Shown: one piece after another, positions 1 to 39,366 of the stretch
Layout of the letters: every line of letters begins with the position of its first letter
Numbering within the stretch: position 1 is the stretch's first letter
Assembly (NCBI GenBank): GCA_029254745.1
Contig: JAQWWZ010000008.1
Span: 1-39,366 of the forward strand
Direction: 5' to 3'
DNA length: 39,366 nucleotides
From: Opitutales bacterium
Lineage (GTDB): Bacteria; Verrucomicrobiota; Verrucomicrobiia; Opitutales; Seribacteraceae
Program-made: the position numbers and the translations under genes
Notes under the pieces: generated by a model
The model's database searches: none
Told to the model about the DNA's origin: nothing
Seen by the model: only the letters and a program-made list of their open reading frames with translations

Positions 1-42
1 CCCATCTTGACCAGTAATACCTGTTACGAGTGCTTTTTTCAT
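1..42 (-). CDS. gmd: GDP-mannose 4,6-dehydratase, N-terminal fragment cut by the window edge
   Basis: Read on the minus strand from an ATG at 42, the first 14 codons give MKKALVTGITGQDG, and the frame runs off the left edge. The TGITGQDG nucleotide-binding loop is highly characteristic of GDP-mannose 4,6-dehydratase, an SDR enzyme that makes GDP-4-keto-6-deoxy-mannose, the precursor of GDP-fucose and related sugars. Only the start of the Rossmann fold is visible, so the call rests on this short signature. No strong Shine-Dalgarno site precedes the ATG. A GDP-sugar gene fits the polysaccharide genes at the other end of the window. Confidence 0.8.
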   Translation of the reverse strand, partial: MKKALVTGITGQDG

Positions 43-107
43 ATTTATCTGCTACACTATTTCTTAAAGTGCGTAAAGATAACTAATGAAGAGCAAGACC
101 AACAAAG

Positions 108-135
108 TTGACAGAATGAATAAGGTGATTAGTTT
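108..135 (+). promoter_or_regulatory. Candidate sigma70-type promoter for the tRNA gene
   Basis: A perfect TTGACA lies at 108-113. A weak -10-like hexamer (TAGTTT, 130-135) follows after a 16-base spacer, about 12 bases before the mature tRNA begins at 148. The -35 match and position are good, the -10 is poor, so this is a candidate only. Confidence 0.35.
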
Positions 136-147
136 GAGTGCATTGAA

Positions 148-224
148 GGGGGATTAGCTCAGTTGGTTAGAGCGCATGCATGACACGCATGAGGTCACTG
201 GTTCGACTCCAGTATCTCCCACCA
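148..224 (+). tRNA. tRNA-Val (anticodon GAC)
   Basis: The 77-base sequence folds as a complete cloverleaf. The acceptor stem GGGGGAT pairs with ATCTCCC (one G-U pair). The D arm is GCTC/GAGC with loop AGTTGGTTA. The anticodon stem CATGC/GCATG encloses loop ATGACAC, giving anticodon GAC with T33 in place. The T arm is ACTGG/CCAGT with loop TTCGACT. The discriminator is A and the 3' CCA is encoded. Anticodon GAC reads GUC and GUU valine codons. No repeat of the tRNA 3' end was noticed nearby, so nothing suggests an integrated element here. Confidence 0.96.
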
Positions 225-410
225 TTAAAGTATGTGCAATTAAACTTCCTCCATTATGAAATTGCCCAGTTTACATTAAATTAAATTGTCATGAATAAAC
301 TAAATTACATCTTGCAATTTTTTGACTGATTGAAGAAAAATTCCAATAGTTTATCAAATTCTTCGCAAGCATAATCTTTTGATAAAAATCTTCTTATGAA
401 TAATTGACTC

Positions 411-1925
411 ATGAAAAAAACATTTCAAGAAAAATGGCTTCTCCAACAAAAAAAAGCTGAAGCAACATCATGCTTCCTCGTTGGGGCAATAGAAGAACAT
501 TCAACTTTGAGCGAATTTTCCGAATACAACCATGTAGTTTGGTTTGTAGAAGAGGAGAAACTGCCAAGTGAGTCTACACTTTATCAGAATGTTTACCCAA
601 TGACTTTAGAGACTGTAGATAAATCAAATGTAGATGAAATTATCCAAATGTTATCTGATGAAAACATGGTCCACACACCTGATATTTTTTGTACAGAACA
701 TATTCTAGAAAACTATTCCGTTTCCTATGAATATATCATACAGAGAATACAAATATTTTTAGAAAATAAAAAGCGGGGTGTTAACACCCACATGTTTCAC
801 GGTTTCATATCACAAAGAAAAGTAATCTCAAACATTCCGAATTTCATCAAAAATAAATTTTCTGATAATTTCGAGAATTCTATTGAAGGGGTTCCTGCCG
901 CAATAATTGGTGCAGGTCCATCCTTGGATGTTTCTATAAGACTGCTGGAAAAATATCACAAGAAAATGTTAATTTTCTGTACTGATTCAGCAGTTAAAAG
1001 TCTCAGCAAAGCAAACATAGATCCTGACGCAATCATTACAGTTGATGTAACTAAATTACCAGAAAATTATTTAGAAGAAAACAGGGCTGTAAAATCCTTA
1101 TTCCTCTCCTTGAAAAGTCCGCAAGAATGGGTTGATAAGTCCGAATCTAATACTCATTTTTTGTCTGGAAGTAATTTAGCCGATAGTTTTCTCGAATTGA
1201 ATGGAATTTCCGCAACAAAATGTAAAATAGTTGGTAATTGTGGAGTTACTGCTCTTAACATATCAATGTTTCTGGGTTGTAGTCCAATTATACTCTTTGG
1301 GATGGATCATGCCGTTGACGACTCGGGTAAAAGATGGACCGGAGACCTCGCAGAAAGAGAGGCTAGAATGTCATCTCACATCCATGATACAACAGTTGAA
1401 GGTAATTATACGAGCAACATCAAATGTGGTGTTTCACATGAATTAGAAGTATTTAAACAAGTAGCCTCTCGTACTTCTCCAAATCAAGAAATATGGAACA
1501 TCAATGACAGAGGAGCCAAAGTAGATAACGCAAAACTAATTCATCCGGATAATTTTACTTTTGATTTTGAAAATTTATCAAAAGATAAAAATTTATTTCT
1601 AAAAAGCGATTCCAGCGATCAAAAAGCAATCAAGAAAATAATGGGGATCCTCAGTAAATGTCTGAAAAAAAATAAATCGATTATTAAAAAATTAAAAAGT
1701 AATAAAAAAATTGAAGACGAAGAGCTATGCCTGCATCTTGCAAATCTTTTTAAAGATAAGAATATTTTTAAGATTTGTGGAAACTTTTCTCTCAAAATCT
1801 CACCGCTTATTATTAAATGGGATGAATTACCTGCATCTCTTAAACATACACTTAGACTTGAAACCAAAGAGATTATTGAAGACATACAGACACTGCACAC
1901 TTCCCTATTAGAAACATCTAAATGA
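411..1925 (+). CDS. DUF115/MptE-like (Maf-type) protein, putative glycosylation-associated enzyme
   Basis: The 504-residue protein has its recognisable domain from about residue 160: a glycine-rich loop AAIIGAGPSL (163-172), then a strand with TDSAVKSL and a DAIITVD stretch, and later the conserved block NCGVTALNISMFLG followed by IILFGMDHA (about 277-302). This pattern belongs to DUF115, the family of MptE-like 6-hydroxymethylpterin pyrophosphokinases and the Maf proteins needed for sugar addition to flagellin in some bacteria. The N-terminal 150 residues match nothing I recognise. The C-terminal part is lysine-rich (about 405-440). Substrate cannot be read from sequence; a role in sugar transfer is inference from Maf proteins. 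The gene stands alone on the plus strand apart from the small overlapping ORF. No good Shine-Dalgarno site precedes the ATG. Confidence 0.8.
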   Translation: MKKTFQEKWLLQQKKAEATSCFLVGAIEEHSTLSEFSEYNHVVWFVEEEKLPSESTLYQNVYPMTLETVDKSNVDEIIQMLSDENMVHTPDIFCTEHILENYSVSYEYIIQRIQIFLENKKRGVNTHMFHGFISQRKVISNIPNFIKNKFSDNFENSIEGVPAAIIGAGPSLDVSIRLLEKYHKKMLIFCTDSAVKSLSKANIDPDAIITVDVTKLPENYLEENRAVKSLFLSLKSPQEWVDKSESNTHFLSGSNLADSFLELNGISATKCKIVGNCGVTALNISMFLGCSPIILFGMDHAVDDSGKRWTGDLAEREARMSSHIHDTTVEGNYTSNIKCGVSHELEVFKQVASRTSPNQEIWNINDRGAKVDNAKLIHPDNFTFDFENLSKDKNLFLKSDSSDQKAIKKIMGILSKCLKKNKSIIKKLKSNKKIEDEELCLHLANLFKDKNIFKICGNFSLKISPLIIKWDELPASLKHTLRLETKEIIEDIQTLHTSLLETSK

Positions 1926-2092
1926 TAAAGAAATCTAAAGTGGAGTGGTTGATAATCTTTTTTTTAGGGGCTTTATTCGCCGGTGTTTGGCTTTATGCTC
2001 ATTGGAATTTGTCCAGGCACCCACCCCATCACAAAGGTCCCGGAAGTGTGGGTTACGAAGAACCAACTGCAGCGGGTAAAAGTATAGAATAA
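1922..2092 (+). CDS. Small single-pass membrane protein, hypothetical (56 aa)
   Basis: The ATG overlaps the TGA of the preceding DUF115-like gene as ATGA, the usual geometry of translational coupling. The 56-residue product begins MIKKSKVEW, continues with a hydrophobic stretch of about 18 residues (LIIFFLGALFAGVWLYA), and ends in a short polar tail with HPPHHKGPG and a Gly/Ser/Glu-rich end. The basic N-terminus suggests an N-in membrane anchor with the tail on the outer face. I recognise no family. Stop-start overlap, the TM segment and a clean stop support a real gene, but with 56 codons chance cannot be excluded. Confidence 0.5.
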   Translation: MIKKSKVEWLIIFFLGALFAGVWLYAHWNLSRHPPHHKGPGSVGYEEPTAAGKSIE

Positions 2093-2134
2093 AGTAATTT
2101 GTATCTCTGAGTTTCAAAAGGCCTTAGGCACACA

Positions 2135-2323
2135 TTACCTAAAGAATTTTTTTATAAAGCTAGGCAAGTTGTTGATTTCCCAAGGGATGAAATTTTTTTC
2201 ATTACAAATGGTATTAGGGTCAAAACATTCGCAGCCAAAAGCATTTATGCCTTTGGCGTAACATCTCTCATTGGTAGATAATGCCTTTTTTGTCTGCGAT
2301 GCAAAGAGGATTGGTTGTGAATT
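2135..2323 (-). pseudogene. Possible gene fragment without start codon
   Basis: An open minus-strand frame of 62 codons lies between a stop at 2324-2326 and TAA at 2135-2137. The translation has an even, protein-like composition (TKKALSTNERCYAKGINAFG, then CECFDPNTIC) with four closely spaced cysteines, but no Met and no plausible start. It could be the surviving 3' end of a decayed gene, or chance. I do not recognise the family. Confidence 0.2.
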
Positions 2324-2453
2324 TCAGTTCAATCTACCGCAGCTAAGGTTGCAACGATTGTGCGAGTAAATACGGCATTGATACTTTAACTAGTTAAGCA
2401 CAAAAACTACCGACCAATCATTCTACGGGGCAATAAGCTTTGGAGTGATTGAG

Positions 2454-2585
2454 ATGATATTCTTTGGTTCTGCTTTGGCGAAACTGCTAGACACCATAAG
2501 AAACCTGAACAGTCAGCTAACCTTAGAGTTAGACCGCTTGGAAAACTTAAGCATAGCCTCGGGTGAGACAGGAAGTACAGCTTAA
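2454..2585 (+). CDS. Possible 43-aa peptide or 3' remnant, predicted helical
   Basis: The frame starts at an ATG preceded by GGAGTGATTGAG, a possible Shine-Dalgarno region, and stops at TAA 2583-2585, just before the convergent end of the large exoprotein gene. The translation begins MIFFGSALAKLL and continues as a leucine-spaced amphipathic helix ending in a Gly/Ser/Thr tail. The same frame is open 20 codons further upstream, so it may be the end of a degraded longer gene. No homologue is recognised. Confidence 0.2.
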   Translation: MIFFGSALAKLLDTIRNLNSQLTLELDRLENLSIASGETGSTA

Positions 2586-2592
2586 ATCTATC

Positions 2593-5500
2593 TTACTTCT
2601 TTTCTTCGATTTCGATCGCATCTGAATCTGCTGGATCGAAAACATTGTAAATTTCACGATCCAAGGAACTTATACTACCGATTTCATTGAGGTTTACATT
2701 CTGTTCAAGAACTGGATTGAGAGCATTTAGGTAATCATCCATGATAGTAATTCCAGCAGATGAGAATTCAGTAATTCTACCTTTCCCCGTAATCAAACCA
2801 ATAGATGGGATCTTGATCTTCTCTAAACCAGCAGTGTTTGAAAGAGTCAAACCAGCACTGGAAGAACCCGTTGAAGTTGACGCAGTTGCTATATCATAAT
2901 TTGTTCCAACATTAAGTTCAAATGAAGAGCTATTAATGGTTGCATCACTTGTTACTGCAATACTATCACCGGCATATACATCCACACTGGCTCCAACAAC
3001 ATTGCTATTAATGGTAACATCATCAGTAATATCAGACCCCGCAGCTACGAGTAGTACTTCTCCTGCCTTCGCGTCTATGGCTGCATTAATGGTAAGTGGA
3101 CTTTTTGCGACAAGGGAAACTGTTCCTGTAGCATCGGCATCGGTAAATTGAATTCCCTGAATATTTGTAAGTTCACTGATCACTAGCCCCCCCGTGTTAA
3201 CTACATCGATATTTCCTGTTCCAGACTGAGCAGCCAATTGAAGACCATCGCCTGTAGATACTACAGAAACTCCTTCAGTCGCACTTACCTGAACTGTTTC
3301 AGCCGTAAGATTAGTAGAAGTGAAAACACCACTCTCTACAATATAAACGTCCTCAGCAATTACCGTAAAATCACCAAAGGTTGATGCTTCATTAGTAAGG
3401 CTTACAGCTTGCCCTGAAGCATTGATCGTAGTGGCACCGGTAATAGCTAAGAGACCGCTGTCCGTAACTGCTCCCGCTGAGGTAACACCGAGGGTTCCGC
3501 TCACTGTACTAGCACCTAAGTCTACTGCTCCGGCATCGGTAACCGCCACATTAGCTCCAGTTAAAGCTAAGGTTCCAAAGGTCGAGGCTGCTTCATCCAA
3601 GGTAATATCTTGCCCGCTTGCACTAATCGTAGTCGCCCCAGAAATCGTCAAGGTTCCACTGTCCGTAACCACTCCAGTTGAGGTAATAGCCAGGGTTCCG
3701 CTCACCGTACTCGCTCCCAAGTCAGTCGCTGCATTCTCCGTTACCGCAACATCCGCACCGGTTAACTCTAAGGTTCCAAAGCTCGAAGCTGCTTGGTCTA
3801 GAGTAATATTCAGCCCACTTGAACTAATCGTAGTCGCTCCATTGATCGACAAAGTTCCACTATCCGTAACCGCTCCCCCTGAAGAAATACTTAGGGTTCC
3901 ACTCACTGTACTCGCTCCCAAGTCAGTCGCTGCATTCTCCGTTACCGCAACATTCGCTCCAGATAATTCCAAAGTTCCAAAGGTCGAAGCTGCTTCGTCC
4001 AAGGTAATATCCTGTCCGCTTGCACTAATCGTAGTCGCTCCCGTGATCGCTAAAGTTCCGCTGTCTGTAACCTCTCCCCCTGAAGTTGCGCTCAGACTAG
4101 CTGCACTTAAAGCTTTCAAATCTAAAGCCGTAGTGTCTACTATGCTTACCGCACTTCCACTGTCGGTTGCGAAGGTTACGGTTCCACCAAAAGCATTGCT
4201 GACGTCATCCAAGGTAATCGCATCATCGGTTCCAGCAGTATTAGTGAAGGTTGCATCTCCAGTAATCACCTGGGTTCCACTGTCCGTGATCGCTCCACCT
4301 GAGGTGATATCAAAGGTTCCGCTCACCGTGCTAGCTCCCAAGTCAGTCGCTGCATTCTCCGTTACCGCAACATTTGCTCCTGTTACACTAATCGTTCCAA
4401 AGGTAGAAGCCGTATCGCTCAAGGTAATATCCTGACCACTCGCACTGATCGTTGTCGCCCCTGTAATCGCCAGGGTTCCGCTATCGGTCACTGCTCCACC
4501 AGTTGTTACGCTCAAGCTCGCTGCACTCAGAGCAACCAGGTCTAAGGCCGTGGTATCTACGATAGTCACTGCACTTCCACTATCGGTGGCAAAGGTTACA
4601 GAACCTGTAAAGGCATTCCCACTGTCATCCAAAGTAATCGCTTCATCTGTTCCCCCACTATTGGTAAAGGTTGCATCTCCAGTAATTGCTAAAGTTCCAC
4701 TGTCAGTAATCGCTCCAGTTGATGTAATGCCTAAAGTTCCACTTACGGTGCTCGCTCCTAACTCAGTAGCGGCCGCTTCAGTGATGGCCACATTCGCTCC
4801 GGTTACACTAATCGTCCCAAAGGTTGATGCCGATTCACTCAGGGTAATGTCCTGTCCACTCGCACTAATCGTAGTCGCCCCCGTAATCGCTAAGGTTCCA
4901 CTATCGGTCACCGCTCCCCCTGAAGTTGCGCTCAAACTAGCCGCACTCAAGGCTTTCAAATCCAAAGCTGTCGTGTCCACTATGCTCACCGCACTTCCAC
5001 TGTCAGTTGCAAAGGTTACGGTTCCCCCAAAGGCATTACCAGCATCGTCTAGGGTTATTGCATCATCGGTGCCGGCGGTATTAGTAAAGGTTGCATCTCC
5101 AGTAATTGCCTGAGTTCCACTGTCGGTGATGGATCCACCTGATGTGATACCAAAAGTTCCACTCACCGTATTTGCACCTAAGTCAGTCGCTGCATTTTCG
5201 GTAACCGCCACATTCGCTCCCGTTAAAGCCAGGGTGCCGAAAGTGGACGCTGCTTGGTTCAGAGTGATATTCTGTCCGCTTGCACTGATCGTGGTCACTC
5301 CAGTGATCGCTAAGATCCCGCTATCGGTCACTGCTCCTGTTGAGGTAATGCCCAAAGTACCACTTACTGTACTCGCTCCTAAGTCCGTCGCTGCCGCTTC
5401 AGTTACAGACACATTGGCACCGGTTACACTGATCGTCCCAAAGGTCGAGGCTGCGTCGCTCAAGGTAATATCCTGGCCAGTCGCACTGATCGTTGTTGCC

Positions 5501-8500
5501 CCGCTAATTGCCAAAGTTCCGCTATCAGTCACTGCACCACCGGCTGTTACGTTCAAGCTCGCTGCACTCAGGGCAACTAGGTCTAAGGCCGTAGTATCCA
5601 CGATAGTCACTGCACTTCCACTATCGGTGGCAAAAGTTACTGTTCCGGTAAAGACATTTGCACTGTCATCCAAAGTAATCACTTCATCTGTTCCCCCACT
5701 ATTGGTAAAGGTGGAAGCTCCAGTAATTGCTAAAGTTCCACTGTCAGTGATCGCTCCAGTTGATGTAATTCCAAAAGTTCCACTCACCGTACTCGCTCCA
5801 AGATCCGTCGCTGCCGCTTCAGTTACGGCCACATTGGCTCCGATTACACTAATCGTTCCAAAGGTGGAAGCTGTTTCACTCAAGGTAATATCCTGTCCAC
5901 TCGCACTGATCGTTGTTGCCCCGCTAATTGCCAAAGTTCCGCTATCAGTCACTGCGCCACCGGCTGTTACGCTCAAGCTCGCTGCACTTAGAGCAACTAG
6001 GTCTAAGGCCGTAGTATCCACGATAGTCACTGCACTTCCACTATCTGTGGCAATAGTTACTGTTCCGGTAAATGCATTCCCTGCGTTATTCAAAGTTATA
6101 ACTTCATCCGTTCCGTCAGTATTTGTAAAGGTCGACGCACCCGTGATCGCTAACGCTCCACTGTTGATAATCGCTCCTCCTGAGGTGACACCAAATGTTC
6201 CACTTACGACAGAGGATGCAAGATCAACTGCATCAACATCAAGAATAGAGATGTTGGCACCCGTAACACCGATTGCTCCAAAGTTATTAGAAGAATCATC
6301 GAGGGTTATATCTAACCCAGAAGCAGAAATAGTCGTAGTACCGGGAACGATTAATGATCCAGAATCCGTAACTGCACCAGTGGCAGTAATTGAAAGATTG
6401 TCCCCTTCTCCAAGGGTAATAGCAGGCAGTGCAAGAGCAACTCCACCTGCAGTTTGAAGAGTGAGGCTGCCTGCGACTTGCGTACCAGTGATTGGACTGA
6501 GGGAAATTCCGCTCAGATCTCTGAAGCTGACATTGTTGCCAGAAGTAACGGTGATGGTCCCGAAATCATTTGAAGCGTCTGAAAGAACAATATCATTAGA
6601 TAACCCTGCAGCTAAGGTCGTGGTTTGACCATTATTTAAAATTGAACCTGTTTGAGTAATCGCCCCTGAAGAAGTTAAGTTGACCGAGCCACCAGAGCTT
6701 AAGGAAGCAATCTCTAAAGCTCCTGCGGAATTTTCGAAGGTAATTGCATCAGAAACCGCACTTGCTGATAAAGAAGTGCCAGCTATTGCTGCAGAATTAG
6801 ATGAAATACTTCCAGAACTCGCTGTAAGATCTACTGTGGCTACCGTTCCAAAATCAATAGGTTGAATGCCTCCAATTGATGTACCTACTAAAGTAACTGA
6901 ACCGGCTACGAAATCGATCGTTGAATCACTTACGGCATCGTTGATAGTGCCAGAAGTTGCCTCTATTGTAGCCGAGCCCGACCCAAGGCTTATGGAACCA
7001 ACAGACAAGTCCCCTGTGGAAGCTGTAATCTCTACATTACCGTCATTGGTGACGAGGTTGAGCTCACCACCTTTAAATTTGGTGGATTGTATAATAGAAC
7101 CAGTTTCACTTGTTGTGAGGGACAAATTTCCTGCCGTTACATCACCGACATAAATGGCAGATCCACCAGAGCTTGAGGTTAAAGTATTGGATCCAATATC
7201 GATATTTCCGATTGTCTGAATTCCACCCGGCCCAGCTGTGAGATTTAAGTTTCCAGTCAAAGAAATATTTGCACCGTATGAACTCGTCAATTGATCGCTA
7301 GCAATTAAGGTTAAATCATTTCCTGAAGAGCTGGTTATGGAGGTTGCAACCGTCAAATCTCCTCCATTTGGTGCATCGTATGAATCATTAACCGTAGTTA
7401 CGGTTATATTATTAGATGCCAAAGCAGTAACTAAATCATCAACATTAAGAAATGTCGTTGTAGAAGAAGAATCATAAGTACCACCATCAAGAGAAAGATT
7501 CGAGGTTGAAGAGCTTGTGATCGTGATATCAACCGGATCGATGAGAAATTCACCTGTTTTACCATTTAAGGCAGTTGTTGATACATGCGAACCACTCAGT
7601 TCAATATTAAGTAATCCAGATAATTCAATAAAACCACCATCTCCTCCTTCTGCCCCCCCTACGGCACTAATAACGGCACCGGGTTCAAAGGAAGCTGAAT
7701 TCTCAGAAAAATAAATGATTTCACCACCATTCCCAACCATACCACCATCTGCGATGGTTGAACTTTTAGTTGAAGCAATTACATTATCACTACCCGTAAC
7801 GAGAACATTACCACCATTGCCGTTAGAACTTGAAGCATCGATTAAACCATCTTGAATGGCAGTACCTTCAAGGAGACCAGAAATATCTAAGGAAATAACT
7901 CCTCCGGATGCTTCTCCAACTTGGAATGTTGTACCGGAGGCTAACAAACCAACCGCACCGCCATCCGATAAAATAGAACCGGAGTTAACGACATCACCAC
8001 CGATGAGAGCCGCAAATTCATCTGCTTTGATTGAGCCAAGATTCATGACCTTTGTTTCGGAATCACCATCGAAAGAAATATTTCCGGAAAGGAATGCCGA
8101 ATCAGCAAGGTCTAGCGAAGATGCAATCAATGCGTGTACATCCACCTGGGCGTCCGAACCGAATATAATACCATTGGGGTTAATTAAATACAGATGGCCG
8201 TTAGCATTCAGGGAACCGTGAATCTCAGAAAGGTTGCTTCCTACGACTCGCGACAGCATAGCTGCATCAATATTGGGTTGTACGATATCAACCAAAGCAC
8301 CGTGGCCAATGTCGAAGCTTTCCCAGTTTACGATCGCAGATTGTGTGCCTTGGATAATACGCAAGGAATCAGTCGAGGTATTCTGGAGCTCGACTTGACC
8401 ATGGACGATATCTGCACCGGTCGGTAGGCTCGCTGCTAGAGCAGCACCTGGAGCGCCGATGATAAAACCAAAAAGACCCAAGGTCATAAGAATAGCACGA

Positions 8501-8601
8501 GATGTGTCAAAGATGGATGCTTTGGCTATCCTAAATGTTTTGCGGTTACGATTTGCCCAAATACGAAAGTTCTTGGAGAGGGAATTTTTTAAATTCTTCA
8601 T
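2593..8601 (-). CDS. Two-partner secretion exoprotein (TpsA), FHA-type, with long modular repeats
   Basis: This 2002-residue protein carries the TPS secretion domain of filamentous-haemagglutinin-type exoproteins directly after an extended signal peptide: a basic region to about residue 35, a hydrophobic core (about 37-52), and likely cleavage after ALA at 54-56. The TPS domain (about 58-175) has IVHGQV, NWESFDIG and the hallmark NPNGIIFG at 141-148. The rest is Ser/Thr/Gly/Ala/Asp-rich and fits a beta-helix, with 67- and 73-residue modules over about 755-1730. I see no cysteine. The last ~60 residues are non-repetitive and end in an acidic then lysine tail. It is likely secreted by the barrel protein encoded 23 bases upstream and may act in adhesion or as a cell-surface fibre; the target is unknown. 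There is no clear RBS before the ATG, so coupling to tpsB is plausible. Confidence 0.9.
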   Translation of the reverse strand: MKNLKNSLSKNFRIWANRNRKTFRIAKASIFDTSRAILMTLGLFGFIIGAPGAALAASLPTGADIVHGQVELQNTSTDSLRIIQGTQSAIVNWESFDIGHGALVDIVQPNIDAAMLSRVVGSNLSEIHGSLNANGHLYLINPNGIIFGSDAQVDVHALIASSLDLADSAFLSGNISFDGDSETKVMNLGSIKADEFAALIGGDVVNSGSILSDGGAVGLLASGTTFQVGEASGGVISLDISGLLEGTAIQDGLIDASSSNGNGGNVLVTGSDNVIASTKSSTIADGGMVGNGGEIIYFSENSASFEPGAVISAVGGAEGGDGGFIELSGLLNIELSGSHVSTTALNGKTGEFLIDPVDITITSSSTSNLSLDGGTYDSSSTTTFLNVDDLVTALASNNITVTTVNDSYDAPNGGDLTVATSITSSSGNDLTLIASDQLTSSYGANISLTGNLNLTAGPGGIQTIGNIDIGSNTLTSSSGGSAIYVGDVTAGNLSLTTSETGSIIQSTKFKGGELNLVTNDGNVEITASTGDLSVGSISLGSGSATIEATSGTINDAVSDSTIDFVAGSVTLVGTSIGGIQPIDFGTVATVDLTASSGSISSNSAAIAGTSLSASAVSDAITFENSAGALEIASLSSGGSVNLTSSGAITQTGSILNNGQTTTLAAGLSNDIVLSDASNDFGTITVTSGNNVSFRDLSGISLSPITGTQVAGSLTLQTAGGVALALPAITLGEGDNLSITATGAVTDSGSLIVPGTTTISASGLDITLDDSSNNFGAIGVTGANISILDVDAVDLASSVVSGTFGVTSGGAIINSGALAITGASTFTNTDGTDEVITLNNAGNAFTGTVTIATDSGSAVTIVDTTALDLVALSAASLSVTAGGAVTDSGTLAISGATTISASGQDITLSETASTFGTISVIGANVAVTEAAATDLGASTVSGTFGITSTGAITDSGTLAITGASTFTNSGGTDEVITLDDSANVFTGTVTFATDSGSAVTIVDTTALDLVALSAASLNVTAGGAVTDSGTLAISGATTISATGQDITLSDAASTFGTISVTGANVSVTEAAATDLGASTVSGTLGITSTGAVTDSGILAITGVTTISASGQNITLNQAASTFGTLALTGANVAVTENAATDLGANTVSGTFGITSGGSITDSGTQAITGDATFTNTAGTDDAITLDDAGNAFGGTVTFATDSGSAVSIVDTTALDLKALSAASLSATSGGAVTDSGTLAITGATTISASGQDITLSESASTFGTISVTGANVAITEAAATELGASTVSGTLGITSTGAITDSGTLAITGDATFTNSGGTDEAITLDDSGNAFTGSVTFATDSGSAVTIVDTTALDLVALSAASLSVTTGGAVTDSGTLAITGATTISASGQDITLSDTASTFGTISVTGANVAVTENAATDLGASTVSGTFDITSGGAITDSGTQVITGDATFTNTAGTDDAITLDDVSNAFGGTVTFATDSGSAVSIVDTTALDLKALSAASLSATSGGEVTDSGTLAITGATTISASGQDITLDEAASTFGTLELSGANVAVTENAATDLGASTVSGTLSISSGGAVTDSGTLSINGATTISSSGLNITLDQAASSFGTLELTGADVAVTENAATDLGASTVSGTLAITSTGVVTDSGTLTISGATTISASGQDITLDEAASTFGTLALTGANVAVTDAGAVDLGASTVSGTLGVTSAGAVTDSGLLAITGATTINASGQAVSLTNEASTFGDFTVIAEDVYIVESGVFTSTNLTAETVQVSATEGVSVVSTGDGLQLAAQSGTGNIDVVNTGGLVISELTNIQGIQFTDADATGTVSLVAKSPLTINAAIDAKAGEVLLVAAGSDITDDVTINSNVVGASVDVYAGDSIAVTSDATINSSSFELNVGTNYDIATASTSTGSSSAGLTLSNTAGLEKIKIPSIGLITGKGRITEFSSAGITIMDDYLNALNPVLEQNVNLNEIGSISSLDREIYNVFDPADSDAIEIEEKK
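3400..6400 (-). repeat. Nested tandem repeat array inside tpsA: 201-bp and 219-bp modules
   Basis: One anchor (ATCGT or its variant in the plus-strand reading, the complement of the TTIS codons) recurs at 3425, 3626, 3827, 4028, 4448, 4868, 5288, 5489, 5909 and 6329. The spacings are exactly 201, 201, 201, 420, 420, 420, 201, 420 and 420. Module A (201 bp, 67 aa) contains TTISASGQDITL and ends LGASTVSGT. Module B (219 bp, 73 aa) contains TFTN and SGSAVTIVDTTALDL. In protein order the array reads A B A B A A B A B A B A A A A, the outermost copies being most diverged. Two versions of B alternate (DLVAL with FTG, DLKAL with FGG), so an 840-bp higher-order period is also visible, for example 4201 against 5041. 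Confidence 0.95.
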
Positions 8602-8624
8602 AGGATGAATGAAGCCAGGGATTA

Positions 8625-10166
8625 TTAGAAACGAAAGTTAATGCTGAAATGGGCACGGGCGTCATAAGAGCTCGTATTTAAAGTATCTGTGATGGGCACG
8701 CCCACCTGAAGGGAGATGTCTGTATTATCTTCAAAGTTACCCAGTAATCCGGCACCAAAGCTTTGCATACCAACCGAATCATTGGCCGCAGCCATAAGTC
8801 CTTCATTGGAGACATACCCCGCATCGTAGAAGAAAACTTTTTGTAAGTTACCATCTAATCCGAAAATGGATGTCGCTTCAGAAGCCAGAGAATACTCAAA
8901 GTTCATGCTTATTCCGCTATCCCCGTATGCTTCTCGCTCTCGATATCCACGAATTGAAGACATGCCTCCAATTGACTTTTTTAAGCTTGTGGGCAGGGGC
9001 TTATTGGAAGATTGTGCATCAATCTTTAGCTTAATCCCACCATTTTGATCCGAAATAGTGATGGGCTCAACTACAACCAATGAGATGCGAGGTACATAAA
9101 ATCCTTTTTTTATTTCAGGATTCTGAACAATGAGTTCTTGCTCATCAGAGCTACTTACATCAGAAATTACGCCAATTGACCAAAAGCTGGACCCTTGGAG
9201 ACCACCCGGATTGGAAAATTTTCCTTGAAAACCAACTCTAGGTAGAAACAGGGATAAATCTTCATCACTTGCCAACAAATTGTTACTTCCAAGGTATATT
9301 TGGCTACTCAAGTCCAAATAACTCACCCCAAAGCTGAAGGCCAATGAGTCGGGATTATCTGCATCCAAGGAGAATAGCCCTGAATATCCGGCAAAAAAAC
9401 CATCACCTGCAATATCCATATCAAGAGAAGATGAAGTAACATTTTCATACTCTGAATCCGAATAACCAGCGTATAAACTGTGACTAAAACCATCATAACT
9501 GAATTGATAACTCGCAAAGTAAGATGAAAGCTGAGACGCATCCTTTGGGTCCAAGGTGTAAGAAAAATTTATTCGGTCATTGGCAAGAAAACTCTCCCAA
9601 ACCTCAAAGCCCACTGTTGACCTCCAGCCTGAGGACTGATCTGTGCCATCATTGGACACTTTAACATACGGGCTAATTGGGTATTGATCCTTTACATTAA
9701 AATTGGCGTCAACTTGGACCTCTCCGTTATGGCCACGAACGGGCTTCAACTTAGAATCAACTTGTACGAAACGATATTTATTTAAACGGGAAGATTGACT
9801 GTGAAATTTTGAATAATTAAATGGTTCCCCAGTATTCCAACTTAAATTATCGAGAATGCTTTCTTCTCCCAGGTACTCATTGCCTGTTACCTTAGCTTTT
9901 CCCATAAAGCCTGGTTTTACCTCCAATGTCGAAACACCTGCAGTTTCAGAAATAGAAACTTGTGCAAAAGTAAAGCCCTGCTTGATTAAAAATTCCTTCA
10001 GGCGATCCGTGGTCTTTTTCTCAGAAAGGTTCTTATTGTCTTCAAGGAAGCCAAAAATGATAGGTTTGAGTTGATTCGGGGATACAACTCTATAGCTCAC
10101 GCCTGCTTTCAAAGTCAAGATTGACAGCAACATAATGCTTACACCAGTTAAGAAGAAGCTTTTCAT
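8625..10166 (-). CDS. Two-partner secretion outer-membrane transporter (TpsB, ShlB/FhaC family)
   Basis: The 513-residue product starts MKSFFLTGVSIMLLSILTLK, a good signal peptide. A periplasmic POTRA-like region follows (about 30-165: a FTFAQVSISE strand, then VTGNEYLGEESI), and then a beta-barrel domain to the end. SSIRGYRE near residue 403 is the conserved loop-6 RGY/F motif of Omp85/TpsB transporters. The protein ends in Phe (INFRF), the usual outer-membrane C-terminal signature. An in-frame GTG at 10211 would add 15 residues before the signal peptide; I prefer the ATG at 10166, although neither has a clear Shine-Dalgarno site. Its job would be to recognise the TPS domain of the downstream exoprotein and move it across the outer membrane. 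Confidence 0.88.
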   Translation of the reverse strand: MKSFFLTGVSIMLLSILTLKAGVSYRVVSPNQLKPIIFGFLEDNKNLSEKKTTDRLKEFLIKQGFTFAQVSISETAGVSTLEVKPGFMGKAKVTGNEYLGEESILDNLSWNTGEPFNYSKFHSQSSRLNKYRFVQVDSKLKPVRGHNGEVQVDANFNVKDQYPISPYVKVSNDGTDQSSGWRSTVGFEVWESFLANDRINFSYTLDPKDASQLSSYFASYQFSYDGFSHSLYAGYSDSEYENVTSSSLDMDIAGDGFFAGYSGLFSLDADNPDSLAFSFGVSYLDLSSQIYLGSNNLLASDEDLSLFLPRVGFQGKFSNPGGLQGSSFWSIGVISDVSSSDEQELIVQNPEIKKGFYVPRISLVVVEPITISDQNGGIKLKIDAQSSNKPLPTSLKKSIGGMSSIRGYREREAYGDSGISMNFEYSLASEATSIFGLDGNLQKVFFYDAGYVSNEGLMAAANDSVGMQSFGAGLLGNFEDNTDISLQVGVPITDTLNTSSYDARAHFSINFRF

Positions 10167-10279
10167 AATAGTAAAAGGGGGTAATGGTAATTGGTCAGTA
10201 TTGTAAATCACAAGTTTGAAGTAATTTTGGCAACACTTTAATGTTGAGAATTTTTTAGATTTTGAAAGAAAAGGGTATT

Positions 10280-10579
10280 ATGTTAGTCCACACCGTCTAC
10301 TTTTGGCTTAAACCAAACACCACAAAAGAAAATATTGATTTCTTTTTTAATCAGGTAAAATCTTTAGCAGATATAAAATCAGTTAAGGCATTCTACATTG
10401 GCAGACCGGCCACTACCCCCCCGCGCGAGGTGGTGGACCAAAGCTATGGTTGCGGCTTAACCGTGATCCTTAATGATCTCGCTGGACATGATGCGTATCA
10501 AATCGATCCTATCCATAAAGCCTTTATTGAAAACTGTTCTCACCTGTGGGAAAAGGTAAAAATATACGACTCAATCTAG
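10280..10579 (+). CDS. Dabb (stress-responsive A/B barrel) domain protein
   Basis: The 99-residue protein starts MLVHTVYFWLKPN, the typical beta-strand opening of the Dabb family (ferredoxin-like alpha/beta barrel, usually dimeric). It continues with a helix containing DFFFNQVKSL, the strand FYIGRPA, and DLAGHDAYQIDPIHKAFIEN, which matches the conserved DPIH-K-F segment near the family's C-terminus. The function of bacterial members is mostly unknown. I chose the ATG at 10280, with AAAAGGG a few bases before it, over an in-frame TTG at 10262. It diverges from tpsB and ends 17 bases from the convergent AI-2E permease gene. Confidence 0.85.
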   Translation: MLVHTVYFWLKPNTTKENIDFFFNQVKSLADIKSVKAFYIGRPATTPPREVVDQSYGCGLTVILNDLAGHDAYQIDPIHKAFIENCSHLWEKVKIYDSI

Positions 10580-10596
10580 AATTATCCTGTAAATGT

Positions 10597-11760
10597 TTAC
10601 CCCATGGGTTTACCCTGCGATTGATTCCCAAGGAACCGCACAAGTCCATAAGCCAAAACAACCGCCATGGGACCTATGACAAACCCCTGAGGGCCATAGG
10701 AAAGAATACCACCAATAATTCCCAAGAATAACAGAAAGCTCAGCCAGGCACCTTGGTCGTGCAATCTTTTACCCATACCCGCACGAGCTCGACTAATAAT
10801 ATAGTTTAATAATAAACTCAGAAAAGCGAGGGTAATTGCGGTAATTGGTTTTCCCTGCCCCCAAACTAATGAAGACAAAGGCAGCCATACCATCGCACTT
10901 CCGACCACAGGCACCAATCCAACGAAGGCACCGAGTAAGAAAACAGGAAGAAAAAAGAAACCCCCAATAAAGTGGGCAACCAAGGCCAGAGCTAATCCTC
11001 TTATTAAAGATGTGAGTACAGTATCATTCAATAAACGGAATGTTATTTTACGATGTAGATCAAACCAGCCACGAATCTCATCCGAGTGAAATCCTCCTAA
11101 TTTAAGAGCATGATGCAAAAACTGCTTACCATGAGCATAAAGAAAAGAAAGGGCGATTAAAGCCAAAGCAAGTTCGGCAACAAAGCCACGCGTCCCCTTA
11201 AACAAAAACTCCATAAAAGTACCCGAGAACTGCCTAGTATCCCCCACGAGGGTGGAAACAAATTGAACAGCAATTTCTTCATCAATGGGAAGTTTGGGGT
11301 AAATAGATTGCATTTCACGAACTCTCTTTGCCACGCTATCCAGTAAAAACGCCCGACCATCTCCTTCACCTAATGCAATAGACCAAACCATATCCAGCAC
11401 ACTACGGCGTGAATCAGATGCTTCCACCAAAAGTAAAAACATAGGAGACAAAATCACGAGTAATAAAAGAAGGGTGGAAAGTACGGCACAAACTTCTGAT
11501 CTTCTTTGCTCGGCAAAAGATGGAAATACTTTTTTTCCAAGTTTTTCAATAGGCCGGAAAAAAACGGGATAGGTAAGAGCTGCAAGAGAGACTGCAAAAA
11601 GAATAAATTCAAAAAGAGGGCTGAAGGTTCCGTATAGTGGAATTAAAAGAACTAGAAGAGCAATAATTAGCAAGCCCCTACGCTTCCAAAGATTCCAAAA
11701 ATCTTTCCGCTTAGAGGATAAAAGATCAGAGGAATTGCCTAGAGAATAATCATCAGACAT
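10597..11760 (-). CDS. AI-2E family transporter (PerM-like permease)
   Basis: The 387-residue protein has a short charged N-terminus, two clustered TM segments (about 27-65), a third near 90-110, a long soluble segment (about 115-185), and several TM helices to the end. GAFVGLVPVVGSAMVWLPLS near residue 285 matches the conserved C-terminal block of the AI-2E (PerM/YdiK/TqsA) family. Members include autoinducer-2 exporters and Na+/H+ antiporters, so the substrate is not predictable. The ATG lies 11 bases after the stop of the uvrA-like gene, so the two are probably cotranscribed. The extreme C-terminus is short and polar (NQSQGKPMG). Confidence 0.85.
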   Translation of the reverse strand: MSDDYSLGNSSDLLSSKRKDFWNLWKRRGLLIIALLVLLIPLYGTFSPLFEFILFAVSLAALTYPVFFRPIEKLGKKVFPSFAEQRRSEVCAVLSTLLLLLVILSPMFLLLVEASDSRRSVLDMVWSIALGEGDGRAFLLDSVAKRVREMQSIYPKLPIDEEIAVQFVSTLVGDTRQFSGTFMEFLFKGTRGFVAELALALIALSFLYAHGKQFLHHALKLGGFHSDEIRGWFDLHRKITFRLLNDTVLTSLIRGLALALVAHFIGGFFFLPVFLLGAFVGLVPVVGSAMVWLPLSSLVWGQGKPITAITLAFLSLLLNYIISRARAGMGKRLHDQGAWLSFLLFLGIIGGILSYGPQGFVIGPMAVVLAYGLVRFLGNQSQGKPMG

Positions 11761-11771
11761 GATGATTCTGA

Positions 11772-14657
11772 TTAGTCATTCTTTTGAAGCAAAGCAAGGT
11801 GCTTTCCTAAAAACCTTCCTGTGGCCGTATCTTCAAGAGATAGATCTAAGGGAGATCCTTGGAAAACAAGCTCCCCCCCCTCCTCTCCCCCAGAAGGGCC
11901 AATTTCTATGACATGATCGGCTAACCGGACAACATCCAGGTTATGCTCAATCACAACCAGTGTATGACCTGCTTCTCGCAATTTAAACAGCAAATCCATA
12001 AGTTTTTGCACATCCAGCCAATGGAGGCCCGTGGTCGGTTCGTCTAATAAATAAAGCACTTTTCCCGTTTGTCTACGACTCAACTCCAGGGAGAGCTTAA
12101 TACGTTGCGACTCTCCGCCTGACAAGGTGTTAGCAGGCTGCCCAAGCTTAAGATAACCCAAACCCACCGCATCCAAGGTCTCAAGCTTTGCTAGAATCGC
12201 TGGATGCTTAGAAAATAGTTCCTTGGCTTCTGATACTGACATATTGAGAGTTTCAGCAATATTCCTTCCCCGATATCGAACTTCTAGGGTTTCACGATTA
12301 TATCGCCTACCCTGACAACTTTCGCATTCAACGAAAACATCAGCCAAAAACTGCATATCCAATTTAACCAAGCCATCTCCCTTACATCTCTCACAGCGAC
12401 CACCCGGAAGGTTAAAACTAAACCTGCCCGGAGAGTAGCCACGAACCCGACTTAAAGAACACTGTGAAAAAAGCTTTCTGAGGAGATCGAATAACTTTAC
12501 GAAGGTGGCGGGGTTTGATCTCGGGCTTTTACCAATTGGTGATTGATCCACACGAACGACCTGCTCGAAGTGCTGAAAACCGTTGATCCCCCCGTGTGCC
12601 CCTGGTAACTGCTTAGAACGGTGAAGTTCATGGGCTGCTGATTTGGCTAAAACTTCATTCACCAATGAGCTTTTGCCTGAACCCGATACCCCACAAACTA
12701 CGGTTACGAGTCCGAGGGGAAAGGAAACATCAATGTTTTGTAGATTGTTAGCTCTCGCACCTTTTACTAAAAGCTTAAGCTTTCCCGGCTTTTTATCCTT
12801 CACCTCTTTTTGCACTTTCTCGGTACCGGCAAGAAACGGACCGGATTTACTTCCTTTTGCCTTTACACAAGATGAAAGGCTGCCCTCGAAGCAAAGATTG
12901 CCCCCATTCTCTCCTGGACCTGGGCCAATCTCAATAAGATGATCACAGGCGTTCAGGGTATCCGCGTCATGCTCGACAACAATAACCGTATTGCCTTTAT
13001 CTCTCAATCCCTCCAAAACCTGTAACAACCTGCCATGATCTGCTGGATGTAGACCAACACTAGGCTCATCCAAAGCATAAGTTACTCCGACCAAGCCCAT
13101 TCCCAATTGAGTCGCCAAACGGGACCTTTGGGCTTCGCCTCCGCTTAGACTTCGATATGGGCGATCTAAGGTTAAGTAACCCAGACCAACTTGCTCTATA
13201 AACCCAAGCCTTTGCCTTAACCCAATCAGGGCATCCTCTACCTGTAGACAACGATCATCACGAGATGCTTTACCTTTTATAAATTTCCAAGCTTTTGCTA
13301 TAGGCAAAGATAGAAAGGTGTCCATTGAGGTTCCAGCAAGCTTTACATTGCGGGCGTATGAAGACAGTCTCCCCCCGTTACATTCAGGGCATTGAGTACC
13401 ATACTGGCAGGTAAGAAGCTTTGCACGCAATGACTCACTCGATGTATTTCGCATCGTCTCCTGCAAATCGTGAAAAACCCCCGGAAAAACTTGCTTCTTT
13501 GCCTTACCTCTTCCAACTTGTAACTTGATCTCAAATACCTTTTGCGAATCTCCATGAAGCAAAAATTTAGTGATATCATCAGGTAATTCTACCCAAGGAG
13601 TTTTGAGATCAAAAGGGTACTGCTCTGCAAGTGCTTTTAATATATTCTTCCTCAACGTCATCATCTTTCGCGATCCAAAACGCCAGGGCTTGATCGCTCC
13701 TTTACTCAATGAAAGAGTTGGGTCGAGAATGACCAAGTCTTCACGGAAGCTAAGCACTTGACCTAATCCGGAGCAATTTTCGCAGGCTCCATCTGGGTGA
13801 TTCCAGGAAAAAAAGCGTGGGGTAAGGTTGGGGTAATTTGATCCACATTCTTCACAAGAGTAACTCTGGGAAAGGTTAATTTCCTCAAATCCCCCCTCCT
13901 CTTCAATTAAGGCAATGGCTCTTTCGGATCCTTCTTTGAAAGCAAGTTCCAGAGAGTCAGCTAAACGACTTCTAGAAGTGGAATCTAGACGAAGCCGGTC
14001 GATAACTAGGTCGACTGTTATCTCTCGTCCTTTGGATTTTTCAGGAATGACATTACGATCATCCAACCTTTTCATTTCCCCATCGATCCGAATTCGTTGA
14101 AAGCCACGTCTTTCAAGACTTGGTAATTCTTCTCGTAAAACAGTTGCTTTTGCAGTGATGTAAGGTGCGAGTAAAATCATGCGTTTGCCTGTACTTTTAG
14201 TCATGATTACTTCTATGGCGTCATCTAGAGTTTTCTTTTCGACCTTCCCTCCATCCTTAGGGCAATAAGGTTGCCCTGCCGTTGCCCAAAGCAAGCGTGC
14301 ATAATCCGCAATCTCAGTAGCCGTAGCCACGGTACTACGGGGCCCAGATGAACCGGCAGATATCTGCTCAATGGAAAGCACGGGAGATAATCCTTCCACA
14401 TAATCCACTTCTGGGCGTCTGACCTTTTCTAAAGCCTGACGGGCTTTGGGAGACAGACTTTCCACATACTTTCGGTGGCCTTCGGCTGCAAGGACATCAA
14501 ACACTAAGGATGACTTTCCCGATCCGCTGACCCCTGTCACACCAATCAATTTTCCTCTGGGGAAAGAGACAGAAATATCCTTAAGATTATTCTCGCACGC
14601 CCCTTTAACCCGAATACATGAATCCGCGGTCAGGTTCTTTGTTTTTTGCTTGGCCAT
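11772..14657 (-). CDS. uvrA: UvrA-family excinuclease ABC subunit A (possibly a paralogue)
   Basis: The 961-residue protein has the twin-ABC layout of UvrA. The first Walker A is GVSGSGKSS (about 42-50), followed by the UvrB-binding-type region, a zinc module (CEECG, then CENCSGLG), signature LSGGEAQRS and Walker B YALDEPSVGLH. The second half has Walker A GVSGSGKSS, DQSPIGKSPRSNPAT, a zinc module (CERCKGDG, then CESCQGRRYNRET), signature LSGGESQRI and Walker B LLDEPTTGLH. UvrA finds DNA lesions and loads UvrB. The usual SRNPRSTVGT stretch is replaced by SSGPRSTVATATEI, so a UvrA paralogue is possible. Length is close to E. coli UvrA (940 residues). It is cotranscribed with the AI-2E permease, and no uvrB lies nearby. 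Confidence 0.88.
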   Translation of the reverse strand: MAKQKTKNLTADSCIRVKGACENNLKDISVSFPRGKLIGVTGVSGSGKSSLVFDVLAAEGHRKYVESLSPKARQALEKVRRPEVDYVEGLSPVLSIEQISAGSSGPRSTVATATEIADYARLLWATAGQPYCPKDGGKVEKKTLDDAIEVIMTKSTGKRMILLAPYITAKATVLREELPSLERRGFQRIRIDGEMKRLDDRNVIPEKSKGREITVDLVIDRLRLDSTSRSRLADSLELAFKEGSERAIALIEEEGGFEEINLSQSYSCEECGSNYPNLTPRFFSWNHPDGACENCSGLGQVLSFREDLVILDPTLSLSKGAIKPWRFGSRKMMTLRKNILKALAEQYPFDLKTPWVELPDDITKFLLHGDSQKVFEIKLQVGRGKAKKQVFPGVFHDLQETMRNTSSESLRAKLLTCQYGTQCPECNGGRLSSYARNVKLAGTSMDTFLSLPIAKAWKFIKGKASRDDRCLQVEDALIGLRQRLGFIEQVGLGYLTLDRPYRSLSGGEAQRSRLATQLGMGLVGVTYALDEPSVGLHPADHGRLLQVLEGLRDKGNTVIVVEHDADTLNACDHLIEIGPGPGENGGNLCFEGSLSSCVKAKGSKSGPFLAGTEKVQKEVKDKKPGKLKLLVKGARANNLQNIDVSFPLGLVTVVCGVSGSGKSSLVNEVLAKSAAHELHRSKQLPGAHGGINGFQHFEQVVRVDQSPIGKSPRSNPATFVKLFDLLRKLFSQCSLSRVRGYSPGRFSFNLPGGRCERCKGDGLVKLDMQFLADVFVECESCQGRRYNRETLEVRYRGRNIAETLNMSVSEAKELFSKHPAILAKLETLDAVGLGYLKLGQPANTLSGGESQRIKLSLELSRRQTGKVLYLLDEPTTGLHWLDVQKLMDLLFKLREAGHTLVVIEHNLDVVRLADHVIEIGPSGGEEGGELVFQGSPLDLSLEDTATGRFLGKHLALLQKND

Positions 14658-14742
14658 CTACTTCACATGATGCCTAGCCTTTGATAAATGCCAAGAATGG
14701 TTTAGTTTTTTCGCTCTACTTCATCATGCCTATATTGTAAGT

Positions 14743-14748
14743 AGGAGG
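14743..14748 (+). promoter_or_regulatory. Strong Shine-Dalgarno (AGGAGG) with unusually tight spacing
   Basis: AGGAGG ends two bases before the ATG at 14751 and eight bases before an in-frame TTG at 14757. The glutaredoxin fold starts right after either codon, so spacing alone does not settle the start. Confidence 0.6.
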
Positions 14749-14750
14749 GT

Positions 14751-15014
14751 ATGAGTTTGCCAATTTTATACATAAAACAAGGATGTCCATGGTGTATTGA
14801 TGCCCTCGGGTATTTTAAAAGTAAAAACATCCAACTGGAAGTTATCGATGTCATCACCGATTCAAGTAAGATGAAAGAATTAGTTAAAATCAGCGGACAA
14901 TCTAAAACACCCACGCTCAAAAACGGGGATTTTGTGGTAGCCGACTTTGATATTTCAGAGTTTGAACAGGCAATGAGAAAAAGTCCTGAAGAAGCAAAGA
15001 AGATTGGGTTGTAG
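14751..15014 (+). CDS. Glutaredoxin-like thioredoxin-fold protein
   Basis: The 87-residue protein opens with a strand and the redox motif CPWC (Cys12, Cys15). A helix and strand follow (LEVIDVITD), then the cis-proline segment KTPTLKNGDFVVADFD, as in glutaredoxin/NrdH-type proteins. It probably exchanges thiols and disulfides in the cytoplasm; the partner is unknown. AGGAGG at 14743-14748 is the best Shine-Dalgarno site in the window but sits only two bases from the ATG. A TTG two codons later (14757) would be spaced eight bases away, so the exact start is open. It diverges from the uvrA-like gene. Confidence 0.85.
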   Translation: MSLPILYIKQGCPWCIDALGYFKSKNIQLEVIDVITDSSKMKELVKISGQSKTPTLKNGDFVVADFDISEFEQAMRKSPEEAKKIGL

Positions 15015-15058
15015 CCCGAATTTTGCAATCATGACGGCTCAGTAAAATATACATATAC

Positions 15059-15078
15059 AAGGAGAGCTGAATCTCCTT
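15059..15078. terminator. Weak hairpin between convergent genes
   Basis: AAGGAGA at 15059-15065 pairs with TCTCCTT at 15072-15078 around a six-base loop, lying between the ends of the glutaredoxin gene and the convergent lipoprotein gene. Neither side has a clear T-tract, so it is a possible bidirectional transcription end or simply an mRNA-end hairpin. Confidence 0.35.
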
Positions 15079-15090
15079 ATTTCAAAGACA

Positions 15091-15783
15091 TTATTTCAGC
15101 GCGTCGATTCTACGATTAAGTTCATTCAGCTTAGTCTCCAGAGATTCCAAAGACGCATTCCCATTTCCTGAGTCTTGCGGGATATCCATATCTAAAATTC
15201 GTACACCAGAGGATGTATCATATACTTTGGCTGTATCTGCTACAAACGGAGTAATGTTACCAGATGATATAATCTTGGTGGCTTCCCTACCATTGCGCCT
15301 AACGGTGTAAGACTGGGGTGCTTCGTCCAAAGGTAATGTATTGGTATCATCTGTATTGAATTTCTTTACTTGACGATAGTTTTCATGGCGGGCTTTTCTT
15401 CCCATAACTTTAGTCTTAGCCGTCCTGAAAATCAGAAAGTTGTGCTCAACTGTGTGAAAGTGAGGATCAAGGATAAAGTTGTCCGGTTGGCCCCCTAACG
15501 CGTCATAGACAGCAGATTGCATCGACTGTTTGACTACCCCACCTCCAAGGTCAGTTTCTTGATCACGGGCGGTAAAGCTAGCACGGCCTGTATCGCCCCA
15601 GCGAATGAAGCCAAGCAATTCAGCACGGGTACCTTCTCCACTTACTGCTTCCCCAATTGCGATATCCGATGTGACTGCAGGATAAGGAGTCAAAGGTCCA
15701 GTACGATTAGCGGTACGAGTACAACCTATTCCGATAAGGAAAGATACAGAAATTGTCAGGATGATGGTTTGCTTCTTTTTCAT
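15091..15783 (-). CDS. Predicted lipoprotein, hypothetical (TRL-like opening)
   Basis: The 230-residue product has a lipoprotein signal (MKKKQTIILTISVSFLIGIG then Cys21). After it comes AIGEAVSGEGTRAELLGFIRWGDTG, reminiscent of small TRL-type lipoproteins in which a GE...LG...GD pattern precedes an alanine-rich helix; the match is too short for a firm family call. The middle has DPHFHTVEHNFLIFRTAK, and the C-terminus (about 205-230) is a short coiled-coil-like helix (LESLETKLNELNRRIDALK). It begins 21 bases after the beta-barrel gene, so both are probably made together. Function unknown. Confidence 0.65.
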   Translation of the reverse strand: MKKKQTIILTISVSFLIGIGCTRTANRTGPLTPYPAVTSDIAIGEAVSGEGTRAELLGFIRWGDTGRASFTARDQETDLGGGVVKQSMQSAVYDALGGQPDNFILDPHFHTVEHNFLIFRTAKTKVMGRKARHENYRQVKKFNTDDTNTLPLDEAPQSYTVRRNGREATKIISSGNITPFVADTAKVYDTSSGVRILDMDIPQDSGNGNASLESLETKLNELNRRIDALK

Positions 15784-15804
15784 TTTTTAAAGTCTTTGGC
15801 TAAA

Positions 15805-16737
15805 TTAGAAATTTCCTTTGGTGGAAAAGTAAAATTCCATTCCCTCTTCAATCACATCATGACCACCGACACCTGCGATACCGAGACTGAAATTCCATGG
15901 AGCATTCGGCATTAAAACAAATTCAGTTCCGTAATCCCACCAATGCTTGTCGGTTAGGACATCACCGTTTGAATAATTAAACCGAACGAAAGGAACCATT
16001 GTGAAATTCTCATGCAACTGATAGTGCAGGGCCACAGCAGCCTTGAAGAGCCAAAACGACTCATCATTAGCATCGTTGCTCGGGAAATAACGCCCCAGTG
16101 AAAGCCTGCTCGACCAATTCATACCGTAAGCTGTGCTTGACTCCGCCATCGTTTCAAATGAAACACTCGTCATCGATTCGTCAAAAATGGGGAAATCGCT
16201 GGAGGAATTATGATGGGCTAAATTAACTCCCCAGGCGATATATTCGTTGATGCGGTAATTGGGAAACAATTCAATACCTGCAAGAAAACCCGTATCATCC
16301 ACATTTCCAACTTTAAAGCGGGAAGAAGAGATAGGAAGTTTTATATCAAGATTAGGGTTATCTCCTAGGCTTAAACCAATGGTAATTCCAAAAATATCAT
16401 TTTCGACAAGATCATCATCAGGCGTTGAAGAGTCGTCCTCAAAAAAACCAAGATTAAATTCTTGGTTAGCGTAATGGAAATCCAGGTAAAAAGACTTGAT
16501 CAATCCATCAGTTACCGGGATGTCAGAGGGTCGGCGCAACTGACGAAGTTCATCAGCTAAACTTGTAAAACCTAAGTAGTAACCAGTTGTTACTCCTTTT
16601 CTCCAAGATGCGTCAAACTCCCCTGGTGTCGCTCCTTGGGAAGCAACAACCGCGTTACTCCTGTCACCAAAGGCCAAGGATGGGGCAATTAAAAAAAGTG
16701 CAACTAGAACGGATGAGAGCGTAGACTTGTTTATCAT
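15805..16737 (-). CDS. Predicted outer-membrane beta-barrel protein, hypothetical
   Basis: The 310-residue product has a signal peptide (SVLVALFLIAPSLAFG, cleavage near residue 24). The mature part alternates short polar turns with amphipathic aromatic strands such as IKSFYLDFHYANQEFNLGFF, FLAGIELFPNYRI and FTMVPFVRFNYSNG. It ends in Phe (YFSTKGNF), the signature of BAM-inserted barrels. I do not recognise the family. It lies between the aminotransferase and the lipoprotein gene in the same orientation; the 21-base gap to the lipoprotein suggests an outer-membrane pair. Confidence 0.65.
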   Translation of the reverse strand: MINKSTLSSVLVALFLIAPSLAFGDRSNAVVASQGATPGEFDASWRKGVTTGYYLGFTSLADELRQLRRPSDIPVTDGLIKSFYLDFHYANQEFNLGFFEDDSSTPDDDLVENDIFGITIGLSLGDNPNLDIKLPISSSRFKVGNVDDTGFLAGIELFPNYRINEYIAWGVNLAHHNSSSDFPIFDESMTSVSFETMAESSTAYGMNWSSRLSLGRYFPSNDANDESFWLFKAAVALHYQLHENFTMVPFVRFNYSNGDVLTDKHWWDYGTEFVLMPNAPWNFSLGIAGVGGHDVIEEGMEFYFSTKGNF

Positions 16738-16826
16738 AATTAACTACAGATTAGATAAAAGTGAGGATTTATGCCAATTACCACACAGTCAACAAATAAA
16801 TTAATAGCTCACATAAATGTTTCTCA

Positions 16827-18014
16827 TTAAAGACGCTCGCAGAAAGATTTTATCCGGGTTAATCCTTTTTCAATAATGTCATCGGAGGTGGCATAACTTA
16901 GGCGAACATACCCATCCGCACCAAAAGCATGGCCTGATACTGCCGCCACTTTTTCTTCCTCCAATAAACGGGCAGAAAATTCTTCTGAGCTGAGACCAAA
17001 ACTTGAAACATTAGGGAAAAGATAAAAAGCACCCTGAGCACGAAGGCAGGAAACCCCGTCAATACCCTGCAATCCCTCTAACAATTTGAGTCGACGGCGA
17101 TCGAAATGAACGAGCATTTCCGTTACTGCTTCCATTGCTTTCTCCCAATTTTCGACAGCCGCTAAGGCTCCATACTGTGCAAATGTGGTTGCATTTGAAG
17201 TGGTTTGACTTTGAAGAGATGCCACAGCTTTTGCTATGGTTGGGTTGGCCACAAGCGAACCAAGTCGCCATCCTGTCATCGAAAAGGTTTTGCTGAAACC
17301 AGAAACTGTAATTACACGATCCCTTGCATCATCGCCAAACGAAGCGGGTCGATAGTGCTCAGCCCCATCGTAAAGCAAGTACTCGTAGATTTCATCAGAC
17401 ATCAAAAGGAAATCTTTGGAGCAGGCCAGGGCCACAATTTCCTCCATTTCAGCTTGGCTGTAAAGGCAACCTGTTGGGTTCGATGGGCTGTTAAGAATAA
17501 CTAATTTTGTCTGGGGAGAAAGAGCTTCCTTAATTTGCTGCGCACTGACCTTAAACCCTTGATCATCTCCGGCAAAGACAAACTTGGGCGTAGCCCCGGC
17601 TAATTTTACCATTTCGGGATAACTAACCCAGTATGGTGCGGGGATTAAAACTTCATCTCCCGGTCCACAAGTTGCAAGGATCGCTAGATAGCATGAGTAC
17701 TTCCCCCCCGGACTGACCACAATTTGAGCAGGGTTTACCTCTTTCAGCACTCCTAGATCATGGTATTGTTGGGCGAGAGCATTGCGTAAAGCAGGGATTC
17801 CGCCGGCAGGCGCATATTTTGTCATGCCTTCGGCTAAAGCCTTGGCTCCAGCTTCCTTGATAAAGGAAGGGGTATCAAAATCAGGTTCACCAGCCCCAAA
17901 GCCACAGACATCCTCTCCAGCAGCTTTTAACTCCTTCGCTTTCGCATCCACAGCGAGAGTTGGAGAAGGTGAAACATTTTTAGCCCAGGGTGATAGCATA
18001 TTTTCTAAGTTCAT
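16827..18014 (-). CDS. Class I/II aminotransferase, aspartate aminotransferase-like
   Basis: A fold-type I PLP enzyme of 395 residues. [20 protein letters not shown] and [12 protein letters not shown] near the N-terminus are typical of the AspC/AspB Ib subgroup. [11 protein letters not shown] gives the substrate-facing Asn, [10 protein letters not shown] the PLP-binding Asp and Tyr, and [15 protein letters not shown] the Schiff-base lysine (about residue 242). Near the end [12 protein letters not shown] carries the arginine that binds the alpha-carboxylate. It probably transfers amino groups between aspartate or related amino acids and 2-oxoglutarate. I chose the ATG at 18014; an ATG at 17999 is also good, while one at 18059 adds a hydrophobic stretch foreign to the family. 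No clear RBS. Confidence 0.88.
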
Positions 18015-18078
18015 TGGTATGTTAGTAATGAGAAGAAAAATAATTCTCTTCAAGTCCATTCCGTTTTAAAGTAATCAA

Positions 18079-18951
18079 TTATTTAAAATAGTGATAAGCA
18101 GAATCAGGTATAGATAAAGGAAGCATAAACTTTTCACTCATAAACGAATCTGAACTTAAATCCAAATTGGTCGCGGAACCCAAAATTTCAAGCCTAGTAT
18201 TGGAACGATTTTCATGATCAAGACAATCAAAGGTCTTCACGATCCAATCATCTCCCACTTTTTTATAACTTCTGAGAGTAGTGGACCGCAGGGGTTGGTT
18301 GCTATCTGAAAAAACTTCTGCACGCAAGGGAGCTTGGTAAGTGTTGTCGAGTGCAACCCTCACGCTTCTCCATTTAGGTTTGGTTTTAGTTATCCACTCA
18401 GGACTCCTAAAGTCGTAAATATGGGCGGGGCGACCGGCAACTTTACCAGACCTAAGATATTCGTCGGGCCAGAAAACAAAGGGCATAAGTAAGTCAAAGA
18501 ATGTTTGATTCATACCCTTTACAATGGGGTGTAACAAATGCCCAACCGGAAGCTTTTCTCCATCACTTTGAGCATTTGACTGCCAAATTTGAGGGTCTAC
18601 GGGATTCAATACAAGGTACAATTTTGCTTGCGAGGCAGATCCACTCGGAAAAATTGAAATACGGAAAACTCCACTACCTAAACCCGGACCAGATATTTCA
18701 CCAAAACATTGCTTTTCTTGTCCCCGGCGGGGCATGTGACGAAGCATAAATTTAAAAGAGTATGCTTGGTGGAAACTTTGCTTGGGCAAAGGTCTCGAAA
18801 AAAAAGTGCGGTATTCAAGAAGCCTTTCACTCGCTTCAGCCGGTGTTAAAATCCGAGCAAAGCCCCTCGCGGGAAATGGCTTACTTGCCCAAGTCTGTGA
18901 TACTCCTAAGAAAAATAAAAGGAAAACACATAAAGTACTGTGGGCACTCAA
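18079..18951 (-). CDS. LolA-like outer-membrane lipoprotein-sorting protein
   Basis: The frame is open far upstream across secG, so the start must be inferred. A TTG at 18951, 19 bases after the secG stop, gives a 290-residue protein with a clean signal peptide (LCVFLLFFLGVSQTWA). The C-terminal half has the pattern of LolA-fold sorting proteins of the larger TP0789-like type: WRSVRVALDNTYQAPLRAEV, TTLRSYKKVGDDWIVKTFDC, then TRLEILGSATNLDLSSDSF. Such proteins bind lipid in the periplasm. Whether it carries lipoproteins or another lipid is unknown. It sits directly after SecG, in keeping with a role in envelope export. Confidence 0.68.
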   Translation of the reverse strand: MSAHSTLCVFLLFFLGVSQTWASKPFPARGFARILTPAEASERLLEYRTFFSRPLPKQSFHQAYSFKFMLRHMPRRGQEKQCFGEISGPGLGSGVFRISIFPSGSASQAKLYLVLNPVDPQIWQSNAQSDGEKLPVGHLLHPIVKGMNQTFFDLLMPFVFWPDEYLRSGKVAGRPAHIYDFRSPEWITKTKPKWRSVRVALDNTYQAPLRAEVFSDSNQPLRSTTLRSYKKVGDDWIVKTFDCLDHENRSNTRLEILGSATNLDLSSDSFMSEKFMLPLSIPDSAYHYFK

Positions 18952-18970
18952 TGCCTTGGGGGAGGAGATA

Positions 18971-19399
18971 TTACTCAGCTGGACTTGATTCCTTCGAAGC
19001 AGGAACCACGGGCTTTTCTTGAGCTGGCGTGGTAACAGGTTCAGCTGGAACAACAGGAGCAGGGGGAGTTTTAACACTCTCGACTGGGGGAAGCTCCACA
19101 TTTGCTGGAGCCATGGGGTTCGCCTCCAAGGCAGGTGTTGCTCCGGTACGAAGCAAGCCCTGGGAACTGTCGGCTTCGTTTTGGTAGAACGCATAAAGAA
19201 TGAAAGATAAAACAAAAAAACCAAGAATACCGTATACAGTAAATTTAGAAAGTTGGGCAGCTGAACCAGCTCCAAGAACTTGGTCTGCAGTACCTCCACC
19301 AAGGGCGGAACCCATGCCTCCAGATGTCCTCTGAATCATAATGAGCAGAACAACTAGTAAGCAAAGTAATACAAGAACGGTAGTAAGAAAAACAATCAT
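18971..19399 (-). CDS. secG: Protein-export membrane protein SecG with long Pro/Ala-rich tail
   Basis: The 142-residue protein shows the two SecG TM helices (about 2-22 and 53-72) separated by the diagnostic loop MIQRTSGGMGSALGGGTADQ, then LGAGSAAQLSKFTVYG. SecG is the small accessory subunit of the SecYEG channel in the inner membrane. Unlike many short SecGs, a 65-70-residue Pro/Ala/Val/Glu-rich tail follows the second helix (PAPVVPAEPVTTPAQEKP), probably disordered. It lies 65 bases after parB and 19 bases before the LolA-like gene. Confidence 0.9.
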   Translation of the reverse strand: MIVFLTTVLVLLCLLVVLLIMIQRTSGGMGSALGGGTADQVLGAGSAAQLSKFTVYGILGFFVLSFILYAFYQNEADSSQGLLRTGATPALEANPMAPANVELPPVESVKTPPAPVVPAEPVTTPAQEKPVVPASKESSPAE

Positions 19400-19464
19400 A
19401 GTATGTGGATGGAAAGTAGATATTTTGGTGGATTACAAGAAAAAAGCAACCCGTTTATCAAAGC

Positions 19465-20421
19465 TTACAAGCCGAGATTAGAAAGTAAATTTTCTAAATC
19501 GGTTGAGTCTTTGAATCCCAGAGTGATTTTACCCGTCCCAGATGCAGAACCGGCTATCCGAACAGACCTTCCCAACTTCGTTTCCGCTCTTTTAGCCAGG
19601 TTTGAGAAAGGGCCGGGTAAACTGGATCGAGGAATCATACTGCTAGACAAAGTTGGATTAAGTAGGCATTGAACTTCTTTTTCACAAACTCGAACAGACC
19701 ATCCCTCTGCAACCGCTCTTTTGCCAAGATTCAACTGATCTACAGGGTTTTCCACAGCTAATAGTACCTTAGCGTGTCCGGTGCTCAGCTTACCCTCAGA
19801 GAGGAAAGATTTTAGCTGCTCGTGAAGCTTGAGAATACGGAGTAAATTGGTGACATACACCCTACTCTTCCCGACCCTTTCTGCAACCTTTGCTTGAGTA
19901 AGGCCAAAGTCATTCACCAAGGAGCTATACCCAAGGGCTTCATCTATTGGGTTCAGCCCTTCGCGCTGCAGGTTTTCAATTAAAGATAAACTGGCTGAAG
20001 AAAGGTCGGATGTTGAGACAACCCGGGCAAGAATCTTTTCTTTACCCAATTTTTGATGGGCACGCAGTCTCCTCTCTCCAGCAATTAACTCAAAGCCTCC
20101 CTCTTTTTCCCTCACCACAATGGGTTGGAGTAAGCCTTCAGACTGAATACTTGCCGCAAGTTCTTCAATGGTGGAGGAATCGATTGATTTGCGGGGCTGG
20201 TACGGGTTGGAAGTTACCTGCTTGATTACTAATTCCCTGAGCTGCTCACCATTTTCCAAGTCCTTATTTTTGGCTAAAAGAGGAGGCTTTTGAACCAAAG
20301 GACGATCTTGAGGCGTAGGAGCAAGAGAAGGAGTATCCTGTTGTGACATTTGGGGCTTCGGACCACCTCCGGCAATTAGCCCTCCTAGGCCACGACCCAG
20401 TCTTGAATTTACCTTACCCAT
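19465..20421 (-). CDS. parB: Chromosome-partitioning protein ParB
   Basis: The 318-residue protein starts MGKVNSRLGRGLGGLIAGG, the usual ParB N-terminal RLGRGL motif. After a Pro-rich linker it has the CTP-binding/nuclease-like domain (NPYQPRKSID, GLLQPIVVREKEGGFELIAG, then ERRLRAHQKLG), the helix-turn-helix LTQAKVAERVGKSRVYVTNLLRI (about 185-207), and a C-terminal dimerisation region with GTGKITLGFKDSTDLENLLS. ParB loads on parS sites near the origin and moves the chromosome with ParA. I chose the ATG at 20421, four bases after the upstream stop. No parA or parS (TGTTNCACGTGAAACA) was noticed in the window. Confidence 0.93.
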   Translation of the reverse strand: MGKVNSRLGRGLGGLIAGGGPKPQMSQQDTPSLAPTPQDRPLVQKPPLLAKNKDLENGEQLRELVIKQVTSNPYQPRKSIDSSTIEELAASIQSEGLLQPIVVREKEGGFELIAGERRLRAHQKLGKEKILARVVSTSDLSSASLSLIENLQREGLNPIDEALGYSSLVNDFGLTQAKVAERVGKSRVYVTNLLRILKLHEQLKSFLSEGKLSTGHAKVLLAVENPVDQLNLGKRAVAEGWSVRVCEKEVQCLLNPTLSSSMIPRSSLPGPFSNLAKRAETKLGRSVRIAGSASGTGKITLGFKDSTDLENLLSNLGL

Positions 20422-20425
20422 ATCA

Positions 20426-21031
20426 TTATTTTTGAGGCACGAATAATTCCTTACCGATGAAGACTTTGGTCGGGTCCACGATTTGATTTGCATCAATGAT
20501 CCATTTCACCTTCGACTCATACTTGGAGGCAATACTGCTAACCGTCTCCCCCTTCTCTACTTTATGCACAAAACCATTTTGAGGATAATCAGTGGAAAAG
20601 CTGGGTGTAGCGGTATGCGCAGGCGAAGAGGTGACTTTTTCAAAATTTTTATTCATCTGCTTGATCAGTTCCCGTATTTTCTCGTCAAAAGAATTTTGAA
20701 GTTTAGCGGTATTACTTTCGTTGGATGTAATTCTAGTTTCAAGCTTCCTGACCCTTGAATCTACCTGGACCAAAATTCCCTGTGAATCTTCATTGCGGTT
20801 GCTAGCACCTTGGGAAACTTGGTTCAGAGCAATTCGCAGTTGAGCATTTTCACGCCTAAGAAGCTCCACTTCTGTTCTTAATCCAGCAACCTCACGAGCA
20901 ATAAGTTCAAGATCCTGCTTCATGTTGGCCAATTGGACATTTGCATGCAGCGGAGGCAATACACTCAATGCAAAGATTACTGCTAATACTTTAGCGTGCC
21001 AAAAAAATAATGATTTACCCAACCCGTCCAC
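20426..21031 (-). CDS. LysM-domain envelope protein with coiled coil
   Basis: The 201-residue protein has a signal peptide (VLAVIFALSVLPPLHA), a coiled-coil region (about 35-125: LELIAREVAGLRTEVELLRR then ENAQLRIALNQV, and VRKLETRITSNE), and a single C-terminal LysM domain (about 155-201: HKVEKGETVSSIASKYESK, then ANQIVDPTKVFIGKELFVP). LysM binds peptidoglycan, so the protein probably sits in the periplasm on the wall. The first codon is GTG at 21031; an in-frame TTG three codons later is an alternative. parB follows after four bases, so the genes are probably cotranscribed. Confidence 0.82.
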   Translation of the reverse strand: MDGLGKSLFFWHAKVLAVIFALSVLPPLHANVQLANMKQDLELIAREVAGLRTEVELLRRENAQLRIALNQVSQGASNRNEDSQGILVQVDSRVRKLETRITSNESNTAKLQNSFDEKIRELIKQMNKNFEKVTSSPAHTATPSFSTDYPQNGFVHKVEKGETVSSIASKYESKVKWIIDANQIVDPTKVFIGKELFVPQK

Positions 21032-21100
21032 ATCCTAACCATTAGAAATTCTAGGGTGAGAATCAAGATATCTTTTGGATAATTTCAAGAATTCTCTGAT

Positions 21101-22069
21101 CTAAAGAAGTAAAGACTCGGAAGAAACAAAATCTAAAAGCTCGCCTTCCTCCAAAGCATACCCTCTCAGAAAATCACTTGATGACATCATTTTTCCTCCT
21201 GGTTTCTGGAGCTCATTAATCTCTAATGCGGTGGTTCCTGTACCTAGAAATAAGCGACCATCAACGGTTTTCCCGACTTCTCCTGATTTTAAGCCAGAGT
21301 TTGTACCCGCATGAGCAGTACCAACTTTTATCCGGTTCCCTCGGTGTTCAAAAAAACTACCAGGCCATCCCTGAAAGGCTCGAATCCTGCAAGAAAGGTC
21401 ATGGGCTGGTTTAGCAAAATCAAGCAATCCATCTGTTTTCTTTAATTTCCTACAATACGAAACAAGGCTTGCATCCTGTATTGTTTCGTTATGATTTCCC
21501 TCACAAAGTTTCACGAGGTTTCTCTGCACAAGAGGAATGCAACTTTCCGCCAGTGAAACCCTTAGGGTTGGACCGGTGGTTGAGCTATCAATCTTCACTT
21601 TTTCCGCATCTACAATTGGTCCCGCATCCATTTGAGGGACAACACGCATCAAAGTCACTCCAGTTTCAGTTTCCCCATAAGCCAATGCAGTTTCTATCGG
21701 AGAAGCTCCTCGATAGGCAGGCAGAAGGGATGCATGTAAGTTAAAGCAACCAACTGGTGCAACCGTTAGCATATCATGCTTGAGAATATGGCCGTAAGCC
21801 ATAATCAAAAAAATATCGACTCCGAGACTTCTGAACCAGTCAACTTCCTCAACTCCAGGCTTGATTGGGTCACGTAGCGGAAAACCATGCTGAGTGGTCC
21901 ATTCTTTAATAGGGTTTGGCCGTAGCTTCCTCCCCCTACCCGCAGGTCTATCTGGTTGCGTTAGAACTCCAGTCAGGGCAAAGCGGGGATCTTCGATTAG
22001 GTTAGAAAGAAATGGAATGGATATTTCATCTGAACCAAGAAAACCAATTTTATAGGGGGTGATACTCAT
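21101..22069 (-). CDS. fmt: Methionyl-tRNA formyltransferase
   Basis: The 322-residue protein carries the formyltransferase fold: IGFLGSDEISIPFLSNLIED at the start, VLTQPDRPAGRGRKL, then GCFNLHASLLPAYRGASPIE with the catalytic Asn-x-His triad members, and MRVVPQMDAGPIVD with the catalytic Asp. The C-terminal OB-like domain includes RIRAFQGWPGSFF. It formylates initiator Met-tRNA from 10-formyl-THF. Length fits E. coli Fmt (315). The ATG at 22069 is preferred over an upstream in-frame TTG. No def gene adjoins it, unlike the common def-fmt pair. It follows the der terminator, so probably opens the transcription unit leading to lysM-parB-secG. Confidence 0.94.
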   Translation of the reverse strand: MSITPYKIGFLGSDEISIPFLSNLIEDPRFALTGVLTQPDRPAGRGRKLRPNPIKEWTTQHGFPLRDPIKPGVEEVDWFRSLGVDIFLIMAYGHILKHDMLTVAPVGCFNLHASLLPAYRGASPIETALAYGETETGVTLMRVVPQMDAGPIVDAEKVKIDSSTTGPTLRVSLAESCIPLVQRNLVKLCEGNHNETIQDASLVSYCRKLKKTDGLLDFAKPAHDLSCRIRAFQGWPGSFFEHRGNRIKVGTAHAGTNSGLKSGEVGKTVDGRLFLGTGTTALEINELQKPGGKMMSSSDFLRGYALEEGELLDFVSSESLLL

Positions 22070-22123
22070 AGTCAAAGAAACCTACCTTCAAAAATTTATT
22101 TGGCTTGGACAACGTTATAAACC

Positions 22124-22150
22124 AAAAAAAGCCGCAGATTTGCGGCTTTT
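22124..22150 (-). terminator. Rho-independent terminator after der
   Basis: On the minus strand AAAAGCCGCA pairs with TGCGGCTTTT around a four-base loop, and the 3' arm runs into seven T residues. It lies 25 bases after the der stop and before fmt. The plus-strand reading also ends in TTTT, though nothing points that way. Confidence 0.85.
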
Positions 22151-22174
22151 AAAAGTTCTAATGTAAAAAAAGTA

Positions 22175-23575
22175 TTAAGTGGTTGGCTCTTCCTTGTATC
22201 TAGCTTCTTTACCAGCCAGTGAAAACTTTAACGGACAACCTGCTAAACCAAACCTTTGTTGAATGCCCTTCTCAAGATAACGGCGATATTGATCGTTAAG
22301 TTTCTCCTCGCGATTACAAAACAACTTGATACGGAAAGGTCGGGTTTCCACCTGCACTGCATAAAACACCTTAAATCTTTTCCCTCCAATTTTTGCAGGA
22401 GGGCGGTGCTCCCACATTTCAGCGATCAATTTATTCAGAGCAGATGTGGAAAGAGTTTGGTCCATTCGAACATTCAAGTCTCTCGCTACTTTCAGAAAAT
22501 CTTGTACGGCGTACCCTGTCTGAGCAGATACAAAAGAAATAGGAGAATCTGGAATAAAGAAAAGTTCTTTACGAACTGATTTTATATAACTTTTACGAAA
22601 ATCTTTTTCATCTTCGTATCCGGGTAACGGGTCTTTACGAAAACTTTCAAGGGCAAGATCCCATTTATTAACTAAGATTGAAAGTGATTTCCCCTCGTCC
22701 AAAACATGACCAGCAAGAATTTTATCCTGCTTGGTGACCCCCTCTCGAGCATCAAGAACCAGGAAAACTACATCAACTGCTTCGATTGCATGCTTTGTAC
22801 GAACCGCAGAGAAATAGTCTAGGGATGTATCCACGCGATTCTTTCTCTTAAGACCAGCCGTATCAAACAAGCGAAAGCACCATGGCTTTTCTTGGCCTTC
22901 AGCCTGATAATCCAAATCAAGCTCCACGGTTTCCCTGGTCGTTCCCGGGACATCACTGACGATTAGTCGCTCCATATCAAGCAAACGATTGCAAAGGGAA
23001 GACTTACCAACATTTGGTCGACCGATAAATGCGATCTTTGTTCGACTTGATTGATCCTTACTTGGCAAGGCTGAAACAGGGGGTAATTTGCCTGCGATTT
23101 CCTCAATAAGATCATCCACTCCATGCCCGTGCTCTGCAGAAACACCGACAACGGTATTAAACCCTAATTTGGCAAATTCAGATGAAGAATAACCACGCTC
23201 AGGATCATCCATTTTATTAAGGACTAAGATAGGCTCCTTGCCCATTTTCCTGAATTTTATTGCAAGGGTTTCATCCAATGGAATCAAACCCTCGCGTCCA
23301 TCCACTACAAAGAGCAAGAGTGTGGCAGCACGGATGGCAAAGTCTGCCTGTTGCTCCGTGGCGTTTTGGATTTCAACGGAGGTCATCTCTGGTTGCATAC
23401 CTATCCCTCCGGTATCCATTAGAACATAACCTTCGGGGGAATCAGCCACGACCACATCGCGGGTAACACCAGGGCGGTCGTGAACAATCGAAATACGACG
23501 CCCTACTAAACGATTAAAAAGGCGACTTTTACCCACATTTGGACGACCTACAATTGCAACACTTATAATTTCCAT
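22175..23575 (-). CDS. der: Ribosome-assembly GTPase Der (EngA)
   Basis: The 466-residue protein has two tandem Ras-like G domains and a KH-like C-terminal domain. The first domain has GRPNVGKS (10-17), DRPGVTRD, DTGGIG and NKMD. The second has GRPNVGKSS (about 184-192), DVPGTTRETVELD, DTAGLKRKNR and NKWD. The C-terminal part includes RPPAKIGGKRFKVFYAVQVE, typical of Der. Der acts in 50S subunit maturation and is almost universal in bacteria. The ATG at 23575 directly precedes the first beta strand. A strong terminator follows the gene. Confidence 0.96.
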   Translation of the reverse strand: MEIISVAIVGRPNVGKSRLFNRLVGRRISIVHDRPGVTRDVVVADSPEGYVLMDTGGIGMQPEMTSVEIQNATEQQADFAIRAATLLLFVVDGREGLIPLDETLAIKFRKMGKEPILVLNKMDDPERGYSSSEFAKLGFNTVVGVSAEHGHGVDDLIEEIAGKLPPVSALPSKDQSSRTKIAFIGRPNVGKSSLCNRLLDMERLIVSDVPGTTRETVELDLDYQAEGQEKPWCFRLFDTAGLKRKNRVDTSLDYFSAVRTKHAIEAVDVVFLVLDAREGVTKQDKILAGHVLDEGKSLSILVNKWDLALESFRKDPLPGYEDEKDFRKSYIKSVRKELFFIPDSPISFVSAQTGYAVQDFLKVARDLNVRMDQTLSTSALNKLIAEMWEHRPPAKIGGKRFKVFYAVQVETRPFRIKLFCNREEKLNDQYRRYLEKGIQQRFGLAGCPLKFSLAGKEARYKEEPTT

Positions 23576-23610
23576 CTTTTAAAATTCTAGCTATTTAGAG
23601 GGCGAAGAAG

Positions 23611-23624
23611 GTCTAAGCTTAGAC
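23611..23624. repeat. Perfect 14-bp palindrome spanning an aminotransferase stop
   Basis: GTCTAAGCTTAGAC is a perfect palindrome, and its TAA is the stop of the minus-strand aminotransferase gene. There is no loop or T-tract, so it is not a standard terminator. It could be a protein-binding site or chance. Confidence 0.3.
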
Positions 23625-24812
23625 GGCAGCTTCATCCACCCGCTCTTTGGATAAACTTTCAACAAAGCTCTCTATACGATCAGCCGCCTCCATCAATTTT
23701 TCATAGGAAGTAGAAAAACTAGCCCGCACATGACCTTCACCATGAGAACCAAATGCAGTGCCAGGGACAACCGCCACTTCTTGCTCCCGCAATAATCGAT
23801 GGCAAAAATCGACTTCATTCAAGCCCAGTGATTGGACACATGGAAAGGCATAAAAAGAGCCACGAGGCAAATGACAATCCAGCCCCATTTCGTTAAATCG
23901 GCGAACAATAAAGTCTCTTCTTTTTTGGTATTGATCGCGCATTCTCATGACATCATCCGTTCCGTGCCTGAGCGCTTCCAAAGCCGCTTCCTGGCTTAAA
24001 ATCGGGGCACACATCATGCAATACTGATGGATTTTCATCATTGCCTCAATGAGCCAATCAGGGCCGCATGCAAAACCAACCCGAAAGCCAGTCATCGCAA
24101 ATCCCTTGGAAAAGCCATGCAGTAGGATGGTTCTTTCTTTCATCCCAGGCAGTTCAGCGATACTGACATGCTCTCCTTCGTAAGTAAGTTCGGCGTAAAT
24201 TTCATCACTTATGACAATCAGGTCTTTTTCGACCGCAAATTTCGCTAATCGTTCAAGCTTGGAACGATCAGCCGTGCCCCCAGTTGGATTGGTGGGAAAA
24301 TTGAGCAGCAAGATCTTACAGCCTGGCTCCCATGCTTGCTCAAAGGCTTCTGGATCCAGGGAAAAGGATTTCCCTGGAACTGTACCGACCGGGATCGCTT
24401 CTCCGTGAGCAAGAGTGACGCTAGGAGCGTAGGAGACATAACAAGGTTCATGATACAAAACTTTATCACCCGGATTTAAAATCGCCCGTAAGGCAATATC
24501 AATGGCCTCGGAAACTCCAACAGTTACAAGAACTTCAGACTGAGGGTCGTATTCCGGACCGAAAAAGGAAGCAACATAGGTGGAGATTTCTTTTCGTAAG
24601 CTAAGCAAACCACGGTTGTCAGTGTAAGATGTTTTTCCTTGCTCGAGAGCAAAAATCGATGCTTCCCTGATTTTCCAAGGGGTAATAAAATCAGGCTCAC
24701 CGATACCCAATGAAATAGCCTGTGGCATTTCAGAAACAATGGCAAAAAAATCACGTATCCCGGACCGGGGGAGACTTTTTACATGATCAGCAACATAATC
24801 AGATGGATTCAT
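23619..24812 (-). CDS. Class I/II aminotransferase (paired with Lrp/AsnC regulator)
   Basis: A 397-residue fold-type I PLP enzyme with ISLGIGEPDFITPWKI at the N-terminus, NFPTNPTGGTADRSKLERLA (substrate-binding Asn), SDEIYAELTYEGEH (PLP-binding Asp and Tyr), LHGFSKGFAMTGFRVGF with the Schiff-base lysine (about residue 235), and HVRASFSTSYE with the carboxylate-binding Arg. It resembles archaeal and bacterial aspartate/PatA-type aminotransferases; substrate undecided. It differs clearly from the other aminotransferase in the window. It starts four bases after the Lrp/AsnC-family gene, suggesting that regulator and enzyme are made together. Confidence 0.87.
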   Translation of the reverse strand: MNPSDYVADHVKSLPRSGIRDFFAIVSEMPQAISLGIGEPDFITPWKIREASIFALEQGKTSYTDNRGLLSLRKEISTYVASFFGPEYDPQSEVLVTVGVSEAIDIALRAILNPGDKVLYHEPCYVSYAPSVTLAHGEAIPVGTVPGKSFSLDPEAFEQAWEPGCKILLLNFPTNPTGGTADRSKLERLAKFAVEKDLIVISDEIYAELTYEGEHVSIAELPGMKERTILLHGFSKGFAMTGFRVGFACGPDWLIEAMMKIHQYCMMCAPILSQEAALEALRHGTDDVMRMRDQYQKRRDFIVRRFNEMGLDCHLPRGSFYAFPCVQSLGLNEVDFCHRLLREQEVAVVPGTAFGSHGEGHVRASFSTSYEKLMEAADRIESFVESLSKERVDEAAV

Positions 24813-24816
24813 TTAG

Positions 24817-25299
24817 CTATGCACTGATTGGCGGTTTTTCAGAATTCTCACCCTCCTTAGAAAGCAAGTGGCTATGCTCCTTGTAAGAACGAAGCAAAAA
24901 GTGAGTTGCCGTGGATAAGACCCCCTCAATCGTTGATAGTCGCTCAGATACAAATGAAGCTACGGCATGTAAATTCTTGCCCTGCACAATAACCATCAGA
25001 TCATAACCTCCTGACATAAGGTGGCAGGCTTCCACCTCTTCAAATCTTGAAATTCTGTGAGCCAAACGATCAAAGCCACCTTCCCTTTCTGGGCTAATCT
25101 TCACCTCAATCACTGCCCGGACAAGATTACCATCTTTTTTGGATGGATGTACTAAAGGAACCCAACCGATGAGGGCACCATCTGAACGAAGTGTTTCGAG
25201 TTGGGATTCCACATCGGCGACCGAAAGATCGAGGATTTTCGCTAGCTTTGCAGGATTTGGATCCGCAGTCTCTTGAAGGATATCGAGTAAATTACTCAT
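24817..25299 (-). CDS. Lrp/AsnC family transcriptional regulator
   Basis: A 160-residue protein with an N-terminal winged-HTH (about 1-50: NPAKLAKILDLSVADVESQL and DGALIGWVPLVHP) and a C-terminal RAM/AsnC effector domain (about 62-140: RAVIEVKISPE, VEACHLMSGGYDLMVIVQG, STATHFLLRSYKE). Members bind amino acids and form octamers. The HTH is less canonical than in Lrp. The strict link to the aminotransferase four bases downstream points to an amino-acid effector. The polar tail after residue 145 is atypical. Confidence 0.85.
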   Translation of the reverse strand: MSNLLDILQETADPNPAKLAKILDLSVADVESQLETLRSDGALIGWVPLVHPSKKDGNLVRAVIEVKISPEREGGFDRLAHRISRFEEVEACHLMSGGYDLMVIVQGKNLHAVASFVSERLSTIEGVLSTATHFLLRSYKEHSHLLSKEGENSEKPPISA

Positions 25300-25352
25300 A
25301 ATTAAAAAGATGTATCATACGAGGTATTGATATTTAGGTAAAGAATCAAAGC

Positions 25353-25907
25353 CTAGATACCGAGATGTAACAGAAGTCGAAAAATTGCACTTAATCCAAT
25401 CGAGTGAGTGATCTCTCCATTCTCCACCATGGCTTTCAAATCTTGAACCTTGTGCAGTTCAGTAACAAGCTCCTCATGTTCATCAAAGGCAAGCTCAGCG
25501 GTCTTTTTTACATTTTCCACAAGTACAAAATGACACTTATTGGAAAGGATGGCGGCATTTGGTCGGGCTGTCCCAATTAATTTTGCATTGGTTCCCACGT
25601 AGCCTGTTTCTTCTTCCAATTCACGCAAACCGGCAATAATTGGATCTTCACCCTGCTCAATAACCCCACCTGGAGGTTCTAAGGAAAATTCTTCCGTTCC
25701 GTAACGAAATTGACGAACTAGAACAATTTCACTTTTTGGAGTGATTGCCAAAACATTGACCCAATCATTGGTATCAAGAACAAAAAAATCTCCCACCACC
25801 CCATCTGACTTTCGCTTAAAAATTCGTTTATGCACCTCAAATATCCGGCAATCTGAATGTAAGTGATCTTCTTGCAGATCCCATTTGCTTGGAAGTTTTT
25901 TACTCAC
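25353..25907 (-). CDS. Nudix hydrolase, ADP-ribose pyrophosphatase-like
   Basis: A 184-residue protein with a full Nudix box: Gly81, Glu87, Arg95-Glu96-Leu97, Glu99-Glu100 and Gly102 fit GX5EX7REUXEEXGU. The upstream part (RIFEVHKRIFKRKSDGVVGD, then VLVRQFRYGTEEFSLEPPGG) is typical of ADP-ribose/NDP-sugar pyrophosphatases (NudF/YffH type), which cut NDP-X into NMP and P-X. The substrate may be an NDP-sugar. The GTG start at 25907 overlaps the end of the GmhB-like gene by eight bases, so both are probably cotranslated. Confidence 0.88.
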   Translation of the reverse strand: MSKKLPSKWDLQEDHLHSDCRIFEVHKRIFKRKSDGVVGDFFVLDTNDWVNVLAITPKSEIVLVRQFRYGTEEFSLEPPGGVIEQGEDPIIAGLRELEEETGYVGTNAKLIGTARPNAAILSNKCHFVLVENVKKTAELAFDEHEELVTELHKVQDLKAMVENGEITHSIGLSAIFRLLLHLGI

Positions 25908-26460
25908 TTATTAAAACACGCTGTCGCACAAATTCTTTTATGTCCTGAAAGACTGGAACTTTGTTTTGTTCGGCTAACCGATAAAGGGGTTCGTCAATTG
26001 ACTTGCCCGTACGCACCAGACAAGCACCCATTCCTGCATCTAGACCGGTCTGTGCATCGATCCACTTATCCCCGATTACCCAGCACTGAGAAGGATCAAG
26101 TTCATATTTTTGGGTCATCTCTTGCTCAAATCGTGGGGATGGCTTTCGATAACCTCCTGTTTCAGTTGGAGACTCTGGAGCAATACAAACCTCGGAGAAA
26201 AAATTATCTGGCCAGCCAAAATCTTGGTGCATTTTTATGTTACATGCATGTACATCCGACCAATCATAATACCCGCGAGCAATCCCGGATTGGTTTGTAT
26301 GCATAAAAAGGTGATAGCCGGCTTTCTTTACTTCTTTCAGCACTTTACCAGCACCTGGTATAGCTTCTACTTTATCAGGGTCTTTTAAATAATGAGCATC
26401 CTGAATTAGGGTACCATCCCGATCGAGAAATAAAGCTTTCTGGGAGTTCTTTCTGATCAC
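25900..26460 (-). CDS. gmhB: GmhB/HisB-N type HAD phosphatase, likely heptose bisphosphate phosphatase
   Basis: A 186-residue HAD-superfamily phosphatase with motif I FLDRDGTLI (nucleophile and acid Asp), motif II FMHTNQSG, then GYRKPSP (the motif III lysine) and VIGDKWIDAQTG (motif IV acidic residues). This is the D,D-heptose 1,7-bisphosphate phosphatase/histidinol-phosphatase subfamily. The segment before RKP (CIAPESPTETGGY) lacks the C-x-H and C-x-C zinc ligands of E. coli GmhB, so it is a zinc-less variant or has a different substrate. The GTG start overlaps the heptose kinase stop (GTGA), which strongly supports the heptose pathway. Confidence 0.78.
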   Translation of the reverse strand: MIRKNSQKALFLDRDGTLIQDAHYLKDPDKVEAIPGAGKVLKEVKKAGYHLFMHTNQSGIARGYYDWSDVHACNIKMHQDFGWPDNFFSEVCIAPESPTETGGYRKPSPRFEQEMTQKYELDPSQCWVIGDKWIDAQTGLDAGMGACLVRTGKSIDEPLYRLAEQNKVPVFQDIKEFVRQRVLISE

Positions 26461-27407
26461 AGAAGGGCAAGAATTTCCTGAGGCGAAGCGGTAGCAGTTC
26501 CCACTTTGCCAACAACTACGCCCGCTGCTAAGTTTGCAAATTCAGCAGCACGGGCAAAGCTCTGACCGGAACTGAGAGCCATGGTCAAAGAGGCGATAAC
26601 CGTATCCCCAGCACCTGAAACATCAAACACCTCACGAGCGGCAGTGGGTATGATGCATTCAATAACCCCATTTTGTGCAAGCAGCATACCCTCTGCACCC
26701 AGAGTAATAGCCAGCATTTGAGGAGCAAATCTTTCGAATATCCGAGTTACCACTTCGCCTTGAGGGAATGGTTCCCGTATTTCACGAGAAAGCCCAGCAA
26801 GCTCTAAGGCTTCCAATCGGTTTGGGGTAAGAAGGTTAGGTTTTGCATATTCCAATAACCGGCTTGGTTTTGGATCAATAGATGTAAATTTCGCATGTAC
26901 CTTCACCAGTTCTAATAATTCATTGGTTATAAAACCTTTACCGTAGTCAGATATTATTACCGCGTCCGCCTTTTTTATTTTTTCCGTTATGACAGACCCA
27001 ATATCTTCCAAAGCTGGATGATAATCACAAGCTCTCGCCTCACGATCAACCCGGCATATTTGTTGGTTAGAGGCAGTAACTCGAGATTTGCTTATTGTAG
27101 GTGCAGATGAAAACCGAAAGCTTGAATCAACTTCTACATTGGCGACCCCAAGCATTTTGATTAATTGATCCCCTTGATCATCATCCCCAAACCAGCCAAT
27201 GGCTTCAACAGAAGCACCCAATGAACGAAGATTGAGAGCAACATTGGCCGCTCCTCCTGCGACTGATCTTTCTTCCTGAACGGCTAAAACAGGAACAGGT
27301 GCTTCTGGAGAAATCCTACTAACTTCACCCATTATGTAGCGGTCTAGCATCACATCTCCAATCACTAGAATATTTAGGCTCTTGATTTGCTCGAAAAGTT
27401 CTTTCAT
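26457..27407 (-). CDS. rfaE1: D-glycero-beta-D-manno-heptose-7-phosphate kinase (RfaE1/HldE kinase domain)
   Basis: A 316-residue PfkB/ribokinase-family kinase: LNILVIGDVMLDRYIMGEVS, then RISPEAPVPVLAV and GGAANVALNLRSLGA are the specific signature of the HldE kinase domain. FDVSGAGDTVIA near residue 265 has the anion hole and catalytic Asp. It phosphorylates heptose 7-phosphate at C1 on the route to ADP-heptose for LPS. The cytidylyl/adenylyltransferase domain of fused HldE is absent, so it is the one-domain RfaE1 form and the transferase must be elsewhere. gmhB follows with a four-base overlap. Confidence 0.92.
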   Translation of the reverse strand: MKELFEQIKSLNILVIGDVMLDRYIMGEVSRISPEAPVPVLAVQEERSVAGGAANVALNLRSLGASVEAIGWFGDDDQGDQLIKMLGVANVEVDSSFRFSSAPTISKSRVTASNQQICRVDREARACDYHPALEDIGSVITEKIKKADAVIISDYGKGFITNELLELVKVHAKFTSIDPKPSRLLEYAKPNLLTPNRLEALELAGLSREIREPFPQGEVVTRIFERFAPQMLAITLGAEGMLLAQNGVIECIIPTAAREVFDVSGAGDTVIASLTMALSSGQSFARAAEFANLAAGVVVGKVGTATASPQEILALL

Positions 27408-27416
27408 GTATGGGCA

Positions 27417-27947
27417 GTGAGTATATTGAGTAATAATAAAAAATTCTTATCTGCTTGTTTCCTATTATTTTTAATGCACGGCTGCAAGCAGGGGCCAACT
27501 GATGATAAATTGCCTGGTTTTATAGAGTCAACAAATGAATATTTTGATCTTACGGTTGGGAAGGTTAGGCTACAAGTTGAAGTGGCTGCCCTTCCGAGAG
27601 AAAGAGAAAAGGGGTTAATGTTTAGACAATCAATGGATGATAGCAAAGGGATGATATTTATTTTTAAAAACGGAACGAAACAGCGTTTTTGGATGAAAAA
27701 CACTAGAATTCCATTAGATATTGGCTATTTCTCATCTAACGGCTCGCTGGTAGAAATCCACAAGGCTAAGCCACATGATCTTTCCGGTGTACCTTCTCGC
27801 TCACGTGATGTTCAATTTGTTTTAGAACTTAATAAGGACGCTTATAAAAAGCTAGGTATTCAATTAGGCGACCGGATAGACCTTAAATTAATTTCGGAAA
27901 TTCTGCGGAAACGGAGATTACAACCATCAGACTACAACCTGCCATAA
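27417..27947 (+). CDS. DUF192 family lipoprotein
   Basis: A 176-residue product whose N-terminus (NNKKFLSACFLLFLMHGC) is a lipoprotein-like signal ending in a cysteine; the lipobox (LMHGC) is marginal. The rest is a DUF192 domain: VRLQVEVAALPREREKGLMF, then FWMKNTRIPLDIGYF and LELNKDAYKKLGIQLGDRID. DUF192 proteins are small beta-rich envelope proteins of unknown role. A GTG at 27417 is my preferred start; TTGs at 27387 and 27426 are possible, and none has a Shine-Dalgarno site. It diverges from rfaE1 and is the only plus-strand gene between 15 kb and the right edge. Confidence 0.83.
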   Translation: MSILSNNKKFLSACFLLFLMHGCKQGPTDDKLPGFIESTNEYFDLTVGKVRLQVEVAALPREREKGLMFRQSMDDSKGMIFIFKNGTKQRFWMKNTRIPLDIGYFSSNGSLVEIHKAKPHDLSGVPSRSRDVQFVLELNKDAYKKLGIQLGDRIDLKLISEILRKRRLQPSDYNLP

Positions 27948-27951
27948 ATCG

Positions 27952-28974
27952 CTATTCAGAATAACCATTGGGATTTTGACTTTGCCATCGCCAAGCATCT
28001 CGAAGCATTGCTTGTAAATCATGCTTAGACTTCCAGCCTAACAACTCTTGAGCATATGTCGGATCAGCCCAAGCCTCGGTTACATCACCCGTTCGACGAT
28101 CTGCAAATTCATACGGAATTTTGATCTCATTAGCTTTCTCAAAAGCATCGATAACATCAAGGACTGATGACCCATGTCCCGTACCCAAGTTGCAAATAAA
28201 GCCCTCCTCTGAGTTTTGTAATTTCATAAGAGCCTGCAAATGAGCATCCGCTAAATCTACAACATGCAAGTAATCACGCACGGCAGTACCATCCCGAGTA
28301 GGATAATCTTTTCCAAATACCCGAAGTTTTTTCAATTTACCGGTTGCAACCTGACAAACGAAAGGGACTAGGTTATCAGGTATTCCATTGGGGTCTTCTC
28401 CAATATCTCCACTTTCATGGGCACCAACCGGGTTAAAATACCTCAGCACTCCACATTTGAATTCAGGGTTGGATTTAGAATAATCAGAAATAATTCCTTC
28501 CATAATATATTTAGTCCTCCCGTAAGGGCTGGAAACTGCACCTATCGGAAAGCTTTCTGAAATCGGGACCTGATTCGGTTCCCCATAAACGGTGCAGGAA
28601 GAGCTAAATACCAGATTATTCACGCCATAGCTTTTCATTGCTTCGAGTAGCATGATCGATCCAGAAACATTATTTCTGTAATATTGGAGCGGAAATTCGG
28701 TAGATTCTCCCACTGCCTTTAAGGCAGCAAAGTGAATAACAGAAGAAATATCTGAATGTTCAGAAAAAACTTTAGTAAGCGTTTGGGGGTCGGTTATATC
28801 ACCTTCGATAACAATCGGATGCTTGCCTGCAATCCTCGCTACCCGCCTCAAAGACTCTGGAGATGAATTTGTGAAATTATCGAGAACAACCACATGTTCT
28901 CCCGCTTGCAAGAGAGCTAGGACGGTATGACTGCCAATGTATCCCGCCCCACCAGTAACAAGTATTTTATTCAT
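27952..28974 (-). CDS. galE: UDP-glucose 4-epimerase
   Basis: A 340-residue extended SDR with the NAD-binding VTGGAGYIGSHT (6-17), SSSCTVYG (124-131) and the catalytic Tyr151/Lys155 (SPYGRTK). RDYLHVVDLADAHLQAL and LGTGHGSSVLDVIDAFE are typical of GalE. It interconverts UDP-glucose and UDP-galactose (perhaps also UDP-GlcNAc/GalNAc), supplying precursors for the glycosyltransferases of this cluster. It is the last gene of the polysaccharide transcription unit and overlaps the upstream sugar-phosphate transferase as ATGA. Confidence 0.94.
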   Translation of the reverse strand: MNKILVTGGAGYIGSHTVLALLQAGEHVVVLDNFTNSSPESLRRVARIAGKHPIVIEGDITDPQTLTKVFSEHSDISSVIHFAALKAVGESTEFPLQYYRNNVSGSIMLLEAMKSYGVNNLVFSSSCTVYGEPNQVPISESFPIGAVSSPYGRTKYIMEGIISDYSKSNPEFKCGVLRYFNPVGAHESGDIGEDPNGIPDNLVPFVCQVATGKLKKLRVFGKDYPTRDGTAVRDYLHVVDLADAHLQALMKLQNSEEGFICNLGTGHGSSVLDVIDAFEKANEIKIPYEFADRRTGDVTEAWADPTYAQELLGWKSKHDLQAMLRDAWRWQSQNPNGYSE

Positions 28975-30284
28975 CGGCTTCCTTTCATCAAAGATCTAAG
29001 GGTAGACAATATTATTTCTAAATCTAGAAAAAACGAGGCGTTTTTTACATAAAACAAATCATACGATAGTTTCTCATCAGAGGATTCAATATCGAATGCA
29101 TATTTATACTTTATTTGAGCCCAGCCGGTTATTCCAGGCTTCAATAAATAACGACAATTCCAATACGGTAATTTTTGGGTAATTTCCTGTTCAAGTTCAG
29201 GACGCTCAGGCCTTGGCCCAACCACAGACATTTCGCCCTTTATTACATTCCAAAATTGTGGAATCTCATCAATCCTTGTTTTTCTCAAGAAACGCCCAAC
29301 TATTGTAATTCGCTCGTCCCTATCTTTTGCCCATTGAGCACCCTTGCTTTCAGAATTTTTCTTCATTGTTCTAAGTTTATAAAGCACATAAGGCCGTCCC
29401 AGAAATCCAGATCTTGTCTGCTTGAAAAATATAGGAAAGCCAGAATCTACAACTATTGCCACAGAACAAAAAAGTAAAATAGGTAAGGTTAAAATCAAAG
29501 CCGAAAAAGAAACAAACAAATCAGTCAGTCGCTTAATACGACGTATCAAGGGATCCCGTTGCCTTAAATCCAACTTGGTGAGCCAACTTTTATCAATCTC
29601 GGCGTGTGGAATTTTTTGGCCAAAAGTTTCCCAGAACGCTGCAACTCCCATAACTCTTACACCTGATGAAAGTAATCCCATAACATCAGCCCTGTTACTT
29701 CCATCGTCCACAATTACAATGTCGATTCCCTTAGCTTTAGTAAACCCAAGTAGATTTCCTTGCAACACATCCTCATCACATTCAAACCAATCAATTTGGT
29801 CAGCGTAATTACTAACTCCATGTTTGACTTTTGACAGAGCCCTTCCCTTGAAAATAGGCAATACACGCCATGGATTTCCCCGGTTTAATCCACTCACGAA
29901 ATTTAAAAAAAGAAAAACTGCAAAACTTGCAGCCGCAACTATTTTAAAAATTGCCAGTCTCCCAACAAATTCAAATTCAATAGTCCAAACGGCAAGAATG
30001 AGACCAAGAGACCCAAGAGTTGCAGATGCAAAAGACAGGGCTAATCTTTTCCACAAAAGCTCACGATAATTATTTGCAAAAAGCCCGATAACTTCACCAA
30101 CAAGCAAGCAAGAAAGCCCATAGAGCATGGAATATAGCACTAGACGCTCTCTATTCACCTGAAGTAAAGTCTCACTTAAGGGAGAGTAGAAAAGAATAAC
30201 CATCAGGCAGGCCCCTGCCGCAAGAAACTGGCAAACGACAAATTTTGTAAGCTTACTAAGCCGCCAATGTTCTTTACGATTCAT
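28971..30284 (-). CDS. Polyprenyl-phosphate sugar-1-phosphate transferase (bacterial sugar transferase)
   Basis: A 437-residue protein: four N-terminal TM helices (about 15-130), a soluble Rossmann-like segment (VDWF/VIVDDGSNR, about 155-235), then a membrane-reentrant helix (about 260-285) and the catalytic domain. The catalytic domain has FFKQTRSGFLGRPYVLYKLR, TRIDEIPQFWNVIKGEMSVV, then GPRPERPEL, the hallmarks of WbaP/PglC-type initiating enzymes. These move a sugar-1-phosphate onto undecaprenyl phosphate, the first step of O-antigen, capsule or exopolysaccharide units. The sugar cannot be read from sequence. The gene overlaps both neighbours (galE by 4 bases, the GT4 gene by 11). Confidence 0.93.
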   Translation of the reverse strand: MNRKEHWRLSKLTKFVVCQFLAAGACLMVILFYSPLSETLLQVNRERLVLYSMLYGLSCLLVGEVIGLFANNYRELLWKRLALSFASATLGSLGLILAVWTIEFEFVGRLAIFKIVAAASFAVFLFLNFVSGLNRGNPWRVLPIFKGRALSKVKHGVSNYADQIDWFECDEDVLQGNLLGFTKAKGIDIVIVDDGSNRADVMGLLSSGVRVMGVAAFWETFGQKIPHAEIDKSWLTKLDLRQRDPLIRRIKRLTDLFVSFSALILTLPILLFCSVAIVVDSGFPIFFKQTRSGFLGRPYVLYKLRTMKKNSESKGAQWAKDRDERITIVGRFLRKTRIDEIPQFWNVIKGEMSVVGPRPERPELEQEITQKLPYWNCRYLLKPGITGWAQIKYKYAFDIESSDEKLSYDLFYVKNASFFLDLEIILSTLRSLMKGSR

Positions 30285-31422
30285 TCAACTGTATCGCCAA
30301 CTGATTAGTAAAGTAAGTGTTGGCAATTTTCCTGCGGCCAAAGATTGATCGAGTTTTTCTCACCTCAGCACACATAGTTGACCAAACACTTGGTGTTTCC
30401 TTAATTCTAACGATTGCTTTTGCTATGGAGCTAGGGTCAACTTTTGCAAAAGTCTCCCCAAGTTTTAAATCATTCAAGATTCTGGTGAGCTCCCCACTCG
30501 GAGCTGCCAAAACAGGGAGCCCGGCACCGATATAGTCATAAACCTTTGCAGGAAAAGCATTTTCCATCGCAGGTAATTCTCGCAAAAAACAAATACCCAA
30601 ATGACAAGTTGCAAGTAATTCACTTAGCTTATCCAAAGGCATTGCTGGGGAAACGACTAAATTTTTTGGAAGGTTGGATTGCATTTCCCGTGGAAGTTCT
30701 CCTACTACATGAAAACGAATTGATGGATCCATTTCGTAAACATTGTTCATAATTTCGATGTAATCCTCGGTCTCATAAAATCGACCTAGTCTACCATGGT
30801 AAACTACAGTGAATGCTGAACTTTTCACAGAGTTTGAAAGATGTTCAGAAAACACTTGTTCATCAAAACCGTTTCGAACAAGAAAAATATTTAGATGGGG
30901 AAACCTAAGTTTTAATTCTTGCACAAGTCCGTGAGTCACAGTGGTAACCTGCAATGCGTTTTGATATACCCAAGACTCCAATTTATCCAGCAGTTTAAAT
31001 AAAAAACTCGAAGCTTTAATTACACCTAGATCCGAGAGCACACGAGGATAGCGATCTCTCACATCAAACACGTAGGGAATGTTTGAGAACTTGGCAAAAA
31101 AGGCACAAATACAAGCCATAAAAAATGGGGGCGAAGTAATGAAGCAAAGACTTGTGCTTTTCTTACTTATCAATATGCGGATTCCTAAATCAAGCCCCAA
31201 TAAAATTTCCTGTAAAAATCTTTTTCCGAGCGATGCTTTGTTATCAGGCACCTTAAAGTAAGATTTGACGACAGACCCATCATGGTCGAGAACCGAACTG
31301 GAAGTAAATACTGAAACTGTATGACCGAGCTTGCACAATTCCTCAACCCAGGGAGCAACCCTAGCAGCAGCGGCAGCTGGCATGGGCCGATATTCCGAAC
31401 TGACAACTTTTATAACAGACAA
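30274..31422 (-). CDS. Glycosyltransferase family 4-type protein
   Basis: A 382-residue GT-B-like protein. The N-terminus KVVSSEYRPMPAAAAARVAP with WVEELCKLGHTVSVFTSS is typical of GT4 (WbuB-like) enzymes, followed by a hydrophobic stretch (TSPPFFMACICAFFA) and PYVFDVRDRYPRVLSDLGV. The C-terminal half has VVYHGRLGRFYETEDYIEIM and AFPAKVYDYIGAGLPVLAAP, the usual donor-site EXXXXXXXE-like segment (here AFPAKVYDYIGAG). It adds a sugar to the lipid-linked precursor; donor unknown. The first codon is TTG at 31422, just before the strand expected to start the fold. It overlaps the sugar-phosphate transferase gene by 11 bases. Confidence 0.86.
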   Translation of the reverse strand: MSVIKVVSSEYRPMPAAAAARVAPWVEELCKLGHTVSVFTSSSVLDHDGSVVKSYFKVPDNKASLGKRFLQEILLGLDLGIRILISKKSTSLCFITSPPFFMACICAFFAKFSNIPYVFDVRDRYPRVLSDLGVIKASSFLFKLLDKLESWVYQNALQVTTVTHGLVQELKLRFPHLNIFLVRNGFDEQVFSEHLSNSVKSSAFTVVYHGRLGRFYETEDYIEIMNNVYEMDPSIRFHVVGELPREMQSNLPKNLVVSPAMPLDKLSELLATCHLGICFLRELPAMENAFPAKVYDYIGAGLPVLAAPSGELTRILNDLKLGETFAKVDPSSIAKAIVRIKETPSVWSTMCAEVRKTRSIFGRRKIANTYFTNQLAIQLNES

Positions 31423-31526
31423 AATAAGAGTGATAGAATTTTAAAACTCATAAGAAAACAGCAAATAAGCCCTGAAAACTACGATAAAATCAAGGCTACT
31501 ATTTAACCAAGAATCCCACGAAATTC

Positions 31527-32834
31527 TCATTGGAAGAGATGAAAATATACCCATTTCTTAAGCAATGTAACTGAAAGTAAAAACTTGAACCAAACAGGTA
31601 GATGCTTCCAGGTAAATCTTTTGTAGTATTGTAAAATGTCTTTTAACTTAGCAGAGAGTGGTTTCTTGAAGTTTTCTTGGGTTTTAGTATTTATTTTAAA
31701 AGCAGTTTGCCGCCCTATTGGTTCCCGATCTTTAGATAACGAAAGATCTTCAATTTGCTTATCGAAATTATGGATAAATTTCCTGTAAGAAAAGTCTCCT
31801 GAATCAACTAAAGATAATCGGGCATTTTCAGATATTTCATTGAGATAAGAGAGGTCCTTTACTTGGGATAAAACTTTTTCAAAATTAGAAAAATCTTTTT
31901 CGAGGGGTATGTAATGAACTCCGGGTTCTAGCAGACCGGAATATTCTCCAGGATACATTACCAAAACTGTTCCAAGAGCAGCCGCCTCAAAACACCTTGG
32001 TGAAATAACCTGCAAATCTATCCTTCCATCTTCCTCTAGAAAATGACTTGGAACATCATCGAAATTGGCAAAGGGGTGAAAGGCCTGCCACCGGTTAAGC
32101 CCATATTCTATTTTGCCTGTAAAATCGATCAGACTGGCTCCACTTTCCGTACCTAGGGTTGTTCTACAGTTGGAAACAAACTCAATCCATTTGGAACCGT
32201 ATATCCTGTCTTTCTCCTGGGATGAAATGTCACAATTTAAATCAGTTGCATGAGTCCGCGCCAAGAAGCGACTGCCAATTTCATATTTCTCATGACTTTT
32301 ACGGCCAAGAAAAAAGGGACACTTTCTAGCCCGGTATCCTACATCGATTGTGCGATCTTCCATTGGCTTACACTTATTTTGGGGTAAATCCTCTGGGACA
32401 TAACCGGTAAGGGTGGTCAAAAGTTGTGTATCCCGGCCTAAAGAATGATAGATTTTTTGAGCCACACGAGGGGGAGCACAGGAAAAGACCGCGTCCAACC
32501 CAATCTTTTTAATCCTTTCGCAAACAAAATTAACCCTCCTGTACTCATCCTGTATGAACAAGACTTTGATACCTTTAAAGTTTTGTAATATTTTAAAAGA
32601 TTCAGCTGGTATGTAATTACTATACAAAAGTGACAGTGTGTAGTGAATTACAATACAATCAAAATTCTCAACAGTTTTGTCATCTGGTAAACCACTCAAG
32701 GATGACCAGGTTATAATATTATGAGTAGAGTATTTTGAGAAAGCATCAATATGATCAATAACCGTTCCTGCATTTTGATTTTCTTCAGGTCGATTACAAT
32801 ACACTAAAATATTCAACTTTGTTACCCTACTCAT
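31527..32834 (-). CDS. Putative glycosyltransferase B, paralogue of the 37.7-38.9 kb gene
   Basis: The 435-residue protein has a GT-B-like layout: LNILVYCNRP, then FDCIVIHYTLSLLYSNYIP, IKVLFIQDEYRRVNFVCERI and LDAVFSCAPP in the N-terminal half. The C-terminal half has VGYRARKCPFFLG, TTLGTESGASLIDFTG and VISPRCFEAAALGTVLVMYP, the last resembling the donor-side motif of GT1/GT4-like enzymes. The same blocks occur in the same order in the 37726-38946 product, so the two arose by duplication. The extra C-terminal 60 residues are basic and hydrophobic (WKHLPVWFKFLLSVTLLKKW), possibly a membrane-associating tail. The substrate is unknown. The ATG at 32834 has no clear RBS. Confidence 0.68.
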   Translation of the reverse strand: MSRVTKLNILVYCNRPEENQNAGTVIDHIDAFSKYSTHNIITWSSLSGLPDDKTVENFDCIVIHYTLSLLYSNYIPAESFKILQNFKGIKVLFIQDEYRRVNFVCERIKKIGLDAVFSCAPPRVAQKIYHSLGRDTQLLTTLTGYVPEDLPQNKCKPMEDRTIDVGYRARKCPFFLGRKSHEKYEIGSRFLARTHATDLNCDISSQEKDRIYGSKWIEFVSNCRTTLGTESGASLIDFTGKIEYGLNRWQAFHPFANFDDVPSHFLEEDGRIDLQVISPRCFEAAALGTVLVMYPGEYSGLLEPGVHYIPLEKDFSNFEKVLSQVKDLSYLNEISENARLSLVDSGDFSYRKFIHNFDKQIEDLSLSKDREPIGRQTAFKINTKTQENFKKPLSAKLKDILQYYKRFTWKHLPVWFKFLLSVTLLKKWVYFHLFQ

Positions 32835-32878
32835 TACCTAAATTTTTGACTATAGAACTGCACTAATTCCTATCAAAT

Positions 32879-33928
32879 CTACTCAACCATAAATGGTGCA
32901 TGCCGCTCCATACAGGTCTTGATTAGCTCACGATTTTTCATGGTCCAATCAACTAAAATATTGATGCCCTCGGTGATATCAATCTCAGCGGAAAACCCGA
33001 GATCCGACTTGGCTTTTTGAGTGCTCCCAAACCGTTTCCCAGAACGATCCCAATCTCTTGCGGGAAAAAGTTGGGGCAAAGTTGGGTTACTGGTGGCTTT
33101 GTTAATCACAGCAGCTAATTCAGCAATTGTCGTCTCTGTTCCAGAAGCCAAGTTATAAGTTTGAGCAGGAACACCGGCAAGAGCACAGCGCATTAACCCT
33201 CTAGCCATATCTTCAACAAAAATAAAATCTCGGCTAGAAAGCCCTTCATTTTCCAGCGGCAAAGCCAAGTGGTTGAGCGCCTTCCAAGTAAAAGTAGGTG
33301 TGACATTTCGCCACACAGTGTGCGATGTCCCCCTCCATCTTCCCGCTCCTAGAATCTCTCTGGGTCCATAAACATTTTGAAAGCGGGCTTTAACAAATGG
33401 AAGACCATGAGCGCGCTGGTAGTAATTTCCATACATTTCTCCGACAAGCTTAGAAATAGAATATGGAGAATCATGAAAGAGAGAAACCGGTGCATCCTCC
33501 CTTGTTGCAACCGCATTATCATAGGTTTTTTCCGCGACTGCACAACCAGCTGCCGCATAAACTATTTTGCGTAAACTCTTCACTTCACTAAGGCGGTCAA
33601 AGAGCTTGAGAGAAGTCAAAGTATTATTCTCATGATCATCCATGGGGTTGGCAATGGAAGACTGATTCCCATGATAACAGGCCAAGTGAAAGGCATAGTC
33701 TAGATCAGTAGGCAACGCCCGGAGCACAGCATCATCTGTTATGGAACCGCAAAGAAATCGAACATTGGAAGCAACAGGTACATTACAGGCTTCTGAAGAA
33801 AGAAGGTTATCAACAACAAGAACTTCCTCTGGATTTTCTTCGAGAAGTTTTAATACCAAGTTTGAACCCACAAAGCCAGCACCACCGACCACAAGAATTT
33901 TACTATTCCGGAATGTATCTTTACTCAT
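32879..33928 (-). CDS. NAD-dependent epimerase/dehydratase (SDR 1)
   Basis: A 349-residue extended SDR with VVGGAGFVGSNL (13-24), the catalytic Tyr156/Lys160 (SPYSISK), and AFHLACYHGNQSS. The usual SSS/T strand before VYG is replaced by YAAAGCAVAE (124-133). The C-terminal half has RARFQNVYGP-like KARFQNVYGPREIL and SSRDFIFVEDMARGLMRCAL. It probably acts on an NDP-sugar as an epimerase, dehydratase or decarboxylase. The ATG at 33928, two bases past the upstream stop, is preferred to an in-frame TTG at 33934. It is downstream of the tandem pair SDR 2 and SDR 3. Confidence 0.85.
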   Translation of the reverse strand: MSKDTFRNSKILVVGGAGFVGSNLVLKLLEENPEEVLVVDNLLSSEACNVPVASNVRFLCGSITDDAVLRALPTDLDYAFHLACYHGNQSSIANPMDDHENNTLTSLKLFDRLSEVKSLRKIVYAAAGCAVAEKTYDNAVATREDAPVSLFHDSPYSISKLVGEMYGNYYQRAHGLPFVKARFQNVYGPREILGAGRWRGTSHTVWRNVTPTFTWKALNHLALPLENEGLSSRDFIFVEDMARGLMRCALAGVPAQTYNLASGTETTIAELAAVINKATSNPTLPQLFPARDWDRSGKRFGSTQKAKSDLGFSAEIDITEGINILVDWTMKNRELIKTCMERHAPFMVE

Positions 33929-33930
33929 GA

Positions 33931-34875
33931 TCAATTCTTTGCTTTTGCAGGCACGGCAAGGTGGCTGAAAATATCATTTATCCCAAACTTATCATACCAT
34001 CGCAGTTGATTTTGAATGGTACTTTGGAAGTCAAATTTTGCCTTCCAATTGAAAGCCACCTCAGTTTCAGCCGGATCTAGTACAACTTCTGCAATGTCAT
34101 CAGAACCAATTGGAGCAATGGGGACTTCAGGAGTTTCTATCTCTAAGTAATTACACACTGCACAAAAAACATCATGTATTGAATGCCCCACCCCAGTTGA
34201 AACATTAAACAACCCAAGTGGTGAATTTTCATCGAGTGCTAGATCGATTAGATTTATAAAATCACTCATATCCAAAAAGTCTCGGACTGATTCGCTACAG
34301 AAACAATCCTGACCTGCTTTAAGGCGCTTGTAAAATGTGGGAATGGGTCCGATTGCAAGCCGTGGTCCACAGATATTTGCCAATCGCAGAGAGATTGTAG
34401 GCAACTCTGAATTCATAAAATATGCCTCACCCGCCGTTTTTGAAATACCGTAACTGGTAAAAGGTTTGGTTGGATGGTCGATTGGAATAGGAATGCTTGT
34501 GGGCCTGCCGTAGCAAAGCGCGGTTTGAAAATTGATCAATCGTTGTACTCCATTTTCAAGGGCAGCTTTAGCAACATTGATCGAACCAATAACATTAGTC
34601 CTGCTATCTTCAGACCAATCCATTGGATCTTTATAGGCGGCAGCACTATGGATAACATAGTCAGGCTTAAAATCTTTAAATACATGATTAACGAGAACAT
34701 CATCCGCAACTGATCCCTCGATGACCTGAAGTCTATCTTGCTCGGGAATGACTTCTTTTTTCCCGGTAGCAAAATTATCAACTGCACAAATTATATGGCC
34801 ATTGGAATAAAGATGCTCGATTAAGTTCGAGCCCAAACAACCAGCTCCACCAGTGATTAAAATTCTTTTACTCAC
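33931..34875 (-). CDS. NAD-dependent epimerase/dehydratase (SDR 2, tandem paralogue)
   Basis: A 314-residue extended SDR with ITGGAGCLGSNL (7-18), DNFATGKKE, an unusual NFQTALCYG strand (115-123) in place of SSxxVYG, and Tyr142/Lys146 (SYGISK). It closely parallels the next gene upstream: HSAAAYKDPMDW against HTAASYKDPNDW, and RLANICGPR against RLANVIGPR. The start is GTG at 34875, directly after the upstream TAA; AAGGA six bases before it fits. The AYKDPxDW/FQTxLCYG combination recalls Bordetella WbmG/WbmH-type SDRs, where three SDRs follow an amidotransferase; this comparison is from memory. Confidence 0.87.
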   Translation of the reverse strand: MSKRILITGGAGCLGSNLIEHLYSNGHIICAVDNFATGKKEVIPEQDRLQVIEGSVADDVLVNHVFKDFKPDYVIHSAAAYKDPMDWSEDSRTNVIGSINVAKAALENGVQRLINFQTALCYGRPTSIPIPIDHPTKPFTSYGISKTAGEAYFMNSELPTISLRLANICGPRLAIGPIPTFYKRLKAGQDCFCSESVRDFLDMSDFINLIDLALDENSPLGLFNVSTGVGHSIHDVFCAVCNYLEIETPEVPIAPIGSDDIAEVVLDPAETEVAFNWKAKFDFQSTIQNQLRWYDKFGINDIFSHLAVPAKAKN

Positions 34876-35814
34876 TTATTTTCCTTCGTCTAGGTTTAAA
34901 TGGGTATATTCACCCAAGGTGCCGTGCTCCTTAAAATATGAAATAGCCTGGTCAACGGTTTCCTCTATGGGAGTGAATTGGATTTTACCAAAGTCTTGAA
35001 AGGTTCTGGATGGGTCTAATAGGATCGAAACCACATCATCTTCCCCCAACTCTTTAATCTCCGGCTTGGGTGAATCTGATAAACCCATTGCCTTTACCAC
35101 AGCATCGTAAAGTTCTTGAATGGCAACATCAGAACCTGAAGAAAAATGATACGCCCCCTTCCCTACACCATCGCAAGCCATTAGAGCAACTTTGGCTAAG
35201 TCTTTTACAAACACAAAATCTCTCCTTGATTTTGTGACGAAACATTTTTTCCTATCCTTAAGTCTCTGATAAAAAATGGGTAATGGGCCGGCAACATTTC
35301 TTGGACCAATAACATTTGCCAGACGAAAAGTTACAAAATCTAGACCTGAAATTTCCAAGAAATCTTCATTTGCTGTCTTTGTAATCGCATAGCTGGTAGA
35401 AGCAGGAAACTTAGGATGCGAAAGTGTAATTGGTTGCTCAAGAGGCTTTAACCCATAACAAAGTGAAGTCTGAAAATAAATAAACCTACTGACGGCATGA
35501 TTAATCGAAGCTTGGACAATATTCGAACCACCCACACAATTGGTTAAGGAGTCATTGTACCAATCATTGGGATCTTTGTAAGATGCAGCCGTATGCACAA
35601 CCGCATCAGGTTTGAAATCCTCAAAGAGGAGGTTTATTAATTTACTGTCAGCAATGCTGCCAATTATAACCTTTAAGTTTTCGTGTTCCGCCAAGTGTTC
35701 CTTTCGGCCCGTTGCTAAATTATCAATGACTAAGACTTGATCTCCTCGGTCAAGCATCATTTCCGCGATATGTGAACCAATTTGTCCTAGTCCTCCAGTT
35801 ATTAATGTTTTCAT
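34876..35814 (-). CDS. NAD-dependent epimerase/dehydratase (SDR 3, tandem paralogue)
   Basis: A 312-residue extended SDR with ITGGLGQIGSHI (5-16), DNLATGRKEH, YFQTSLCYG (113-121) and Tyr142/Lys146 (SYAITK). It shares motif spacing and Tyr/Lys positions with SDR 2. Further shared blocks are GPLPIFYQRLK against GPIPTFYKRLK, and DVVSILLDPSRT against DIAEVVLDPAET. Divergence is substantial, so the duplication is old and the enzymes probably differ in substrate. The gene starts four bases after the AsnB-type gene. Confidence 0.87.
   Translation of the reverse strand: MKTLITGGLGQIGSHIAEMMLDRGDQVLVIDNLATGRKEHLAEHENLKVIIGSIADSKLINLLFEDFKPDAVVHTAASYKDPNDWYNDSLTNCVGGSNIVQASINHAVSRFIYFQTSLCYGLKPLEQPITLSHPKFPASTSYAITKTANEDFLEISGLDFVTFRLANVIGPRNVAGPLPIFYQRLKDRKKCFVTKSRRDFVFVKDLAKVALMACDGVGKGAYHFSSGSDVAIQELYDAVVKAMGLSDSPKPEIKELGEDDVVSILLDPSRTFQDFGKIQFTPIEETVDQAISYFKEHGTLGEYTHLNLDEGK
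34882..34886 (-). promoter_or_regulatory. Shine-Dalgarno AAGGA supporting the GTG start of SDR 2
   Basis: AAGGA lies inside the last codons of the upstream SDR gene, six bases before the GTG at 34875, which directly abuts the upstream TAA. It is one of few clear ribosome sites in the window and decides this start. Confidence 0.6.
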
Positions 35815-35818
35815 AAAG

Positions 35819-37738
35819 TTATCTTTCGTGGGTTATTTGTTTTTTAAATTCACCGGCCTTATCATGAAATTGTTGCATCCAAATCTCCAAGGATAGCAAT
35901 CCCCAAATTTTACGGCTGAACTTTCCTTCTTTTGATAAGTTTTCTAATATGATGTCCGAATTAAAAAATGATCTACCAATATCACGGCCCGTTTCAAATA
36001 TGCCGCAGACAAAATCCTTCAGCTCGCCCTGCATCCATTCATTGAGAGGCACAGGAAAGCCCATTTTATCTTTTCTTTGAGCAATAGAAGTGGGAAGAAT
36101 AGGATCAAAAGTTCGGACTAGAAGTCTTTTTAATTCTCCATTTTTAAACTTGATGTCGGCTGGTATGGTAGCAGCTAGCTCGACTATCTTATGATCCAAA
36201 AAAGGTACTCTGGACTCTAAGCCATGTGCCATACTCATCCTGTCTTCAACTTGAAGGAGTGCGGGAAGCAAGGTTTTAAAATCAAAATGAGTCATCAAAT
36301 CAAAGTAAGATTCATGTCCTACATTTTCTCCGAGAAAAATATTTCTAAACTCATCGTACGTAGAAGATTTCCCAATCTCATTCCAATTAATTTCTTTTTC
36401 AAGGGTCGGTGCACGATTTACCAAATCAAAATACCTTCGGTTTATGGTACCAAATAAACCCTTACTCCAAAACTGCTTAAGCAAAGGCTTGTATTGCTTA
36501 AGTGTCTCAAGATTAGAAATTATTGATTCATAAGTAACTACAAAATTACCATTATTTAATGTTCCATCGATGGCACCTTTTATACATTGCTCAAAGTATG
36601 CGATTAAGTATCGAGCATAACCACCGAAAATCTCATCTCCTCCTTGCCCCCCCAGGACTACTTTTCTGTGCTGGCTTGCGAGCTTAGAAATCTGGTATTG
36701 GGGAAAGGATCCTGGTCCCGCTACAGGTTCATCCAAGTGATAAATGATCTTCTCGATGGAAGAGACAAAATCATCACTTTGAATATCAAGTTCATGCAAA
36801 TCAAAAGAATATTGCTTTGCCAAATCTCGAGCATACATACTCTCATCATACCCTTCCCCGTAAGAAAACTTCCCTGTAAATGCTTTAAACTCAGAAGATT
36901 CAATTTGCGAAGCAAGAGAAGCAACAATGCTGGAGTCCCTTCCTCCGCTAACATAGGCACCTACTGGGACGTCGCTTCTCATGTGCAAGTTCATGGACTC
37001 ATCCATTAAGTCCCGAATCTCTTCCACAAGGTTACTTTCCTTGTGGTTAAAATCGATATCGTAATAAACTTCCCAATACTTTTTCACCGAAAGCGTAGAA
37101 TTTTCAATCGTTAGCATATGGCCAGGCTCTAGCTTTTTTATTCCTTGGAAGAGCGTCTTTTCCCCCAAAGTGAATTGAAAAGTTAAGTAATCGTTTAGCG
37201 AGTCTAAATCAGTGGCTATGTCTTCAACAAACGGAAGCAAAGCTTTGATCTCAGATGCATAATAGAAAATATCTCCAACAACGGTGTAATAGAAAGGTTT
37301 AATTCCAAACCGATCTCGGGCACAAAAGAACCTTTTTTTTCTTTCATCCCACAAAGCAAACGCGAACATACCCCTGAGGTGGTCTAAGCAACCCAGTCCA
37401 TAATTCTTATAACTCGCCAGAATGGTTTCTGTATCCGACTTAGTTTGAAATTCCCACGAAGTTGAAAGTTCATTCCTAAGTTCCAAATAGTTATAAATTT
37501 CACCGTTGAAAACAATGCTTGTTCTATTATTTCCGTGCATTGGTTGTGCCGCGGACTTGCTCAAGTCGATAATCGAAAGTCTCTGGTGAGCTAGTCCTAC
37601 AGCATGATTTTCTGAAATCCATGAACCGGAATCGTCGGGACCTCGGTGAGCAAGTAAATTGCTCATTACGGAGAGATGGCGAGCACCTTGAGGCAAAGGC
37701 TGATTATTAAGGCTAAAAAAACCTGCTATTCCGCACAT
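35819..37738 (-). CDS. asnB: AsnB-type glutamine-dependent amidotransferase (asparagine synthase family)
   Basis: A 639-residue protein with an N-terminal Ntn glutaminase domain: MCGIAGFF with nucleophile Cys2, LAHRGPDDSGSW, HQRLSIIDLS, then FNGEIYNYLELR. Next is the synthetase domain with PPi-loop VSGGRDSSIVASLAS near residue 265 (usually SGGLDSS), GGQGGDEIFGGY, and EDRMSMAHGLESRVPFLDHK. Such enzymes make asparagine, but in glycan clusters they often amidate sugar carboxylates. Position among sugar genes favours the latter (inference). It overlaps the upstream glycosyltransferase gene by 13 bases, and SDR 3 follows after four bases. Confidence 0.9.
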   Translation of the reverse strand: MCGIAGFFSLNNQPLPQGARHLSVMSNLLAHRGPDDSGSWISENHAVGLAHQRLSIIDLSKSAAQPMHGNNRTSIVFNGEIYNYLELRNELSTSWEFQTKSDTETILASYKNYGLGCLDHLRGMFAFALWDERKKRFFCARDRFGIKPFYYTVVGDIFYYASEIKALLPFVEDIATDLDSLNDYLTFQFTLGEKTLFQGIKKLEPGHMLTIENSTLSVKKYWEVYYDIDFNHKESNLVEEIRDLMDESMNLHMRSDVPVGAYVSGGRDSSIVASLASQIESSEFKAFTGKFSYGEGYDESMYARDLAKQYSFDLHELDIQSDDFVSSIEKIIYHLDEPVAGPGSFPQYQISKLASQHRKVVLGGQGGDEIFGGYARYLIAYFEQCIKGAIDGTLNNGNFVVTYESIISNLETLKQYKPLLKQFWSKGLFGTINRRYFDLVNRAPTLEKEINWNEIGKSSTYDEFRNIFLGENVGHESYFDLMTHFDFKTLLPALLQVEDRMSMAHGLESRVPFLDHKIVELAATIPADIKFKNGELKRLLVRTFDPILPTSIAQRKDKMGFPVPLNEWMQGELKDFVCGIFETGRDIGRSFFNSDIILENLSKEGKFSRKIWGLLSLEIWMQQFHDKAGEFKKQITHER

Positions 37739-38946
37739 AATTGTTTCGTTTTAAAATTTCTAATTAGGTCCACTACCCCGTCCACACCCTGCCCTAAAAT
37801 TGAACTTGAATAAAGACCGGAACCAATAATTTCGCGATAAGCAAGATCAGCAATTTCTTGTAATTTTATATCATCGTTAAGATAGCTTACAATTTTATCA
37901 ATATTTGAAAAGTCTCGTTCTAGAGGCAGGTAGTGCTTCCAAGGTTGCAGCACCCCTCGGTATTCCCCTTTCAATAAAACTTGCACTGTCTTGTAAGCAA
38001 TCGCTTCAAAGGAACGAGGCGTAATGGTCTGATGTACAATATTACCCTCATAGGGAGATAAGACCTGGGTACTAACCTCTTCAAAGTCAGCCCTGGGGTT
38101 TAATTCCAGATAATTTGATACCGCTCTCTCTACTTCCCCATCAAAATCAAAAATACTGGCCCCACCCTCTAGACCGAGCACAGCTTTTGTAGATTTCAAA
38201 AATGCTTTCCAATCATCTCGGTACAATCGATCTTTCTCTTTTGAACTTAAGTCTATGTTAAGAGGTAAATTTTTAATTCGTTTTCCTACTTCATCACTCA
38301 ACCTTGTTTTTTCATAACTCAACCTGCCTAACCAATAAGGCAACTCTCGTCCCCTGTAACCCAAGTGAATTTCTCGTTCAGATATGCGGGGTGAATCCAC
38401 CCCAATTAACCTCTCAGGAACATATCCAGGAAGGCAGGATACCTTGAGCACAGAATTGAGCTCAGGCTTACGGTAAACCCGATTTAGATTTTCGAGATTT
38501 AAGGACGAAAAAATTGCGTCAATTCCAAGGAAAGACATTTCATTCATCATCTTATTAATCCATCTGTACTCATCTTGAATAATTTGAACCTTTATCCCAC
38601 TAAATTCACGAATTCCTTTTCTTAAATATTTTGGTATATAAGACTCAAAAAGGATACAGAGTGAGTAATGAATAATGATAACATCAAAAAACAACCCGTT
38701 TTCATCCTGCAAACTAACTTTTGGAGACGGTAAATATTTCCTTCGTTTACGCGGCGATTTTACAATTACATCATGCCTGCTAAATGCACTTATGGCTTGG
38801 ACATGATCTTTGACTACTTCTGCAGAATATTGCTCATCCGCAAGAATTAAGATTTTTAGTTTTTGATCAGAAGACCGGAAGCTTGCTACACCTTTAATAG
38901 TGTAGGAAGTATTGATTTTTTCTGAGTTTGAAAGTGTCAAATTCAA
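37726..38946 (-). CDS. Putative glycosyltransferase A, paralogue of the 31.5-32.8 kb gene
   Basis: The 406-residue protein has the same blocks in the same order as glycosyltransferase B: FDVIIIHYSLCILFESYIP, KVQIIQDEYRWINKMMNEM, LGIDAIFSSL, LPGYVPERL, LGYRGRELPYWLGRLSYEK, VLGLEGGASIFDFDGE and TITPRSFEAIAYKTVQVLL, then EYRGVLQPWKHYLPLERDFS. I judge it a GT-B-like transferase, but it does not match a named subfamily I know. The start is TTG at 38946, seven bases after the sulfotransferase stop; AAAGG lies about 11 bases before it. The 3' end overlaps the AsnB-type gene by 13 bases. Confidence 0.68.
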   Translation of the reverse strand: MNLTLSNSEKINTSYTIKGVASFRSSDQKLKILILADEQYSAEVVKDHVQAISAFSRHDVIVKSPRKRRKYLPSPKVSLQDENGLFFDVIIIHYSLCILFESYIPKYLRKGIREFSGIKVQIIQDEYRWINKMMNEMSFLGIDAIFSSLNLENLNRVYRKPELNSVLKVSCLPGYVPERLIGVDSPRISEREIHLGYRGRELPYWLGRLSYEKTRLSDEVGKRIKNLPLNIDLSSKEKDRLYRDDWKAFLKSTKAVLGLEGGASIFDFDGEVERAVSNYLELNPRADFEEVSTQVLSPYEGNIVHQTITPRSFEAIAYKTVQVLLKGEYRGVLQPWKHYLPLERDFSNIDKIVSYLNDDIKLQEIADLAYREIIGSGLYSSSILGQGVDGVVDLIRNFKTKQLCAE

Positions 38947-38953
38947 TTTGGTC

Positions 38954-39366
38954 TTACCTTTGCAAAGTATGCCTCATACTGGAAAATTTACCAGCCTCCG
39001 CATATTTGCTAATCTTTGCCCAATCATTTGATTTTTTTACATCCGTACCACCATTCGATTTCTTTAACTGTAAGGAATTTTTAATGTTTTTGGGGATGAA
39101 CCCATGGGGTTCGAGAAAGCTTTTTAATTCATCAATGGTTTTATTGGTTTTCTCACAAAGGTCTTCATACCAAACTTCAAAATACCTAGAACAAGATAGT
39201 TGGCTTAAATCCTTGGATATGCACTGAGCATACGAGTATTGCTGTTCAACTACCTGTTCCCAATATGGTAATTTTTGAATGGCCTTGTAGTTTTTAGTTG
39301 TTGCCGAGTTCCATATTTCTGTACTCCCCCTATTCCTTCTTGATTGAAGATCAGAATAATCACTGG
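38954..39366 (-). CDS. Sulfotransferase family protein, C-terminal part cut by the window edge
   Basis: The minus-strand frame is open from the right edge to TAA at 38954-38956, giving the last 137 residues. It contains WNSATTKNYKAIQKLPYWEQ, then SRYFEVWYEDLCEKTNKTID, ELKSFLEPHGF. The combination of a mid-domain WEQ helix with R-x-F-E-V-x-Y-E-D-L followed by a helix ending in FL is typical of the C-terminal half of PAPS-dependent sulfotransferases. The PAPS-binding 5' loop is outside the window. The role would be sulfation of a sugar in this cluster. It leads directly into glycosyltransferase A. Confidence 0.7.
   Translation of the reverse strand, partial: SDYSDLQSRRNRGSTEIWNSATTKNYKAIQKLPYWEQVVEQQYSYAQCISKDLSQLSCSRYFEVWYEDLCEKTNKTIDELKSFLEPHGFIPKNIKNSLQLKKSNGGTDVKKSNDWAKISKYAEAGKFSSMRHTLQR

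What the first reader, a model, noticed from the sequence alone, without database searches (positions are those of the whole stretch)
3400..6400. Ultra-regular two-module repeat array in a TPS exoprotein with exact 201/219-bp length conservation
Ten A modules (67 aa) and five B modules (73 aa) run with no indel: anchor spacings are exactly 201 or 420 bp across 2.9 kb. The DNA copies are very similar but not identical, and B versions alternate as an 840-bp higher-order unit. This implies expansion by unequal crossing over or gene conversion with a strict structural length limit, as expected if each module adds fixed turns to a beta-helix. Copy number probably varies between strains.
Basis: partly seen in the sequence, partly recalled or inferred. 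Interest (0 to 1): 0.6.

Follow-up and report, generated by a model that had tools for sequence, protein, structure and literature searches.

The report
Repeated stalk of a secreted surface protein
A marine-type Verrucomicrobiota bacterium carries an ordinary kind of giant secreted surface protein whose rod-like stalk is built from fifteen modules of two fixed lengths; the regularity is real, but the module family and the secretion system are already known.

Summary
The regularity is real. On the minus strand, a 2002-aa two-partner-secretion exoprotein (8601-2593) holds 15 contiguous modules at 6369-3265: A B A B A A B A B A B A A A A, ten of 67 aa (201 bp) and five of 73 aa (219 bp), with no length-changing indel within either class. 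The modules belong to the known Pfam repeat DUF5649 (PF18886). The protein has a TPS secretion domain and an adjacent TpsB gene. AlphaFold gives a confident all-beta solenoid (pLDDT 93.7); A and B carry about the same number of strands (about three coils), so B differs by loop residues.

DNA copies are not 'very similar' (interior A 69-87%, B 68-91%); most pairs approach synonymous saturation with dN/dS about 0.1, so likeness is held mainly by purifying selection. A few interior pairs are younger than the species split, and edge modules pair with their orthologues, which fits slow whole-module turnover. The 840-bp higher-order unit is not supported: B subtypes run b1 b1 b2 b1 b2. In relatives DUF5649 spacing drifts (67-75 aa), so the length limit is not strict. 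Strain copy number could not be counted: relatives' contigs break inside the array.

The parts
2593..8601 (-). tpsA-like exoprotein gene, 2002 aa
   Evidence: ORF; PF05860 TPS domain and PF18886 repeats; TIGR01901
8431..8601 (-). N-terminal extended signal-peptide-like segment (aa 1-57, ...GAALAA)
   Evidence: read directly from the translation; cleavage site inferred, no predictor run
7783..8424 (-). TPS secretion domain with NPNG motif (aa 60-273)
   Evidence: PF05860 E 2e-19, located again; sequence relatives EtpA, HMW1-type adhesin and HxuA in the PDB
6442..6657 (-). degenerate DUF5649 module upstream of the array (aa 649-720)
   Evidence: profile hit 21.7 bits; PF18886 hit at aa 621-686
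3265..6369 (-). regular module array A1 B2 A3 B4 A5 A6 B7 A8 B9 A10 B11 A12 A13 A14 A15 (A 67 aa, B 73 aa)
   Evidence: predicted beta-solenoid for A8-A12
2596..3264 (-). conserved C-terminal region (aa 1780-2002): solenoid predicted to continue to about aa 1922, then a partly conserved low-confidence tail ending in an acidic stretch
   Evidence: alignment A2; model; no Pfam family
8625..10211 (-). TpsB transporter gene (ShlB barrel, POTRA), 23 bp upstream of tpsA
   Evidence: PF03865 E 5.5e-16, PF07244 E 1.7e-4

Best explanation
The array is the stalk of a type Vb (two-partner) secreted beta-helical exoprotein, probably a surface adhesin or fibre. The TPS domain is handled by the adjacent TpsB (shown by homology); the chain then folds outside the cell into a long solenoid (predicted). 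Each DUF5649 module, A or B, contributes about three coils; B is the same module with six extra residues in turns. Module number therefore sets stalk length and surface area. The array grew by old in-frame duplications of one to several modules, with a few later duplications or exchanges in its interior, and its amino-acid sequence and length are kept by purifying selection because a length change inside a coil would disturb stacking. Shown: anatomy, homology, divergence pattern. Inferred: solenoid geometry, adhesive role, recombination mechanism, reason for the length conservation.
For: TPS domain, ShlB/POTRA partner and 16 DUF5649 stretches. Exact module lengths. Confident all-beta model of ABABA, pLDDT 93.7, pTM 0.89, with about nine to ten strands in both A and B; best structural neighbours are beta-solenoids including the EtpA repeat region (8vbb, Z 15.1, 334 residues, rmsd 5.9). 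dN/dS about 0.03-0.28 for the computable module pairs apart from A15. Edge modules group with orthologues (A15 group support 100, A1 group 85) and interior A3/A5/A8 group together (95). Youngest interior pairs have pS 0.21-0.36 (B4/B9, B2/B4, A3/A5, A12/A13) against 0.57-0.81 between species. The second module of a congener (G002) is nearer to window B11/B7 (80/78% DNA) than to its positional counterpart B2 (71%).
Against: No Foldseek match to the PDB reached E 0.001, so the fold assignment rests on the model and on VIA Z-scores among Foldseek's own candidates. No adhesive domain was identified. Corrected dS is unreliable near saturation. The congener's second module is cut by the contig end, and tree support for its placement is only 71.
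Confidence: 0.82

Rival explanations
1. The array is a hot, recently homogenised repeat (frequent gene conversion or unequal crossing over), so that copies look alike because they are young.
For: Interior modules are closer to each other than to orthologues at the edges, and exact runs of 46-55 bp occur. Contigs of 10 of 12 relatives break inside their arrays (about 2.0-3.6 expected).
Against: Most pairs are near synonymous saturation (pS above 0.5) with dN/dS about 0.1, so resemblance is largely selective. Contig breaks have other causes such as strain mixtures, and the terminal sequences of most broken contigs are not repeated within the fetched part of the contig.
Confidence: 0.15
2. The protein is a CdiA-like contact-dependent inhibition effector with the repeats as its filament.
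For: Same secretion route and filament fold class.
Against: No Pfam family in the C-terminal 223 aa. The C-terminus is conserved across genera (38-82% identity) while the stem differs between congeners, the reverse of a hypervariable toxin tip.
Confidence: 0.05
3. The exact regularity is partly an assembly product: identical copies may have been collapsed, or the array may join sequences of different strains in a metagenome bin.
For: The genome is a 72-contig draft, and arrays in related genomes are fragmented.
Against: Copies differ enough (longest exact run 55 bp) to be separated by ordinary reads; the frame is open throughout; no further DUF5649 piece lies elsewhere in the assembly.
Confidence: 0.1

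Closest known systems
DUF5649 repeat (Pfam PF18886), listed as a stalk domain of fibrillar adhesin-like proteins (PMC8286594)
   Same: The modules match the profile over nearly its full length, 16 stretches, 560.7 bits
   Different: Here two exact length classes, 67 and 73 aa, persist over 15 modules; relatives mix 67-75 aa
EtpA of enterotoxigenic E. coli
   Same: TPS exoprotein with TPS domain followed by a repeat-built beta-helix; its four 228-residue repeats have nine turns each (PMC10284417); its repeats can confound short-read sequencing (PMC6897418)
   Different: Sequence similarity found only in the TPS domain; EtpA repeats are much longer; its known ligand, blood group A glycan, is not implied here
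FHA / HMW1 / HxuA TpsA proteins
   Same: Secretion-domain homology (2odl, 4i84, 4rm6), beta-helical fold class, NPNG motif
   Different: No detected sequence similarity outside the secretion domain; functions differ

Membership tests
Two-partner secretion exoprotein (TpsA) | N-terminal TPS domain with NPNG motif | tested here: met
   PF05860 E 2e-19 over aa 60-273; NPNG at aa 141-144
Two-partner secretion exoprotein (TpsA) | cognate TpsB (POTRA plus ShlB/FhaC barrel) encoded next to it | tested here: met
   528-aa ORF 23 bp upstream on the same strand, PF03865 and PF07244
Two-partner secretion exoprotein (TpsA) | beta-helical stalk | tested here: met
   by prediction only: pLDDT 93.7, all-beta; beta-solenoid neighbours
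Two-partner secretion exoprotein (TpsA) | export that depends on the partner TpsB | not testable with these tools
   needs an experiment
DUF5649 (PF18886) | score above the gathering cut-off | tested here: met
   560.7 bits against 25
CdiA/BcpA contact-dependent inhibition effector | hypervariable C-terminal toxin domain | tested here: not met
   C-terminus conserved across genera, no Pfam family there
CdiA/BcpA contact-dependent inhibition effector | adjacent immunity gene | not tested
   the gap 1926-2592 was not examined for small genes

The most novel reading that the evidence does not exclude
In this genus the stalk of one orthologous TPS exoprotein is a replaceable cassette: the secretion head and a conserved C-terminal region with an acidic tail stay, while the stalk between them is swapped or re-expanded in whole beta-helix modules, so that stalk length and surface change without disturbing secretion or the C-terminal end.
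Probability: 0.35. Interest if true: 0.4.

Novelty: new member of a known kind. Interest (0 to 1): 0.2.

Why it matters
It is a clean natural example of how a predicted beta-helical stalk grows in whole-coil steps, with two module lengths that seem to keep the same coil count, and it shows that a striking repeat at the protein level can be old and selectively held rather than freshly copied. It adds an uncultured Verrucomicrobiota lineage to the record of DUF5649 stalks, for which no solved relative was found by sequence.

Tried and rejected
Higher-order 840-bp unit: tested by shift-by-shift identity and rejected. Strict length limit: rejected as a general rule from relatives. Copy number across relatives: tried with contigs of 12 genomes; not countable because contigs break inside the array. 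Sequence search of solved structures with the array profile: no relative. Foldseek: no match at E 0.001 or better. Literature on DUF5649: one paper, a listing only. The plus-strand ORFs opposite the array (3422-4435, 4550-5113, 5126-6457) were taken as by-products of the repeated codon pattern and were not searched further. The promoter and terminator scan gave nothing above the shuffled background.

Full report
What is there. The array lies in a 2002-aa minus-strand ORF, 8601-2593. The protein carries a TPS secretion domain (PF05860, aa 60-273) and 16 DUF5649 stretches (PF18886, 560.7 bits), and its gene is preceded, 23 bp upstream on the same strand, by a 528-aa ShlB/POTRA protein; TIGR01901 also matches. 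It is therefore a two-partner-secretion pair. The window is contig C53 of a 2.45-Mb draft genome in 72 contigs; the nearest named relatives of the TpsB are uncultured Opitutales/Verrucomicrobia assemblies.

The modules. Fifteen contiguous modules run A1 B2 A3 B4 A5 A6 B7 A8 B9 A10 B11 A12 A13 A14 A15 at 6369-3265; A is 67 aa, B is 73 aa, and all spacings are exact. A and B are homologous: B has extra residues at about three places (alignment). A degenerate module precedes the array (aa 649-720), and the last A is strongly diverged.

How alike the copies are. Protein identity among interior A modules (A3-A14) is 72-91%, among B 71-95%; DNA identity is 69-87% and 68-91%. Proportions of synonymous difference are mostly 0.5-0.9, with dN/dS near 0.1. 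The array as a whole is therefore old, and its likeness is largely kept by selection on the protein. The least diverged pairs are B4/B9 (pS 0.21), B2/B4 (0.33), A3/A5 (0.33) and A12/A13 (0.36). Between this species and congeners G002, G022 and G026 the same gene and its tpsB differ at pS 0.57-0.81, so these few pairs are younger than those splits. This uses Nei-Gojobori counts on short modules, so single values are noisy.

Pattern of change. Edge modules pair with the edge modules of other species, interior ones mostly with each other. The second module of G002 resembles window subtype b2 rather than the b1 module at the same position (tree support 71). This is the expected trace of whole-module unequal recombination in the interior, at a slow pace. 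The proposed 840-bp higher-order unit fails: shifts of 420, 1041 and 1461 bp give longer or stronger block matches, and the order of B subtypes is b1 b1 b2 b1 b2.

Length constraint. In relatives DUF5649 spacings run 67, 68, 70-73 and 75 aa, with some intervals of 100-106 aa. A short class and a long class occur there too, but lengths drift. The exactness here thus reflects shared ancestry of the copies plus selection against indels, not an absolute limit.

Structure. A model of A8-A12, made with a 12-row alignment, has mean pLDDT 93.7 and pTM 0.89 and is all beta. The strand list gives about nine or ten strands in A and in B alike, which I read as three coils each, near 22 and 24 residues a coil; coil number was not measured on coordinates. 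Structural neighbours are beta-solenoids, among them the EtpA repeat region (Z 15.1, rmsd 5.9), though Foldseek E-values are weak. The solenoid is predicted to go on to about aa 1922, followed by a low-confidence tail. The precedent is EtpA, whose 228-residue repeats have nine turns each (PMC10284417). TpsA proteins in general carry long stretches of imperfect repeats in beta-helical folds (PMC5422565).

Copy number. Only one genome per species is held. In 10 of 12 relatives with DUF5649 arrays a contig end falls in the array, where 2.0-3.6 would be expected from contig counts. That estimate is rough: the array was taken as 3.1 kb in all, contig counts were rounded by the tool, and genomes were chosen because they matched. 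It says that the arrays are hard to assemble or vary in the population; it does not give copy numbers.

Stem replacement. G011, G005 and G021 share the TPS domain (68-78% identity) and TpsB (55-70%) with the window but not the stem (26-34%). C-terminal regions close to the window's occur in G011 and G021 (73% and 58%), but on other contigs, so that head and tail belong to one gene there is inferred. The C-terminal region is conserved across two genera and ends in a motif like NSGSIEIEE.

Verdict. A real regularity in a known kind of protein.

Noticed in passing
window 2596-2832 (aa 1924-2002) and loci L066, L062, L064, L067, L075, L076: The last 79 residues are predicted with low confidence, yet parts are conserved across two genera and end in an acidic motif (NSGSIEIEE or similar) whose role is unknown; it could be a surface-retention or sorting signal.
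   Followed up: partly
L078 (G000:C32:1-18000): A second TPS exoprotein of the same genome, open frame 3965 aa and running off the contig, with an unrelated repeat of about 87 aa; it too has its own ShlB-like neighbour.
   Followed up: partly
window 3422-4435, 4550-5113, 5126-6457 (+): Long open frames opposite the array on the plus strand, probably a by-product of the repeated codon pattern.
   Followed up: no
L008, L077, L065: Congeners with the same secretion domain and TpsB but a different stem that does not match DUF5649.
   Followed up: partly
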